From Eubacteriaceae bacterium ES3 (lineage in GTDB: Bacteria; Bacillota; Clostridia; Eubacteriales; Eubacteriaceae): a DNA stretch of 64,000 nt. A model generated the notes under the pieces. It was not told the origin of the DNA. It searched no databases and worked only from the letters and a program-made list of their open reading frames with translations. Each line of letters opens with the position of its first letter. Position 1 is the stretch's first letter. The translations under genes and the position numbers were made by a program. The stretch spans positions 2,908,680-2,972,679 of the forward strand of contig CP130741.1 of NCBI GenBank assembly GCA_030586155.1, written 5' to 3'. This document shows positions 1 to 64,000 of the stretch, piece by piece.

Positions 1-761
1 CGATGGGTATATTGATTGAGGATCTCTCCATCTTTCACTGTAATTTTCTTTTTTTCCACCGTCATCAAATCATAATGTTTAACTGAAAAAAGAATTGCTG
101 AAACAGGTATCAATATAATGGCTACTGCCAGTTGCGGTGTTGCTTCGTGACTGATGGAATTGAAAATAATATCTGTATGACTGCCTAAAATCAGAGCAAA
201 TAGAAAAGTGGCAAAAATTAAAAGCAGTGCTCTTCTTGTTTTGCCAGTCTCCCTAATTCCGGTTATTAAAAAAAGCAGCAGACTTAGAAAAGAATATGTC
301 AGGTAATAAAGATTGAAAAAAATATCCAGGCCGTTATTCTGCGAATGATTAACCCAGCCACTTGGCGACAGAATCAGCATATACTGATTAAGAGCACTTG
401 GCTGATATAAAGCAAAAAATACAATTATAATAAGTGCTGGGAGGTATAAGAGCAGCAACAAAGGAGTTGCTCTAAGCTTTTTTGCCTGATTTGTCAATAC
501 CAGCGTAAAATGCAAAAGAAAACTGTACATACTTCCCCAACCAAAAGCAGCTACCCGCCGCCAAATAAGGGCAGTTTCCATTGTCTGAGCCGAATTAGCA
601 ATGGAAAATGAAAAAGACCAGATCCCCAATGATAAGCAGAGCCCCAAAAATGTTAATTTCCGCTCCTGACTGTTATCTTTAAACAAGATATAAAAGCCGA
701 GAAAAGTATATCCGATAAAAGCAAAATAAAATATCAGCGAATAGATTATGGGTAAAGGCAT
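1..761 (-). CDS. 7TM membrane sensor, N-terminal part (runs off left edge)
   Basis: This is the first 253 codons of a membrane signalling protein whose C-terminus lies outside the window. It starts at ATG 761 with GGAG at 771-775 and reads MPLPIIYSLIFYFAFIGYTF. It is a close paralogue of the N-terminus of the GGDEF/EAL protein at 3779-6859: the same seven predicted membrane helices, the SPSGWVN loop, and a cytoplasmic stretch ending KDGEILNQYT where the paralogue has KEGEILNEKT. This is the seven-helix sensor module used by many histidine kinases and cyclic-di-GMP enzymes. The output domain cannot be seen; by homology a GGDEF/EAL protein is most likely, but a kinase is possible. Confidence 0.8.
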   Translation of the reverse strand, partial: MPLPIIYSLIFYFAFIGYTFLGFYILFKDNSQERKLTFLGLCLSLGIWSFSFSIANSAQTMETALIWRRVAAFGWGSMYSFLLHFTLVLTNQAKKLRATPLLLLLYLPALIIIVFFALYQPSALNQYMLILSPSGWVNHSQNNGLDIFFNLYYLTYSFLSLLLFLITGIRETGKTRRALLLIFATFLFALILGSHTDIIFNSISHEATPQLAVAIILIPVSAILFSVKHYDLMTVEKKKITVKDGEILNQYTH

Positions 762-850
762 GCTTCAAACCTCCTGGAAGCAGTTTATACATATATACCC
801 GATACCGTTCTGTTCTATCCCGGATTCTGTTTTTAATTTATCATCTAATA

Positions 851-880
851 AAAAAAGTTCACCCATCGGATGAACTTTTT
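851..880. terminator. Bidirectional intrinsic terminator
   Basis: The hairpin AAAAAGTTCA / TGAACTTTTT surrounds the loop CCCATCGGA just beyond the stop of the chemotaxis gene at 884. It has A and T tracts on both sides, so it can work for leftward transcripts and for anything arriving from the left. Confidence 0.75.
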
Positions 881-883
881 AAA

Positions 884-3514
884 TTATGCTGCCGGCGCTC
901 TTCGACCAACCAGCAGGCCGACTACCCGTGTGCCCTCCTTTATTGGAGCCACATCAAAAATTACCGGTTGTTTGGTGACCTTACTGACTGTTTCTTCAGA
1001 AACCGCTGGTTGGCCCTCAAGACCCACGTCGTACCAGTATTCACCCCAGGAATCAAATTCGCCCTGACCATTTAAATATCTGGCATGTCCATTTAAATCC
1101 ATAACTGCAACATCCTGGTAACCGATGTCCTTAACTTCTGTAGCCATTGCTTCGATTTGAATTTCCCAATCCATGCTGATGGCAGCTGAGCTTTTCGACA
1201 ATTCCCTAAGTTTCACTGCCATCGGATTATCAATACTTTCTTTCTTTTGTTCCTCAGCTTTCAGCTTAAAGGCTCCGATCATCTGTTTTAGCATCTCTGC
1301 CTGACTGGATAATTCCTGGCTCGAAGCAGCACTCTCTTCCGATGTGGCAGCATTACTCTGAACCACCGTTGAAACCTGTTCAATCCCTTTGGTAATCTGA
1401 GCAATTTCTGTCGCCTGTTCATTAGAAGCCTGTGCAATTTGGCCGACCAGCTGGGTCACCTTTTCAATTTCCGAGAGAATTTCTTCTAAACTGATTGCCG
1501 TTTCATCAGCAATTTTAGTTCCTGCTGCAACTTTATCGATAGAACCTTCTATAAGCGCCGTCGTTTCCCTGGCTGCTTCGGCACTGCGGGCTGCCAGTGT
1601 TCTTACTTCTTCCGCTACTACAGCAAAACCTTTTCCATGCTCGCCAGCACGAGCTGCCTCAACTGCTGCATTTAAAGCTAAAATATTGGTTTGAAAAGCG
1701 ATATCGTCAATCACCCGAATGATTTTCACAATATTATCAGATGCTTCGTTAATCTCTGCCATCGCCGAAATCATGCTGACCATCTGTCTGTTTCCAGCTT
1801 CAGCACTGCCATGTACCCCAAGCGCACGCTCACTGGCTTCTGCCGCATGAACAGCATTTTTCCTGGTTTCTCCTGCTACTTCTTCGATGGAAGCAGATAA
1901 TTCTTCAATCGCACTGGCCTGTTCAGTGGTCCCCTGAGACAGCATTTGTGCCCCGTTTGATATTTGTGCTGCCCCGGATTCAACCTGACCGGCAGACAGC
2001 TCGATATCTTTCATGATCCCGCTTAGCTGGGTTGTAATCTCATTAATCACCACTTTAGACTGATTGAAGTCACCGTGATAATAATTTCTGATTTCATGAT
2101 TTAAGTCACCTTGCCCAATTGAACTCAAAACATTAGTCAAATCCTGCACATAATTTTTCAAAAATCCGATGGTACGATTTAAATTTTCCTTAATATGACC
2201 ATACTGCCCTTCAAACTCACCTTCCATAACCACATTGAGATTTCCTCTGGAAAGCTGATCCATTGTTTTCGATGCCAGCTGTATCGGTTCAATAACCGCA
2301 TCCATGGTCCGGTTAAATCCTTCAATGATCTTCGCATAGCCGCCTTCAAAACGCTTGGCATCCCCTCGATGATCAAGATCACCTTTAACTGCAAGTCGCG
2401 TCATCTCATCCGCTTCGGCAATCAGATCCTGAATATTTTCAATCATCTGAATCAGTTCTGGAACAAATTCATCATTGTCAGAGCGTTTGCCGATTTTTAC
2501 TAATTCATCATAATCGGAAAGATCACCCCGTGAAACATGATTTACAATCCCCTGTATATAAGTAAGTTTGCTCTGGATATCATTTACAGAATTTTTAAGA
2601 TTGTCATAAATGCCCAAATATTCTCCTTCTATTTGGGTTAGAAAATCATTATTCATAAGCTTATTAAGAACCTCTCCGGTCTCAGTCAGGGCACCCAACC
2701 CATCAATACAGGCATTTATGTTTTCTTTTAGATTATTGAAGTCCCCCTTATAGGCTGTGGTAATTTTCGGTGGGATCTCACCTCTTCCAATTCGTTCAAT
2801 CGCCTTATTGGCAACCTTTAAAGGCTTGATAAAAGTATTGATGACATTGTTAAGGGCAATGATCAAGTCTTTAAAAGCCCCACTGTAGTCATTGGTATTT
2901 CCCCGGTAATTGAGCTGTCCTTCTGTTGCCGCATTGCCAAAGTCCAGAATAGCCTGACGAATCCGGTTCATTTCTGTTAAGACTCCCTGCATCGAAACCG
3001 CCAGTACATCTTCTCCAGAACGCGGACTGATCGAAACGGAAAAATTACCGTGCGCCATTTGTTCGGCCGCTTCAGCCAGGGCGCGGTTATTCTCAATCAC
3101 AACCTTCAGGGAAGCCATCAGTTCATCTAATTCATTGCGGCCATCCAAATCAATTTCCAGATCCAGTTTGCCCAGGATCAGATGATCCGCTATCTCTTTT
3201 AATTTTGCTATTTTTCTTTCAAATTTTTGGGAAATTGCCCAGGCGATAGCACCAGTAACCAGAATAATCAGAACAGCCACCACCAGTATCTGGCTGCGAA
3301 AGTTGGCCACCAAATCTGTAATTCCATCCGTTTGAGCCAACATTGAGTTTGTCGCCATAAAAGTCAGACTTCCCAATACAAGGATTGCTAGTACAATAAG
3401 ACCCATTGTATAAAACAGCAATTGCGTTGAAATTCTGATCTTCGAAGTTGAACCTTCATTTGTTGCCTTTAAACCGGATTGCTGAACCGATTTAGTCATT
3501 AATTCTTTTTCCAT
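884..3514 (-). CDS. Methyl-accepting chemotaxis protein with a Cache-like fragment at its C-terminus
   Basis: 876-residue transducer. The N-terminus has two membrane helices (about 31-53 and 74-92) joined by only about 20 residues, so there is almost no extracellular sensor. A HAMP domain and several HAMP-like repeats follow (about 95-480), then the canonical signalling hairpin (about 480-750) with its conserved tip [19 protein letters not shown]. The odd part is the last ~95 residues (about 780-876): [14 protein letters not shown]... and [20 protein letters not shown] match the extracellular dCache domain of the MCPs at 11129 and 14495, here placed after the signalling domain and therefore predicted cytoplasmic. 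Start ATG 3514 is preceded by AGAGGT. It probably relays a cytoplasmic or membrane-proximal signal to CheA/CheW; the ligand is unknown. Confidence 0.93.
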
Positions 3515-3701
3515 ATTTACCTCTATCTTTAAAACATTTAATCCGTATAACAGTATATCCCTTTGTTAAAATTTCATCAACTGTATTTTATGGTAAAATA
3601 TATAACTTTTCTATGTTCATTTCCATACCAGATTAGTCCGAAGTCAGGCAATTTTTTATACATATTTAAATCCTAATAAATTGGCAGCTGCAGGCAAACA
3701 T

Positions 3702-3745
3702 AAAAAGACCGGTTCACAGCGCTAAAAGCATCTGTAAAACGGTCT
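3702..3745 (-). terminator. Intrinsic terminator of the GGDEF/EAL gene
   Basis: On the minus strand AGACCG...CGGTCT closes a long hairpin followed by TTTTT, about 35 bases past the stop at 3779. Confidence 0.7.
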
Positions 3746-3778
3746 CCTAGTATAACTCACAGTTCAATTTTCTTTTAA

Positions 3779-6700
3779 TCAATACAGCACTAACTCTTCT
3801 TTCAACGAAGCTGTTGATATCTGCTCAGTCCTGAAATTTTTCTTTTGCAAGTGTTTGCTCAACTCTTCGGCGGGCATAGGGCGATAGAAGTAATAGCCCT
3901 GTACTTCATCACAGCCGGATTCCTTAAGAAACGCCAATTGTGTCTCTGTTTCAACCCCTTCTGCCAATACTTTTATCTTGAGAATTTTAGCCAGTTGGAT
4001 GATGGTATTGGCAATCGGCCGATTTTTAGGATTTTCATCAATTTCCCTGATAAAGGTAATATCCATCTTGATCCGATCAAAGGGGATATTTTTGATCCGG
4101 TTTAGTGATGAATATTCCACCCCAAAATCATCTATCGCCATATTAATCCCGATACTTTTCAGTTCCCCGATAATCTTGGCCGTTCTTTCGTCATTTTTGA
4201 AAGCCAGCGATTCTGTAATTTCCAATTCCAGCTGGTCAGGCTCTAAACCATTACTGGACAAACTGGCTTTAATGATTTTTATCAAACCGGGATTTTCCAA
4301 CTGCTCACAGGAGAGATTGACCGCCATCGTCAAAGCTTCATATCCCTGTTCCTGCCAACCCTTCATCTGCCTGCAGGCTGTCTCAATTACCCACTGATCT
4401 ATGGGCTTCATCAGTCCAGGATGTTTCATAGCCAGCGGAATAAAAGCGTTTGGAGTCAGTAAACCCAATTCCGGATGATTCCAGCGAATAAGTGCTTCAA
4501 TGCCATTAATTTTCATCGTCTTAAGACTTATCTGCGGCTGATAGAAAAGCTCCAGCTCATCATTTTCAATCGCCCGATACAAATCATTGGTTAGACGAGT
4601 CTTTAGCTTTTGGTCTTCTTTTAACACCGGTGAACAGCAGGTAATCCGATTTTTTCCCTGATCCTTTGAGTAATACATGGAAAGATCCGCATTTTTAATC
4701 AGGCTGTCGGGATCCTCCCCGTCATTGGGATATAAAGATACACCCAGGCTGGCTGTGATAAACAATTCCTGCCCTCTTATTTCCATTGGCGAAGTAAATA
4801 CTGTCATCAGATGGGAAAGAACTTGATCGATATCCCCAGATCGATGAATGCCACTCAGCATCACCAGAAACTCATCGCCACCAAAACGGCAAACCAGATC
4901 ATTCTTACGCACTCTTTTGCGGAGTCGCTGCCCCACTTCTATCAGAAGTTCATCACCGGCATTATGTCCCAGAGTATCATTAATCGTTTTAAAACCATCA
5001 ATATCAAGAAATACAACCCCCACCGCTTTATGGCTACGCGATGCTGAATAAATTTCACGCACCAGATGTTCATGAAAGAGCGTACGGTTGGGTAAACCGG
5101 TAAGCCCGTCATAATAGGCCAGATTTTTAATTTTTGCCTCTGACTGCAATTTGTTCAAAGCATCAATCAAAAGATTACTGACAATTTTTACGCTGTTGTA
5201 CTGACTGTCTCCCCAATGCACCATCTGATTAAGGTATTCCGCCTGCAGAACGCCAGGTTTTTGTTCACCACATACCGGTACTGCATAAAAGCTTTTAATC
5301 TCCTGCGGTAGTTCCATGTTATTTGCGGACGCATCTGCAACTGCCAGAATCTGATCTGCCTGAAGGTCCGCTCTTCTCCATAGGGGAATTGTAATCGCCT
5401 GTGAATCAGTCTTTCTGTACCAATGATGGACCTTTTCCACCATCTCATTTTCATCAATGAAGAAAAGGCTTAGTCGATCCGTTTCAAGAAACTCGCCACA
5501 ACGCCTCAAGAGATTTTCAATCTTTTCATGGCGATTGTTCTCACTGATATTAATTAGATCTGTTGAAATCTCGGAAATCATTTTCTGCAGATGAATTTGT
5601 TCCTCATTTTCTCGGAGTCGCTTTAAAAAAACCTGGTTGATGTAGATAGCCATAAACAAAAACAAGCTGACAAAGATAATCCGATCCAAATGATCCATTG
5701 CGACAATTTCAACATATATTGAGGGCCTTATAATCCACAGAGCCACAAGCGACAGCAGATAAGAGCCGCCCAAAAAAAGCAGATACTTTTCATTTCTAAA
5801 AGGAATCAGTAAAATAATAAACACTACCGGTGCAGCCCAGACGGTGACCGCCCCATAATCTCTATAATATATGATCAGATAGGGAATCGTCACCGCCAGA
5901 ATGGTAATTAAAAGCATGTCTTTATCAGTATCTTTTAGTTTCGAATGGTTTATTAGCAGCAAAGCGATTCCCAATCCGGCCAATATCAGACTAGTTGCCA
6001 TAGCCATCCAAAAGGAAAAATTCCAGAGAAAATAACCCGATACAAAGTTAGTATTGGCGCCAATCAGATAAGCCAGCATTAAATAATGGTAAATTTTCTG
6101 CTGTGTCTTTTCGTTTAGTATTTCGCCCTCCTTTGCCTGAACAGTCTTTTTGTCCAAATCAATAAAATCATATTGCATAATCGAAAATAAAATAGCTGAA
6201 ACCGGAATCAGAATAATTGCCGGCGCCATCTGCGGAGCTACTTCTCGGCTAATCGTATTTATAACAGTATCGGTAACGCTGCCAAGAATTAAAGCCAGCA
6301 GGAAAGTAGAAAAAACCAGGAACATGGCTTTTCTTTTTTTCCCGCTTTCTCTGATGCCAGCTAACAATAATAGCATCAGGGAAAGGATGGAACATCCTAT
6401 GTAATAAACATTAAAGAACTGATCAAATATATTGTTTTCTGGTATATTCACCCATCCGCTGGGAGTCAAAAAAAGATGATGCTGGTGGACAGCAGTCGGC
6501 TCGTATAAGGCAAATAAAAAGATAATCAACATGGCCGGCAGATAAATCAGTAATAGCAAAGGCATTTTTCTGAGAGCCTTAGCCCGGTCTGTAATGATAA
6601 GCACGAAATGCAAAAGAAAAGCATACATACCACCCCAGCCAATTACTGCAAACCGGCGCCAAAACATGGCAATTTCCAGGGAATCGGCCGAATTGGCAAT

Positions 6701-6859
6701 CGAAAAGGAAAAGGACCAGATCGCCAGCGTCAGACAAATGCCAAAAAAGGCCAGCTTTCGCTCCCGATAATTGTCCTTGAAAAGAATATAAAATCCGAAG
6801 AATGTGTAGCCTACAAAAGCAACATAAAAGATCAACGAGTAGATCAGGGGTAGATCCAT
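3779..6859 (-). CDS. Membrane-bound GGDEF/EAL cyclic-di-GMP enzyme with 7TM sensor
   Basis: About 1026 residues. Order: 7TM sensor (1-225); a second block of about six membrane helices (258-420); a GAF-like region (430-585); GGDEF (about 587-755, motif RFGGDEF intact near 663); EAL (about 772-1010, EALIRW near 789, with downstream ITESLAF and DDFG). Both catalytic signatures are present, so it may make and/or degrade c-di-GMP; the balance cannot be told from sequence. A start at 6865 is possible, but GGAGG at 6866-6870 abuts that ATG. ATG 6859, six bases downstream, is better spaced and matches the paralogue at 1-761 (MDLPLIYSL versus MPLPIIYSL). A PAS-GGDEF gene lies just upstream in the same direction. 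Confidence 0.93.
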   Translation of the reverse strand: MDLPLIYSLIFYVAFVGYTFFGFYILFKDNYRERKLAFFGICLTLAIWSFSFSIANSADSLEIAMFWRRFAVIGWGGMYAFLLHFVLIITDRAKALRKMPLLLLIYLPAMLIIFLFALYEPTAVHQHHLFLTPSGWVNIPENNIFDQFFNVYYIGCSILSLMLLLLAGIRESGKKRKAMFLVFSTFLLALILGSVTDTVINTISREVAPQMAPAIILIPVSAILFSIMQYDFIDLDKKTVQAKEGEILNEKTQQKIYHYLMLAYLIGANTNFVSGYFLWNFSFWMAMATSLILAGLGIALLLINHSKLKDTDKDMLLITILAVTIPYLIIYYRDYGAVTVWAAPVVFIILLIPFRNEKYLLFLGGSYLLSLVALWIIRPSIYVEIVAMDHLDRIIFVSLFLFMAIYINQVFLKRLRENEEQIHLQKMISEISTDLINISENNRHEKIENLLRRCGEFLETDRLSLFFIDENEMVEKVHHWYRKTDSQAITIPLWRRADLQADQILAVADASANNMELPQEIKSFYAVPVCGEQKPGVLQAEYLNQMVHWGDSQYNSVKIVSNLLIDALNKLQSEAKIKNLAYYDGLTGLPNRTLFHEHLVREIYSASRSHKAVGVVFLDIDGFKTINDTLGHNAGDELLIEVGQRLRKRVRKNDLVCRFGGDEFLVMLSGIHRSGDIDQVLSHLMTVFTSPMEIRGQELFITASLGVSLYPNDGEDPDSLIKNADLSMYYSKDQGKNRITCCSPVLKEDQKLKTRLTNDLYRAIENDELELFYQPQISLKTMKINGIEALIRWNHPELGLLTPNAFIPLAMKHPGLMKPIDQWVIETACRQMKGWQEQGYEALTMAVNLSCEQLENPGLIKIIKASLSSNGLEPDQLELEITESLAFKNDERTAKIIGELKSIGINMAIDDFGVEYSSLNRIKNIPFDRIKMDITFIREIDENPKNRPIANTIIQLAKILKIKVLAEGVETETQLAFLKESGCDEVQGYYFYRPMPAEELSKHLQKKNFRTEQISTASLKEELVLY

Positions 6860-6958
6860 GGGCATCCTCCAATCAGCAGTTTATGATTGTATACCCGGAT
6901 AACCGACTTTTATTCTTTTGGCTCTTTTTTTACAAAAAAAACGGAGGGCGAGCAGATG

Positions 6959-8488
6959 TCATTCTTCTTCGCCTTCCGAATAAACTCGGTAATTATTTTT
7001 TCCCATTTTCTTTGCCTGATACATGGCCTTGTCGGCACTCACAAGCAACGCTTCATGATTACTGCCATGTTCAGGATAAAAAGCAATCCCAATACTGATG
7101 GTTACCAGTAATTTTTCACTGGTCAAAGGTTTTTGAATTGCCTTAAGCATTTTATCAGCAACGATCTCGACATCAGATACGGTTTCAAATTCAGGAATAA
7201 TAACCGTGAATTCATCCCCACCCATCCTGGCAACGGTATCGCCTTTTCTCATGATGCTTTTGAGTTCATCAGAAACAGCCTTCAGGAGTTCATCTCCCAT
7301 ATCGTGTCCATAACTGTCATTGATCTCCTTAAAGCCATCGAGATCCAGGTACATTATTGCCAGCCGAGTCTGATATCGGGCCGCATTTGCCACGGAAATC
7401 ATCAGTCGGTCATTAAAAAGGCCACGATTAGCCAACCCTGTTAAAGTATCGTGATACGCAAGATATTTGGCTTTTTCCGATTCTTCTCGGCGCTTGGTGA
7501 TATCCTCTTTTACCGAGACGTAATGAAATATCTCGCCATTCTCATCAAATATCGGTGAAATTGAAATATATTCCCAATAAAGCTCTCCGTCCTTTTTGAA
7601 ATTTTCTTGTTCTCTCTTCCATATTTTTCCCCTGGTGACTGTATTGTGTAAATCCTCATAGACATGTTTCATTTGACTTTCCTGATACAATACCCCGATG
7701 TTTTGACCAATCAGATCGGCAGGAGTATATCCGGTAATCTTTGTATAATGGGGATTTACATATTCAATTTCTCCTTTATCATCACTGATTAGTACTGCAA
7801 CTGGGCTATGTTCGATTGCGTGGTAGTAAGTCCGCATCTGATCCTGAGCCTTTTTATAGTCAGTAAAGTCTTCAACAATTCCCTGAACGCCCACAATTTC
7901 ACCGGTAAAATTATGAAGCGGAACAAAATGCATCCTTAAATAAACGTCTTTTCCCCATTTGGATGTATAGATGGATTCTCCTCTGAAATCTTCACCCGTT
8001 TCGGCACAGTGTTTCAGGCTGGCGGCAATTCCACTGTCCACCAGTGGCGGGAAGGTGAATACATTAACTGCTTTTGTTGCCTCAACTGAAGGCGACCCCA
8101 GCAGTTTTACCACCGCCGGATTTACCATTAAAATTTCACCATCACGGTCGCAGGTTATAATACCTGCCGGCGAATTTTCAACCAGCAAACGATATCGCTC
8201 ATCCCTTTCATCCATCTCCCTTGACAAGCTCTTTTTTTCTGCTTCACTGTTGCGAGTGACATTAACCACTTCCTTTTCGCAGTTCTTCAATTGGCGGTCA
8301 ATGTAGAAATAAAGGGGAGGTACAAATAAAATTATAAACCCAATCGCATAAAACAGACCCTGTTCAGCCATTCCCGGCAAAAAAAACGGCAACAGAAAGT
8401 AAACTGCCATCACCACCAGGACGGCAATTATCGTTATACTGATCACACAGAACCAGGTCTTCTTTCTCCGAAATTCTTCACAATTCAT
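6959..8488 (-). CDS. Membrane diguanylate cyclase with two PAS domains
   Basis: 509 residues. Two N-terminal membrane helices (about 12-35 and 44-63) with a very short loop, a short coiled coil, PAS (about 95-215, ending in a PAC-like VQGIVEDFTDYKKAQ), a second PAS/PAC (about 220-345), and a GGDEF domain (345-505) with an intact RMGGDEF motif near 421. The predicted reaction is synthesis of c-di-GMP from two GTP, gated by a ligand or redox state sensed by the PAS pair. Start ATG 8488 has GGAG upstream. About 95 bases separate its stop from the next gene (start 6859), with no clear terminator between, so the two may be co-transcribed. Confidence 0.93.
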   Translation of the reverse strand: MNCEEFRRKKTWFCVISITIIAVLVVMAVYFLLPFFLPGMAEQGLFYAIGFIILFVPPLYFYIDRQLKNCEKEVVNVTRNSEAEKKSLSREMDERDERYRLLVENSPAGIITCDRDGEILMVNPAVVKLLGSPSVEATKAVNVFTFPPLVDSGIAASLKHCAETGEDFRGESIYTSKWGKDVYLRMHFVPLHNFTGEIVGVQGIVEDFTDYKKAQDQMRTYYHAIEHSPVAVLISDDKGEIEYVNPHYTKITGYTPADLIGQNIGVLYQESQMKHVYEDLHNTVTRGKIWKREQENFKKDGELYWEYISISPIFDENGEIFHYVSVKEDITKRREESEKAKYLAYHDTLTGLANRGLFNDRLMISVANAARYQTRLAIMYLDLDGFKEINDSYGHDMGDELLKAVSDELKSIMRKGDTVARMGGDEFTVIIPEFETVSDVEIVADKMLKAIQKPLTSEKLLVTISIGIAFYPEHGSNHEALLVSADKAMYQAKKMGKNNYRVYSEGEEE

Positions 8489-8610
8489 ATTGGGCTCCTC
8501 TAAACAGTGCTCTAGTCAAATCAATAATATCTAATAATAACATTTTATTTGCTTTCATTATACCCTAAAAAAAAACATTATATCAAAATTATCACTCTCT
8601 TTAGTCTATA

Positions 8611-8634
8611 AAAAAACACCCGGCCGAAGCCGGG
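8611..8634 (-). terminator. Intrinsic terminator of the enoate-reductase-like gene
   Basis: CCCGGC, loop CGAA, GCCGGG (8619-8634), with six A on the left (8611-8616), which is a T run when read leftward. It lies about 70 bases past the stop at 8706. Confidence 0.85.
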
Positions 8635-8705
8635 CATACATTCCGTAAAATAAACTTTGCACCAACATTGAATCACCTCAGCTTATACAGCATCAGGCAT
8701 TTTCC

Positions 8706-10682
8706 TTATATTAAATGATAAGCGGCGGCAAAAGCTGTTTCTACCGCATTGGCAATACGTCCAACACATTTGGTATCACCAATTTTAATCACTCTTTCAA
8801 AATCAGTTGCCAATTCATCAGCCAAACGATGCTCGGCTTTAACACCAAGCGATAAAACAACTGCATCCAGATCCATCGATATCGCCTGTCCATCAGCTTT
8901 TTCCAGCATTACTCCAGTGCTGGTAATTTCCACCAGTTTATGGCCTGGCATAAAGACCGTTCCAAATTTCATCAATCTTGCCTGGACATCGCTGAAAGAC
9001 TGCCAGCTGGCGCCAGGTCCTATTTGATCCGCCATTTCCACGACACAAACTTCATTATCCTGGGTTTCCAAAAGCTCTGCGGTTTCGACACCGGTCATAC
9101 CAGAACCGATTACTGCCACTTTTTTACCGGTCAGGCTGACTTTTCCTGTCAAAACGTCAGTACTAGTACATACAAAGTCCTGATCAATCCCTTTGATGGC
9201 AGCCGGAACAATGGATTCAGAACCGGTACCGACAAAAACGGCATAAGGACTTAAGCCTTTAATCGCTTCTTTGGTCGCAGCTGCGCCCAGTCGGATATCA
9301 ACCCCAAGTTTATTGAGCTGATTTTTATAGTAATCAATCAACCAGTTAATTTTGTCCTTATGGGGTGGTTTATTAGCCAGACAGAGCTGGCCGCCCAGTT
9401 CAGCTTCTTTTTCAAAAAGCACGACCTTAAATTGTCGTTCAGCCAGTTTGACCGCCGCTTCCATCCCGGCCGGGCCACCGCCGATAACAACTACCAGCCG
9501 CCCGTCACCATTAGTACGGGCATCATTGTAGAACCACTCACGAGCGGCTCGAGCATTAATTGCACACGCAAAGGGCTCTCCCTTCATACCATTTTCAATC
9601 ATTGAATCCATGCAATTGAGGCAGGAAATACAGCGCCGGATATCTTCGACCTGGCCTTTTGCAGCTTTATTAACCCAATCCGGATCAGCCAGCATACCAC
9701 GGGCAATGGTTACCCCATCCACCTTACCTTCAGCAATGATTTTTTCTGCAAATTCCGGATTTCTGATCACGCCAACACCAAAGACTGGTACATCTACAGC
9801 TTTTTTTATCGCTTCTGCTAAATAGATTTTCCATCCTTCAGGATAGGAAATTGGTTCCCATGCCCAATTCATGGTTTCATAGATACCGGCTGAAACATTA
9901 ACTGCATCCAAACCAAAAGGCACCAGATACTGGCAGATCTTAACGGCCTCATCAAGCATCAGTCCATCTTCTTCAAAGGGAAACATAGACTCCCGCAAAA
10001 ATTCATCGGCAGAAATTCTCAGCATGACCGGATAATCCCGTCCGACTCGAGCCCGAATCCCCTCGATGATTTCTTTAATCACCCGGGCACGGTTTTCGGT
10101 ACTGCCACCATATTCATCGGTGCGCTTATTGGTTAACGGTGAAATAAACTGGTTAAGCAGATATCCATGAGCACTATGGAGTTCGACACCATCAATCCCT
10201 GCCTTGTAGCAGCGCTCAGCAGCATCGATATAATTATCGATCAGTTTTTTTATATCCTCTTTAGTCATTTCCCGACACTCGGCCTGGGTCAGCATACTTT
10301 TTATCCCACTAGGCGAAATGGTTGCCCTTCCACCGATAGCTATATTATCAGTCTGACGACCTGGATGATGCAATTGAATAAAGATCGCCCCATCGTAAAA
10401 ATGTATATCTTTAGCCAGCTTGGTAAGACCTGGGATACAATCATCGGTAGCTGCCGATGTCTGACGCGGCATCATCACCCCGGTTTCATTATCAACCCGG
10501 GTTACTTCAGTAATAATCAAACCAACTCCGCCTTTGGCCCGCTCAGCATAATAAGCACGTTCACATTCCGAAACTGTAGCGTTATCATGAGCCGTTCCAG
10601 AACCCATCGCGCCCATAACAACGCGATTTCTAATTTTCAAAGAACCAATATTAATAGGTGATAACAGATTTTCAAATGACAT
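8706..10682 (-). CDS. NADH:flavin oxidoreductase / 2-enoate reductase family enzyme
   Basis: 658 residues, the size of the 2,4-dienoyl-CoA reductase/2-enoate reductase group. An N-terminal Old-Yellow-Enzyme TIM barrel for FMN (1-345; HSAHGYLLNQF and SPLTNKRTDEYGGS are typical) is followed by a [4Fe-4S] cysteine cluster (CISCLNCMD...CAIN, about 350-372). The C-terminal part has FAD/NAD(P)H-binding Rossmann motifs (VVVIGGGPAGMEAA near 397; VAVIGSGMTGVE near 520). The family reduces activated C=C bonds of enoates or enoyl-CoAs with NAD(P)H, which suits an acetogen using unsaturated acids as electron acceptors; the real substrate is not deducible. Start ATG 10682 is preceded by AAGGAG. It appears monocistronic with its own terminator. 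Confidence 0.9.
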   Translation of the reverse strand: MSFENLLSPINIGSLKIRNRVVMGAMGSGTAHDNATVSECERAYYAERAKGGVGLIITEVTRVDNETGVMMPRQTSAATDDCIPGLTKLAKDIHFYDGAIFIQLHHPGRQTDNIAIGGRATISPSGIKSMLTQAECREMTKEDIKKLIDNYIDAAERCYKAGIDGVELHSAHGYLLNQFISPLTNKRTDEYGGSTENRARVIKEIIEGIRARVGRDYPVMLRISADEFLRESMFPFEEDGLMLDEAVKICQYLVPFGLDAVNVSAGIYETMNWAWEPISYPEGWKIYLAEAIKKAVDVPVFGVGVIRNPEFAEKIIAEGKVDGVTIARGMLADPDWVNKAAKGQVEDIRRCISCLNCMDSMIENGMKGEPFACAINARAAREWFYNDARTNGDGRLVVVIGGGPAGMEAAVKLAERQFKVVLFEKEAELGGQLCLANKPPHKDKINWLIDYYKNQLNKLGVDIRLGAAATKEAIKGLSPYAVFVGTGSESIVPAAIKGIDQDFVCTSTDVLTGKVSLTGKKVAVIGSGMTGVETAELLETQDNEVCVVEMADQIGPGASWQSFSDVQARLMKFGTVFMPGHKLVEITSTGVMLEKADGQAISMDLDAVVLSLGVKAEHRLADELATDFERVIKIGDTKCVGRIANAVETAFAAAYHLI

Positions 10683-10689
10683 AATTTTC

Positions 10690-11057
10690 TCCTTTTATTA
10701 ATAGCTATCGTAAATTTAAAACCGTGATTCTGTGATGACCATATACTCCTCTTGTTTGTTTAAATTGTATCAGCCACATGTCTTTAAGTCTTTGTAAAAA
10801 ATTGAGATTTTAAACAATTTTAGCAGTCAGGGCAACAAACAGATTTTATAAAAATTAACAAAAATCACCTGATTTAATCGTAAATTCTAACGAATATTGT
10901 TCAAATAATTTTGCTGAATATTAAGGTTCCCGCAAAAAAGCAGTCCTTGACTTGAACCTCTTCGGCCTATATCTGCCATTTCCAGGTTACAAGTCTGACT
11001 GCCACATCAGCTGTATGACAAGATCACCCCTTGTCATACAGCAATCAATTTTGGTTC
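10690..11057 (-). other. Gene-free stretch with two long hairpins after an MCP gene
   Basis: No credible ORF. The half nearest 10690 is AT-rich and should hold the promoter of the leftward flavoenzyme gene. Beyond it are two strong inverted repeats: 10949-10995 (GACTTGAACCT / AGGTT-A-CAAGTC) and 11010-11042, a perfect 13-bp stem (GCTGTATGACAAG / CTTGTCATACAGC, loop ATCACCC). Read leftward, they follow the MCP gene; the second is followed nine bases later by TTTTTT. They could be a compound terminator or a processed 3' RNA. Confidence 0.5.
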
Positions 11058-11128
11058 CTAATACTTATCACTTTCAAAATCGTCTAATTCGATCGTTTTG
11101 AACTCATCAAGTTCAATACTAATATCTT

Positions 11129-14100
11129 CTATCGGCTGCTGTGGGCCAGTTTAGCGGCTGGGGCCTGATAGCTGCTACTGCCACCTTTTTTAAGTTTAAA
11201 TGCATTGACCCGCCCTTTTAGAAGTTCAGCCTGACCCAGGAGCTCTTCACTGGCAGCAGCGCTCTCTTCGGCAGTTGCCGAGTTTGTCTGGACAACTTTG
11301 GAGACCTGCTCAATCCCGGTATTGATTTCATTGATCTTGGTTGCCTGATCATTGGAAGCTGTGGCAATTTCTGCTACCAGATTAGTCATGGTGCCAATTT
11401 TATCAAGAATTTCTTTTAAGCTTTCAGAGGTCTGACTAGCAATGGTGGTTCCAGCTTCAACCTTACTGATAGAGCCCTCGATCAGGTCAGTCGTTTCCCT
11501 GGCCGCTTCAGCACTTCTGGCTGCCAGAGTTCTTACTTCTTCAGCAACTACGGCAAAACCTTTACCATGCTGGCCTGCCCGAGCTGCTTCCACTGCGGCA
11601 TTTAGGGCCAGAATATTGGTCTGGAAGGCAATGTCATCAATAACCCTGATGATTTTCGAAATATTATTGGATGATTCATTAATATCATTCATGGCCACAA
11701 CCATCGCATCCATCTGACTATTACCATCCTCCGCACTGGATTTCACATCACTGGAGAGAACATTGGCCTGGTTGGCATTGGTAGCATTACGAGAGGTATC
11801 ACCGGCCACTTCTTCCATCGAGGCATTGAGTTCCTGTATGGCCGCCGCCTGTTCTGATGCCCCCTGAGAAAGAGCCTGTCCACCGTCAGAAATCTGGTTT
11901 GCTCCAGATTCCACCTGTCCGGAAGCCTCACCGATTGTTGCCAAGGTAGAGCTTAACTCGCTGGTAATGCCATTGAGCGAATCCTTAATGGCCTGGAAAT
12001 CCCCCAGATAATCATCAGTAATTTCCAGATCCAGGTTGCCCTGTCCAATTTCTGTCAAGGTCTCGGTAATCTCATTGACATAACGTTTCAGGAAGGTAAC
12101 GGTCCGGTTCATATCATCTTTAATCTGGACATAATCACCATTGTAAATACCCGTCATTTCGGTATTTAAATTCCCCTGGGCAAGTTCCTTAAGCGTGGCT
12201 GACGCTTCCTTGATTGGACCTACCACTGCGTCCATAATGCCATTTAAACCAACTACAATCTCAGAAAACTGACCCTGATGAGCCGATGCATCCGCTCTGG
12301 TATCAAGCTGCCCCTGCATCCCGGCCAGAGCCATCATAGTGGCATCGTTAATCAAATGTTCTACAGAATTCTTTACTTCTGACAGATTATCTCTAATCGT
12401 TATAAACTGGTTACTGACTTCAGTCGTGTACTCATCTGCTTCCATAAGATTCAGATCTAAATCAATGTTCCCCTGAGCCAGAAGATTTAAATTGGCGGCT
12501 AAACGCGAAACTTCAGCAGCTGTATAGTTACTGACCCGCATGATTTCTGTCAAATCAGTAACAGTCTCCACGAAACCAATGTTTTCACCTTTTGCATTTT
12601 TAAGATAAGCTGTATCCTGTTTATTATTTCGTCCATGCCATTCAAAGTAAGACTGCGGATTATCGTGATCAACCAGCTGACGGATCCCACAGTTTTCCGT
12701 CTGGCATATCTCTGCTCCGGCATGCCAGCAGTCCATTCCTTTAGCAGATTCTCGATCTTGTATTGCACCATTATTAACCAGAAAGTCTTCAAAGGATTTA
12801 TTCATGAATACCCATTTCATGTCGTTATCAGTCACATGGATCGGAAATGGTACCGAATCCAAAATAGCTTCATACCAAACCATCTGATCAACAACTATAT
12901 CCAGGGTATCGTTAACCCCTTGGACAATTTCCTTAAACCCACCAGAGAATGCTTGTGCATCCCCACGAGTATCCCATTTACCAGCCTTGGCAGCATCAGC
13001 TAAAGAACTTGCTTCCGCAATCAGAGCACGAACTGTTTCGACCGTCGTTATAAGCGCCGGTGTTATTTCGTCCTGGTCATCAGCCACTGAAAGTTGTGCT
13101 GACACATCTCCTTGGGCAATCTGATTCATTAATCCAACGATATTGTTCTGCAGATTATCAGCCATCTGATTCAGGGTATTACTCATCTCCCCAACTTCAT
13201 CCCGTGTGGTAACTTTGACCCGCTTGCTTAAATGACCGCGATTAATTTCCTGCAAGGTACTATTTGCCGCAGCAACCGGCTTGGCAATCTGACGAGATAC
13301 GAAAAACGACACTGCTGCTGCACCAAGAACAGTTAAGAAAGCGATCAAAAGAATCCCATTTCTGAGGTTATTGATCGGCTCCAGCATAAATGACTGGGAC
13401 TCCGAGATCACCAGGGTCCAGGTAGTTCCAGGAATTGGTGCGATATGGCCAATTTTACCAACGCCTTCGCGCTCATAATAAATCGTTGCAACCTGACTGA
13501 GATCCGTTTCCTGTAAAACGTAACCCAGTGCAAGATCAGTTTCTTGTTCAGCTGCTTCATAGATATTGGTCTCATCGATTACTAATTGCTGATTGGGATG
13601 AGCCATCAGGACACCGTTTTCACTAATAATGAGTCCATACTGGTTTTCCCCATCGCCCAGACCACTGACCACTTCAGTTAAAAAAGCCGGATTACGACGA
13701 GCAACCAGCAGACCAACAACCTCTCCGTTATTTCTTATCGGAGCCACATCAAAAACGGAAGGCTCTCCAGTCACCAGGCTGACTGCTACATCAGATATAA
13801 CCAGATTACCAGCAAACCCCTCCTGATACCAGAAGCGATCTCCAGCCTCAAATTCACCGCCACCTATGACATACTTGGCATGTCCATCCATATCCATGAC
13901 TGCAATATCTTCATAACCAAGTTTTTCGGCAATATCTGGCAGGACTTGAGACTGCTCATCAAAATTCATGCCGGTAATCATTACACCCTGAGAAGCCACT
14001 TCAAGCTTTCCCAGATTCCCTTCAATAATCGCTCCAATATGATTGGCGCTCTCTAAAACATAGGCATTGGAATCAAGGGCATTCTCAGTTTCAATAATTT

Positions 14101-14218
14101 CTGTCCCGCGACTGACTGAAAAAAAGCCCAGAATAACCGTCGCCGCAATAAGTGTCAGCACCGTCATCAGAATAAGCTTAGTCGTTAAACGCATTCCCAG
14201 TTTAAAATTTCTCTCCAT
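11129..14218 (-). CDS. Methyl-accepting chemotaxis protein with dCache and Cys-rich PAS; frameshifted C-terminal tail
   Basis: 1029-residue transducer. TM helix 1 (about 12-33), extracellular dCache (about 35-280; [37 protein letters not shown]), TM2 (about 288-308), HAMP, a HAMP-like linker, a PAS domain (about 450-560) with clustered Cys residues (DCW, IC, ENC near 490-510), more HAMP-like repeats, and the signalling hairpin (about 745-1000). It is a tandem paralogue of the gene at 14495. The ORF stops after KLAHSSR, but the paralogue continues about 30 residues. Moving to the -1 frame at the CCC in codons LA-H restores that tail here ([15 protein letters not shown]...DDFESDKY, stop at 11058). 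A single C is therefore missing, by mutation or sequencing error. The start is supported by AAGGA. Confidence 0.92.
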
Positions 14219-14430
14219 AACTATATCCTTTCTAAAAATATCATGTGTATATAGTTATAGCCAAGTTGAGTGATTTTTAAGCACATTTAAATAGATAATT
14301 TTAAACTTTTTTTTGCAAATTTTTTTATTTTTCTACTTACAAGTAATAATTTAAAAATCAGTTCAACAAAAACTAATTTCTATTACCCCGTTTTTATTTT
14401 CCACCAACTTGCTATTCTTCAAAAAACATA

Positions 14431-14468
14431 AAAAACGGAGCGGTTTGTTAGAGTAAACCGTCCCGTTT
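14431..14468 (-). terminator. Intrinsic terminator downstream of the second tandem MCP
   Basis: Minus-strand stem AAACGGGACGGTTT / AAACCGCTCCGTTT with an eight-base loop, followed by a T run; it sits just past the stop at 14495. Confidence 0.8.
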
Positions 14469-14494
14469 CTTTTATAAATTTGCTATCTTCCAGT

Positions 14495-17400
14495 CTAATA
14501 TTTGTCACTGTTAAAATCATTGAAGCTATTCATATCAAAATCATCAAGTTCAATGCTGACATCTTCTGTCGGCTGACTAGGGGCCAGCTTAGCGGCTGGA
14601 GCCTGATAGCTGCTACTGCCACCTTTTTTAAGTTTAAATGCATAAACCCGACTCTTCAACAGCTCTGCCTGGCCTAACAATTCTTCGCTGGCTGCAGCAC
14701 TTTCTTCGGCTGTTGCCGAATTTGTCTGGACTACTTTTGCAACCTGCTCAATCCCGGTATTGATTTCATTAATCTTAGTCGCCTGTGCATTTGATGCATT
14801 AGCTATTTCACCCACCAGGCTGGTCATACTCTCAATCTTCGCAAGTATTCCCTTGAGACTTTCAGCAGTATCTGTGGCAATTGCCGTTCCAGCTTCAACC
14901 TTATTAATTGAACCTTCGATCAGCTCAGTTGTTTCTCTAGCTGCTTCAGCGCTTCGAGCTGCCAATGTTCGCACTTCTTCAGCGACCACGGCAAAGCCTT
15001 TGCCATGCTGGCCAGCCCGAGCTGCTTCCACTGCGGCATTTAGGGCCAGAATATTGGTCTGGAAGGCAATGTCATCAATCACCCGGATAATTTTAGAGAT
15101 ATTGTTGGACGATTCATTAATATCATTCATCGCGCCAACCATTTCATCCATCTGGGAATTACCCGCTTCAGCACTGTTTTTCACATCGCTGGAAAGAGCA
15201 TTGGCCTGATTTGCGTTAGTTGCATTACGGGAAGTATCATTGGCTACTTCATCCATTGAAGCATTAAGTTCCTGAATAGCTGCCGCTTGTTCGGATGCAC
15301 CCTGGGACAGAGCCTGTCCACCATCAGAAATCTGATTGGCACCGGCTTCCACCTGATTGGAGGCATCGCCGATCGTTGAAAGTGTTGCGCTTAATTCAGT
15401 AGTGATGGCATTCAAGGCATCCTTGATAGCGCGGAAGTCGCCCAGATAGTCGGCGGTAATTTCCAGATCGAGATTACCATGGCCGATTTCTGTCAGCGTA
15501 CTGGTTATTTCAGTGACATAGCTTTTCAGGAAGCTGATAGTCTGATTCATATCATCTTTAATCTGAACGTAATCACCATTATAGAAGCCGGACATTTCAG
15601 TGTTCAGGTTCCCCTGTGACAATTCTTTAAGGGTTGCCGAAGCTTCCTTGACCGGTCCTACTACCGCATCCATAATGCCGTTTAAACCGACGACGATTTC
15701 CGAGAACTGTCCCTGATGAGACGATGCATCCGCCCGCGTATCCAGCTGACCTTGAATACCGGCCAGAGCCATCATGGTCGCATCATTGATCAGGTGTTCC
15801 ACTGAATTTTTTACTTCAGACATATTATCTCTAATCTTTTCAAACTGCGTGCTGATTTCAGTTGTATATTCATCGGCTTCAGTCAGGTTCAGATCAAAAT
15901 CAATATTCCCCTGGGCCAGAAGACTTAAATTAGAAGCCAGACGTGAAACCTCAGCAGACGTATAATTGCTGACTCTCATGATTTCTGTCAGATCAGTAAT
16001 TGTTTCCACAAAACCGATATTCTCACCCTTTTTATTTTTCAGATAGGCAGTGGTCTGCTTATTATTACTGCCCTTATAATCAAAGAATGATTCTGACTTA
16101 TTGTGATCCACCAGTTGTCTGATCCCGCAGTTTTCTGTCTGGCAGATATCAGAGCCAGCATTCCAGCAATCCATTCCAATAGCGGACTCACGATCTTTAA
16201 TATCACTGTTGCCAGCCAGAAAAGCTTCAAAAGCACGGTTCATAAAGGTCCATTTCATATTGTTATCCGTAACATTGATTGGGAAAGGAAGTGAATCAAG
16301 GATTCCTTCATACCAGACCATCTGATCGACAACAATATCCAGGGTTTCATTGACTCCCTGTACAATTTCCTTAAAGCCACCAGCAAAGGCCTCAGCATCG
16401 CCTCGGGTTTCCCACTTGCCAGCTTTAGCAGCTTCAGACAATGATGCGGCTTCAGCAATCAGACCACGAATGGTTTCAACTGTAGTTTTTAGTGCCGGAG
16501 TAATCTCATCCTCAGTATCAATAATTTCCAGTTCAGCCGAAACGTCTCCATTTGCAATCTGCTGCATCAGGCCAACAACATTACTCTGCAGATTTCCGGC
16601 CATATGATTAAGGGAAGCGCTCATTTCCCCGACTTCGTCACGGGTAGTGATTTCAACCCGCTTGCTTAAATGACCTAGATCGAGTTCCTTAATCATATCG
16701 TTGGCGGCGATTACCGGTTTGGCGATCATGCGAGAGACAAAAAGGGCTATTGCCGCCCCACCAAGAACGGTTGAAAAGGCAATTAAGATAATCCCTTTTT
16801 TCAGATCATTGATCGGCTGCAGCATAAACTCCTGGGATTCCGATATAACCAGGGTCCAGGTCGTCCCAGGAACTGGGGCAATATGGCCAATTTTAGGTTC
16901 TCCATATTTTTCATAGTAAATGCTTGCAACCTGACTTAAATCCATGTCCTGAAGGACAAATCCCAGGGCCAGGTCGGTTTCATTTTCACTATGAGCGGTC
17001 TCATAAATATTGAGTTTCTGCATGACTAACTCTGCATTTGGGTGGGCCATCAGAACACCATTTGCACTCATAACCAGGGCATACTGATTTTCTCCGTCAC
17101 CAAGAGCACTGACCACATCAGTCATGAAAGTCGGATCACGGCGGGCCACCAGCAGGCCAACAACCTGATTATTATTTTTAATAGGAACAACCTCGAAAAT
17201 TGATGGCTCACCAGTCACCGGATCTTCAACCACATCTGAGATACACAAATTTCCTGCCAGGCCATCTTCAAAGCAAGACTGGCCCGCGGCGTCAAATTCA
17301 CCACCCTCAGCAATGTATTTAGCATGACCATTCATATCCATTATGGCAATATTTTCTAACTCCAACCGCGAAATATCGTCAGCCAGAGCGGCACTTTGAG

Positions 17401-17662
17401 TTTCAAAGTCCATGCTGATCACAGAATCTCTTTGAGCCACTTCATTCAATACTCCAAAGTGACTTTCAATAATCGCTCCTATATGATTGGCGCTTTCCGA
17501 CACAAAATCATCGGCATCCTGCGCGTTTTCCGTTTCAATAATAGATGTCCCGCGACTAACCGAAAAAAAGCCCATGACGGTTGCTGCTGCTATCAGAATC
17601 AGAACAGTCATCAGAATGAGTTTAGTCGTTAAACGCATCCCCAATTTAAAATCTTTCTCCAT
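14495..17662 (-). CDS. Methyl-accepting chemotaxis protein with dCache and Cys-rich PAS
   Basis: 1055 residues, same architecture as its neighbour at 11129: TM1, extracellular dCache (about 35-285), TM2, HAMP, PAS with the same Cys cluster (DCWNAG, DIC, ENC), HAMP-like repeats, and an MCP signalling domain with tip [19 protein letters not shown]. The dCache differs most, with an extra pair of cysteines ([15 protein letters not shown]), so ligand specificity has probably diverged after duplication. The intact acidic tail ends [12 protein letters not shown]...DFNSDKY and may act as a tether or flexible linker for adaptation enzymes; that role is inferred. Start ATG 17662 is preceded by AAAGGAA. 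Its own terminator follows, so it is a separate unit from the paralogue downstream. Confidence 0.95.
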
Positions 17663-18026
17663 TATATTTCCTTTCCATCCATATGTATTAAACTGTGTTA
17701 TTATAACAGATTAGAGTGGCTTGCGCTTATTTTTATCTAAAAATATTTTGTTTTTTTTTTGAAAAAACGCAATTCTTAATGATTCAATATTAATCAATGA
17801 AATTATTATAATTATAACGGCTAACTATTTATTTTAAAACTAATAAAATTGCTCGTAGCGATATTTTTACTTAATTAAAAACAAATTTATTACATTTTAA
17901 TCCTTCCTTAATTCTTTCTTAACATCCCATTTACTTTCATATACTTCTCACTGCCCGTTCACACAAACAACACCTTCGAGACTTATTCTTAGAAAATCAA
18001 TAAAATGAGCAATCAGGAGGATTTTA
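17663..18026. other. AT-rich divergent intergenic region
   Basis: About 360 bases, very AT-rich with long A and T runs, between a leftward MCP and the rightward ChW protein. It must carry both promoters. No clear hairpin, riboswitch or ORF was recognised. Confidence 0.4.
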
Positions 18027-20174
18027 ATGAAAAAAACAAAAATGCGTGTGTTCTCAGCCGCTGCAGTGCTGACGATGGCGCTATCAGGCAACGTTTTTGC
18101 TGCAACAGACCTTATCACCCCAACTGCTGAAATAACTGCTGATATCTCTGAATTCAGCGTGGAATATCGTGGACATATCCAAAACACCGGCGACTATCCC
18201 CTTGATAACAGCTGGATACAGGGTCCTGACGAGCTGGGCACCGAAGGACAGGGACTTCGACTTGAAGGCTTCTGGATTGAACTGACCGGAGACGTTCCAG
18301 ATGGGGCCCATATCGAGTATCAGGTTCATGTTGAAAATGAAGGCTGGATGGACTGGGTCGCTGACGGCGAATTTGCCGGAACTGAAGGAAAAAGCGAGCG
18401 GATTGAAGCTATTCGCATTCGGCTTGTTGATGATTCCGGTAATACTTTGAGCGGTTATTCCGTCCAGTATCGCGGACATATCCAGGATCAGGGTGATACC
18501 GATTGGGTTTCTGACGGCGAAGATTTGGGAACAACCGGTCTTGGTCGACGCCTTGAAGCACTTGAAGTCCAGATAGTTACTACTGATTCAAGTGACAACT
18601 CCACCGATGAGGACACGGACGAAGCAAGCGACGAAAGTAGTGAAATCTACAGTTTTGTAACTTCTCCAACCTCTACTATCGAGTTAGACACCGAATTTTC
18701 TAAGCGCGAGTTAAGCGGAACATACGATGAAAGTGACGCAACTCAAGTCATTTTTAACGGCAGTGATATTAGCGTTGACGGTGATGGCGCAGCAGTCGAC
18801 GGCAACACCCTAAACATCACGGCTGCCGGCACCTACATTGTCAGCGGTGATTTAAGCGACGGACAAATTCTTGTGAATGCCGGTGATGATGATAAAGTAC
18901 AAATCGTATTAAATGGTGTCAGTATCTACAACAGCACCAATGCACCAATCTATTTGTTAAATGCCGATAAGGTCTTTATTACTCTAGCCGATGGAACGAC
19001 CAACACCTTAACCGATAACTCAGACGAATATATCCAGACTGACGACAACACAGTTGATGCGGTCATCTTTTCGAAAACCGATTTGTGTCTTAACGGAACC
19101 GGCACTTTAAACATTACTGCCAATTACCAGCACGCCATTGTTTCAAAAGATGATCTGGTAATTACCGGCGGTACTTATAATATCAGTGCAGTCGATAACT
19201 GTTTAAAAGGTAAAGATGCCCTCAAGGTTTACGATGGGGTCTTTAACCTCAACTCATCCGGTGGTAAGGGTCTTACTTCTAAAAATGACGACGATTCGAC
19301 CAGAGGCTATGTCTATATTGCGGATGGAACTTTCAATATTGAAAACTGCACCGAAGGAATCGAAGGAACAGCAGTCATCATTGAAGATGGTATCATTGAT
19401 ATTACAGCTACCGATGACGGCTTAAACGCGGCAAGCGCAACAAGCGATGATACCACTACTGATATAAGCGATCCAGCTGCTGGTGAAATGCCAACAATGC
19501 CTGATGATGGCACAATGCCAGATGGTACAATGCCTGATGACGGAACCAGACCTACAAAACCAGATGACGGTACCATGCCTGACGATGGAACACAGCCTGA
19601 TGGCGGCGGTGGCATGATGGGAACCGACACCAACGCTTATATTTCAATCGCAGGCGGCACCATTAATATTGACGCCCAAGGCGATGGCATTGACTCCAAC
19701 GGCAACCTCTATATTTCCGGCGGCACAGTTCTGGTCAGTGGTCCGACCAGTAGCGGCAATGGCGCTTTAGATTATGACGGGACCGCTGATATCAGCGGCG
19801 GGACAGTCGTATTTGCCGGCAGCTCCGGTATGGTTCAGAATTTTTCTGATACGTCTACCCAGGCAGCTATGCTCTATACTTTCTCTTCAACTGTTTCAGG
19901 TGGAACTGAGCTGAGTCTTACTGATGCCGATGGCAATATGTTAGTCTCCTACAGTCCAGTTAAAGACTATCAGACTGTAATCATTAGCACACCTGCTATC
20001 GCTGTGGGGTCAACCTACACTCTAACAGCCGGTAGTGAATCGACGACTATTGAACAGACCGATACGATCACAGGCGGCGGTAATCAGGGCGGTGGCGGCC
20101 CCGGTGGCGATATGGGCGATCGACCAGATCCCGGTCTTGATCCGATGACCCCGCCAACAGATACAGAAATCTAA
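18027..20174 (+). CDS. Secreted ChW-repeat protein with Cthe_2159-type carbohydrate-binding beta-helix
   Basis: 715 residues. Signal peptide MKKTKMRVFSAAAVLTMALSGNVFAA (cleavage after AFA or VFA), then three clostridial hydrophobic ChW repeats (about 35-190; pattern YxxHxQxxGW...G...GT.G..LRLEAI), an acidic linker, and a beta-helical domain (about 215-700) resembling the Cthe_2159/DUF4353 carbohydrate-binding family (GTYIVSGDLSDGQILVN..., VQIVLNGVSIYNSTNAPIYL). A low-complexity Pro/Asp/Gly insert built from MPDDGT-like units (about 485-530) interrupts the helix. Predicted role: extracellular binding or adhesion to polysaccharide, anchored by ChW repeats. AGGAGG precedes ATG 18027. Other ChW proteins are at 52358 and 61146. 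Confidence 0.88.
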   Translation: MKKTKMRVFSAAAVLTMALSGNVFAATDLITPTAEITADISEFSVEYRGHIQNTGDYPLDNSWIQGPDELGTEGQGLRLEGFWIELTGDVPDGAHIEYQVHVENEGWMDWVADGEFAGTEGKSERIEAIRIRLVDDSGNTLSGYSVQYRGHIQDQGDTDWVSDGEDLGTTGLGRRLEALEVQIVTTDSSDNSTDEDTDEASDESSEIYSFVTSPTSTIELDTEFSKRELSGTYDESDATQVIFNGSDISVDGDGAAVDGNTLNITAAGTYIVSGDLSDGQILVNAGDDDKVQIVLNGVSIYNSTNAPIYLLNADKVFITLADGTTNTLTDNSDEYIQTDDNTVDAVIFSKTDLCLNGTGTLNITANYQHAIVSKDDLVITGGTYNISAVDNCLKGKDALKVYDGVFNLNSSGGKGLTSKNDDDSTRGYVYIADGTFNIENCTEGIEGTAVIIEDGIIDITATDDGLNAASATSDDTTTDISDPAAGEMPTMPDDGTMPDGTMPDDGTRPTKPDDGTMPDDGTQPDGGGGMMGTDTNAYISIAGGTINIDAQGDGIDSNGNLYISGGTVLVSGPTSSGNGALDYDGTADISGGTVVFAGSSGMVQNFSDTSTQAAMLYTFSSTVSGGTELSLTDADGNMLVSYSPVKDYQTVIISTPAIAVGSTYTLTAGSESTTIEQTDTITGGGNQGGGGPGGDMGDRPDPGLDPMTPPTDTEI

Positions 20175-20185
20175 TCCAATAGTTT

Positions 20186-20226
20186 AAAAAAGCTGCGGCA
20201 AACAAAAAAGTTTGCTGCAGCTTTTT
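20186..20226 (+). terminator. Intrinsic terminator of the ChW/beta-helix gene
   Basis: AAAAAGCTGC-G-GCAAAC / GTTTGC-T-GCAGCTTTTT, an almost perfect stem with a six-base loop and a T tract, right after the stop at 20174. Confidence 0.9.
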
Positions 20227-20300
20227 ATTTATAGATCTCATCGTTTTCCATACATTTGTAATTCGGGAAATTTTTCTCAATGTTTTCTGTGCAAATCTCG

Positions 20301-21209
20301 TTAACTTATATCCCCAGCCGGATTAACATGAACCATGATATGCTTGACCTTGGGAAAGGACTCTTCAATATTTTTATGGACCCCTTCAGCTATTTCATGG
20401 GCCCGTTGCAGGGTGTAGGTACGTTCCACGCCAATTTCAATATCGACATAGATTTTATTGCCAAACTTTCTGGTTCTTAATAAATCAATACCCAGCACCT
20501 GGTCATTTCTGATGACACAATCATGGATCTGCTGTTCAGTTTCTTCACCACAGGAGTGGTCTACCATCTTATCAACGGCATCCCGAAAAATGTCGTAAGA
20601 AGCTCTGGCAATAAAGACAAAAATAATCAGACTGGCTACCGAATCCATAATCGGAAAGCCCATTCGTGCCCCCATGATTCCAATCAGCGCTCCCACTGAC
20701 GAAAGGGCATCGGAACGGTGGTGCCAGGCATCTGCCATTAGTGCGCTGGAATCAATTTTTCGGGCATTAATCCGAGCATACCAGTACATCGCTTCCTTGG
20801 CAATGATAGAGACCAGTGCTGCCACTAGAGCCATCATTCCAGGCGCTGCCAGATTTTTATAGTTACCTGCCAGGATGTTTTTTAGTGCCTCAAAACCAAT
20901 CCCTAAACCAGTCACAAAAAGAATCCCCGCCAGAATAATAGCAGCCACACATTCCATTCGTTCATGTCCGTAAGGATGTTCTTTGTCCGATTCCTGAGAT
21001 GCCAGTTTGACTCCGATCAGTACCACAAAGGTCGAAAAAACATCTGAAGCAGAATGAATCGCATCACTGATCATGGCGTTCGAGTGGGCCATAATCCCCG
21101 CCATTAATTTGAAAAGCGACAGGATAATATTCCCAATGATTGATACCACTGATACCTGTCTGATAACTTTCTGAAAATCGTCAGACGTTATTTGACTGTT
21201 TTGTTCCAT
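20301..21209 (-). CDS. Cation diffusion facilitator, probably Ni2+/Co2+ exporter
   Basis: 302 residues counted from ATG 21209, which has GGAGG at 21218-21222; the in-frame TTG at 21224 lies on the wrong side of that site. It has six membrane helices followed by a cytoplasmic C-terminal domain (about 210-300). Metal-site residues of the CDF family are visible in helix 2 (SDAIHSASD: D49, H52, D56) and helix 5 (DAWHHRSD: D159, H162, D166). CDF proteins export divalent metals by proton antiport. The leader carries a NiCo riboswitch, so Ni or Co is the likely substrate; both metals are needed in quantity for corrinoids and CO dehydrogenase in acetogens, and toxic in excess. Confidence 0.93.
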   Translation of the reverse strand: MEQNSQITSDDFQKVIRQVSVVSIIGNIILSLFKLMAGIMAHSNAMISDAIHSASDVFSTFVVLIGVKLASQESDKEHPYGHERMECVAAIILAGILFVTGLGIGFEALKNILAGNYKNLAAPGMMALVAALVSIIAKEAMYWYARINARKIDSSALMADAWHHRSDALSSVGALIGIMGARMGFPIMDSVASLIIFVFIARASYDIFRDAVDKMVDHSCGEETEQQIHDCVIRNDQVLGIDLLRTRKFGNKIYVDIEIGVERTYTLQRAHEIAEGVHKNIEESFPKVKHIMVHVNPAGDIS

Positions 21210-21316
21210 TTCTAATTCCTCCAAAGTTAAGATTGCCTTGCAGCAATTTCCTTACAGCTTTTCATGATCAGCTTAGATTTCATCTCTGATCAATTTCTAT
21301 TTCTTTATTTTTCACG

Positions 21317-21355
21317 CAAAAAATCCGCGAATCAGCTGTGTACTGTCCCGCGGAT
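21317..21355 (-). terminator. Riboswitch expression-platform terminator
   Basis: Minus-strand ATCCGCG (21349-21355) pairs with CGCGGAT (21323-21329), followed by TTTTTT. The left arm overlaps the 3' part of the NiCo aptamer (CCGCGGGACAG), so metal-bound aptamer and terminator exclude each other: metal binding should allow read-through. Confidence 0.85.
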
Positions 21356-21425
21356 GAAAATTCCACTGTCACCTTGTGACCCGACCCCATGACATTCCGT
21401 CACGGTCTGCTCAGTTTGTACCTTT
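21340..21425 (-). ncRNA. NiCo (czcD) riboswitch aptamer
   Basis: Read leftward, the RNA contains ACUGAGCAGAC, a hairpin (GUGACGGAAUGUCAU), GGGGUCGGGUCAC...GUGACA, another arm, then GCGGGACAGUAC. It has the order and key segments of the NiCo aptamer (CUGAGCAGAC ... GxCGGG ... GGGACAG) with P1 closed by ACUG/CAGU. It lies between a good promoter and the CDF gene, the class's usual target. Recognition is from remembered consensus, not a covariance search. Confidence 0.88.
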
Positions 21426-21449
21426 AATTGCAGTGCAAAGAGTTTTTAA

Positions 21450-21479
21450 AGAATAGCATGCTCAGTTGGTGTTTGTCAA
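21450..21479 (-). promoter_or_regulatory. Sigma-A-type promoter of the CDF gene
   Basis: Minus-strand TTGACA (21474-21479), 18-base spacer, TATTCT (21450-21455). The start of transcription would fall about 20 bases before the riboswitch. Confidence 0.7.
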
Positions 21480-21567
21480 GAATAACCGACAAAAACTGAA
21501 CACTTCATTCCCTATTTTTAGTTCTAATTTCTTAAACACTCAAAAGCAAACCTCGCTTAAGCCCGAT

Positions 21568-22563
21568 TCAGCCACAATAAACGCAGTTTCTACCATGATT
21601 TTTTGACTGATACAAAGCTGCATCAACCCTGCTGATCAGGCTATCATAGGTATCACAAACCTGATAGTCAACAACCCCAAAACTGGCTGTTCTTTTATTA
21701 ATCTCTAAAAACTGATAGCTTTCAACAGCATGACGGAGTTTTTCCGCCAACAAAAGGGCCTCATCAAGATCTGTTTCCGGGCAGATGATAATAAACTCTT
21801 CACCGCCCCACCGTCCTAAAATATCGGTTTCTCTGGTATGGTCATTTAGCAACCGTGAAAATTGAGCCAGCACTTTATCACCTGTCAGGTGTCCACAGCT
21901 GTCATTGACCTCTTTAAAATAATCGATATCCATCAAAATAATCGAAAAGTTCTTTTTATATCGTTTAGCCCGATGAATTTCCTGATTAATGGCTTCATCA
22001 ATCCGGTTACGATTAAATAGTCCGGTTAATTTGTCAGTGACCGCTATTCTGCTGATTTCTTTGACCGCTTCATGAAGACTCCTGGTCTTCTCCTCCACCA
22101 TCCTTTCCAGTACTTTATTGCGATCCTCAAGTTCTTTTATCGGATAAGTTTCATCACCCTCATGGGCATCAGTTGGGAGTGAAATATGCATATGTTCAAT
22201 CAACCATTTGTCCTGCGATTTAATAAATACCAGACTTAATCGCAAGTTGTTGATCTTTACTTCCTGATCCATAATATGGGTCCTGATATTAAGTTCACAC
22301 CAGGCGATTCCAGTATGATCACCAAAACCATTTATTATTGAATCAATTATCTCATAATTTACGCGCTCGGGAGCCTGCTCAAAATCTCTGGTGAATAGCA
22401 CTTCAAAATCATTATAATTATAAGCCCTTTCATCTAAACCTGTCCCAAAACCACTGACACCTGGGCCAATCATTTTCATTGTTCCTATAAAATCTCTGTT
22501 TAAAAAATATGTATCCAGATAGGTTTTAAGCAATAAACGGATTTCTTCTTCAATATTCTTCAA
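21568..22563 (-). CDS. Cytoplasmic diguanylate cyclase with NTF2-like sensor domain
   Basis: 331 residues from a TTG start at 22563, chosen because GGAGG (22571-22575) lies seven bases upstream; an ATG further up at 22602 would place this ribosome site inside the coding region. The N-terminal ~150 residues look like an NTF2/SnoaL-type cone fold (ISFV-like strands, a DERAYNYNDFEVLF segment). Then comes a coiled coil (about 140-175, RNKVLERMVEEKTRSLHEAV) and a GGDEF domain with intact RWGGEEF near residue 252 and the DMDYF-type metal site (LMDIDYFKEVND). It probably makes c-di-GMP in response to a small molecule held by the NTF2-like pocket; the ligand is unknown. Confidence 0.85.
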   Translation of the reverse strand: MKNIEEEIRLLLKTYLDTYFLNRDFIGTMKMIGPGVSGFGTGLDERAYNYNDFEVLFTRDFEQAPERVNYEIIDSIINGFGDHTGIAWCELNIRTHIMDQEVKINNLRLSLVFIKSQDKWLIEHMHISLPTDAHEGDETYPIKELEDRNKVLERMVEEKTRSLHEAVKEISRIAVTDKLTGLFNRNRIDEAINQEIHRAKRYKKNFSIILMDIDYFKEVNDSCGHLTGDKVLAQFSRLLNDHTRETDILGRWGGEEFIIICPETDLDEALLLAEKLRHAVESYQFLEINKRTASFGVVDYQVCDTYDSLISRVDAALYQSKNHGRNCVYCG

Positions 22564-22651
22564 GCAACTTCCTCCAAGTAAACTAATTTTTATTTTATAC
22601 ACAATTAGCTGATGATTAATCCAGTATTTTAATTCTCATACTTTTACAAAT

Positions 22652-24940
22652 TTACGACATGTCGCCTGTACACTCTTCAAACACCTGATCATAAATCATC
22701 TCTGTCTGCATTGTATTAACCGGTTTTGAAAAAAGGTAACCCTGAATAAAATCGCAGCCGCTCTTTTTAAGCAACTGAAACTGTCTGCTGTCTTCAATTC
22801 CCTCGGCGACCACCTGCATCCCCAGCGTATGGGAGATATCGATAAGATTTTCAATCACCCGCTGAGTTGTCGTTTCCAGATATCGGTCACAGAGGCTTTT
22901 ATCCAGTTTAATCTTATCAATCGGCATAAAGGTCAGATAACTGAGCGAAGAGTAGCCCGTACCAAAATCATCCAAAGATAAGTGAACACCAATCGCCTTG
23001 AGCGCATCCAGAACTTTCATCGCCTCTTCCTTGTTTTCCATAATGGCCGTTTCAGTGATTTCGATCTCAATCAGTTCCGGAGACAAATCATGCTTTTTTA
23101 AAAGACGATCCAAATAATCAGCAAAACCGGAATCCTCCATTTGTTTGGCTGAAAAGTTAATGGCCACCGGCTTAAGTATCAGACCCTTTTCCCGCCAGTG
23201 GGACAACTGGGTGACCACCTCATTCACAACCCAGCGACCAATAGCGATGATACTGCCATCTTCTTCAGCTACAGGAATAAAGGTCTGGGGATAATACTCG
23301 TTGCTTTTTAGTCTGATTAATGCTTCAAAACCAAACACGCTACAGGTTTCCACATCAACTTGCGGCTGATAAAGCAGAGTAAAACCACCATTAGTCAATG
23401 CGCCCTTGAGCTTACTGGTAATTCGGGTTTTCTCCATCATCTCGTCAGTCATACTTTTATCAAAATACAGATAATTGTTTCTGCCGGATCTTTTTACCCG
23501 ATACATGGCCAAATCCGCATTCATAATCAACTGGTCAATTTGCCTGCTGTCGTTAGGGAAAAGTGAAATCCCCATACTGACTCCAATCGAAACCAGTTCA
23601 TCGGCAACAATAATTTTTTCAGAAAAGACCTTTAGTATATCCCTTGCGTGCTGGTCAATTTTTTCCAGCTCTTCAATATTATCTATCAAAACCAAAAATT
23701 CATCACCGCCAAATCGACTGATTTTAAGGTGTTCATTGACTTCCAGCTGCATCAGCAAACCAACGATTTCCTGCAGAACTTTATCCCCAAATACGTGGCC
23801 CATAGTGTCATTAATTTCTTTAAAATTATCCAGATCAACCATAATCACAGCCCCCGGATGATGGCTGCTCAATGCATTTTCCAGATACTCAAGAAAGCGG
23901 CGGCGGTTGGCAATCCCGGTTAAAGGATCCAGATAAGCCAGGTTTTTGATATATTCATCTTTAGCGGTTAACTGAACAGAATATTCCTGAATATCTGCGT
24001 ACAATTTCTTCAGTTCTGAAAAATCCCGGCTGAGTCGCTGATTAAAAATATAACCGATTAAAATGATGACTTCCGCAATGATAATGATCAGGCTCATAAT
24101 ATTTAAAATCATCAGCTGATTTCTCAATTCACTTTTGGGGATAACCGATCCCACCGACCAGTCGTTGCTTTTTATAGGACTGTAAGCCACATAATAGTCC
24201 GTTTTATCTTCCACATATTCAACAATACCAGAACTTCCACTAAGCATCTGACTTCCGATTTCTGCCAGCTGATTATTTTCGTCAAAAATACTTTTATTCA
24301 TCACATAAGCAGCATTTGGATGAACAATATACTGACCATCTTTATAGAGCAAAAATGCGTATCCATTCTCACTGAAGCTATAGGACTGGACAAAGTTCTT
24401 AATGGTTTTAAGACTGATATCCAAGCCGACATTTCCAATCAGTTCTTCACCATCATATACTGGCGCAACAATTGAAATAATCAGATCCCCGGTTACCACA
24501 TCCACATAAGGCTGGGAATGGGTAATCAGTGAATCACTCAACAACATATCCGTGTACCATGGCCGCTGCTCAAGAATAAACCAGTCCGGACTGACATACA
24601 TTTTATCCGGTGTAATAATCCCGTTCATCGCTCGACTGCCCAGCCATACCAGGGATATATCCTCATCACTGGCCTGAATATCGGCAACAATAGAAGTAAT
24701 TCTGTCTGCCATAGGATTTTTTTGGTGCTCACTATAGCTTGTGGAGGCTTTAAGATAATCCAGCAGTTCAGCATTGGTTAACATTTGTCGAACGATTTCA
24801 TCATAGCGGGTAAAATCTGTGTTGACTACTTCAGCAATAATCTGCGAATCTTTCGTGAGCTCCGAGGTTACTTTACTTTCCAGAAAATCCCGCAGCATAA
24901 TATTAAAAAGAATGGTAAAAATGATGAAAACAATCATCAA
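22652..24940 (-). CDS. dCache-GGDEF-EAL cyclic-di-GMP enzyme
   Basis: At least 762 residues: TM helix 1, extracellular dCache (about 30-275), TM helix 2 (about 275-300), GGDEF (about 335-500, RFGGDEF near 411), EAL (about 515-755, EALIRL near 538, ITETAIM, DDFGTGYSSL). Both output signatures are intact. The start is uncertain. TTG at 24940 (ATG at 24937) has no ribosome site and begins inside the first membrane helix. A GGAGG at 24994-24998 points instead to codon 24983-24985, ATC, eight bases away, giving the natural-looking N-terminus (I/M)KNYTKELLNPLLIILMMIVF. A rare ATC start or a mutated ATG are both possible. Confidence 0.9.
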   Translation of the reverse strand: MMIVFIIFTILFNIMLRDFLESKVTSELTKDSQIIAEVVNTDFTRYDEIVRQMLTNAELLDYLKASTSYSEHQKNPMADRITSIVADIQASDEDISLVWLGSRAMNGIITPDKMYVSPDWFILEQRPWYTDMLLSDSLITHSQPYVDVVTGDLIISIVAPVYDGEELIGNVGLDISLKTIKNFVQSYSFSENGYAFLLYKDGQYIVHPNAAYVMNKSIFDENNQLAEIGSQMLSGSSGIVEYVEDKTDYYVAYSPIKSNDWSVGSVIPKSELRNQLMILNIMSLIIIIAEVIILIGYIFNQRLSRDFSELKKLYADIQEYSVQLTAKDEYIKNLAYLDPLTGIANRRRFLEYLENALSSHHPGAVIMVDLDNFKEINDTMGHVFGDKVLQEIVGLLMQLEVNEHLKISRFGGDEFLVLIDNIEELEKIDQHARDILKVFSEKIIVADELVSIGVSMGISLFPNDSRQIDQLIMNADLAMYRVKRSGRNNYLYFDKSMTDEMMEKTRITSKLKGALTNGGFTLLYQPQVDVETCSVFGFEALIRLKSNEYYPQTFIPVAEEDGSIIAIGRWVVNEVVTQLSHWREKGLILKPVAINFSAKQMEDSGFADYLDRLLKKHDLSPELIEIEITETAIMENKEEAMKVLDALKAIGVHLSLDDFGTGYSSLSYLTFMPIDKIKLDKSLCDRYLETTTQRVIENLIDISHTLGMQVVAEGIEDSRQFQLLKKSGCDFIQGYLFSKPVNTMQTEMIYDQVFEECTGDMS

Positions 24941-25127
24941 TATGATAAGCAGTGGATTAAGCAGCTCTTTCGTATAGTTCTTGATGACGATAACCTCCAG
25001 CGATGTATTTGTAATTCATGAATACAGGTATAAGTTCATCCAGCATTGTAAGAGATTAAGCCAGAAAATTTAAGTTTCAAAATACTATTAACTATGATTA
25101 TAAACGCTTATTTAAAACAAGACAATC

Positions 25128-25155
25128 AAAAAATGCCCTCGTTCAGAAGGGCACT
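25128..25155 (-). terminator. Intrinsic terminator of the Tad1-like gene
   Basis: TGCCCT / AGGGCA hairpin with six A on the left (T run leftward), about 50 bases past the stop at 25202. Confidence 0.75.
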
Positions 25156-25201
25156 CAAACTTTATAGATTTTTTATCTCAATTTTCCAAAATATTGACCG
25201 A

Positions 25202-25573
25202 TTATTTTTTGTGGGTCCCACTGACATCCCGTTTAATCCGGTCTTCAACCCGCCGATTAAGCCACATGATCGCTGTTTCGATATGAACCAGGGCCATGGT
25301 ATTTTCCTGACAGGCAAACTCACCTTCCTGAAAAAGCTTTAAGCGGTCTCTGACAATTTCCAGTAAATCAGAATCAATTACGCCTTCTTCCGAATCGGAC
25401 TCCTGCCGTGCCCCTTTTTGAAATTTTATACGACCCAGTTCGATGCTGGGGTCATCTTTGGGCCGAATAACGTACTCCTGATAGGCATTTCCGAATCCTT
25501 TTCCCTTTTCCGGAACACGGTAAACTTCATTTAAACTCCCCAAATATTGAACCGTTGTTAATTTTTCACTCAT
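25202..25573 (-). CDS. Small protein resembling Tad1/Acb2 cyclic-nucleotide sponges
   Basis: 123 residues, soluble, no signal peptide. The N-terminal half is beta-rich and ends in IKFQKG (49-54). The C-terminal half predicts two helices with ENTMALVHIETAIMWLNRR (90-108) and finishes RDVSGTHKK (115-123). This layout and the ENxxAxxxxExAxxWLxxR...RxVxGTHxK signature are what I recall for the phage Tad1/Acb2 hairpin domain, proteins that sequester Thoeris or CBASS signalling nucleotides. The assignment rests on memory of the family pattern. No phage structural genes are nearby; the neighbours are c-di-GMP enzymes and an MCP relic hit by an IS. A strong GAGGAGG site precedes ATG 25573, and a terminator follows. 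It might bind another cyclic nucleotide or be a domesticated phage gene. Confidence 0.65.
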   Translation of the reverse strand: MSEKLTTVQYLGSLNEVYRVPEKGKGFGNAYQEYVIRPKDDPSIELGRIKFQKGARQESDSEEGVIDSDLLEIVRDRLKLFQEGEFACQENTMALVHIETAIMWLNRRVEDRIKRDVSGTHKK

Positions 25574-25656
25574 TTTTGAGCCTCCTCTTTAACTCTGAAT
25601 CCTAGTTTGATTGGTTTTTTTATACCCAAACTAATTGCACTTATTCATAAAAAACA

Positions 25657-25700
25657 AAAGAAGCTCAAGCCGCAAATTACTTGGCAACCTGAACTTCTTT
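25657..25700 (-). terminator. Probable terminator of the MCP pseudogene
   Basis: Imperfect hairpin AGAAGTTCAG...CTTGAGCTTCT read leftward, followed by TTTGTTTTTT. It lies just past the ancestral MCP stop codon at 25732-25734. Confidence 0.5.
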
Positions 25701-25845
25701 CTATCTGATTCTTTTTTTAGTCATAAAGCTGTCAGTTTTTTATTCTGAATTTCCCAATCATTTCCTTAGGGCGTGTCTGAAAACAAAATCTTTACAATCA
25801 CCACAATGCGTTTTAAAATAAAACCAAAACGTTGGGAGCACGATA

Positions 25846-26181
25846 ATGCCATCAAAACGCTATGAAATTACAGACGAACAATGGGAACAGATTAAAGCTT
25901 TATTTCCCAAAGCGAAAACTGGTCGACCGCCAAAAGATAATCGGTTAATCTTCAACGCAATTTTATGGATTGCGCGAAGTGGTGCTGCGTGGCGAGATCT
26001 TCCCGAACGTTTTGGTTCGTGGAAAACGGTCTACAGCCGTTTCTGTAAATGGCGTGATGACGAAACACTGGCAAATATTTTTCATGCCTTAAATACCGAT
26101 GCTGACTTTGAAAATCTCAGCATTGATTCAACCATTGTAAAAGCGCATCAGCACAGTGCTGGTGCTAAAAAGGGGCTGTAA
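25846..26181 (+). CDS. IS5-family transposase, first frame (orfA)
   Basis: 111 residues: the helix-turn-helix DUF4096-type N-terminus (YEITDEQWEQIKALFPK, RPPKDNRLIFNAILWIARSGAAWRDLP) and the start of the DDE domain (SIDSTIVKAHQHSAGAKK). It ends at TAA 26179-26181. The second frame begins in -1, and AAAAAGGGG just before the stop would allow a -1 slip to continue KGAVNAEVNQYI. Confidence 0.9.
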   Translation: MPSKRYEITDEQWEQIKALFPKAKTGRPPKDNRLIFNAILWIARSGAAWRDLPERFGSWKTVYSRFCKWRDDETLANIFHALNTDADFENLSIDSTIVKAHQHSAGAKKGL

Positions 26182-26189
26182 ATGCAGAA

Positions 26190-26615
26190 GTGAATCAATA
26201 CATCGGTAAAAGCCGGGGCGGTAACACGACTAAAATTCACGCAGTCGTCGACGCTCTGGGTAATCCGATTCACTTTGAACTTTCAGGCGGCCAGATTAGC
26301 GATAATACCGCTGCAATTGGTCTACTGGCAAACATTGAAATCAAAAATGCCAACATTTTGGGTGATAAAGCTTATGGAACTAAAGAGATCCGGACTTATA
26401 TCACTTCACAGGGTGCAACCTATACAATTCCGCCAAAGTCAAACACCAAAGAACCCTGGGACTGTGACTGGTGGCTTTATAAAGAACGCCATCTGGTTGA
26501 ATGCTTTTTCAATAAAATCAAACATTTTCGTAGAGTTGCGACTCGTTATGACAAGCTGGCATCTTCGTTTTGTAGCTTTGTTTACATTGCTGGCATCTGG
26601 CTTTTGTCAAAATAA
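26190..26615 (+). CDS. IS5-family transposase, second frame (orfB)
   Basis: 141 residues carrying the rest of the DDE catalytic domain: GGNTTKIHAVVDALGNPIHFELSGGQ, ADKAYGT-like GDKAYGTKEIR, and the C-terminal ERHLVECFFNKIKHFRRVATRYDK with the conserved E. It has no independent ribosome site and is expected to be made as an orfA-orfB fusion by -1 frameshifting near 26167-26175. Apparently complete. Confidence 0.9.
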   Translation: MNQYIGKSRGGNTTKIHAVVDALGNPIHFELSGGQISDNTAAIGLLANIEIKNANILGDKAYGTKEIRTYITSQGATYTIPPKSNTKEPWDCDWWLYKERHLVECFFNKIKHFRRVATRYDKLASSFCSFVYIAGIWLLSK

Positions 26616-27260
26616 TTGGTGTTTTGACTTTTCAGACACACCCTAAGTATCTGAGCCTGACTTGATAATTCTTCACTGGAGGCCGCACGCTCTTCTGCTG
26701 TCGCCGAATTAACCTGAACAACATCGGAAACCTGTTCAATATTAAAATAGTTGTTACTTTCGCTGTCCTTACGGACATCTTCCATCCGCTCCATCTCTCT
26801 ACTTTGTATGAAGTTATTAACATGATGGCCTTCCGGCGCTGTTTGCTTCGACCTGATTCACCAATTGCTGGGCCGATGCATAACCGTTTTGCTCCATCTC
26901 ATCAAGCATACTTCTTCGGGTCAGATAAGATGACAAAACCCCAATAATCAAAATCCCCGCTGCCACACAAACTAACGGGATTACCAGAATCTTAGTTCTG
27001 ATTGTTTTTTTCCTGCGCTCTTCCACAATAATCCTCCCTTTTTCTTATTTCATACTATTTCAATGTGACAACTTGCTTTAAATAGTTAAAGCCAATATAG
27101 CAAAGAAAAATTATTTTGGTCAAGAATAAAGTGATATTGTATTAAAAATAACTGAGCTATTCTTCCAGAAAGAGAGCAGATGACTGTCACCTCTCACCTG
27201 CCGCTTGACAAAGACCAGAGCATTTTATAAACTAAAGCCACTAAAGAAACAGGAGTTATA

Positions 27261-28613
27261 ATGGAGATACAGTTATCCGACCGCTTTAATTCGGTCCGCC
27301 TTTTACGCTTTGCCCTACCATCGATTATGATGATGGTATTTATCTCGATTTATTCGGTGGTTGACGGTTTTTTTGTCGGGCGCTATGTCGGCAGCTACGG
27401 CCTGGCGACGGTTAATATCGTTTTCCCACTGATTATGGCCATCGCCGCCTTTGGTTTTATGCTCGGTACTGGCGGGACAGCCACCGTTGCCCAGACACTG
27501 GGCAGTGGACAAGCAGACAGGGCGCGGGGGATCTTCAGCTTCTATACGCTGGTTACACTCGCTTTTGGATTGACGGCGACGGCTTTTACTTTTACACTGA
27601 TGACTCCGCTCTGCTACTGGCTGGGAGCCAGTGAAGCAATCATAGAAGATTGTGTGGCCTATGGCCGGATCTGTAGTCTGGGGATTGTCTTTTTTTTACT
27701 GCAGGCCTTTTTCCAGACTTTTTTTGTTGCCGCCGAACGTCCCAAGCTGGGTTTTTATCTGAGTATTCTAAGCGGAATCACCAATATTTTATTTGACTGG
27801 CTGCTGGTCGGCCGGTTGGGCTGGGGACTAAACGGTGCGGCAACAGCAACAGTAGCCGGTTTTGTTGTTGGTGGGCTGTTCCCAATCTTATATTTTTCTT
27901 TCAATCATACCAGCTCCCTATATTTTGTCCGACCCGATATCAACTGGTGTCTGCTTTTTAAAAGTCTTGGTAACGGCGCCTCGGAGATGGTAACCAATCT
28001 TTCGCGATCGCTGATTACGGTCTTATTTAATATCATCCTGATGCGCGAACTGGGTGAGAACGGAGTGGCCGCCATTTCGGTCATGCTTTATGTAGAGTTC
28101 GTTTTTACTGCTGTTTTAATCGGCTTTTCGGTAGGAGTGGCACCGGTTTTTGGCTTCCATTTCGGCGCCCGCAATGGGGACGAACTGCGCTCACTCTTTT
28201 TTATCTGTCTGCGGGCTCTGGCGCTTATTTCGCTGTTGCTGTTTGCTGTCGCCGAAGTTTCTGCTCGACTCCTGATCATCATCTTTATACCTGATAATGG
28301 ACCACTAATCGATCTGACCGTTTACGGCTTCCGCCTATTTGCTCTTTCTTTTTTAGGCTGCGGCATCAATATTTTTGCCTCAGCCTATTTTACAGCCCTA
28401 GGAAACGGAACAGTTTCAGCCTTAATTTCCTTTTTGCGCACTCTGGTTCTACAGGCTCTGTCCATTCTCGTGCTGCCAGGTCTGGTTGGCATCAACGGTA
28501 TCTGGCTGGCTCTCCCCCTGGCCGAAGGCCTCGGACTGGCTATCAGCGCGTACTTTTTTTATCGCCAACGGAACGTCTTTAAAATCAGGCCGCAAAATGA
28601 TCCTGCCAATTAA
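27261..28613 (+). CDS. MATE family multidrug efflux transporter
   Basis: 450 residues with 12 predicted membrane helices in two six-helix halves. The MATE hallmark region is seen at the N-terminus (RLLRFALPSIMMMVFISIYSVVDGFFVGRYVG, then TGGTATVAQTLGSG), with FFVAAERPKLGFYLSILSGITNILFDWLLV in the first half. The family exports cationic drugs or metabolites by Na+ or H+ antiport; the substrate is unknown. A strong AGGAG precedes ATG 27261. It is a stand-alone gene facing the leftward defence-like operon. The base composition is richer in GC than its flanks, which may reflect membrane-protein codon use. Confidence 0.92.
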   Translation: MEIQLSDRFNSVRLLRFALPSIMMMVFISIYSVVDGFFVGRYVGSYGLATVNIVFPLIMAIAAFGFMLGTGGTATVAQTLGSGQADRARGIFSFYTLVTLAFGLTATAFTFTLMTPLCYWLGASEAIIEDCVAYGRICSLGIVFFLLQAFFQTFFVAAERPKLGFYLSILSGITNILFDWLLVGRLGWGLNGAATATVAGFVVGGLFPILYFSFNHTSSLYFVRPDINWCLLFKSLGNGASEMVTNLSRSLITVLFNIILMRELGENGVAAISVMLYVEFVFTAVLIGFSVGVAPVFGFHFGARNGDELRSLFFICLRALALISLLLFAVAEVSARLLIIIFIPDNGPLIDLTVYGFRLFALSFLGCGINIFASAYFTALGNGTVSALISFLRTLVLQALSILVLPGLVGINGIWLALPLAEGLGLAISAYFFYRQRNVFKIRPQNDPAN

Positions 28614-28648
28614 AAGTCCACGTGGCTGACACGTTTTATCAACTTATT

Positions 28649-28990
28649 TCACCACCAGGGATAGATTGTTACAACCTGTTTAGAAAAGTCCACCTCATCA
28701 AGGATTTGTTCGACCGCTACTAATACTTCTTCAGAAAGCGTAAAACTATCGCGCAGGTTTTCAAAATCTTCCTGTTCAAAAATGGTATACACATTGTTAT
28801 CAAAATCCTGTTCGTTCTGAAGCGCGATAAAAGACAAGGCATCAAATAATTCATCCTCGTTTTTCAGACTGATAATGGTCTTCATTTGGCAACGTTCGTC
28901 AAAAGGGATATCCGATTCCTCATTAAGATATTCGTAGTTCTCACAGAATATTTTTTTGTCACAGGCATCGATTATAATATCTAAACTCAT
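28649..28990 (-). CDS. Small acidic protein, third gene of the NUDIX-helicase operon
   Basis: 113 residues, strongly acidic, no membrane helix or signal peptide, ending VVTIYPWW. I do not recognise a family. It begins 14 bases after the helicase stop with its own AGGAG, so it is almost certainly co-transcribed with the NUDIX and helicase genes. An acidic partner could act as a regulator, DNA mimic or immunity factor for the nuclease/helicase, but this is inference only. The many Asp/Glu and the paired repeats EQDFDN / EQEDFEN are the main visible features. Confidence 0.75.
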   Translation of the reverse strand: MSLDIIIDACDKKIFCENYEYLNEESDIPFDERCQMKTIISLKNEDELFDALSFIALQNEQDFDNNVYTIFEQEDFENLRDSFTLSEEVLVAVEQILDEVDFSKQVVTIYPWW

Positions 28991-29004
28991 TTTATTCTCC
29001 TAAT

Positions 29005-31974
29005 CTATATATCATCAGGAATATCAGAAAGATACTCATAGATGTCTTCACGTACTGGGACATCTAACTGATAATTGATTTCTACCGCAGTTTTATTGGT
29101 ATCACGCATTAAAAACTCTTTAGCCTCACCAGTAGGTATCATTTTTCCCAAGTAATAAAATTCATTAGCTCCTTTATCATCCTTATTTTTTCGTACGAAC
29201 AATTCCATGTCTATTCCATATTTCTGAGACTCGAGCGCCGTTCTAACATCATTTGAGCTCAACCTTCTTCTATGCTTAGAAATGGCTATTATTCGAGAAG
29301 GTGATAAAAACCGATCTTGATAATTGATTGAAGCATCGATATCTTCGCTTTTGTGGTAATTGATAAAGACTGGATATGTTTTCGATTTTTCATCGTATTT
29401 ATAGCCACCAATATTTTGTGCAACTCCACATTTATCCCATTCAAGCAAGCGGCAAGCATCCTCATAAGAATATTTTTGGTAAAGGGAAAAGGCACTGTTT
29501 TGATAGCGGTTTCCATAATATTTTGCATTTCGAAACAGTCCATAATCTACTAATTCCAACAAATATTTTCTAAAAACCTCATCTTTTAGCTGTTTTAAAA
29601 GGACAGATGAGGCATTTTCACCATCTAGAAAAACTGCATATTTAAAGGTATTTTTCCCAGTTCCCGCGAGAAATTGATTGGTCAAAACATTGGTCACATT
29701 AGTGAGCGTTTTTTCTTTTATCTCAATTCTGTATTCCGTCTCCAGCTTCTTTTTCATAGCAGATAAAGGGTTTAATTTCCCTTCTAAAATGTATTTAAGC
29801 ACCAACAATTCATGGGGTCTTTTCCCTATCGCTAGTTTCTTTGAAATAAAAGTGATCATAACTTCTTGAATTTCATTAAATTCAGAATAATAATCCTCCT
29901 CATACTTTTTTAGAAATTCATGGTATGAACCAGTATTGCTATTAAATAAAACTTCTAAATCCATGGAATCGTGGGTCTCAAAATCCATAAAGGTTGGAAT
30001 TCGACCCAAACGATACTTTAAATTTAGATAGCTTTCTTTCATGTATTTGACGCTAGCAAAATTGACTTGATCGATGGCTTCGTAGATTTTACTTCTGGAA
30101 ATCTCATCAAAATTGATGGTTGATGCACCTGGAATTACCCGGGTTCCTTCGACTGTATATCGACGAATTGTATCTTTGTTAAAACTTCGATCATCGGATA
30201 AAGCCATGGGAATCATAAAATTATTCTTGTAATTCCCGATAAAGTCAAGTACCACAACAAACTCTTTATTCTGCGCTTTACGCAGGCCACGGCCCAGTTG
30301 CTGAACAAAAATAATCGCTGATTGGGTCGGACGCAGCATAATAATTTGATTCAATGTCGGCACATCTAGACCTTCATTAAATAAGTCCACACTAAAAATA
30401 TAATCGAGTTTGTCATCACCATCACCTTCCAACCGTCGAATCATTTCTTCCCGCCGATCGCTTGAATCCGAACCTGACAAGGAGATAGTTTTATAACCCC
30501 TGAGATTGAATTTTTCAGATAAAGTTTTAGCTTCCTCATTACGCGAACAAAAGACAAGTCCATTAACCTTATTACTATCATGGCCGTAGCGCTTTAACTG
30601 ACTAATAATATGATTAACGCGTTCATCTGAAGTCAGATATTTAAATTCCACGGTATCATCAATCAATTGCCCTTCGACCATAATTTCCGAGATTCCAAAA
30701 TAATGGAAGGGACATAACAAATCCTCTTCCATGGCTTCTTGCAGCCGTATTTCATAAGCAATATTATAATCAAAATCAGCACAAATATTATGCTCATCTG
30801 TTCTTTCTGGCGTAGCGGTCATACCTAATAAAAAGTCTGGCTTTAAATAGTTTAATATCTTTTGATAGGTATTAGCCCCCGCCCGATGACTTTCATCAAC
30901 AATGATATAATCAAAATCATCTGGTCTAAATGAATATAGATATTCATCTTTGGATAAAGTTTGAACTGTAGAAAATAAATATCGTATATTTCTTTTGGCT
31001 AAATTCCCCATTAATTTTCCACACTCAATCTGGTCACCAATAACCTTCTTAAAGCTTTCCATAGCCTGATTTAACAGCTGTTCACGGTGAGCAATAAAAA
31101 GCAGCCTCGCCGGTTCTACTTTTCTTACGTCAAAAGCCGCTAGATAGGTTTTTCCGGTCCCCGTTGCAGATACCAGTAAAGCCTTCTTTTCCCCTTCATC
31201 ACGAAGCTTATCAATGCCAAGTAGTGCCTTGATTTGCATTTTATTTGGCATAATCGGATCGAGCTGAAAGGTCGGCGTTTTTGCAGTGCTTATTTGATAG
31301 TCAACTTGATAACCACTTCGATAATCTGCTACATTTGATATTTCACCTTTCTCTGGTTTATTTACCTGACTTTTTTGAATCAAATTACGGATGTAAATCG
31401 CTTCGTACTGGTCAATCCATTCGCCTGTGACAGGAATAGCAGATTGATATAAGGTATCAAATTCACTTAAGGTTTCATGGATTAAAGACCCCTTTTCCAT
31501 CGAAGAGATTTTCAGATTCCATTCCTTGTTCGATGACAATGCGTTTTGGGTAAGGTTGCTGCTCCCAACAATTAAACTGTAGACATCTTTTTTTCGAAAA
31601 ATGTAACCTTTGGTATGGTGATTACCGCTCGTGACAATCCGCAAATCTATATTCTTAAAATCTAACAACCGCTTTAAAGCCTTGGGTTGGGTAAACTCCA
31701 AATATCTGGAGGCAATTATCCGGCCTTTAACATTTTTCTTTTCTAAATCAATCAAAGTGTTCAAAAGCGAGACGACCCCACTTTCGGTAATAAAGGCCAC
31801 CGAAAAAAAGAACTCCTCGCATTGACGCAGTTCTGTAATCAAGCTAGTTAGAACTTTTTGCCCTTTACTGCTATCATTGATTAATAATCGGGGCCGGTAT
31901 TGCTCCAGAGATAAAGAATTTTTATCAATTAAACCAGCCAATAGACCGGCTTTTACAGCTTCAATTGACTCCAC
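29005..31974 (-). CDS. PLD-like nuclease / SF2 helicase / DUF3427 protein
   Basis: 989 residues from GTG 31974 (AGGAGA upstream). Three modules: an N-terminal phospholipase-D-type domain with HTKGYIF...GSSNLT (HxK near 119) as in HKD nucleases; a superfamily 2 helicase (about 235-640) with Walker A ATGTGKT near 272, DESH near 360, MTATPERTD, and motif VI QQLGRGLR near 560; and a C-terminal region ending in a DUF3427-type domain (FYYLGKMIPTGEAKEF...). Proteins of this build are widespread in variable islands and are suspected phage-defence or DNA-restriction enzymes acting on DNA ends or foreign DNA. It is the middle gene of a three-gene operon, 11 bases after the NUDIX gene. All catalytic motifs look intact. 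Confidence 0.9.
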   Translation of the reverse strand: MESIEAVKAGLLAGLIDKNSLSLEQYRPRLLINDSSKGQKVLTSLITELRQCEEFFFSVAFITESGVVSLLNTLIDLEKKNVKGRIIASRYLEFTQPKALKRLLDFKNIDLRIVTSGNHHTKGYIFRKKDVYSLIVGSSNLTQNALSSNKEWNLKISSMEKGSLIHETLSEFDTLYQSAIPVTGEWIDQYEAIYIRNLIQKSQVNKPEKGEISNVADYRSGYQVDYQISTAKTPTFQLDPIMPNKMQIKALLGIDKLRDEGEKKALLVSATGTGKTYLAAFDVRKVEPARLLFIAHREQLLNQAMESFKKVIGDQIECGKLMGNLAKRNIRYLFSTVQTLSKDEYLYSFRPDDFDYIIVDESHRAGANTYQKILNYLKPDFLLGMTATPERTDEHNICADFDYNIAYEIRLQEAMEEDLLCPFHYFGISEIMVEGQLIDDTVEFKYLTSDERVNHIISQLKRYGHDSNKVNGLVFCSRNEEAKTLSEKFNLRGYKTISLSGSDSSDRREEMIRRLEGDGDDKLDYIFSVDLFNEGLDVPTLNQIIMLRPTQSAIIFVQQLGRGLRKAQNKEFVVVLDFIGNYKNNFMIPMALSDDRSFNKDTIRRYTVEGTRVIPGASTINFDEISRSKIYEAIDQVNFASVKYMKESYLNLKYRLGRIPTFMDFETHDSMDLEVLFNSNTGSYHEFLKKYEEDYYSEFNEIQEVMITFISKKLAIGKRPHELLVLKYILEGKLNPLSAMKKKLETEYRIEIKEKTLTNVTNVLTNQFLAGTGKNTFKYAVFLDGENASSVLLKQLKDEVFRKYLLELVDYGLFRNAKYYGNRYQNSAFSLYQKYSYEDACRLLEWDKCGVAQNIGGYKYDEKSKTYPVFINYHKSEDIDASINYQDRFLSPSRIIAISKHRRRLSSNDVRTALESQKYGIDMELFVRKNKDDKGANEFYYLGKMIPTGEAKEFLMRDTNKTAVEINYQLDVPVREDIYEYLSDIPDDI

Positions 31975-31985
31975 TTGCTCTCCTA

Positions 31986-32384
31986 CTAACGATCCATTAA
32001 TTTTTTAACAATCGGTAAATCCGCTGGTGCCCAATCTAATCCCATTAACTGCTCCACCTTTAGCCAACAATGATGATGATGTTCTAAGCGCTCAAAGCTT
32101 TTATTCTGAACAAAAACTAAAAAACCGTGCATTTCTATTGAAAAATCCGGATATTGATGATTAACAGTTAAAAAGAAATTATCCGATTTAACCGTAACTT
32201 CAAGCGCCATTTCTTCCTTTAATTCGCGCTCTAATGCTGCTTCTTTCGACTCACCTTCTTCAATCTTTCCGCCGGGGAATTCATATTTTAAAGAAAGATA
32301 TTGGTGTTTTGACTCAGGACGCTGCATACATAGAATTTCATCTTTGTATTTGATAATGGCTGCTACTACGTTTAGGTGTTTCAT
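31986..32384 (-). CDS. NUDIX hydrolase, (deoxy)nucleoside triphosphate pyrophosphohydrolase type
   Basis: 132 residues, the size of small MutT-like enzymes. The Nudix box is GGKIEEGESKEAALERELKEEM (35-57 approx.): the catalytic RELxEE core is present, but the final G-U of the consensus is replaced by MA, as in several dNTP pyrophosphohydrolases. It hydrolyses nucleotide diphosphate-linked substrates with Mg2+. It is the first gene of the operon with the PLD-helicase and lies directly downstream of a three-copy palindromic array, suggesting regulated expression. It may sanitise nucleotides or alter the nucleotide pool during phage attack; the second is inference from context. Confidence 0.9.
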   Translation of the reverse strand: MKHLNVVAAIIKYKDEILCMQRPESKHQYLSLKYEFPGGKIEEGESKEAALERELKEEMALEVTVKSDNFFLTVNHQYPDFSIEMHGFLVFVQNKSFERLEHHHHCWLKVEQLMGLDWAPADLPIVKKLMDR

Positions 32385-32479
32385 TGGGTCTCCTTTTGCT
32401 AATGACTATCTGTTTGTGCAGATATCTAACTTGAACTTATGCAGTTTATATCTCGCCTTTTACATTAGCCCATCATTTT

Positions 32480-32591
32480 ATAGTTCCAATTTCCAAAATT
32501 TTTGGAACTATGGTTTTCTATAATTCCAATTTTTCGTTTTTTTGGAACTATGGTTTTCTATAGTTCCAATTTTTCGTTTTGAGGGAACTAT
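32480..32591. repeat. Three palindromic units at exact 40-bp period (operator-like array)
   Basis: Units at 32480-32511, 32520-32551 and 32560-32591, each ATAGTTCCAA...TTGGAACTAT (unit 2 has ATAATTCC; unit 3 lacks the central TTGG, reading GAGGGAACTAT). Units 1-2 and 2-3 are joined by the same 8-base spacer GGTTTTCT. It sits between the end of the Fic gene and the start of the NUDIX operon, on the promoter side of the latter. The symmetry suggests binding sites for a dimeric regulator, or hairpins in RNA. Confidence 0.85.
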
Positions 32592-32601
32592 AGATGTTTC
32601 A

Positions 32602-33741
32602 TCAAACCCGAAATACGTCAATATAATTTTTCATTGCATAGACACGATTTCTCGAGTATCCAGTTATTTCTTCCAGTATCCCCTTTTCACACATTGCTAA
32701 TAAAATTCGACTAACCGTCTGCTTACTGAGTTCATTTGATTCCGCTAAAATATTTGCATTTTGAATAGGATTATTGTAGAAACAATCAAATATCGCCTGA
32801 ACATTTTCACCACTACCGGTAATCTGAGGAACAATTCGATTATACTCATCGACAAGCGACACCGCCTTACCAAATTTTATCCTTGCTGTCTTTGCCGTTT
32901 CTATTGAGGCCTTCAGAAAAAATAAAATCCAACCAATCATATCATGATTTAGTCGTACACGATTTAGAGCATCATAATATTCTGTACGATGTGTTTCAAA
33001 GTAATCGGATATGTAAAAGCAAGGCTTTTTCAGTAATCCAGAATTAAGTAAATAAAGAGGTATGATAATCCTGCCAGTTCTTCCGTTTCCATCTAAAAAC
33101 GGATGGATGCTTTCGAACTGATAATGGATCATTGCTATTCTAATGAATGCTGGCACATAAATTTTATCATTATGGATAAATTTTTCTAAGTCAGTAATCA
33201 ATTCAGGTATATGTATATGTGCAGGCGGTACATATGATGCATTAGAAGGCATGCTACCTCCAATCCAGTTTTGACTTGTCCGATATTCACCTGGGGTTTT
33301 ATGTTCACCGCGAACCCCCTGCATTAATTCATTATGAATTTCACAGATCAATCGGGAACTCAGCGGAAAATCATCTTGAATAATTCTATTTACGCCATGT
33401 TGAAGTGCATTAATATAATTATGGACTTCTTTCGCATCATCACGTTTTTCAGGATCAAGATCTTTAATCGGCATCATTTCTTCTTCAATTGTTGTTTGCG
33501 TACCTTCAATACGATTTGATTTATTAGCTTCTACCTGTAAATGCATTTTGATGTATAAATCTATATTGGGAACCAACTCGGAGTAACTGCCAAGACTCCC
33601 TAATTCAAGATTAGCTTGCTCCAAAAGAACGTTTATTTGAGGCGTTTTCCATTCCCATTGGCGATTAATAATTGCTGGAATAAATGAACTAAATTCTGAT
33701 TGGGGTTCATAAATCCCCGCCTGATATTCCTCTAAATACAT
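32602..33741 (-). CDS. Fic family protein with N-terminal inhibitory motif and C-terminal winged helix
   Basis: 379 residues. An N-terminal DUF4172-like region includes the auto-inhibitory motif SNRIEG (S/T-x3-E-G, near 73-78). The Fic core has the intact catalytic loop HPFLDGNGRTGR near 212-223. The C-terminal ~60 residues form a winged-helix domain (ANILAESNELSKQTVSRILLAMCEKGILEEI). Fic enzymes AMPylate target proteins; the inhibitory glutamate normally keeps class-II members off. The HTH suggests it also binds DNA, possibly the palindromic array just past its stop codon (inference). GAGGTG precedes ATG 33741. It is leftward, like the NUDIX operon. Confidence 0.92.
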   Translation of the reverse strand: MYLEEYQAGIYEPQSEFSSFIPAIINRQWEWKTPQINVLLEQANLELGSLGSYSELVPNIDLYIKMHLQVEANKSNRIEGTQTTIEEEMMPIKDLDPEKRDDAKEVHNYINALQHGVNRIIQDDFPLSSRLICEIHNELMQGVRGEHKTPGEYRTSQNWIGGSMPSNASYVPPAHIHIPELITDLEKFIHNDKIYVPAFIRIAMIHYQFESIHPFLDGNGRTGRIIIPLYLLNSGLLKKPCFYISDYFETHRTEYYDALNRVRLNHDMIGWILFFLKASIETAKTARIKFGKAVSLVDEYNRIVPQITGSGENVQAIFDCFYNNPIQNANILAESNELSKQTVSRILLAMCEKGILEEITGYSRNRVYAMKNYIDVFRV

Positions 33742-33872
33742 AATAACACCTCTATCTAATATGATAACTGAATTACTTGATTACAATCTTGTTGTTCAAA
33801 CCATTTTGAATATCAATTCATAACAGCACACTTCATTCTAACACAACTTAACTATTCGCTGCATTTCATATT

Positions 33873-34469
33873 CTACTTTATCCTTTCCTTCTCTCCCACC
33901 AAATTAAACCACTGCTCATCTTCCCTGCCAACCCTGGCATCCCCGGTCAAAAAGGTCTCTACAATTTTTAGTCCCTCAACCTTCTTTAGCAGTTCTTCCA
34001 GCCTTTCTTCATTCAAATCGGTAAAGTATCGGCCTCTGCGCATACCTTCATAATCCCCGTATTTAAAGGAAGCATAGAAGCTCCCGCCTGGCTTAAGTGC
34101 TTTTACAATTCGGTCAAATATATCTGGCAGATCATCAAAGGGCACATGCAGAAGTGATGCACAGGCCCAGACGCCGTCAAATTCCTGCTCGTAATCTATC
34201 TGATCAAAAATCAGGCAGGAAACAGGGCGGCCGATTAGGGTTTGAGCCAGCTTGCAACATTCTTCTGCACCGTCTACTGCCGTCACAGTATAACCGGCCT
34301 CAATAAAAGCTTTGGCATCTCGACCGGAACCGCAGCCCAAGTCCAGAATTGTGGCCTTTTGTGGCAAATAATTTAAAAACCGCTGATGAATATCCGTAAG
34401 ATCGGCCGAGACGGTATCGTCCACGAAATCTTTAGCGGTCTGATTATAATAGTTTAGGGTTTCGTTCAT
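33873..34469 (-). CDS. Class I SAM-dependent methyltransferase
   Basis: 198 residues. The SAM-binding motif I is ILDLGCGSGRDAKAF (about 40-54), followed by VTAVDGAEECC and a typical late block LKPGGSFYASFKYG. The N-terminus LNYYNQTAKDFVDDT is typical of small TehB/UbiE-like enzymes. The substrate is unknown. AAGGAG precedes ATG 34469. It begins nine bases after the stop of a broken helicase-like gene, so the two form one transcript starting at a structured leader near 35.1-35.3 kb. Confidence 0.9.
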   Translation of the reverse strand: MNETLNYYNQTAKDFVDDTVSADLTDIHQRFLNYLPQKATILDLGCGSGRDAKAFIEAGYTVTAVDGAEECCKLAQTLIGRPVSCLIFDQIDYEQEFDGVWACASLLHVPFDDLPDIFDRIVKALKPGGSFYASFKYGDYEGMRRGRYFTDLNEERLEELLKKVEGLKIVETFLTGDARVGREDEQWFNLVGEKERIK

Positions 34470-34478
34470 GATGGCTCC

Positions 34479-35056
34479 TTATATGTTGAGTTTTTCCAGC
34501 CGTTCCCGGTAAAAACGGGTGGTACGGTAATCAATAATATCTTTAAACTGGCTGACAAAGGACGGATTCTTAACAAAGACGTCCAGCGCCTGAGAAAGAC
34601 AGAACATCTCGTCTTCCTGATAAAAGAACTTATGCTCGGTTTTCTGTAGAAAGTGAAGAGGGCTTTCATTCATCAGGCTCATTATTTCCTTGTTGCTCCA
34701 GCTCTCAAAATCCCGCGTTCTTTTATGACGCAGCAGATCAATCCGATTTGAGGACTTCTGATAAAACAACCAGAAATTTTTAACCAGTTCCTCCTCAGAC
34801 ACCCAGTTTTTCATAGTCCCATCATTCCAGAAGGCCAGAAGTACGGGCATTTTATAGGTTTTAGACATTGAAGTTGTTTCCATCCTTTTCAAAAACTCAT
34901 GCCCGACACTGCCAATCAGAGCCTCTTCTTCCGGTATCAGTTCACCGTTCTCTTTCAGGAAACCCAGGTAATCATTTTCAGCTGGCCGATTATCTGATTG
35001 TCATCTCCAGTTAGACAGTTTCTGACCGTGCTTTGGCTTAATTCATAGACTGACAT
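34479..35056 (-). pseudogene. Frameshifted C-terminal remnant of a DEAD/DEAH-type helicase
   Basis: The open part (34479-34892 plus in-frame upstream codons) encodes ENDYLGFLKENGELIPEEE...SMSKTYKMPVLLAF...HFLQKTEHKFFYQEDEMF, a pattern I recall from the C-terminal third of large Firmicutes DEAD/DEAH helicases. Upstream, a different frame begins at ATG 35056 behind AGGAGAAAGGAGG and reads MSVYELSQSTVRNCLTGDD before running into a stop. The switch between frames falls near 34985-35010. The remnant thus keeps a good ribosome site but has lost its helicase core and its reading frame. Confidence 0.6.
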
Positions 35057-35114
35057 AGGCCCTCCTTTCTCCTGATTGAAATTTCACCCATAACCTTTTA
35101 TTAAATAATCACGC

Positions 35115-35141
35115 AAAAAAACCGCCAGTTTCCACCGACGG
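35115..35141 (-). terminator. Terminator/attenuator at the end of a structured leader
   Basis: Minus-strand CCGTCGGT-GGAA-ACTGGCGG, an eight-pair stem (with G-T pairs), followed by TTTTTTT. It stands about 60 bases before ATG 35056, upstream rather than downstream of a gene, so it probably acts as an attenuator. Confidence 0.75.
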
Positions 35142-35260
35142 CTCGCGCACTTCAAATTAGGAATCGGGATACAAAACCCGTTATTCCAGTCAAAATTTTG
35201 GATCCGTCAGGTGATGCTCACTTGCTGACAGTTCTGCCGGTTACATCCAGTCCAAACTGC
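35142..35260 (-). promoter_or_regulatory. Structured leader RNA, unrecognised class
   Basis: Read leftward: a hairpin CTGTCAG...CTGACGG (35214-35231) enclosed by GGAT/ATCC, then GGAAT-AA-CGGG...CCCG-ATTCC (35160-35187), then the terminator stem. This is riboswitch-like organisation, but I cannot match a known class. The controlled genes are the frameshifted helicase remnant and the methyltransferase. Confidence 0.45.
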
Positions 35261-35442
35261 ATTTTAATAAATAAGTTTCGCAGCCTAAAATCTGATTTTT
35301 AAACGATTATATTTCACTATTTTTATTTTATATGATTCTAGTCAAATAAGCAATGTGTGACAGTAAAAGTGACAAAATTTTTACGCCTATTTTCGTTATC
35401 CCCCGGCCTTTCCGGCTATAATAAGAATAAGAGGTGAGCTCG

Positions 35443-35607
35443 ATGAAAAAACAAAATCCATCCCTTTTAACTATGCTGGCGGTATTCGGCTTTGCCCTTC
35501 TGATCATTCCCATGGCTTTCGATGACTCAAACCGAATGATTCTCTGGGTTTCCGGCTTCCTGTTCCTGCTTATGCCACTGCTGATCAACCGCAACAATAA
35601 AAAATAA
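35443..35607 (+). CDS. 54-residue small membrane protein
   Basis: ATG 35443 follows GAGGTG by six bases. The product MKKQNPSLLTMLAVFGFALL... has two hydrophobic helices (about 8-25 and 31-47) around an FDDSNRM turn and ends INRNNKK. It has a charged start, two helices and a basic tail, a typical small inner-membrane protein, positive inside at both ends. No family recognised. It lies alone between two leftward units. Confidence 0.65.
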   Translation: MKKQNPSLLTMLAVFGFALLIIPMAFDDSNRMILWVSGFLFLLMPLLINRNNKK

Positions 35608-35766
35608 TCAGCTATTTTTCAGACAGGATAAACTCCCAGACTGCCCGACCACCGCTTCCATTTCATAACTTCTTGTTGACCGTCTTTTATTTACTGTTTC
35701 TGCCAAATTCGACAACATTTTGTCGCTCTTTGTCGGCTTCATCACACTTCTCCCTTCATTATCAAA

Positions 35767-35796
35767 ATGAGCCATCGGCATCAACCGACGGCTCAT
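35767..35796. terminator. Hairpin between convergent/adjacent units
   Basis: ATGAGCC-A-TCGG / CCGA-C-GGCTCAT around CATCAA: a strong stem but weak T tracts on either side. It may end the rightward small membrane-protein transcript. The rest of 35608-35940 shows no convincing gene. Confidence 0.45.
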
Positions 35797-35940
35797 TCTA
35801 AATTTATAAGATTCTGTTAAAATAATCAATGCGTGACAGCTCCTGTGGCAATATATTTATCTGCAGTATTCTGCTGTAATTCCACTCACCTTCATATTTT
35901 TAATCCTCTACCTTTACAGCCAACTGTTAAAATTTCTATT

Positions 35941-37053
35941 TTACAGTCCTTCAAACTCCAGAACTGTTCCCTGTCCAAACACTCCGGCTGACTTGTCATA
36001 TTCAACCCGATTTCGTCCACTCGATTTTCCCCGATACAGGGCATCGTCTGCCCGCTTAACCAATGATTCAAAAGTATCTTCATCGCGAATTTGAGCCACA
36101 CCAATACTGATTGTCACCGGAAAACCCTGTTCGCTCATTTCAATTCTATGTCGTAACTTCTCTGCCAAAACAGCAGCGCCTTCAAGCCTGGTGTTAGGAC
36201 AAATTATCATAAACTCTTCGCCACCCCAGCGTCCACAGATATCGTTTTCACGGATCGTTACACCCATTATTTCTGCGGTCTTCTTTAGCACCTGATCGCC
36301 AGCCAGATGTCCCAACCGATCATTAATTTCCTTAAATTTGTCAAGATCGCCGATGATTACTGAGAAAGGTCGTTTGGTTTTCTGGTAGTTTTCGATCTCC
36401 AGACATAGAATCTCATCGAGCTTGATTCGATTATAGGCACCCGTCAGTTTATCGGTCACGGACAGGCTTGCCAGCTCATTATTTTTTTCTTCTAAATGAC
36501 CAAAGGCTTCCACCACTGTCCGCTCGTAATAACTGATAATCAACGTCATTACCAGATAGGCAAAGCCAAGATTTAAGACACTGACAAAAGTGTATCCCTG
36601 TTCCAACCAGTCCATATAATTCAGGATAATGTAAAAAAGTACCAATAGGGCAATACCGACTGTAAAAATCCTTCCCCCTTTGCGGCCCAGCAAAAAATAA
36701 GCACTTGGTGGAACGATAATAATCCAAATCAGATCGTATTCTGCAGATCCGATAAACCAGACCAGGGCAGTTATTATGCCAACCTCGGTGAGAATCATCA
36801 CCACTGCCGTAAAGACAATTTCATGACGTCGATGAAAATCATAGAGGGCCAGGGCACAAATTAGACTGGCAATAAAGTTACTGACCATCACCGGATATAT
36901 TTTATTGTAAGCAGCAATTCCAGAAAATAGAAATGCAATGATAATCCCCAGCGACAAGATGGCATTCATCATCAATACTCGTTTCAACTGGGGATCATCC
37001 TGTTGAAAATGATAATTGTTGGTCATAAATTTCTGAAATTTCTGTTCCAGCAT
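35941..37053 (-). CDS. Membrane diguanylate cyclase (six TM helices, GGEEF)
   Basis: 370 residues. Six predicted membrane helices fill about 25-190, resembling the second membrane block of the protein at 3779; a short coiled coil leads to a GGDEF domain (about 205-360) with intact RWGGEEF near 280 and the DLDKFKEINDRLGH signature. It synthesises c-di-GMP under control of the membrane sensor. AGGAGG lies directly upstream of ATG 37053. Monocistronic; the next gene, another cyclase, diverges from it. Confidence 0.92.
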   Translation of the reverse strand: MLEQKFQKFMTNNYHFQQDDPQLKRVLMMNAILSLGIIIAFLFSGIAAYNKIYPVMVSNFIASLICALALYDFHRRHEIVFTAVVMILTEVGIITALVWFIGSAEYDLIWIIIVPPSAYFLLGRKGGRIFTVGIALLVLFYIILNYMDWLEQGYTFVSVLNLGFAYLVMTLIISYYERTVVEAFGHLEEKNNELASLSVTDKLTGAYNRIKLDEILCLEIENYQKTKRPFSVIIGDLDKFKEINDRLGHLAGDQVLKKTAEIMGVTIRENDICGRWGGEEFMIICPNTRLEGAAVLAEKLRHRIEMSEQGFPVTISIGVAQIRDEDTFESLVKRADDALYRGKSSGRNRVEYDKSAGVFGQGTVLEFEGL

Positions 37054-37339
37054 GGCTCCTCCTAAAGATTTTCGTTATTTTCTCAAAACCATTATATTTC
37101 ATTCACCGGTAAAATGAAACTATTTATTCGTCTTATCATAAACTTTTCATTCAACTTGTTTAGTTTTTTTAGAAAAACATATAAGCTTTCTCTAATTGCT
37201 ATGCCTTAATAATTACCCGTTCCAGGTCTTGCCAAGCTAAATAACAACGTGCTAAAATGAAACCAATATTAAATTAAAATAATCCAAATAAAACCGGCGC
37301 CCAGGTTAGCGTAAACAGGCGGCAAGAAAGGAAGAAAAT

Positions 37340-38596
37340 TTGACTGAACAAGAATTTACTTATCTATATGACCTGCTTCATACTTCCCTGCCCACAAATA
37401 AAATTCCAGATGATGCCAAAGACAATACAATGTTTACCGACCTGGTCAACACCATCAACCATTTGCGAAAGGCTGCTGCTGACTTAAGCTATGGCAACCT
37501 ATCTGCTCCAATTGAAGGCCCTGGTTATATCATGGACTGTCTTAAAAACCTTCAGTCTTCCCTCAAAACTTTATCCCATACAGCCGAACAGCTGGCTGAA
37601 GGCGATTTTACCCAACACATAGAGTATTTCGGGGATTTCGGGGCCGCCTTTAACACCATGACTGATAAGCTAAAGGCTGTCATTGATGACCTGACTGAGA
37701 CTCAGGCACGACTTCAAAAAAGTGAAGCCCGCCATCGTCTGCTGGCTGATCATGCCGACGATGTGATCTGGACCATGGACCTGAATGGACGATTTACCTA
37801 TGTCAGTCCTTCGGTTGAAAAGCTGCGGGGTTTTTCCGTTGCTGAAGTACTGGAACAGACAGCCGAAGAGATGCTTTGCCCTGGTTCTTTAATTGAAATG
37901 CAAAAGGGTCTGGAACGCGCCATCAACTCTGTAACCAAAGGCCTGCCCTTCAATATTTATCGCGGCGAGCTGGAACAGCCCTGCAAAGACGGCTCAACCG
38001 TCTGGACTGAAGCGACGGTTTCCGGAATCTATGATGAAGAAGGCAAATTTGTTGGTATGCTCGGGGTTACCCGTGATATTTCCGAACGCCGAAAAATGGA
38101 AGAAGAAATTCGCCGACTCTCAATTACCGATAAACTGACCCAGACCTACAACCGGCTTAAACTCGATGAAAGTATCGATTCACTTTTTTCGAAGGCGAAC
38201 TCAGTGGGGACTGTTTTTTCGATCATTATTCTTGATATCGATCATTTTAAAAACGTCAATGACCGTTTTGGGCACCAGGCTGGCGATCAGGTCCTGATTG
38301 ATCTGGTCGGGCTACTCAATTTGGGCGTTCGCGACTCAGATATTGTGGGCCGTTGGGGCGGTGAGGAATTTCTGATTATTCTACCCGAGACCAACAAAGC
38401 CGAAGCACTCATTATGGCCGAGCGTTTAAGAGCATCCGTTGCCGACAATCATTTTAAAGATGTCGGTCGGGTCACTATCAGCCTGGGTGTCACCAGCTAC
38501 AACGATGACCTGACACCGGAACAGCTAATTTCCCGCGCCGACAGTGCCCTATATCAGGCCAAGCAAAATGGTCGCAACCGGGTTGAAAATGAATAG
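37340..38596 (+). CDS. Cytoplasmic HAMP-PAS-GGDEF diguanylate cyclase
   Basis: 418 residues from a TTG start at 37340 (AAAGGAAG upstream). No membrane helix. The N-terminal ~110 residues contain HAMP-like helices (DLSYGNLSAPIE, QLAEGDFTQHIEYFGDF), then a coiled coil, a PAS/PAC domain (about 130-265, IWTMDLNGRFTYVSPSVEKLRGF) and GGDEF (about 265-415) with RWGGEEF near 340. It probably makes c-di-GMP in response to a cytoplasmic signal. It diverges from the cyclase at 35941; the 285-base gap holds both promoters. Stop codon is TAG. Confidence 0.9.
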   Translation: MTEQEFTYLYDLLHTSLPTNKIPDDAKDNTMFTDLVNTINHLRKAAADLSYGNLSAPIEGPGYIMDCLKNLQSSLKTLSHTAEQLAEGDFTQHIEYFGDFGAAFNTMTDKLKAVIDDLTETQARLQKSEARHRLLADHADDVIWTMDLNGRFTYVSPSVEKLRGFSVAEVLEQTAEEMLCPGSLIEMQKGLERAINSVTKGLPFNIYRGELEQPCKDGSTVWTEATVSGIYDEEGKFVGMLGVTRDISERRKMEEEIRRLSITDKLTQTYNRLKLDESIDSLFSKANSVGTVFSIIILDIDHFKNVNDRFGHQAGDQVLIDLVGLLNLGVRDSDIVGRWGGEEFLIILPETNKAEALIMAERLRASVADNHFKDVGRVTISLGVTSYNDDLTPEQLISRADSALYQAKQNGRNRVENE

Positions 38597-38631
38597 CTTT
38601 TTTAGCTGAAACAGATAATCCAAAAGGAGTT

Positions 38632-38659
38632 AAAAAAAGGTGCCCACATTATAGACACC
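38632..38659 (-). terminator. Intrinsic terminator of the N-acetyltransferase gene
   Basis: Minus-strand GGTGTC...GGCACC hairpin followed by TTTTTTT, about 70 bases past the stop at 38726. Confidence 0.65.
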
Positions 38660-38725
38660 GTTCATTTTACAGTAAAGTTTGGGAATAATTTAATTGCCCA
38701 CTCAGGTTTATTCTCCCTGCACCAT

Positions 38726-39475
38726 CTAAGCCTGTCCAAAGCTTTCAAAGTAAGCCCAGGCAGCTTCAGGCGAATCAAATCCCTGAACCTGCTTTTCTTC
38801 TCCATTACGAATCGTCACTTCCCGATCCATCAGAGATATTCGGCCATCAGGAATAGGACGGGTGGCAATTAAAACCTGGCGGAAAAACGATTCCGGATGA
38901 GCCGAGGTGAAAAAATTGGCAATTTCAAAATCTGCATCAATACAAGGCTCCAGCGAAAAAGCATAGCTGGGTATGAAGTCATCTTCAATCCTTGTTTCCA
39001 GTTGACAGGTCTGATCATCAAGGGCTGTGAGCCGATATTTTAGACCATTTTGATCTTCTTCATGGTTTTCTTCAATCAGAAGTGGCGTAACCAGGCCATT
39101 CCCGCCGAAACCCACATCACAAAGGTAGCGATTGCCATCTAATTCCACTGTATTGACCCGATGAGTTTTTCCCGATTCGGCATAGCCATCACGATAAACT
39201 CTGGCCAGATGGCTGGTGACATCAAAACCAATCTCTTTGAGTAAAGCCGCAAACAGGCTATTTAATTCAAAACAGTAGCCTCCTCTATTTTGACGGACAA
39301 TTTTATTATATAAATCGTCCTGTTTTAATGACACCGGCTCTTTTTTATAAACGGTGAGATTTTCAAAAGGAATGGTCATGACGTGAGCCTGATGCAATTT
39401 TTTAAGCTGTTCCACGCTGACTTGCGGCATTTCATCAATTTTTAGGCGTTCCAGATAGGCTTTTATTTCTTTCAT
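38726..39475 (-). CDS. nat: Arylamine N-acetyltransferase
   Basis: 249 residues from ATG 39475, which has AAGGAG six bases upstream; an in-frame ATG at 39562 would add 29 unconserved residues and lacks this spacing. The catalytic triad is visible: C68 in RGGYCFELN, H105 in THRVNTVE, D120 in CDVGFGGNG. The family moves an acetyl group from acetyl-CoA to arylamines, hydrazines or related nucleophiles through a cysteinyl intermediate. Likely roles are detoxification or secondary metabolism. Single gene with its own terminator; downstream of a decaying methyltransferase locus but not obviously linked to it. Confidence 0.92.
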   Translation of the reverse strand: MKEIKAYLERLKIDEMPQVSVEQLKKLHQAHVMTIPFENLTVYKKEPVSLKQDDLYNKIVRQNRGGYCFELNSLFAALLKEIGFDVTSHLARVYRDGYAESGKTHRVNTVELDGNRYLCDVGFGGNGLVTPLLIEENHEEDQNGLKYRLTALDDQTCQLETRIEDDFIPSYAFSLEPCIDADFEIANFFTSAHPESFFRQVLIATRPIPDGRISLMDREVTIRNGEEKQVQGFDSPEAAWAYFESFGQA

Positions 39476-39623
39476 CGTAAACTCCTTCTTTTCCTCAAGC
39501 GATAAATTTACTTTTCTGTTAGTATAACATAATGTCAGTTGAAAATTTTTTTCAAACACCATATTCTACTGCTTTCATTGCATTTTCATACTTCTGATAA
39601 TAATAAATCTCTCCATCAACATC

Positions 39624-39650
39624 AAAAAAAGCGCCGCAAATGCAGCACTT
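39624..39650 (-). terminator. Terminator at the truncated end of the mtgA-like remnant
   Basis: Minus-strand AGTGCTGC-ATT-TGCGGCGCT then TTTTTTT. It begins only about 10 codons after homology to the methyltransferase ends. Confidence 0.8.
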
Positions 39651-39656
39651 TCATCT

Positions 39657-39904
39657 TCAATTACCCGGGGATTGGGGCTGTCGATAAATAATGGCGTATC
39701 CGTTGCCTCCTACACCACCTCCATCAGCCATTTTAAGGTTTCCACTTCCTGTTCCGGTGCCGTACTTCCACAGACATCTATAAAATGTGCTCCGACTTCT
39801 GCCTGTTTCACTGCCCGATCAGCAATAAAAGCTACGTCACGCTTTTCAATTGCTTCCTTTACTACCGGAATAGTTCCGTTTATTTTTTCTCCAATGATTA
39901 TCAT
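39657..39904 (-). pseudogene. Truncated methyltetrahydrofolate:corrinoid methyltransferase with internal amber codon
   Basis: ATG 39904 opens MIIIGEKINGTIPVVKEAIEKR...FIDVCGSTAPEQEVETLKWLMEVV, the pterin-binding N-terminus of an MtgA/MtvA-type methyltransferase (family about 265 residues). A TAG at 39710-39712 interrupts it where homologues carry a sense codon, and the same frame goes on EATDTPLFIDSPNPRVIE before homology ends near 39657. Only the first third of the enzyme therefore remains. It lies 46 bases after a chimeric methyltransferase/HTH ORF in the same direction. Confidence 0.8.
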
Positions 39905-39949
39905 ACTCAATTTCCGTTTCTGTTTAAATCCATATTCTATCCTTCCTTA

Positions 39950-40438
39950 TTATGAAATAATTGCCGCCGAACAGTATTGTCGAAGCTTCTCTCTGTCTCT
40001 GACAATAATGCGATTCCGGCGTGTTTCAATGACTTGATTGTCTCTTAGAATCTTCGGACAACGGGAAACATTCTTCAAATTGATTCCCACCAGGTCCATA
40101 ATGTCGTTCTGTGTCAGCATAATCACATCTTTGTTGATATTGTCCAGATATATGTATAGGAAATTGCTGATTTTTTCCAAACCGGTGTAAAACAGCTGAT
40201 TGGCATTATCAAGCACCAGCATTCCGGCCAGTTCATTAAAAGCTTTATACATGGCCCGATGAGGTGTCGTGTAATATTCAATTTCCTTTTCCGGATGGGC
40301 ATTGAGTTCTTCAATGGTTCCCCCTGCAAAAGGAATCGAAAAAGTTTCAAACATCGACATAATTGGTACTTTATCCGGTTCCTGATGATTGAGTGTGGTC
40401 ATAACCCGACGGACTTTTTCTTCATATGTATCTCCCAT
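39950..40438 (-). pseudogene. Deletion chimera: methyltransferase N-terminus fused to Crp-type HTH
   Basis: 162 residues from ATG 40438 (AGGAGG, spacing seven). Residues 1-80 (KVRRVMTTLNHQEPDKVPIM...) are the N-terminus of a uroporphyrinogen-decarboxylase-fold corrinoid methyltransferase. From about residue 85 onward (FLYIYLDNINKDVIMLTQNDIMDLVGINLKNVSRC...VIETRRNRIIVRD) it is the C-terminal winged helix of a Crp/Fnr-family regulator. Eighty residues cannot form the TIM barrel, so this is best read as the scar of a deletion between two neighbouring genes. It is still open and well initiated, so a DNA-binding product could exist. Confidence 0.75.
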
Positions 40439-40731
40439 CAACTTTCCTCCTGATCATAAATATTTTCTTCAGATGCCTAAAAAAATTAGCTGCCGGCAAT
40501 AATCGTTTTCATCTGCTGGTCTAATCATAACAAAACCAGACCGGTCCACAATACCTCATTTTATGTAGTTATTGTTGTTGTTTTTTTATATTTTATTTTT
40601 TCTTAATTTAACTACCTAAAACAAGGTATTAAATGCGTATTTTTAATGTTATTTCCCATATTACGGTTTAAGAGCCTGTATAACATTGACCAGGTTAATG
40701 AGGAAGCAAACTTTTATAATTCACAATCAGC

Positions 40732-41769
40732 CTAGTATTTTCCGTATGTTTTAGCTTCTTCAACCATAATTTTTGCAAAAGTATCATCTAGTGGAGCAGG
40801 ATATTCACATCCAGTTGCCAGAATAAATCCGCCATCTTTTTTATAGGCATCAATCTGTTCACGACAAATAGCGCGAACATCATCTTCAGTTGCAGTCAGT
40901 AACCAGCCTGGTTCAACATGACCAATCAGGGTTACTTTATCTCCGTATTTTTCTTTTATTTCAGCCAAGTCTTTACAGTCTGGTGGAAGATGCTGGTATG
41001 AAATCGCAATCGGGTCCATTCGTTTAATCTGCTCTTCAAAATAAACTTCGTTTCCACAATTATGAAGCATAACCATTCCCCCTTTTTCGCGGGTATGATC
41101 ACAGAGTTCTTCAATATAAACACCTTCAAACTCGTCCCACATTTCAGGCGACATAATAGTTCGTGAAGCATAAAGGGTATCAAACATAATGGCATGACAA
41201 CCAGCTTCGATAAGGCCCGAAATAAATTCTTTTAAGGTTTCGGTAATATTTCTCAAGGCGACTTTAACATCATTTGGAGCGACAAACATATCAATACATA
41301 AACTATCCAGACCGGACATCATGCTTAGGATTCCCAATGGTCCAAAGACAAAACCCACAATCGGTTTTTCCTGCCCTTTAGCTTCATATAAGAGACGGGC
41401 CAATTCCATGTGCTCGCTCATACGTTTAGTTTCTCGCGGATTCAATACTTCAATTTTATGATAATCTTCTTTGCTGCTGATCAGATGCTTATTTTTAGCC
41501 GGACCAGCTGCTTTATTTTTTGAATATTTCAGCTCCATTCCCCAGTCGGCCGCTTCAACTGAGAGATCAACCAGGGTACAGATTACATCAACATCAACTT
41601 CGTCTGTCGCTTTAATGATTGCTTCTGCACATTTGTTTACATCTTTGGTCCATTCATCATATCCGATATCCAGATATTTTCGAGAAATACTATTAATCAG
41701 AGGATACACAGGAACACGATCTGCTTCTTTGTGATTTAAAGCAAGTGTGACTCTTTCTAGTGAATTCAT
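40732..41769 (-). CDS. Corrinoid methyltransferase, uroporphyrinogen-decarboxylase family (MtaA/CmuA-like)
   Basis: 345 residues from ATG 41769 (AGGAGA eight bases upstream; the ORF's earlier in-frame start at 41787 overlaps that site). Family signature MNSLERVTLALNHKEADRVPVYP at the N-terminus, then the zinc-site pieces HNCGN (about 240), GHVEP and TGCEYP (near the C-terminus), the His-x-Cys...Cys arrangement of MtaA-type enzymes. These transfer methyl groups between a methyl donor, a corrinoid protein and CoM or tetrahydrofolate. No corrinoid protein gene is adjacent, which suggests the locus has lost parts. A strong terminator lies just upstream of its ribosome site (see 41803). Confidence 0.88.
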   Translation of the reverse strand: MNSLERVTLALNHKEADRVPVYPLINSISRKYLDIGYDEWTKDVNKCAEAIIKATDEVDVDVICTLVDLSVEAADWGMELKYSKNKAAGPAKNKHLISSKEDYHKIEVLNPRETKRMSEHMELARLLYEAKGQEKPIVGFVFGPLGILSMMSGLDSLCIDMFVAPNDVKVALRNITETLKEFISGLIEAGCHAIMFDTLYASRTIMSPEMWDEFEGVYIEELCDHTREKGGMVMLHNCGNEVYFEEQIKRMDPIAISYQHLPPDCKDLAEIKEKYGDKVTLIGHVEPGWLLTATEDDVRAICREQIDAYKKDGGFILATGCEYPAPLDDTFAKIMVEEAKTYGKY

Positions 41770-41802
41770 AAACTTTTCTCCTAACAAGTTTTTTAGTTTA
41801 AC

Positions 41803-41834
41803 AAAAAAAAGCCATCCCTAGCAGGAACGACTTC
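41803..41834 (-). terminator. Leader terminator (attenuator) before the corrinoid methyltransferase
   Basis: Minus-strand AAGTCGTTCC-TGCTA-GGGATGGCTT, a ten-pair stem with G-T pairs, followed by eight T. It ends about 25 bases before the ribosome site of the gene starting at 41769. A second inverted repeat just upstream (ATACATCCATA...TATGAATGTAT, about 41838-41880) may be an alternative structure. Confidence 0.7.
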
Positions 41835-41839
41835 ATTGT

Positions 41840-42318
41840 CATACATTCATATCAATCATCTCTGATTTCTATGGATGTATTATAAAAGATCCTGTTAATT
41901 ACTACAACTCCACTATGTTTTTTATAGGGAAAACTAAATACCGTGATTTCTATTTCAACGAACTTTTTCACTCTTTTTTCGTGTCAACAGATATCCAGCA
42001 ATTGAAAAAAGAGTTTTATTCATGCATAAATATATTTTAAAGATACCTTTTTGTCAGTACATATGTAATAAACTTTGCTCCTACAAAAATCACTGCCAGG
42101 ACTTATTGTCCAACTAACGTTATTTACCAGTTTTTCTGGTTATAATAACTGTAAGATGTGTTTTGACTAAAACACTAGTATTGTTTTACCGGTTTTAATG
42201 AAAGACTAACTATTAAAAGTCAAGTCTAAATTGACATTATTTGAATGAATTGCAGAAATGCAGTTCAGATAAGTTAAGAACTGAAAATGAGTTAACTGAA
42301 CATTGAAAACTGCATGAC
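41840..42318. other. AT-rich gene-free region
   Basis: No coding signal. It contains small perfect palindromes (GGACTTATTGTCC at 42101-42113, ACCAGTTTTTCTGGT at 42128-42142). It should include the promoter of the leftward methyltransferase and probably the 3' boundary of the IS110 element, which cannot be placed because that family lacks inverted repeats. Confidence 0.4.
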
Positions 42319-42349
42319 AAAAAGAGCATCTTTGCAGGTGCTCAAAAAA
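42319..42349 (-). terminator. Terminator after the IS110 transposase
   Basis: GAGCATC-TTTGCA-GGTGCTC with A and T tracts on both sides, about 20 bases past the transposase stop at 42370; bidirectional. Confidence 0.7.
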
Positions 42350-42369
42350 GAGATATTTATTAAAAAAAT

Positions 42370-43545
42370 CTAAGCTGATTTAATGTATGTTTGCCCAGAT
42401 CTTTCCAACTGGTAAATGACTCTTACAAGCTTTTTGGCCGCGTGAGATATTGCGACATTGTAGTGTTTTCCTTCAGAACGTTTCTTTGCAAGATAAGCTG
42501 CAAATATTGGATCCCAGTTACAAACAAATTTAGTTGCATTAAATAATGCATAGCGAAGATATCTGGAGCCTCGTTTCTCCATATGGGAATAGGCACCATC
42601 AAGTTGTCCTGATTGGTAAGTTGATGGCGACAGACCAGCATAAGCAAGTATTTTGTCAGGAGTATCAAAGCGTTTAAAATCACCGATTTCAGCAATAATC
42701 ATAGCCCCCATACGATAACTGATTCCAGGAATGCTAAGAATGGGAGAATTTATTTCATCAATTATGATTTTGATTTCAGATTCTATTTCATCAATTTCAC
42801 AATCAAGTTCCTGAATAAGCTTAATGGTGTGTTTTAGTTCCAGTGATTTAGCCGGCATATTTGAGCCAATAGAAGTTCTAGCGGCTTCTCTGAAACGAAC
42901 AGCGGTATCTTTGGAATATCGACCTTTAGAGGCTGTTTCAATGAGTTTGGAAAGCCGCGTAAGGTGAGCAGACGCAACAGCACTAGCACCCGGGAATTCA
43001 GAAAGCAATGCATAAACAGAAGTTAAATGAAGAGTAGGAACAAGTTTTTCCAATTCAGGGAAAAGAATTGTAACAAGTCTGGAAATAGATTGTTTAAGTT
43101 TCGAACGTTGCTTTACTTTATCAAAACGATAGCGGGTTAATGACTTCAATTCTTCATTGTGGTAAGATGTGTCTGAGTAGGACTTTAAGTTCACATCAGA
43201 CATAATCATAGAAGCAATTGTTCGGGCATCTACCTTATCCGTTTTCGTCTGTCTAAGGCTTAGACTTTTTCTGTACAGATTGGTATGTAACGGATTGATA
43301 ACATAGGTGGCGAGACCTTTATCAACGAGATAACCGAGAAGATTGTAACTGTAATGTCCTGTGGCTTCCAGCCCTACTTTTACTTTAGTTAAATCTTCTG
43401 CAACAGAGGAAATCTTCTGAAAAAAATCATCAAAACCATCACGGTTGTTCATAATGGTAAAGGCTTTAAAGAGTATCTCTCCATCTGAGTTAGTAATAAA
43501 GCAATCATGCTTATCTTTAGCAACATCAATTCCTGCATAAATCAT
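42370..43545 (-). CDS. IS110-family transposase (DEDD/serine recombinase)
   Basis: 391 residues, full length for the family. The N-terminal RuvC-like domain starts MIYAGIDVAKDKHDCFI and continues VGLEATGHYSYNL, with DARTIASMI-like acidic residues. The C-terminal Tnp_20 domain has SIPGISYRMGAMIIAEIGDFKRF and AYAGLSPSTYQSGQ, including the serine region used in strand transfer. AAGGAG precedes ATG 43545. It appears intact. The family recombines DNA under guidance of a bridge RNA from the non-coding end. Confidence 0.95.
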   Translation of the reverse strand: MIYAGIDVAKDKHDCFITNSDGEILFKAFTIMNNRDGFDDFFQKISSVAEDLTKVKVGLEATGHYSYNLLGYLVDKGLATYVINPLHTNLYRKSLSLRQTKTDKVDARTIASMIMSDVNLKSYSDTSYHNEELKSLTRYRFDKVKQRSKLKQSISRLVTILFPELEKLVPTLHLTSVYALLSEFPGASAVASAHLTRLSKLIETASKGRYSKDTAVRFREAARTSIGSNMPAKSLELKHTIKLIQELDCEIDEIESEIKIIIDEINSPILSIPGISYRMGAMIIAEIGDFKRFDTPDKILAYAGLSPSTYQSGQLDGAYSHMEKRGSRYLRYALFNATKFVCNWDPIFAAYLAKKRSEGKHYNVAISHAAKKLVRVIYQLERSGQTYIKSA

Positions 43546-43559
43546 AACAGTTCTCCTTG

Positions 43560-43745
43560 AATAAATTTAATACTGTTTGGAACCCACGGGTACTCCCTGC
43601 GATTGTAACCTCGTTCTAAATAAACCGTCATGCGGTATCTAACTGATTAACAAATATACAAAGAGCCTGTGGTTGGAGCCTTTCGAAAACCATCTAGTGG
43701 TAGGAGATGAGAACCAATCCACAGTATCTCCAAAAAGTATAGCAT
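43560..43745 (-). ncRNA. Presumed IS110 bridge RNA region
   Basis: The ~190 bases upstream of the transposase have no ORF and are rich in short inverted segments (for example GGTTCTCATCTCCTACCAC...GTGG and CTGTGGATTGG...CCAACCACAG read leftward). In IS110 elements of this organisation the bridge RNA with target- and donor-binding loops is made from this end. Assigned by position and family knowledge. Confidence 0.5.
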
Positions 43746-43803
43746 ACAGTCCTTGGAGAGGGACTATAAACACTACTACTATATAATACGAGGAGGTTTT
43801 ATA

Positions 43804-44211
43804 ATGAATTCCGTTCCCAGATGGTTATACTGGACACCTAGAATTCTGTCCATACTGTTGACCAGTTTTCTGCTTCTATTTTCTTTTGATGTCTATTCGC
43901 CGGGAATGAGCATACCAGAAGTGCTGCTGGGATTTTTGATGCATAATATCCCGGTCATCATCTTAGTGATTGTCATTGTTCTAGCCTGGAAATGGGAAAT
44001 TGTTGGTGCCATTGCTTTTGCCCTGGCCGGGCTTCTTTATATGGGTCTGGTTTTTATGGGAGTATTTCAGGGGGATCTGGCCTGGTATATTGCCCTCAGC
44101 TGGAGTCTGACGCTCTCCGGTCCCGCTTTTGTCATCGCTTTTCTTTACTATCTGAACTGGAGAAAAAAACATCATCCTACTGATCACAACAACATACATC
44201 CACAGCACTAA
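43804..44211 (+). CDS. DUF7670-like four-helix membrane protein
   Basis: 135 residues from ATG 43804, preceded by AGGAGG; the longer ORF start at 43753 lies upstream of this site and likely inside IS flank. Four membrane helices. The opening SVPRWLYWTPRILSILLTSFLLLFSFD and a closing LYYLNWRKK match a widespread small membrane-protein family of unknown function. The C-terminal tail is His-rich (KKHHPTDHNNIHPQH), which could bind metal. Followed by its own terminator. Confidence 0.75.
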   Translation: MNSVPRWLYWTPRILSILLTSFLLLFSFDVYSPGMSIPEVLLGFLMHNIPVIILVIVIVLAWKWEIVGAIAFALAGLLYMGLVFMGVFQGDLAWYIALSWSLTLSGPAFVIAFLYYLNWRKKHHPTDHNNIHPQH

Positions 44212-44216
44212 AATTT

Positions 44217-44251
44217 AAAGCGGTGGCTTTAGCTGCCGCTTTTATTTTTTT
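44217..44251 (+). terminator. Intrinsic terminator
   Basis: AAAGCGG-T-GGC-TTTA-GC-T-GCCGCTTTTATTTTTTT directly after the membrane-protein stop. Confidence 0.9.
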
Positions 44252-44466
44252 GCGGTTAAAACAATAACACACCTTTCTTTTCGCTCAATAATCAAGAATG
44301 TTATTGTTACCACAAACTACACTCCATTAAGGATATCCGCAGTTTCATTTAATTAATTGCTTATTTCAACAGCATATTAAAGACCACTACTTCATCTATC
44401 TTCTGGTACTTTAAAAACAATAAGGGTAAACAATATCTATGACTAACAACTCCAAGGAGGTTTAAA

Positions 44467-44988
44467 ATGAAAAAAGTCAAAGTCAAATTACGTTCTGATA
44501 GTTCTTTTCAGGAAGTTGCCATTTCCAGTCCAGACAAACCCCTGATTGCTGAAACCATGCAGACAGGGTGGCAGAATATAGCTAATCTGATTGTTGCCTT
44601 TACCGAGGTAAGAGCCGGTTTAATTATGGAAATTACAGACACTGCCATGCAGGTTTTTCTGATGAGCCAAAATCCCGAAAACCCTTATCATGTTGGCGGC
44701 AATGATAAACTCTGTCATGGTCTCTATTGCGAGACGGTGATTGCTACTGATAACGAATTATCAATTGTCGATGCCAGACAGTTAGCAGCCTGGAAGGACA
44801 ACCCCGATGTTGCTATTGACATGATTTCCTATTATGGCCTGCCACTGAAATGGCCAGACGGTGAATTTTTCGGAACCATCTGCGTGTTGGATGATAAACC
44901 CATGGAATTAAATGATAATCAGAAGCTACTGCTTAAAGAATTTAAATCCTCAATTGAAAAGGACCTGGCACTCTTATCCGCCAAATAA
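44467..44988 (+). CDS. Stand-alone GAF-domain protein
   Basis: 173 residues, soluble, almost entirely one GAF domain (about 25-170): NIANLIVAFTEVRAGLIMEITDTAMQVFLMSQ at the start and GLPLKWPDGEFFGTICVLDDKP near the end, as in sensor-kinase GAF modules. There is no output domain, so it may be a sensor subunit acting in trans, a redox-type (fRMsr-like) enzyme, or a remnant. Cysteines are at CHGLYCE (about 79-84) and TICVLD. AAGGAGG precedes ATG 44467, and it is a single gene with a terminator. Confidence 0.85.
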   Translation: MKKVKVKLRSDSSFQEVAISSPDKPLIAETMQTGWQNIANLIVAFTEVRAGLIMEITDTAMQVFLMSQNPENPYHVGGNDKLCHGLYCETVIATDNELSIVDARQLAAWKDNPDVAIDMISYYGLPLKWPDGEFFGTICVLDDKPMELNDNQKLLLKEFKSSIEKDLALLSAK

Positions 44989-45118
44989 ATAGTTCATTTT
45001 TATTACACTTCCAGAATACTAACACTGAAAAAAATTATCTTTTGAAAGTGACTTAAGCAAGACAAAGAATCTTAGTTCCTTTGTAAATCTAATTAACAAT
45101 TCCAAAAGAAGCAATATA

Positions 45119-45162
45119 AAAAAGTCAAAAGAAATTTTTTTAAGTTTCTTTCGACTTTTTTT
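45119..45162. terminator. Bidirectional terminator between convergent genes
   Basis: AAAGTC-A-AAAGAAA / TTTCTTT-C-GACTTT with T and A runs on both sides, between the GAF gene (rightward) and the methyltransferase (leftward). Confidence 0.85.
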
Positions 45163-45190
45163 GTCTGCGAGTTTTATTTTATACTTTTTA

Positions 45191-46171
45191 CTAGAACATT
45201 TCCTTACTCATATTGTCTATTTCTGCGTCAACCGCTTCATAAACACCAGGGTAAACTGAACCAGGGCCACCCATAATTAGAGATGGAATGAAGTAGTTTT
45301 TACCGCCATCGTTGCAGGCTTTTCCAACATATTCAGCCATCAACTCCTGGGTCCAGTCTTCCTTGTCTAACACCCCGTTGTCCAGACCACCCATAAAGGA
45401 AATCTGACCACCGTATTCTTTAATCAGCTTAGGAATATCATTTGTTGACATGCAACCCTGCCAAATATCCATACCCATTTCAATCATGCTGGGGACGATT
45501 GTTTCGCCATAGCTGTCACTGTGATGAACAATAATTTCAATGCCATTATCTTTATAATGCTGATAGATTTTTTTATAAGCAGGCATAATAAATTCTGCAA
45601 ACATTGCTGGTGAGATGAAAGTTGATTTTGAGCTGCCCCAATCATCATGATGAAATAATGCATCGGGTTTTAATTTTTCGATAATCACATCGGCAAATTT
45701 TATTTCATACTCAGTGATATAATCGATCAGTTCTTTCAAAGCTTCCGGTTCTTCATAAAAAGCCATCAGCGCATCTTCCATTCCCATCAGATAATGGAGT
45801 CTTTCAAAAATACCCGGCGCATAAAAAGAAGCCGCAAATACTTCGTTTCGGTCAATAGCATTAGCATGTTCAATGGCTGGTGCCCAGGCTTCATCAGGGA
45901 AATCAAGACTTGGCATTTTAACATATTCTTTCCACTCGGTTACATCTTTTAAAACGATATGTTCATCATCATGAACAGGGAATGGACCCGGCTGACCTTC
46001 TGGCCACTGAATGGTCACACCCCAGGGATCTTTAGCCGTCATACCAGGACCGCAGGTAAAACCGTAGATAGGCGCTTCCATAATAATATCCATAAATTCG
46101 TACTGTTTGACAAACCGGTCAGGATTGCCACCTTTAATTGTTTCCAGTAAATTTTGTCTTTTAGTTAGCAT
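45191..46171 (-). CDS. Methyltransferase of the uroporphyrinogen-decarboxylase family, O-demethylase-like
   Basis: 326 residues, the size of the substrate-side methyltransferase I of acetogen O-demethylases. Features of the fold: MLTKRQNLLETIKGGNPDRFVKQYE, HHDDWGSS (about 180), IIVHHSDSYG (about 223) and FMGGLDNG. Members take a methyl group from a methoxylated or methylated substrate and pass it to a corrinoid protein. Its ATG lies inside the last codons of the MFS gene, whose GGAGGAGAA sequence doubles as the ribosome site, so import and demethylation are translationally coupled. No corrinoid protein or methyltransferase II is encoded nearby. Confidence 0.85.
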   Translation of the reverse strand: MLTKRQNLLETIKGGNPDRFVKQYEFMDIIMEAPIYGFTCGPGMTAKDPWGVTIQWPEGQPGPFPVHDDEHIVLKDVTEWKEYVKMPSLDFPDEAWAPAIEHANAIDRNEVFAASFYAPGIFERLHYLMGMEDALMAFYEEPEALKELIDYITEYEIKFADVIIEKLKPDALFHHDDWGSSKSTFISPAMFAEFIMPAYKKIYQHYKDNGIEIIVHHSDSYGETIVPSMIEMGMDIWQGCMSTNDIPKLIKEYGGQISFMGGLDNGVLDKEDWTQELMAEYVGKACNDGGKNYFIPSLIMGGPGSVYPGVYEAVDAEIDNMSKEMF

Positions 46172-47369
46172 TTTCTCCTCCTACTGCTAAATTTCTATTT
46201 TTCATAACTTCAGGCAGGAAGAAAACCAAAAGCATGGTGATGATCATGCATCCGCCCGAAAGAATAAAGAACAAATTCATATTGCCACCCGCAATTGGGG
46301 TAATAATATAGGTTGGTACTACAACCGCGCCAATCAGCTGAATAGTGGCCAGGAAGCCACCAGCAGTACCCGCATAAACAGGTCCTATTTCATCTAGTTG
46401 GACTGGCAGAGACATCAGTAAAGGAATAGAGGCACTAACAGCCGCTCCATAAACAAGCATGCCGGCACCCAGTGCAATCCCTTCAGGCAATAACCAGAAA
46501 AACCCACCACCAATAGCCGCCAGTATAGAAAAAGCAACCATTGCCGGTTTGGTTTTGCCAATCGCATTGGCAATGACCGGTCCCAACAGGGTCCCAACCA
46601 GACAACCGATAGTCATAATCGAACCATACATTCCGGCTGCAACCGAATCAATTCCCCGTCCAACCAGTGCAGTTGGCAGAAACGAGCTAATTCCCACATT
46701 ACAGGCCATGATACCGGCTACCGCTACCGCGGCGATCCAGATTGGACGGCATTTCATTACAACTTTCAAACTTTCGCCAACTGACACAGATGGTGGCATC
46801 GCTGCCGGATCAACCTCCGGATTTTTAACAAATATAAACCAGAGTACAGCCGCAATAACCGCCAGGCCAGCCGCAAATATAAAGGCTGTTCTGATTGTAG
46901 CAAAGAAACCGGTTGTTGCCATAGCCACTGTCATTGCCAAGGTCGAAGTCGCCAGTAAAATACTCATTGCTGTGGTTATTTTTTCCGGTGGAAAGAAACT
47001 TCCCATCAGTTTCGGTCCGTTTGAGTTTAAGAATGTGACTCCAACCCCGGTTAAAACCATCGCAACCAGCAGACCGGAATAAGTTGAAGCGGTAACACGC
47101 AACGCTAAACCAATGGCCGAAATAACCAGGGGAATCCCGATCATTATTTTAAAGCCATACTTATCAACCAATAAACCTGAGATGATGCCCAGAAAAATTG
47201 CTGGAATCATCGCCGCAGTAAACAGACTCGAAAACTGAGTCAGCGATAAACCAAAACCTTCCATCAACTGAGGTGCCATTGGCGAAAGCTGATATTGGGC
47301 ATAGTTTGGTGTAAACTGCGCGATACAGGCGACAATCAAAATCACCCACATGTAATTTGTTTTTTTCAT
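46161..47369 (-). CDS. MFS transporter coupled to the methyltransferase
   Basis: 402 residues from ATG 47369 (AGAGGGAAGAG upstream); an in-frame codon at 47402 would add 11 residues of no membrane character. Twelve membrane helices; the loop 2-3 motif GLLVDKYGFKIMIGIP is the MFS signature. It resembles CynX/NimT-type or sugar-acid MFS carriers. It ends GGENAN, overlapping the methyltransferase start by 11 bases. The likely job is uptake of the methylated substrate used by the next gene. The operon starts at a palindrome shared with the divergent TetR gene. Confidence 0.9.
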   Translation of the reverse strand: MKKTNYMWVILIVACIAQFTPNYAQYQLSPMAPQLMEGFGLSLTQFSSLFTAAMIPAIFLGIISGLLVDKYGFKIMIGIPLVISAIGLALRVTASTYSGLLVAMVLTGVGVTFLNSNGPKLMGSFFPPEKITTAMSILLATSTLAMTVAMATTGFFATIRTAFIFAAGLAVIAAVLWFIFVKNPEVDPAAMPPSVSVGESLKVVMKCRPIWIAAVAVAGIMACNVGISSFLPTALVGRGIDSVAAGMYGSIMTIGCLVGTLLGPVIANAIGKTKPAMVAFSILAAIGGGFFWLLPEGIALGAGMLVYGAAVSASIPLLMSLPVQLDEIGPVYAGTAGGFLATIQLIGAVVVPTYIITPIAGGNMNLFFILSGGCMIITMLLVFFLPEVMKNRNLAVGGENAN

Positions 47370-47416
47370 TAACTCTTCCCTCTTACATCTTATTGAATTC
47401 ATAAAAAATACCAGAT

Positions 47417-47432
47417 ACTATATGCATATAGT
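47417..47432. promoter_or_regulatory. Perfect 16-bp palindrome, probable TetR operator
   Basis: ACTATATGCATATAGT, a perfect palindrome, about 50 bases upstream of the MFS start and in the divergent promoter region shared with the TetR gene. It is the natural candidate site for that regulator. Confidence 0.65.
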
Positions 47433-47568
47433 TATTTATATGCTAACAGTCTAGCATGAAACCGTTTGTCAGTCAATGGAATTTGTAAATATTTCCTTAT
47501 CTATGAAAGATTGCAAATTTTCACCTTTTGTGTTTTAATTTAATCATTATTATAAGTAAGGAATGCAT

Positions 47569-48246
47569 ATGGCACAGGAAAAAGAATTAACGACAAAGCA
47601 GAAGATTTACGATATGGCTAAGAGACTTTTTTATAAAGAAGGTTATCAGGTCAGCTTTCCCAGCATTGCCAAAGAACTGGGAATCAGCCAGGGCTTGATT
47701 ACCTATCACTTTAAAACAAAACGCAACCTGGCCATCGCCATTTTTAAAGAAGATTATGAGATTTTATCTTCCCATCTGAAAACAGTAGTAAATATTGATG
47801 AAGACATTTTTTTATTTATTATCAGCTTTTATTATCTAAACGATCAGATCCTGCAAAAAAACCCTGATAAGATGCGCTTTTTAATCGATACAAATAACGA
47901 AAACATCTCAATTGAGGCGATCTATGCCAGTGATTTCAAACACATTTATGAAAAACTGATTGAAAAAATGGTACCCAACGAATTGAATGCTGATGATAAT
48001 CTAACCCTGTTTCTAACCACTACCTATTCAGTCTATGACTCAATCCTGCAAAAAATCAGCAGTGGACTCAATATCAGCAAAGAATATTTCTTTGCTTACA
48101 CTATTGATCTGATGTTTCACTGCCTCGGCCTGGAAAAAGATCCCCAGCGAACGCAAAGGCTAATCGCCCAAGCCAAAGACCGGGTTGATTTACTCTTTAA
48201 AAATCATCCGGAACTTTTGGATGTATACCAGTATCTAATTGATTAG
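47569..48246 (+). CDS. TetR-family transcriptional regulator
   Basis: About 225 residues. The N-terminal DNA-binding domain reads TTKQKIYDMAKRLFYKEGY, then IAKELGISQGLITYHFKTKRNLA, a textbook TetR helix-turn-helix. The C-terminal two thirds is helical and unlike known subfamilies. ATG 47563 abuts the TAAGGA ribosome site, so ATG 47569 is preferred. It is divergent from the MFS/methyltransferase operon and probably represses it until the methylated substrate binds (inference). Stop codon TAG. Confidence 0.9.
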   Translation: MAQEKELTTKQKIYDMAKRLFYKEGYQVSFPSIAKELGISQGLITYHFKTKRNLAIAIFKEDYEILSSHLKTVVNIDEDIFLFIISFYYLNDQILQKNPDKMRFLIDTNNENISIEAIYASDFKHIYEKLIEKMVPNELNADDNLTLFLTTTYSVYDSILQKISSGLNISKEYFFAYTIDLMFHCLGLEKDPQRTQRLIAQAKDRVDLLFKNHPELLDVYQYLID

Positions 48247-48271
48247 ATCTTTTTAACTTTTTATCCAACAC

Positions 48272-48312
48272 AAAAGAACCTGTCTCCGGCTGTTGCCCGA
48301 TTCAGGTTCTTC
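48272..48312. terminator. Bidirectional terminator
   Basis: AAGAACCTG...CAGGTTCTT hairpin with flanking A and T runs between the TetR gene and the leftward small secreted protein. Confidence 0.8.
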
Positions 48313-48343
48313 TATCTTTTCTCATTAATTTTGTCCTGTTGTC

Positions 48344-48586
48344 TTATCGCTGTCCACGATGATATTCCAGAAATTGAGGTTCTGTGTCGCAAACTCCATC
48401 GCCGTCTTCATCAACAAAATTTTCATCATATGTGCCATCAAACTGATATTGTGCAACACCATCGTTACCAATCCCTACTCCGGTTCCATCGCAGGCACCA
48501 GCACCAGCCTGGGGTGCTGCCATTACTGTTCCTGCACTTCCTACCATCATCAACACTGCTAAACCTGCCATTAATTTTTTAGTCAT
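48344..48586 (-). CDS. Small secreted EF-hand-like protein, copy 1
   Basis: 80 residues. Signal peptide MTKKLMAGLAVLMMVGSAGTVMAA; the mature ~56-residue chain ends in an acidic loop DEDGDGVCD, the DxDxDG pattern of calcium-binding EF-hand or dockerin-like loops, with a second Cys in ACDGTG that could form a disulfide. A paralogue at 60670 is about 80% identical, including the leader. AAGGAGG precedes ATG 48586, after a conserved GCGC...GCGC hairpin. Function unknown; a secreted Ca2+-binding or matrix component is plausible. Promoter described at 48640. Confidence 0.85.
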   Translation of the reverse strand: MTKKLMAGLAVLMMVGSAGTVMAAPQAGAGACDGTGVGIGNDGVAQYQFDGTYDENFVDEDGDGVCDTEPQFLEYHRGQR

Positions 48587-48639
48587 TTTCTTCCTCCTTG
48601 AGCGCTTGATTTTTGATGCGCTTTTGTTTTATTGAGGAT

Positions 48640-48695
48640 AGTATAACGCCGCTAAATGGCAGAAAAGTGTCATTATGATGGCATTTCGGTGTCAT
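48640..48695 (-). promoter_or_regulatory. Promoter with four 11-bp direct repeats (copy 1)
   Basis: Leftward: ATGACACCGAA, ATGCCATCATA, ATGACACTTTT, CTGCCATTTAG, six bases, then TATACT (48640-48645). The 11-base period overlapping the -35 position is the layout of OmpR/PhoB-type activator sites. The same arrangement, base for base in spacing, precedes the paralogue at 60912. Confidence 0.75.
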
Positions 48696-48744
48696 TGCAA
48701 TTTTTTGTTCTACTCACAATTAACTGGACCACCCAATATCCTGA

Positions 48745-49359
48745 TTAATATTCTCCATCATAAGCCGCAATCACCGCAAATTCATCGGAGCTGAAATAAA
48801 ACGCGGTTGTTCCCTTGGTGACTTTATAAAACTCCTTGGCATCAGCCGAAGTCACATTATAGACATTCAACTCCTGGCAGATGACTTTTCCCTGTCCAGG
48901 TACAAAAAGATCGGCTATTGTTTCCATCAGAAAACGATCCACTTCTAGCTGTGCTTCATCATTGTAAACCGCCAAGTAAATTCGATTCAGTTTCTGATTA
49001 CCCGGAAAATCCTGAATGTCGAGCTGCCCTCTTCTTCCTTCCATCTCATAATAATAGGAATTAGTCGTAAATTCTTTATCGGATACGTAGGTATGCTCCA
49101 ACACAAACAGCGGATATCCTGCTTCCGTAACAGCTGCATTGATAGCAGTAATGATTTCGTCATGAGTCGTTTCAAAATAAGAATACTGATTTTCCTCATA
49201 TTCAAAATAGTTGACTGCAAAAGCGTTTTCAGAAGTTGTCGTAACCGTCGTGTCCGTTGCTGAATCTGTCGCTGCTCCACCATTATTTTCTGACTTGGGC
49301 GTGCAGCCAATAAGCAGAATAAAAGTCAGCGCCAATAACAGGTATAGAAATTTTTTCAT
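48745..49359 (-). CDS. Lipoprotein of unknown function
   Basis: 204 residues. Signal peptide with lipobox (MKKFLYLLLALTFILLIGC, Cys 19), a Ser/Thr-rich linker, then a compact domain with several aromatic strands (VNYFEYEENQYSYFETTHDEI). I recognise no family. AAGGAG lies eight bases before ATG 49359. It will be anchored on the outer face of the membrane. Its mixed alpha/beta appearance would fit a binding protein. No operon partner: the next gene diverges. Confidence 0.8.
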   Translation of the reverse strand: MKKFLYLLLALTFILLIGCTPKSENNGGAATDSATDTTVTTTSENAFAVNYFEYEENQYSYFETTHDEIITAINAAVTEAGYPLFVLEHTYVSDKEFTTNSYYYEMEGRRGQLDIQDFPGNQKLNRIYLAVYNDEAQLEVDRFLMETIADLFVPGQGKVICQELNVYNVTSADAKEFYKVTKGTTAFYFSSDEFAVIAAYDGEY

Positions 49360-49790
49360 CAGAAATCTCTCCTTTCAGTACGGATAACAACTTTTTCTAT
49401 AGTTATTTTACCCGCTATCATTTAACTGAAACATGAAAGCAATTCTTGGGTTATTCACTTCAAATAATTTTTCTGCACTTCAACCAGACATGATTACAGG
49501 CGCTTTTTTCAGCAAACCAATAATTTCGTTTGCCTACTTCATTTTTTCAAACTGTACCAATACATATGGTATAATATCATTATCATTATGATTGACAATT
49601 TATTTTTTATGGTAAAAATATCCCGCTTCTATGAGGGTTATAATGTTTCACAAACGCCTGATAAATCAGCGCACGGTCCAGCCACCTTGCAAGACAAAAC
49701 AGTTTTACATTAATCCCGACGGACTAATTCGAATATAAACAATTCTGTTATCAGATCCCTCTGAAAATAATCAAATAGGAGTATCCCATA
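49360..49790 (+). other. Divergent promoter region and leader of the Na+/H+ antiporter
   Basis: About 430 bases without a gene. It has promoter-like TTGACA (49592-49597) and TATAAT (about 49570). From about 49620 to 49720 the sequence is less AT-rich and repeatedly self-complementary (CTGAT/ATCAG; GCGCACGGTCC), which may be a structured leader. No terminator stem was found before the gene. Confidence 0.35.
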
Positions 49791-51119
49791 ATGTATAAGT
49801 TCAGTGAATTACTCATACTCTTTACTGTGACGCTTTTTTTCGTGGTCCTGTTTTCATTTATTAATGAAAAAACCCTCAAACTCCCTTACGAAATCGGCCT
49901 GGTGGTTTTCGGCTTTGGCTTTTGCCTGATTCTGATTCTGATTAGAGCTTTTGATATGACACTGCTGCCGGAAGAGTTCTTAAAGCTTGTTCACCAGTTT
50001 GATTTCAATGATTTTCTGATTCATGGTATTTTGTGTTTTATGTTATTTTCCGGAGCTTCCAGTATCAAGTTCAATGATTTCAATGAAGACAAAGGCCTGA
50101 TTGGCCGAATGGCAATCTTTGGCACACTGATTTCCATCATCGTTTATGGTTTCCTTTTTTACGGTTTGAGTCTCTTTTTGGGTCTTAATTTAACGATTCT
50201 GGAATCCCTGATCCTTGGTGCCATCATCGCCCCATCCGATCCGATATCCGCTATGTCAATCCTCGGCAATGTCGGTCTGCCCCACCGGCTCTCCCTGATT
50301 CTGGAAGGTGAATCCCTTTTTAATGATGGGATAGCAGTCGCTGTTTTTGCCACCCTGATAGCGATTCAGGCGGAATCTACAGCAGCATTTCTCCCTGGCT
50401 CTTTTATTGGCGGCCTGGTTGCTGACATTGCCGGTGCTGTCATTATTGGCCTACTGATCGGTTTAGTCATGTTTCAGATCTTCAAGCACACGAAGAATCT
50501 CTACATCAAAATTTTCACCAGCATACTAACCGTCATGATGGCCTATCTGATTTGCGAATATTTTGAATTTTCCGGCCCCATTGCCGCTGTCATTTGCGGC
50601 CTCTATTACGCAACGGTCATCGCTGGCCTGGAACGTCAGGGTATGGATGAATCCACCCGCAGGCTCCATGATATGTTTTATGATTTCTGGGGTGTAATTG
50701 ATAATCTCCTTAATGGTATTCTCTTCCTGATGGTCGGTCTGCTTTTCTTTGCTGTCATCTCGCTGGAAGATATTTCCCATCTGCCCTTTTTCGCCATTCT
50801 CATCGGTGCTATCGCGATTAACACAATCTCCCGAATCATCTCAGTTGCAGCTAATGTATCTTTTCAAAAAAATATGCCCCTTGGTTTATCTAAAAAGAAT
50901 TTTACCGTCTTTTTTTCCTGGGCCGGCTTAAAAGGCGGCCTCTGCCTGGCTCTGGTAATGGGAACAGAAGTATCTCTTTCACCCCATACCTATTCGATAT
51001 TTGTCGTCGCAACCTACGGAATCGTCTTTTTTACCACAGTCTTCCAGGGCTTAACCGTCGGAAAAATATTTAAAAAGCTTCAAAAATCTGAGGTTGAAAA
51101 CACTCATGACGTCCAATGA
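49791..51119 (+). CDS. Na+/H+ antiporter, CPA1/NhaP type
   Basis: 442 residues with 12-13 membrane helices. The CPA1 signature region is present: APSDPISAMSILGNVGLPHRLSLILEGESLFNDG (about 145-180), containing the Asn-Asp pair of the ion site. The C-terminus is short, without a large cytoplasmic domain. It exports Na+ in exchange for protons. Acetogens such as Acetobacterium run a Na+-dependent energy metabolism, so Na+ balance is critical. ATAGGAG precedes ATG 49791, and a terminator follows the stop. Confidence 0.9.
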   Translation: MYKFSELLILFTVTLFFVVLFSFINEKTLKLPYEIGLVVFGFGFCLILILIRAFDMTLLPEEFLKLVHQFDFNDFLIHGILCFMLFSGASSIKFNDFNEDKGLIGRMAIFGTLISIIVYGFLFYGLSLFLGLNLTILESLILGAIIAPSDPISAMSILGNVGLPHRLSLILEGESLFNDGIAVAVFATLIAIQAESTAAFLPGSFIGGLVADIAGAVIIGLLIGLVMFQIFKHTKNLYIKIFTSILTVMMAYLICEYFEFSGPIAAVICGLYYATVIAGLERQGMDESTRRLHDMFYDFWGVIDNLLNGILFLMVGLLFFAVISLEDISHLPFFAILIGAIAINTISRIISVAANVSFQKNMPLGLSKKNFTVFFSWAGLKGGLCLALVMGTEVSLSPHTYSIFVVATYGIVFFTTVFQGLTVGKIFKKLQKSEVENTHDVQ

Positions 51120-51120
51120 A

Positions 51121-51165
51121 AAAGAGCTGAAAACAACACAAAAGTTGCACCAGCTCTTTCCCACT
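51121..51165. terminator. Bidirectional terminator
   Basis: AAAGAGCTG...CAGCTCTTT directly after the antiporter stop codon. Confidence 0.8.
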
Positions 51166-51252
51166 ATAGTAATCCAGTTGCTAATTATAACATTATTATT
51201 TATTGAATTAGTAAATTTATAAAACCCGTATACTTCATCTATAGTGCTTTTT

Positions 51253-51915
51253 TCAGCCATTCCAGGCGTCAAATTGCTGTACCAGCATAAGAACTTTGTC
51301 CTGCAGATCAACCTGCGCGTTTTCAAGCGTGTTTATGTGGATATCATAGTTTTCAGATTCCACTGCTGTATCTGTCTCAACCAGTCGTTTGCCGTCCATG
51401 CTATAAATGGTCAAAGACGTCTCATCCATAAAATAATCTTTAGCATTTTTATCGGCATCGTAAAAGAGATATTCATACTCGATGCTGCCATCAATAAATT
51501 CAATCACTGTTTCTTCCGCATAACCAAGCACCGTACCGTCTCCGTTATAACAGATGTAAGAGGTTGCCGCAATACCTTCTCCCACATCCTCGTACCAGTA
51601 TTCCCAGTGAAAAATTTCAGAGTCGTCCACTTCAACTGCGTATTTCACGTCTAAAAATCCGGTTTCAACAAAACGTCCGGCCAGCTGGCCGTTTGCATAA
51701 ATTTCCGGCCGATGATTGGTCCGCTCCTTATCTCCCCGAAACAGCAGCACCGAAGCATCCTCCATGGCCGCAAGGGCCTGTTCCTGAGTCATTTCCATGG
51801 CCAGCCCCGAATCATACTGACCGAAGGCGGTGTTATCGACCAAAAGAAGGATAACAATTGCTACGGTCACCACTAATAAAGTCAGAATTCCCTGCAATAT
51901 TTGTCTAAAAGTCAT
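51253..51915 (-). CDS. Membrane-anchored protein of unknown function
   Basis: 220 residues. One N-terminal helix (about 7-28, ILTLLVVTVAIVILLLV) without a cleavage site or lipobox, so probably a membrane anchor with the rest outside. The body is acidic and rich in Tyr/Trp (WEYWYEDVGEGIAATSYICYN). No family recognised. AGGGAAG precedes ATG 51915. Stand-alone. Confidence 0.75.
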   Translation of the reverse strand: MTFRQILQGILTLLVVTVAIVILLLVDNTAFGQYDSGLAMEMTQEQALAAMEDASVLLFRGDKERTNHRPEIYANGQLAGRFVETGFLDVKYAVEVDDSEIFHWEYWYEDVGEGIAATSYICYNGDGTVLGYAEETVIEFIDGSIEYEYLFYDADKNAKDYFMDETSLTIYSMDGKRLVETDTAVESENYDIHINTLENAQVDLQDKVLMLVQQFDAWNG

Positions 51916-52357
51916 TTTTCTTCTTCCCTTTATCTATTTGCATTATTATAACATAACTTAGAGTTCAATCGGATAGAGACAGCTATTTTTTTGCATTTGG
52001 TCTTTCTCCAGTAATGGCAAAAGCAGTTAGTCTTCCTGTCAGCGATCTTAACTATCACTTTATCTCATTACATTTTTCAACAGCGAACTAACTGCAGCTG
52101 ACGTCTGCTTAAATGAATTCTATCTGTTTATTGCAGTGCTTATATCAAGTCTTCTCAACATCTTTTTCAAAAACTATCCCTCCATATCGATGTTTAAACT
52201 AGAAAAGCCCTTTGAAAAATGATAATATTAAATAACTATGAATAATCAATCAGACTGTTTCTGCCAACCTAAGCCATCTCCGGATCATTTTCTATTTAAT
52301 TTCGGGTAAATATTTTATTATTAGACTCCAGTACTGATTGAAACGAAAGGAAGAGAA
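51916..52357 (+). other. Gene-free region before the large secreted protease
   Basis: 440 bases, AT-rich, no ORF of note and no recognised riboswitch; must hold the promoter of the rightward gene. Confidence 0.35.
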
Positions 52358-55300
52358 ATGCTTAAGAAACTTAATTTATGGTCGATTGTAATCGGTTTAC
52401 TATTACTGCCCCAGACCTCCTGGGCAGCCGAACTCCAGTCCGGCCCCTTAAACCCTGATTTTATCACCTATCAGTAGGCTATGGAAAGTGACATCAATAC
52501 CGCCTCTGCCGAATATAACGGCGTAATCCCCTCGCCAATTTACCCAACTCAAACTACCACGACGGCAAGCCAAACCCTTCCGGAATCATATGATCTACGG
52601 GATTACGGCCTGACCGCTCCAGTCGGCAATCAAAACCCCTGGGGTGCCTGCTGGACTTTTGCCACGATGGGGTCACTGGAATCTTATCTAAAACAGGAAA
52701 TGGCAACAGAAGTCGACCTGTCCAAAAACAATCTGGTTTGGAATAACGGTTTTGACTATTCTCAACCCGCTACTGGCGGCAACTATTTAATGGCTACCGC
52801 CTACCTGGCCCGTTACAGCGGTCCGGTCAGCGAGGAGAACGATCCTTATCTGTCGGCCTCACAGCAAGGTCTGTCTCCCCTTTATCACATCCAAACCGTG
52901 CAGGAGATTTATGGTGATTCTACTGCTATCAAGGAAGCCATTTTAAATGGCGGTGCCGTTGGCACTTTCATCTATTCGGAAACTGGCAACAGCGACTACT
53001 ATAATCCTCAAACTTACGCTTATTATTATAATGGTAGCCAGGCTATCAGCCATGCTGTTCAAATTGTTGGTTGGGACGACAATTATGACAAAAACAACTT
53101 CGCCACCACTCCGGAAGGCAATGGTGCCTGGATCATCCAGAATTCTTATGGTGAAGACTTTGGCGACGGCGGCTTTTTTTACATATCCTATTACGACAGC
53201 AACGTCGGTAATGAAGTAGCTGTCTTTCACAATGCTGAATCCACCGATAATTATGACCGTTCCTATCAGTACGATTATCTGGGCTGTATCTCAACCCGCG
53301 GCTATGGCCTTCAAAATGCCTGGGGAGCCAATATCTTTACCGCTTCCGATGCTGAAGAACTGGACGCTGTCTCGACTTATGCGGCCGCTCCCAACATGAC
53401 TTTTGAAATTAGCATTTATACCGATCTGACGGATGCGGCTGATCCGACCAGCGGAACCCTTCAGACGACCCAGACAGCATCTTATGATCTGGTTGGCTAT
53501 TATACCGTTGCCCTGGACAATCCGATAACACTTGCCGCCTTTGAATCCTTCTCAGTCGTGATCAAATATACAAACCCGTGGAGCACCATGCCAATTCCGG
53601 TAGAAGAACCGCTTCCTTATTACAGCAGTCAGGCCTCAGCCAACCCTGGCGAAAGCTTTGTATCGACCAACGGCATCGATGGCTGGGAGGATATCTCTCT
53701 TAATGAAACCAACGTCTGCATCAAGGCCTTTACTAATGATATCGAGCCCAGCTCTGAAAGCCAGCAGGTCACCATCGATTACCGCACCCATATCCAGAAT
53801 CAGGGCTGGCAGGATACTAAGGGAAATGGCGAAATCAGCGGGTCTACCGATAAAAGCTTGCGGCTGGAAGGGATTCAGATTCAGCTTGATCCTGAGAGCT
53901 ACAATTTGGGTATATCCTACCGAACCCACGTTGAAAACCTGGGCTGGCAGGACTGGTCTTATGATGGCGAGATGAGTGGAACCTCCGGCCAGGCACTACG
54001 CCTGGAAGCCATTGAGCTTGCCTTAACCGGGTCGGATGCTGATTTGTTTGAGCTAACCTACAGGGTCCACTGCCAGAATGTCGGCTGGATGGACTGGGTT
54101 GAAAATGGCCAGACGGCCGGCACCGAAGGACAGGGCCTGCGTCTCGAAGCTATTGAAATCACTCTGACCAGAAAAGCCACTTCCGAAACCACAGTTACCA
54201 ATCTGACAACCAAAGCCGACGATCAGGCTATCGACCTTTTCTGGCTGCCCGTTGACGGCGCCAGCGTATATCAGATTGATATATCAACAGACGGTCAAAA
54301 CTATGAAGTCCGTCAGGATTCCTGGCCGGACACTACTGCACATGTCATCGACCTGACTCCGGGAACCCGCTACTGGTTTAAAGTCCGGGCGGTAACAGAA
54401 TCCGGCACGGGAAACTGGTCTGATCCCGCCACTGCGGTTGCTAACGTTGATGATCAGGGGACTGCCTTTACCGGCAACCTGCTTTTAATTACCAACGAAT
54501 CAACCGATATTACCACCACCCAGTCGACAGGCACCCTGCCAGCCCTGTCCGTATCGGCACAGACAGAAACTGCTGTCGAAAACTCCGGGACACGGGGAAT
54601 TGACCGCATCGTCCAGTCTGACATCCCTTATGATCTGACCAATCTCGATCTTTCGACCCTGCAAACCAGCGAAACCTATATCCTGGATGATACCCGTTCC
54701 TTTTATGTGACCAGCTGGACCGAAGACGATCCGGCGCCAATTACCGGTCGCTGTGCCTATGACGGCCAGTTTGTACAGGTTTGGGTTGACAATGCCGAGG
54801 ATGCTGTGGTTAAACTGACTGATGATCAGGCTGCCGAAATAGGTACAGAATTTGACTCGATTATTTATCCGCTGGTCACCGAGAATTTCTATTCAGTCTC
54901 TGACCTGGACGGTAACGGTAAAGTCGCCATTCTCTGTTTTGATATTGACAGCGATGCTGCTAAAGCAGAAATTCCAAATACTTTTACTGCCGGCTACTTT
55001 TCTACGGTAGATCTGCTGCCTGAGGGATACTATGATCAGCCTTCCAATCAGATGGAAATCTTTTACATTGATACCTATCCGACAATGATGGAAAGCTACA
55101 AAAATCTGGATGTCACTAACCCCATTGTTTCTCGAGTTTATCCCTATTTAGCTCACGAATTTCAGCATATGGTCAACTTCAACCGTAATGTTCTCGAAGA
55201 ACATGACCCTTATTGGTGTGATACCTGGCTCAATGAAGCCCTTTCAATGGCATCCGAAGATCTTTATTTTGAAACAAAAGAAACTGAAAATCTGACCAGA

Positions 55301-55789
55301 GACGAAATGCTCACAGGATATAACGGCAACCAAGCGTCAGAAATTGCCGCCGGCAAATCGCTTCTTGACTGGGATGATAGTATGGCTAATTATCAACTCT
55401 CTTATCTCTTTTCCCAGTATCTGCGAACTCGCATCGATCAGTCTCGGGGTGAGGGGCAAGGGATTTTGTCCTATCATGACATCCTCACTGATTCCTGCAA
55501 TGATTACCAGGCCGTTGAACATGTCATTCAAAGCCAGATTGATGAAGACTTAACTTTTGGCGAATTTATGACCCAGTTCCGGGCCGCTATCCTGTTAAAA
55601 GCCGACTCCGGTCCCTATGGCTTTAACGGCGAAGATGGTTTTGATGAACTTCAGACTCAGCTTTATTCCGGCACTCTAACCCAGCTTGAGGGCGGTGGTG
55701 CGATTGTGACTCAAATCAACTCAGACTTTACACCATACCCAGGCGCAGCAGGTAATGATATTCGCTTTACAGGGATATTTGAAAAATAA
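52358..55789 (+). CDS. Secreted double protease (papain-like plus HEFQH metallopeptidase) with ChW and FnIII; in-frame TAG at codon 40
   Basis: The natural start is ATG 52358 (AAAGGAAGAG upstream): signal peptide MLKKLNLWSIVIGLLLLPQTSWA, then ELQSGPLNPDFITYQ, a TAG at 52475-52477, and the frame continues to 55789. An ATG at 52481 opens the remaining 1102 residues but has no signal peptide. Counting from 52481: C1A peptidase (about 35-235) with catalytic Cys in GACWTF, His in SHAVQIVGW, Asn in IIQNSYGE; a lectin-like region; three ChW repeats (about 431-563); fibronectin III (570-655); and a zinc-metallopeptidase-like C-terminal part with HEFQH near 891 and WLNEALSMASEDLYF after it. Predicted cell-surface or matrix protease. 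Whether it is expressed depends on the TAG: read-through, recent mutation, or sequencing error. Confidence 0.85.
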
Positions 55790-55875
55790 TATCTACAAAC
55801 CTGCTATCATTTTCGAGCCGGCTAGAATAGTGTGATTAAAATTCCATGTTTTTAAATTATCTCACGATATCAAAT

Positions 55876-55916
55876 AACCTGTATCCGGTAATCACCTGAT
55901 ACAGGTTTTATTTTTA
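55876..55916 (+). terminator. Intrinsic terminator of the protease gene
   Basis: AACCTGTATC...GATACAGGTT followed by TTATTTTTAATTT. A similar stem (ACCTGTATC/GATACAGGT) recurs at 60600. Confidence 0.85.
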
Positions 55917-56014
55917 ATTTAATGGGTAGAATTATTAAATTGAACTAAGCGAAAATTCTTCCACAACGGAAACCATTGTCGATTCATCATTGATAGCAAA
56001 TAAAATAATTAATC

Positions 56015-56043
56015 TTGACAAGCGTAAAATCTAGGTATAAGAT
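56015..56043 (+). promoter_or_regulatory. Promoter of the glpP operon
   Basis: TTGACA (56015-56020), 17 bases, TAAGAT (56038-56043). Confidence 0.65.
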
Positions 56044-56059
56044 AGTAATGTAATCTTTT

Positions 56060-56166
56060 ACAAAAGAATAGCACAGGGCAAGAGTTGAAGAGATGCCCGT
56101 ATGATACTTAGGGTGGCTAAGCCGGGTTTTTCGGATCAGCCCTTTGTATGATGCGGGCTTTTTTAT
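56060..56166 (+). promoter_or_regulatory. Structured leader with terminator, probable GlpP antitermination target
   Basis: After the promoter come a hairpin GGGCA...TGCCC (about 56079-56101), segments GGCTAAGCC and CCGGGTTTTTCGG, and a terminator AGCCC-TTTGTATGATGC-GGGCT-TTTTT (about 56139-56165), 50 bases before glpP. GlpP-type proteins bind nascent leaders and prevent termination when glycerol-3-phosphate is present, so autogenous antitermination is likely. Confidence 0.6.
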
Positions 56167-56216
56167 TTGTTTTACCATCCTATCTATCATTCTGAAAATA
56201 TTTCGAGAGGTCAAAT

Positions 56217-56801
56217 ATGCAAACTCACGTTCAACAAACAGACGAAATCCAAAATCTTTTTAACCATTCCGTTATTCCTTCGGTTAATCACCGGAAAGAA
56301 CTGCTGTTAGCCATGGAGCAATCTGAAGTTGAATGGATTATGCTAAAACTTGGCGATATCAATACACTTCCCCAGCTTGTCAAAAGCATTCATCAGTCCG
56401 GCAAAAAAGTTATGGTACACCAGGATTCCATCAAAGGCATAGCAAAAGATAAAATGGGAATCAATTTTATGGCAAGCTGCTCTGTGGACTGTATTATCAC
56501 CAACCGAGCTGCCTGTATCAAACCAATCCGAGAGGCTGGGATGATTTCAGCTTTCGGATTGTTTGTAATTGATTCGGAAGCCTGTCGAACGGGAATGCTT
56601 TATATTAAAGAATATCAGCCGGATCTGATCACTCTGATGCCAGGTTCAATCCCCGATCAGGTCATTGATCGTATCAAAACTGAAACCCACAAACCATTTA
56701 TTCTTGGTGGCCTAATCACCGAACATGCTCAGATCAGCCATGCCATAGATGTCGGCGCTGCAGCTATTGCCAGTAGCCAAAGAGAACTTTGGAATAGATA
56801 A
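56217..56801 (+). CDS. glpP: GlpP-family glycerol-3-phosphate-responsive antiterminator
   Basis: 194 residues, matching the GlpP family throughout: GKKVMVHQDSIKGIAKDKMGINFM (about 62-85), VDCIITNRAACIKPIREAGMISAFGLFVIDSEA (about 90-125), LITLMPGSIPDQVIDRI (about 138-154), PFILGGLI near 162. In Bacillus, GlpP with glycerol-3-phosphate stops premature termination of glp transcripts. GAGAGG precedes ATG 56217. It leads an operon with an SGNH esterase, an amidohydrolase and an FGGY kinase, and is preceded by a leader terminator on which it may act. The kinase product may be the effector. Confidence 0.9.
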   Translation: MQTHVQQTDEIQNLFNHSVIPSVNHRKELLLAMEQSEVEWIMLKLGDINTLPQLVKSIHQSGKKVMVHQDSIKGIAKDKMGINFMASCSVDCIITNRAACIKPIREAGMISAFGLFVIDSEACRTGMLYIKEYQPDLITLMPGSIPDQVIDRIKTETHKPFILGGLITEHAQISHAIDVGAAAIASSQRELWNR

Positions 56802-56840
56802 ATCAGTAACCAAAATTTAAAAATATATGGAGGAAAAACA

Positions 56841-57485
56841 ATGAAAAACATTATGATTTTTGGTGATTCTAACACCTGGGGATGGGATCCATCTAACGAT
56901 CTGGTAGAAACCATCAAACGCTGGCCCGATGATGTACGTTGGGCAGGTATTCTACAAAAAGAATTGGGCGAAGATTACAAAATCATTCCCGAAGGTTTAA
57001 ATGGCCGTACAACGGTCTGGGATGATCCGATTGAAGAATATCGGTGTGGAAAACAACATATCATTCCTCTGCTCGATACCCACGCCCCACTTGATCTGGT
57101 CATTATTATGATTGGTACCAATGACTTGAAAGATCGCTACACTGTCACCGCCCAGGACATTGCCAACGGCGCCGGTCTGATTCTCGATAAAACACTGGCC
57201 CAAGCGGGTGCTTTCGGACCGGAAGGACCTAAGGTTCTCTTTATCGCACCGCCACCTCTGGGACCAATTGAAAATGGTATTTTTAAATTTATGTTCGCCG
57301 GTAACCGGGAAAAATCTGAACAAATGACTGAATTTTATAAAGCAGTAGCCGTCAGCCGTGGAGTTCCCTTCTTTGATGCGGCTTCAGTTGCCAAAGTCAG
57401 TGATATCGATGGCCTCCATATGGGCGCCGATGCACACGCTGCCCTGGGAAAAGCTATCGCGCTGGAAGTCAGAAAAATACTGTAA
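56841..57485 (+). CDS. SGNH/GDSL-type esterase (arylesterase-like)
   Basis: 214 residues. All SGNH blocks are visible: GDSNTWGWDP (Ser 10, block I), the Gly of NGRTT (block II), GTNDLKDR (block III, about 97), DGLHMGADAH (catalytic Asp/His, block V, about 193). No signal peptide, so cytoplasmic. The family hydrolyses small esters; together with the following amidohydrolase and kinase it may release a polyol from an ester. GGAGG precedes ATG 56841; 40 bases follow glpP and nine precede the next gene. Confidence 0.92.
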   Translation: MKNIMIFGDSNTWGWDPSNDLVETIKRWPDDVRWAGILQKELGEDYKIIPEGLNGRTTVWDDPIEEYRCGKQHIIPLLDTHAPLDLVIIMIGTNDLKDRYTVTAQDIANGAGLILDKTLAQAGAFGPEGPKVLFIAPPPLGPIENGIFKFMFAGNREKSEQMTEFYKAVAVSRGVPFFDAASVAKVSDIDGLHMGADAHAALGKAIALEVRKIL

Positions 57486-57496
57486 AGGAGACTATG

Positions 57497-59041
57497 ATGA
57501 AAAAAGGATTGGCTTTAGTAAACGGTAAAGGAATCACAATGGAAGAAGAACATCCTTTTTGCGAAAGTATCTATATTCGCGATGGCATCATTAAAAGCCT
57601 GGGCACAAACACAGAAATCAAAAATCTGGCCCAGTCTGAAAGTTCCCTAATCATCGATCTGCAGGGAAAGACCTTTGTCCCAGGCTTACATGATTGCCAT
57701 GTTCATATGATGAGCACGGGCTTGACGGCCATCGGAATTAATCTTTATGACTGTCACAGTGTCCAAACAGTTATTGAAAAACTTCAGACTGAACAGTCAG
57801 ATGATCCTCAGGAGTGGATTTTCGGCTATGGCCTGGATGAGTCCAGACTCTTTGAAAAAAGGCCGCCTACGGCTGATGAACTGGACTCAGTTTTTAAAAA
57901 ACGTCCTGTATATCTGCTTGACCGGGGACTGCATTATACACAAGTCAATACGATTGCCATGCAGATTATGGAGATTTCCGGTGATGAAGAAGGTCTCGGT
58001 CGTGATGAAGCCAATCAGCCCAATGGCCGCCTTCATGGCCATGCCAACAGTCACGCCCGAAAATATTTTTTTGACAAGTTAAGCGTCAAGCAGCGGGAAG
58101 ATGCTATCCGTCACACTGCAAAAGTAGCATCGGAAATGGGTGTCACTACTATTCATGCCATGGAAGGGGGAGATCTGGCATCAGATGAGGATATCCCGGT
58201 CTTTCTGGAAATAATGGATGATCTGCCCGTTCATGTAGTCCTGCACTGGTGCTCTACTCAAGTCGAAAAGGCGGTCAGCAAAGGGCTGAAAATTGTTGGC
58301 ACCGATATCCTTCTGGATGGTTCAATTGGCTCGCGCACCGCCGCTTTTAATGAGCCCTATGCTGACGATGAAAACTCAGTGGGCATCCTCTATTTTTCCA
58401 ACGAATGGGTTACCAATTATATTTTAAAAGCCCATCAGTCTGGTCTGCAAACCGGTTTCCATGCCATTGGCCAGCGGGGCATCCATCAGCTTTTAGACTG
58501 CCTGGAGAAAGCACTTGAAATCTATCCGATTGAAGATCACCGTTTTCGCATTGAGCACTTTGGTTTTCCTGACCCGGCCGATATCGTCCGGGCTAAAAAG
58601 CTGGGAGCTGTGATTTCGACTCAACCAGCCTTCACCTACCTGCGCGGAGGCCCGGGTAGTGTTTATGAAGATCGGGTCGGCAGTGACCGCAGTCAACGGG
58701 CTTATCCGCTAAAGGAATTTCTGGAGGCCGGGCTTTTGGTAAACGGCGGTTCTGATTCCAATGTGACACCCATCAACCCTATGCTGGGCATTCATGCGGC
58801 TGTTAATCCGCCATATTCAGAAAATGCCATTACTGCCTATCAGGCACTCCGGCTCTTTACCATTGATGGCGCCTATACCGCTAAAGAAGAAACTACCCGA
58901 GGCAGTCTTTTACCAGGAAAAGCCGGAGATATCACCGTTCTTAGTGACAATCCTCTAGCTATAACACCTGATAAGCTTAAAGATCTGACTGTTGAAATGA
59001 CTATTTCAAACGGAAAAATTATGTATCAGAAAGGTGAATAA
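57497..59041 (+). CDS. YtcJ-like metal-dependent amidohydrolase
   Basis: 514 residues; ATG 57497 is six bases from AAGGAG and preferred over the adjacent ATG 57494. Amidohydrolase-3/YtcJ layout: a small beta domain, the metal motif GLHDCHVHMMS (HxH, about 67-77), HAIGQRG (about 325), IEHFGF (about 352), and the terminal Asp in NGGSDSNVTPINP (about 418), closing with a second beta segment. Family substrates are amides, imides or cyclic ureas; the real one is unknown. It sits between the esterase and the kinase with almost no gaps, its stop overlapping the kinase region, so it belongs to the same pathway. Confidence 0.9.
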   Translation: MKKGLALVNGKGITMEEEHPFCESIYIRDGIIKSLGTNTEIKNLAQSESSLIIDLQGKTFVPGLHDCHVHMMSTGLTAIGINLYDCHSVQTVIEKLQTEQSDDPQEWIFGYGLDESRLFEKRPPTADELDSVFKKRPVYLLDRGLHYTQVNTIAMQIMEISGDEEGLGRDEANQPNGRLHGHANSHARKYFFDKLSVKQREDAIRHTAKVASEMGVTTIHAMEGGDLASDEDIPVFLEIMDDLPVHVVLHWCSTQVEKAVSKGLKIVGTDILLDGSIGSRTAAFNEPYADDENSVGILYFSNEWVTNYILKAHQSGLQTGFHAIGQRGIHQLLDCLEKALEIYPIEDHRFRIEHFGFPDPADIVRAKKLGAVISTQPAFTYLRGGPGSVYEDRVGSDRSQRAYPLKEFLEAGLLVNGGSDSNVTPINPMLGIHAAVNPPYSENAITAYQALRLFTIDGAYTAKEETTRGSLLPGKAGDITVLSDNPLAITPDKLKDLTVEMTISNGKIMYQKGE

Positions 59042-59045
59042 AAAG

Positions 59046-60533
59046 ATGAAATACATTTTAGGTATTGATGAAGGCACCACCGGCGTTAACGTTATGATTT
59101 TTGATCACGAGGTGAATATCATTGGTCAGGCATATTCGGAATTCACCCAGCACTTCCCCCAGCCGGGATGGGTTGAACATGACGCTGAAGAAATCTGGGA
59201 AGTCACAATGAAAATGGTTTCCCAGGCTCTGGAAAACGGTGATGTCAAACCGGATCAGATTGAAGCCATCGGCATCACCAACCAGCGTGAAACGACTGTT
59301 TTTTGGGATAAAAATACCGGAATGCCGGTTTGCCGGGCCATTGTCTGGCAGGATCGCCGAACGCTTCCCATCTGTGAGGCCCTGGAAGCCAAAGACGGCG
59401 CTGGGATTGTTGACCGGACCGGGATGGTCATCCTGCCTAATGATGCCGCCACAAAAATCCGCTGGTTACTGGATAATGACGACGCTGTTAAAAAAGGCGT
59501 TGATAAGGGAGACCTGCTTTATGGAACCATCGATACCTGGTTGGTCTGGAAACTGACTGGTGGAGCCGCTCATGTCACCGACTATTCCAATACCTCAGTA
59601 ACCCTTCTGTTAAACGCCAGAACCCTTGAGTATGATGAATGGATTCTCAATGAATTACAGATCCCCAGAGATATTTTGCCAGAGCTACGTTCATCCAGCG
59701 AAATTTATGGCATGACCGATGCCGATGTCTTTTTTGGTGCAAAAGTTCCAGTTGCCGGAATTCTGGGTGACCAGCAATCAGCAACTTTCGGTCAGGGCTG
59801 TTTGGAAAAAGGGATGGCCAAAAATACCTACGGCACAGGATCTTTCATGCTGATGAATACTGGAGACCAATATATTCCTCCATCTGACGGCGTTTTTTCA
59901 CCGGTTCTCTGGAATGCAAAGGGCCGCACTGATTACGGTCTTGAAGGTATGGCCGATGTTTCAGGCGCTGTTTTACAATGGCTTCGAGATGGTCTTGGAA
60001 TTATTTCCGATGCCAGTGAGGCAGAAGTACTGGCAATGCAGGTCGACGGCAGTTTAGGTGTTTATTTTGTCCCGGCTTTTGTTGGTCTTGGAGCACCCTA
60101 CTTCGATTCCTATGCCCGTGGTACAATTGTCGGTATTTCCCGTGGAACAACCAAACAGCATATTGCCCGTGCCGCTTTGGAATCAATGGCTTATCAGGTC
60201 AAGGATGCGTTTAATGTGATGGAAAAGAAATCCGGCGTTAAAATGTCGAAACTGCGTGCTGATGGCGGTGGTGCCAAAAGTGATTTTCTCCTCCAGTTCC
60301 AGGCTGATATTCTTGGTGTTCCGGTCGAACGCCCGGTTATTACCGAAACCACGACCCTGGGAGCTGTATACGCTGCTGGGCTGGCCGTGGGTTACTGGGA
60401 CAGCTTTGAAGAAATCGGACAATTCTGGAAAATTGAAAAACGCTTTGAACCACAAATCAGCGAAGAAAAACGCCAGGAACTCTGCGGTTTCTGGGATAAA
60501 GCTGTGAAACGGTCTGCTGGCTGGCTGAAATAA
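59046..60533 (+). CDS. glpK: FGGY kinase, glycerol kinase-like with altered substrate pocket
   Basis: 495 residues from ATG 59046 (AAAGGTG upstream; a GTG at 59034 lacks a ribosome site). Glycerol kinase scaffold with LGIDEGTTG (phosphate loop), QRETT (R81, E82), VWQDRR (W101) and GDQQSA (Asp about 243), all counterparts of the glycerol/ATP-site residues of E. coli GlpK. But the PYFSxTK segment that supplies Tyr135 is LPNDAATK here, so one glycerol contact is replaced, and DQGTTSSR is DEGTTGVN. It probably phosphorylates glycerol or a related polyol to a product that may feed GlpP. It ends the operon; a terminator follows. Confidence 0.88.
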   Translation: MKYILGIDEGTTGVNVMIFDHEVNIIGQAYSEFTQHFPQPGWVEHDAEEIWEVTMKMVSQALENGDVKPDQIEAIGITNQRETTVFWDKNTGMPVCRAIVWQDRRTLPICEALEAKDGAGIVDRTGMVILPNDAATKIRWLLDNDDAVKKGVDKGDLLYGTIDTWLVWKLTGGAAHVTDYSNTSVTLLLNARTLEYDEWILNELQIPRDILPELRSSSEIYGMTDADVFFGAKVPVAGILGDQQSATFGQGCLEKGMAKNTYGTGSFMLMNTGDQYIPPSDGVFSPVLWNAKGRTDYGLEGMADVSGAVLQWLRDGLGIISDASEAEVLAMQVDGSLGVYFVPAFVGLGAPYFDSYARGTIVGISRGTTKQHIARAALESMAYQVKDAFNVMEKKSGVKMSKLRADGGGAKSDFLLQFQADILGVPVERPVITETTTLGAVYAAGLAVGYWDSFEEIGQFWKIEKRFEPQISEEKRQELCGFWDKAVKRSAGWLK

Positions 60534-60599
60534 AAATAATTTGACCTCAAAATTGCGGTACCTCATAACAATTTAATCGCTTATAGTAATCAAAAATGA

Positions 60600-60643
60600 A
60601 AAAACCTGTATCCGGATAAACACATCATCAGATACAGGTTTTT
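60600..60643. terminator. Bidirectional terminator
   Basis: AAAACCTGTATC...GATACAGGTTTTT between the kinase and the leftward small secreted protein. Confidence 0.85.
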
Positions 60644-60669
60644 ATCATCTTACTCATCATAACTTTAAC

Positions 60670-60912
60670 TTATCGCTGTCCGCGACGCATTTCCAAGAAT
60701 TGCGGCTCATTATCGCATACACCATCGCCATCTTCATCGACGAAATTTTCATCATAAGTGCTGTCGTACTGGTACTGTTTTACGCCGTCGTTACCGATTC
60801 CCTGCCCTGTTCCATCACAAACGCCAGAGCCATTTTGAGGTGCTGCCATTACTGTTCCCGCTGTTCCAACCATCATCAATACTGCTAAACCTGCCATTAA
60901 TTTCTTAGTCAT
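60670..60912 (-). CDS. Small secreted EF-hand-like protein, copy 2
   Basis: 80 residues, near-duplicate of the gene at 48344: the same signal peptide (one Ser/Thr change), GVCDGTGQGIGNDGVKQYQYD, and the acidic loop DEDGDGVCD, ending MRRGQR instead of YHRGQR. Both cysteines are kept. The identical AAGGAGGAAGAAA ribosome site and 5' hairpin (GCGC...GCGC) are conserved as well, and the promoter repeats match. It is likely co-regulated with copy 1. Function unknown. Confidence 0.85.
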   Translation of the reverse strand: MTKKLMAGLAVLMMVGTAGTVMAAPQNGSGVCDGTGQGIGNDGVKQYQYDSTYDENFVDEDGDGVCDNEPQFLEMRRGQR

Positions 60913-60968
60913 TTTCTTCCTCCTTGTGCGCTTATTTTTGATGCGCTTTTATTTGATTTGTTGAACAT

Positions 60969-61024
60969 AGTATACTTTGTTTTAATGACATTGCCGTGTC
61001 ATCTTGAAGTCATTTCTGTGTCAT
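60969..61024 (-). promoter_or_regulatory. Promoter with four 11-bp direct repeats (copy 2)
   Basis: Leftward: ATGACACAGAA, ATGACTTCAAG, ATGACACGGCA, ATGTCATTAAA, then ACAAAG and TATACT (60969-60974). Spacing is identical to copy 1 at 48640, while the intervening bases differ, which points to selection on the repeats. Confidence 0.78.
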
Positions 61025-61077
61025 TCAATATTTTTATAGAAGTCATTAGACCTAATCGTTTTTTATCTGAATTCTAA

Positions 61078-61112
61078 AAAAAACCAACATAGCATAAACC
61101 ATGTTGGTTTTT
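61078..61112. terminator. Bidirectional terminator
   Basis: AAAACCAACAT...ATGTTGGTTTT with A/T tracts on both sides, just past the stop of the GLUG/ChW gene (61146), leftward. Confidence 0.85.
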
Positions 61113-61145
61113 TAAAAATTAAAAATACTCTATTCTGGGTATTTA

Positions 61146-64000
61146 CTACTGTTCAATAAAACAATTGGCGGTTTCACCTGGAGCATCCGCACCTTTAGGA
61201 ACAACTACAATGCGTATCCCTTCAAGCCGGTAGCCAAATCCAGCGGACCCTGCTGAAGCACCATTACTTGCCCAACCAAGCCAACCAAGGTTTTGGACAT
61301 GAACCTGATAATAGATGTCAAAGTAGTCAGCATCGGCTCCCGTTAAAGAAATTTCAATCGCTTCCAGACGTAATGCCTGTCCGACGGTTCCAGCTTCTTC
61401 CCCATCAGCGACGTAATTTTCTTCCCAGCCAAGATTCTGAACATGAGCCCGATAAGAAACACCCAGATCATAGTTGCTGTCCATCTCAATTTCAATGGCT
61501 TCCAACCGCAGGCTTTGGCCTGTTGTTCCAGAAAGGGTTCCATCTTCTACGAAATTTTCCTCCCAGCCGATATTCTGATTGTGAGTACGATAAGCTACAT
61601 CATAATGACGTTCAGGCACCTGAACGATTACCGGAATCTCCAGTTCACCATAGTTTTCGGTTGTTACCAGAATCGTTACCCAGGCTGACAGCATAATCTC
61701 TTCTTCATTGCTCTCCTCTGCCATTGCTGATAAGACATTTCCCACTACCGGAATAGCTGGTCCAGAACCGGCATAACCAGGAATCAAGTTTAGAAAACAG
61801 CTTAAAATACCATCTACTGAAACTGATGGCGCGCCGGGAACACCATTTCCCGGTTCAGCAGGCGCTCCGGATGAGCCTGTCCCAACCAAAATAACTGATG
61901 GATCATCAACTTCACCAAGTGCATAAGCTAAAATAGCTCCCGCCCCTTGAGGAACCAGCTGTCCGGCATTTGCCTGATAGTGCGTTGCAAAGCCCCCTCC
62001 CGGTGCTGCAACCGGAGTTCCCAGATCACCCTCAACATCACTTGCGCCATTGTCATAAGGTTCTGCGACAACAGGATCCAAATTCGGTGAAATGATGGTC
62101 ACCGTCGTGATGGTCTCATAGTCCTGATAGCCTGGAGCTGTTACACGAACTATCACATCATAAGTTCCTGTCTCTGTAAATGATGGTGGTGTAGTCGAAA
62201 AATTTTCCCCATCGGTACTGTAATAAACGGTTGAACCGTTTGGCAGCCCTTCTATATCAATGACGATATCGACTTCTTTATTGGTGGTTGTTGTCAAAGG
62301 GTCAATTTGAATGTCGTTCATCGGTTGGGAGCTACTTCCCCCTCCGCCAGTCGGTGCATTAGAAACAGTTACAGTCGTACTCTTAGTATAGTCGCGGTAA
62401 CCATCTGCTGAAAAGCGCAGGGTAACAGTATATGTTCCAGTTTCGTTAAAGGTTGGTGCCGTGGTTGTGAAATTAGTCCCATCGGTAGAGTATTCCGTGC
62501 TTGCCCCACTAGGTAAGCCTGAAATATTGTAATCAGGTGAGCCTCCAGTATAAATACTGATAGGATCATCACCTGAAATACCTGTCATATCTTGCAGTTG
62601 TGTATTTTGAAGGACTAAATCCGTTGTAACCAGTGTATTTTCATCAAATGCTGAATGATCAGAACTATTTTTCCAGTAATAATCATCACCTGGATTGGGA
62701 TAATCCCCGACCGTCGCATTATAATTTGCATAACGGGTATAAAGTAGTGAACTGCCATCGGTATCCTTAAAAAGAACCTTCTCGACTTTTTTACTTGAAT
62801 AACTCGTCAACACTGGATAATCTTCTTTTGAACCGCCGGATAAAGTCTGCCCCCAAACAAGGGTGTTCGGATCAGACTGACCGCCCTGCAGTTCCCAGGC
62901 AACTAAACCACTTTGATATTCCGTAGTTGTAGCTCCTGTAATTTCACCGCTTTGGCTAACACTACCGCCAAGTCCAGAAATGCCGGTGTTAATCGTATCA
63001 TCAGAAATATAGAACAGATTCGATAAAATCGGAGCATCTGCATATTGACCGATGATTCCACCCAAGTTCGTTGACTGACCGCTAGTGGTGATAGAAGCGG
63101 AAACACTGCAATTATTAATCGTAACCGCAATATCTGTAACAAGACCAGTGATACCGCCAACTCCTAAAGGAGTACCAGAAATATTTCCTGACACAGACCC
63201 CGTTAGGCTGCAATTAGCGATCTCACTTGCAGTTCCGGACACTATACCGGCAATTCCACCAGCAACCGCATCACCATCGTTTGCCACAATGGTCGCTGAA
63301 AGGCTGCACTTGCTGATAAGACAGCCATTAGCAGCCGTTCCCGTAATCCCACCGACATTTGTTCCGCCAGTTAAAATTGCCGACAAGTTCAGGTTTTGAA
63401 TGGTAGCTCCGTCACAATAGCCGAAAAAGCCCTGATCTTCCGAGCTATTGTTAATAAAAATTCCGGATACGGTATAACCATTCCCATCAAAAGATCCCCT
63501 GTAACTTGAAGCACTCTTTCCGATAGGAACCCACTGATTGTTCTGGCTTCCGGCTAAATTAAGATCCGCATTTAATGAAGCGTCAATAATAGCATGTCCG
63601 CCTTCATTAATGTAGGCAGAAAAGTTTATCAGGTCATCAAGACTGTTAATTTGAATGCCACTGGGTCCTGCTTCCAGGCAATAAACATCAGCCACCGCTT
63701 CTAAGGACCAGGTCGTCGCATCCAGCTTTTGCTGCAAAATAAAGGTATGGCTCCCTGTCGCAAGTGACAGACCAGATAGACTATAAGGATTATCCGTTGT
63801 CTCAGTGATTACGGTCCAGTCTCCACCATCGATTTTATACCGATAGGTGTACGGTGCCCCCGTTGAACTTAAGGCCGTAAAGGCAAGAGCAAGGCTTTCC
63901 TGGTCATTAATGACGGTTTTATCGGGTGTCATGGTTGGCGCTTCCGATTCGGTAAATGAAAGCTCTGCCGTTGCCATCGTGTAGGTTCCCGGTGTGACCG
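61146..64000 (-). CDS. Large surface protein with GLUG and ChW repeats (5' end outside window)
   Basis: At least 950 residues; the frame stays open to the right edge (VTPGTYTMATAEL), so the start lies beyond 64000. Visible order: an Ig-like beta domain, GLUG-type repeats (about 63050-63480; GGITGTAANGCLISKCSLSA, GGIAGIVSGTASEIANCSLTG), two chitobiase/Fn3-like repeats (YSTDGTNFTTTAPTF, YSTDGENFSTTPPSF), a spacer, and three ChW repeats at the C-terminus (61150-61600; YRTHNQNIGW, YRAHVQNLGW, YQVHVQNLGW). Secretion is inferred from domain type. GLUG and ChW suggest cell-wall or substrate adhesion. It is the third ChW protein in the window, each with exactly three ChW units. Confidence 0.88.
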   Translation of the reverse strand, partial: VTPGTYTMATAELSFTESEAPTMTPDKTVINDQESLALAFTALSSTGAPYTYRYKIDGGDWTVITETTDNPYSLSGLSLATGSHTFILQQKLDATTWSLEAVADVYCLEAGPSGIQINSLDDLINFSAYINEGGHAIIDASLNADLNLAGSQNNQWVPIGKSASSYRGSFDGNGYTVSGIFINNSSEDQGFFGYCDGATIQNLNLSAILTGGTNVGGITGTAANGCLISKCSLSATIVANDGDAVAGGIAGIVSGTASEIANCSLTGSVSGNISGTPLGVGGITGLVTDIAVTINNCSVSASITTSGQSTNLGGIIGQYADAPILSNLFYISDDTINTGISGLGGSVSQSGEITGATTTEYQSGLVAWELQGGQSDPNTLVWGQTLSGGSKEDYPVLTSYSSKKVEKVLFKDTDGSSLLYTRYANYNATVGDYPNPGDDYYWKNSSDHSAFDENTLVTTDLVLQNTQLQDMTGISGDDPISIYTGGSPDYNISGLPSGASTEYSTDGTNFTTTAPTFNETGTYTVTLRFSADGYRDYTKSTTVTVSNAPTGGGGSSSQPMNDIQIDPLTTTTNKEVDIVIDIEGLPNGSTVYYSTDGENFSTTPPSFTETGTYDVIVRVTAPGYQDYETITTVTIISPNLDPVVAEPYDNGASDVEGDLGTPVAAPGGGFATHYQANAGQLVPQGAGAILAYALGEVDDPSVILVGTGSSGAPAEPGNGVPGAPSVSVDGILSCFLNLIPGYAGSGPAIPVVGNVLSAMAEESNEEEIMLSAWVTILVTTENYGELEIPVIVQVPERHYDVAYRTHNQNIGWEENFVEDGTLSGTTGQSLRLEAIEIEMDSNYDLGVSYRAHVQNLGWEENYVADGEEAGTVGQALRLEAIEISLTGADADYFDIYYQVHVQNLGWLGWASNGASAGSAGFGYRLEGIRIVVVPKGADAPGETANCFIEQ

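Follow-up and report, generated by a model that had tools for sequence, protein, structure and literature searches.

Phages are known to use nucleotide sponges as weapons. The locus described here raises the question of why a gene for such a protein should reside in a bacterial chromosome, close to c-di-GMP genes, and of whether it is a sponge domesticated by its host or a relic left by a phage, the two options offered in an earlier note on this DNA. We analysed a stretch of 64,000 nucleotides (the window) from Eubacteriaceae bacterium ES3, together with a set of 61 genomes composed of the window genome and 60 relatives; 19 of these genomes, including that of the window, are Acetobacterium.

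The tad1 gene and its expression signals

The open reading frame for a 123-residue protein was confirmed and assigned to the minus strand, which the earlier note did not give. The gene, named tad1 here after its homologues (see below), and its accompanying signals are as follows:

25202-25573, minus strand: tad1 coding sequence, 123 aa, from the ORF list; full-length Tad1 homologue
25571-25573, minus strand: ATG start codon of tad1, with the stop codon at 25202-25204
25581-25588, minus strand: ribosome binding site AGAGGAGG, read directly
25621-25647, minus strand: promoter-like box TGAATAAG-N9-TTTGGGTATA, exact in the window
25128-25153, minus strand: intrinsic-terminator-like hairpin followed by TTTTTT, read directly and folded

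The gene thus has the ribosome site and the terminator that had been claimed for it, with AGAGGAGG preceding the ATG and a hairpin plus six T after the stop codon. A purine-rich site occupies the matching position in the alignment of the ten tad1 orthologues. The hairpin separates tad1 from a GGDEF-EAL gene, which lies downstream on the same strand together with a GGDEF gene, and the first base of the promoter-like box is 74 bases before the ATG. With a ribosome site, a promoter-like box and a terminator-like hairpin of its own, tad1 looks like a stand-alone unit. No RNA family reached its gathering score at tad1 in Rfam.

The promoter-like box is common to eight of the ten tad1 loci, being absent from those of genomes G010 and G015, and is found even in the window genome (G000) and in G006, where the genes flanking tad1 differ from the rest. 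In 958,526 strand-bases of Acetobacterium DNA there are eight occurrences of the box, all of which start 63-89 bases before a tad1. Only the lack of matches elsewhere carries information, since the pattern was built on those very sequences and parts of the DNA were covered by more than one stretch. The box may resemble the promoters of SigB/F/G-family sigma factors, members of which scored above cut-off in 17 of the 19 genomes of the genus. A search for a regulon with a looser version of the box retrieved four matches in this genome and two in the reversed control, and so revealed none.

The product is a Tad1 homologue

Known Tad1 (Thoeris anti-defense 1) proteins include cbTad1 (PDB 7uav, 7uaw, 8smd and 8kbe-8kbh), CmTad1 (8kbb-8kbd) and Tad1 of Bacillus phage SBSphiJ7. 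In phmmer comparisons with PDB sequences, residues 3-123 of the window protein aligned with cbTad1 (E 1.4e-34), and the CmTad1 chains were also retrieved (E 6.4e-11); likewise, the protein matched PHROG 2428 (E 2.8e-29). The Pfam profile Acb2_Tad1_hairpin, proposed earlier as a check, gave only a match below threshold (21 bits for a cut-off of 27, E 3.8e-4), and NCBIfam profiles gave no match. The C-terminal signature quoted in the earlier note is present.

A single-chain AlphaFold2 model built from 26 aligned sequences had a mean pLDDT of 78.4 and a pTM of 0.65, with the five models spanning 53.5 to 78.4 and residues 116-123 below 50. It shows strands in the N-terminal half and a two-helix hairpin in the C-terminal half, in agreement with the layout that had been read from the sequence. 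All 20 Foldseek matches of the model at E <= 0.001 were Tad1 chains (best E 7e-11; TM to query 0.76-0.79; 52-55% identity), and none was an Acb2 chain. Given the N-terminal strands of the model and the fact that each of its 20 best fold matches is a Tad1 chain, sequence and model together identify the protein as Tad1 rather than Acb2 (anti-CBASS 2). Accordingly, the Tad1 half of the original "Tad1/Acb2-like" assignment stands and the Acb2 half falls: likeness to Acb2 is limited to the name of the Pfam hairpin domain, whose match is below cut-off, and Acb2 consists of a short N-terminal helix and two long helices according to a review (PMC12043709), unlike the strands of the window protein. Likeness to Tad1, in turn, comprises full-length sequence similarity, the layout of strands plus two helices and a near-invariant hairpin.

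We defined 44 near-invariant Tad1 columns with 29 non-Acetobacterium sequences (28 distinct ones from 39 loci, plus cbTad1); the window protein has the same residue in 39 of them and differs in five. The Acetobacterium proteins differ from the phage-side sequences at seven fixed positions, and their C-terminal hairpin is almost unchanged. Residues F82, N92, R57, R109 and R113 of cbTad1, which we take to be ligand contacts, would align with F81, N91, R56, R108 and R112 of the window protein, all of them identical. The conservation of the hairpin makes the sequestering activity of known Tad1 proteins the default expectation for the window protein, as judged from its sequence.

Distribution of tad1

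The gene is present in 10 of the 19 Acetobacterium genomes versus none of the 42 other relatives, and the nine other copies share 79-93% identity with the window protein. Two of the nine tad1-negative genomes are less than 90% complete (G004, 87%; G018, 81%). Outside the genus, only 5 of 388 genomes in a class sample of 391 contained a match, with 35-52% identity; a weak match in this sample (G185) reached 33 bits over 53 residues. In viral collections we found 32 tad1 loci in IMG/VR, with 41-57% identity and hence distant relatives, and 45 records in INPHARED, all below 60% identity to the window protein; the plasmid collection scanned for tad1 gave no match. Viral collections are samples, so that unsampled Acetobacterium phages could still carry this tad1 clade. 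In the protein tree, the ten Acetobacterium sequences form one clade (support 1.0, stem 0.69) apart from the 29 other Tad1 sequences. Our searches of open-licence PMC papers brought up no description of Tad1 being retained by a host or occurring in Acetobacterium.

tad1 occupies chromosomal loci free of recognisable phage genes

Known Tad1 proteins are encoded by phages or prophages (cbTad1 by a prophage), whereas the Acetobacterium clade is chromosomal and has, besides its seven fixed differences, its own promoter-like box. We compared the ORFs neighbouring each tad1 with those of the 32 tad1-bearing viral loci. The ten Acetobacterium loci contain 211 ORFs, ten of which are tad1, and none of the other 201 matched a viral-contig ORF; the window contributed 18 ORFs between positions 15000 and 36000. 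Of the 11 bacterial tad1 loci from elsewhere that were compared in the same way, four of them taken from the five class matches, nine did have further matches to viral contigs, from 1 to 11 each; the remaining two (L049 and L050) are at contig ends, with about 10 kb on one side. Ten proteins within 8.2 kb of tad1 in the window were also compared with PHROGs, and eight of them plus two more distant GGDEF proteins with Pfam, without retrieving any capsid, tail or terminase protein; the sole match to a head-and-packaging PHROG (E 2.9e-5) falls on a Nudix hydrolase. The earlier statement that no prophage surrounds the gene is thus borne out, and extends to the ten loci: a phage or prophage, which is the customary home of tad1 and not a defining molecular trait, encodes it in none of them. 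A tad1 match alone does not, then, denote a prophage in a genome. The mobile gene nearest to tad1 is an IS4/5-type transposase, with two ORFs (25846-26615, plus strand) that match integration-and-excision PHROG families; it lies upstream of the promoter-like box, which was left intact.

The survey of orthologue neighbourhoods proposed in the earlier note revealed an amino-acid ABC transporter operon beside tad1 in eight of the ten loci, counting one where a contig end separates the two, and viral-type neighbours in none. In six species, tad1 lies between this divergent operon and a DUF4364-Fer4-DUF512-Der cluster. In G015, tad1 has the Der cluster on one side, separated from it by the gene for a 910-aa ChW-repeat protein, and lies 307 bases from the end of its contig, and the ABC operon starts 231 bases from the end of another; their adjacency is inferred from this terminal position of both. 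In G010, tad1 is on the ABC side and the DUF4364-Der cluster is elsewhere, without tad1. In the window genome and in G006, tad1 occupies other places, without the operon beside it. Searches for the DUF4364 gene retrieved it from 18 of the 19 genomes of the genus (G004 gave no match), and its locus contained no tad1 in eight tad1-negative genomes.

The solute-binding protein of the transporter was found (E <= 1e-60) in nine of the ten tad1-positive genomes and in none of the nine tad1-negative ones (Fisher p 1.2e-4, with genomes counted as independent despite their common ancestry). In G006, tad1 and the transporter are on different contigs, and the window genome lacks the transporter protein. 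The transporter loci surveyed were L058-L063, L065, L160 and L161. In G010 and G006, the operon adjoins a gene beginning MPELPEVETVRRTLKNFIIG, presumably mutM/fpg; in six others, operon and tad1 are at the Der locus. The ABC ATPase of G015 is split in two ORFs (L160, 5581-6303), which may reflect a frameshift or a fault in the assembly.

Selection and history

All ten Acetobacterium copies of tad1 are intact, and their median omega of 0.059 (31 pairs with dS below 2) indicates purifying selection; the corresponding values for four other genes were 0.063 (DUF4364), 0.129 (Fer4), 0.125 (DUF512) and 0.021 (Der). Distances between tad1 genes correlated with marker distances when all ten genomes were included (r 0.82; as high in 47 of 20,000 permutations), weakly without G000 and G006 (r 0.62; 1,122 of 20,000) and not at all among the main seven species (r 0.04; 7,123 of 20,000), where neither the trees nor this coefficient support a strictly vertical descent. 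Since tad1 distances do not follow marker distances in these seven species, exchange within the genus is likely; for some genome pairs, the synonymous divergence of tad1 is below that of the markers. The absences of tad1 are scattered on the marker tree (G005/G011/G018, G014/G016/G017 and G007/G009), which points to several losses or gains. Overall, the residence of tad1 in Acetobacterium looks old.

Potential sources of immune nucleotides

The window genome contains its own CBASS-type genes:

L121, 2000-8922 (G000:C1:2118999-2125921): CBASS-type genes of the window genome

They comprise an operon for a SAVED-metallophosphatase effector, JAB, E1-E2 and a CD-NTase, next to which there is a second CD-NTase with a 4TM effector. 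These CD-NTases are possible sources of Tad1 ligands and, given that the genome has CBASS genes of its own, it is plausible that tad1 tunes self-made immune signals; that a CBASS host keeps a sponge suggests the setting of a threshold. The TIR match of the same genome has an internal stop and adjoins a restriction-modification pair.

In the genus as a whole, co-occurrence of tad1 with CBASS or TIR was not significant. SMODS-type CD-NTases appear in 3 of the 19 genomes, all of them tad1-positive (p 0.21); the Pfam profile ThsB_TIR had no match in the 19 genomes, and TIR_2 was not associated with tad1, with 4 of 10 positive versus 5 of 9 negative genomes (p 0.66). The Cas10 family search mostly retrieved GGDEF proteins, with one clear match (G006:C65, 128 bits) and an ambiguous one in G002 (43 bits). 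Three genomes that are at least 99% complete (G003, G008 and G013) retain tad1 with no SMODS, ThsB_TIR, TIR_2 or clear Cas10. The survey covered these four Pfam families, and may thus miss other nucleotide cyclases.

A chromosomal sponge probably kept by its host

We consider that tad1 of Acetobacterium is best read as a host-kept sponge and not as a relic. The domesticated option of the earlier note finds backing in the survey of the genus, through the single clade in 10 of 19 genomes, the low omega and the 201 neighbours without viral matches. The explanation that we favour, with a probability of about 0.5, is that of an acquired chromosomal Tad1 sponge that acts as a resident buffer against the accidental firing of CBASS/TIR systems. 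Acetobacterium would have gained tad1 (presumably from a phage) when several of its species had not yet separated, and would since have retained it like any other gene of the chromosome, under expression signals of its own. Homology predicts that the protein assembles as a Tad1 hexamer and binds immune nucleotides without cleaving them, with six pockets for gcADPR-type signals and some cyclic dinucleotides, and two trimer interfaces for cyclic trinucleotides. The buffer might hold the free immune nucleotide under the level at which effectors fire, preventing the cell's own or newly arrived CBASS/TIR systems from going off by accident; the hexamer, the ligand and this direction of the benefit are what we infer for the Acetobacterium protein.

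According to the review (PMC12043709), the ligands that known Tad1 proteins sequester are gcADPR and cyclic di- and trinucleotides. In the Panoptes study (PMC12657218), two of four co-expressed Tad1 alleles inhibited colony formation, probably through sequestration of 2'3'-c-di-AMP. A sponge would also weaken the defence of its own host, which calls for a reason, and tad1 is missing from nine of 19 genomes and persists where no immune-nucleotide system was detected; these points count against a buffer. We advance only tentatively, as doubtful, the more specific proposal of a domesticated phage sponge with a promoter of its own, which would act like a rheostat to tune the host's CBASS/TIR signals or newly acquired systems. 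If true, a gene for counter-defence would have been turned into a negative regulator of cyclic-nucleotide immunity that the host itself encodes.

More generally, a sponge that a bacterial genus maintains by purifying selection would demonstrate that nucleotide immunity is also held in check by the bacteria themselves, and Acetobacterium tad1 would offer a natural case, outside pathogens, for how cells avoid self-killing by CBASS/TIR. How viral and host proteins are related has been a subject of discussion for Acb4 sponges (PMC11722364), which were reported to lack structural homology to Tad1; viral Acb4 sponges were there proposed to derive from host domains, whereas in Acetobacterium it is the host that keeps a phage-type sponge.

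Alternative explanations

An unlikely alternative, though the most probable of those considered, is that tad1 travels as anti-defence cargo with a non-phage element. An ABC-operon/tad1 cassette, disseminated through recombination or by an undetected island, would then serve the element or ease DNA uptake rather than tune host signalling. Operon and tad1 have moved jointly between two settings, the solute-binding protein tracks tad1 across genomes, and the patchy distribution, the tree conflict inside the main clade and the low synonymous divergence of some pairs would all fit such a cassette. Nevertheless, neither the ORF lists around tad1 nor the PHROG and Pfam scans of the window revealed a recognisable integrase, relaxase or conjugation gene, the plasmid collection had no match, omega remains low over a long divergence, and two genomes (G000 and G006) carry tad1 without the operon beside it.

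We consider it less likely still that the protein has a housekeeping role in buffering or sensing an endogenous dinucleotide (c-di-GMP or c-di-AMP), which is a broad form of the idea in the earlier note. The six c-di-GMP genes mentioned there do exist, as six GGDEF domains in the 64-kb window versus 1.2 expected from the 64 matches in the genome, that is, a local cluster of c-di-GMP genes; additionally, three near-complete species keep tad1 although no source of immune nucleotides was detected in them. A GGDEF gene adjoins tad1 in 2 of the 10 orthologous loci (the window and G006), but this has a probability of about 0.11 by chance, taking the 5.8% per locus of this genome, and eight loci have the ABC operon instead. 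Since this adjacency is compatible with chance, and binding of cGG and cAA by Tad1 is described as weak in the review (PMC12043709), a link between tad1 and c-di-GMP genes is not supported.

It is improbable that the protein was repurposed and is no longer an immune sponge, for instance to assist or regulate the amino-acid ABC transporter encoded next to it: tad1 co-occurs with the transporter, even unlinked in G006, and has its seven fixed positions, but the window genome has tad1 without the transporter and the C-terminal hairpin is almost unchanged. Finally, a phage relic left by recombination is very improbable, for although the Tad1 family is mostly viral elsewhere, the ten intact copies of a distinct clade, with low omega, no phage neighbours and a setting constant across species, argue against it.

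The Tad1 proteins of PDB 7uav and of phages OLIVR5 and OLIVR6 carry the label "ABC transporter ATPase", for which their sequence offers no explanation; our guess is that the name may have been passed on from a gene that adjoins a transporter, as tad1 does in Acetobacterium. Elsewhere in the window, there is a NiCo riboswitch (Rfam RF02683, 67 bits; 21341-21424, minus strand) just upstream of a cation efflux gene (20301-21224).
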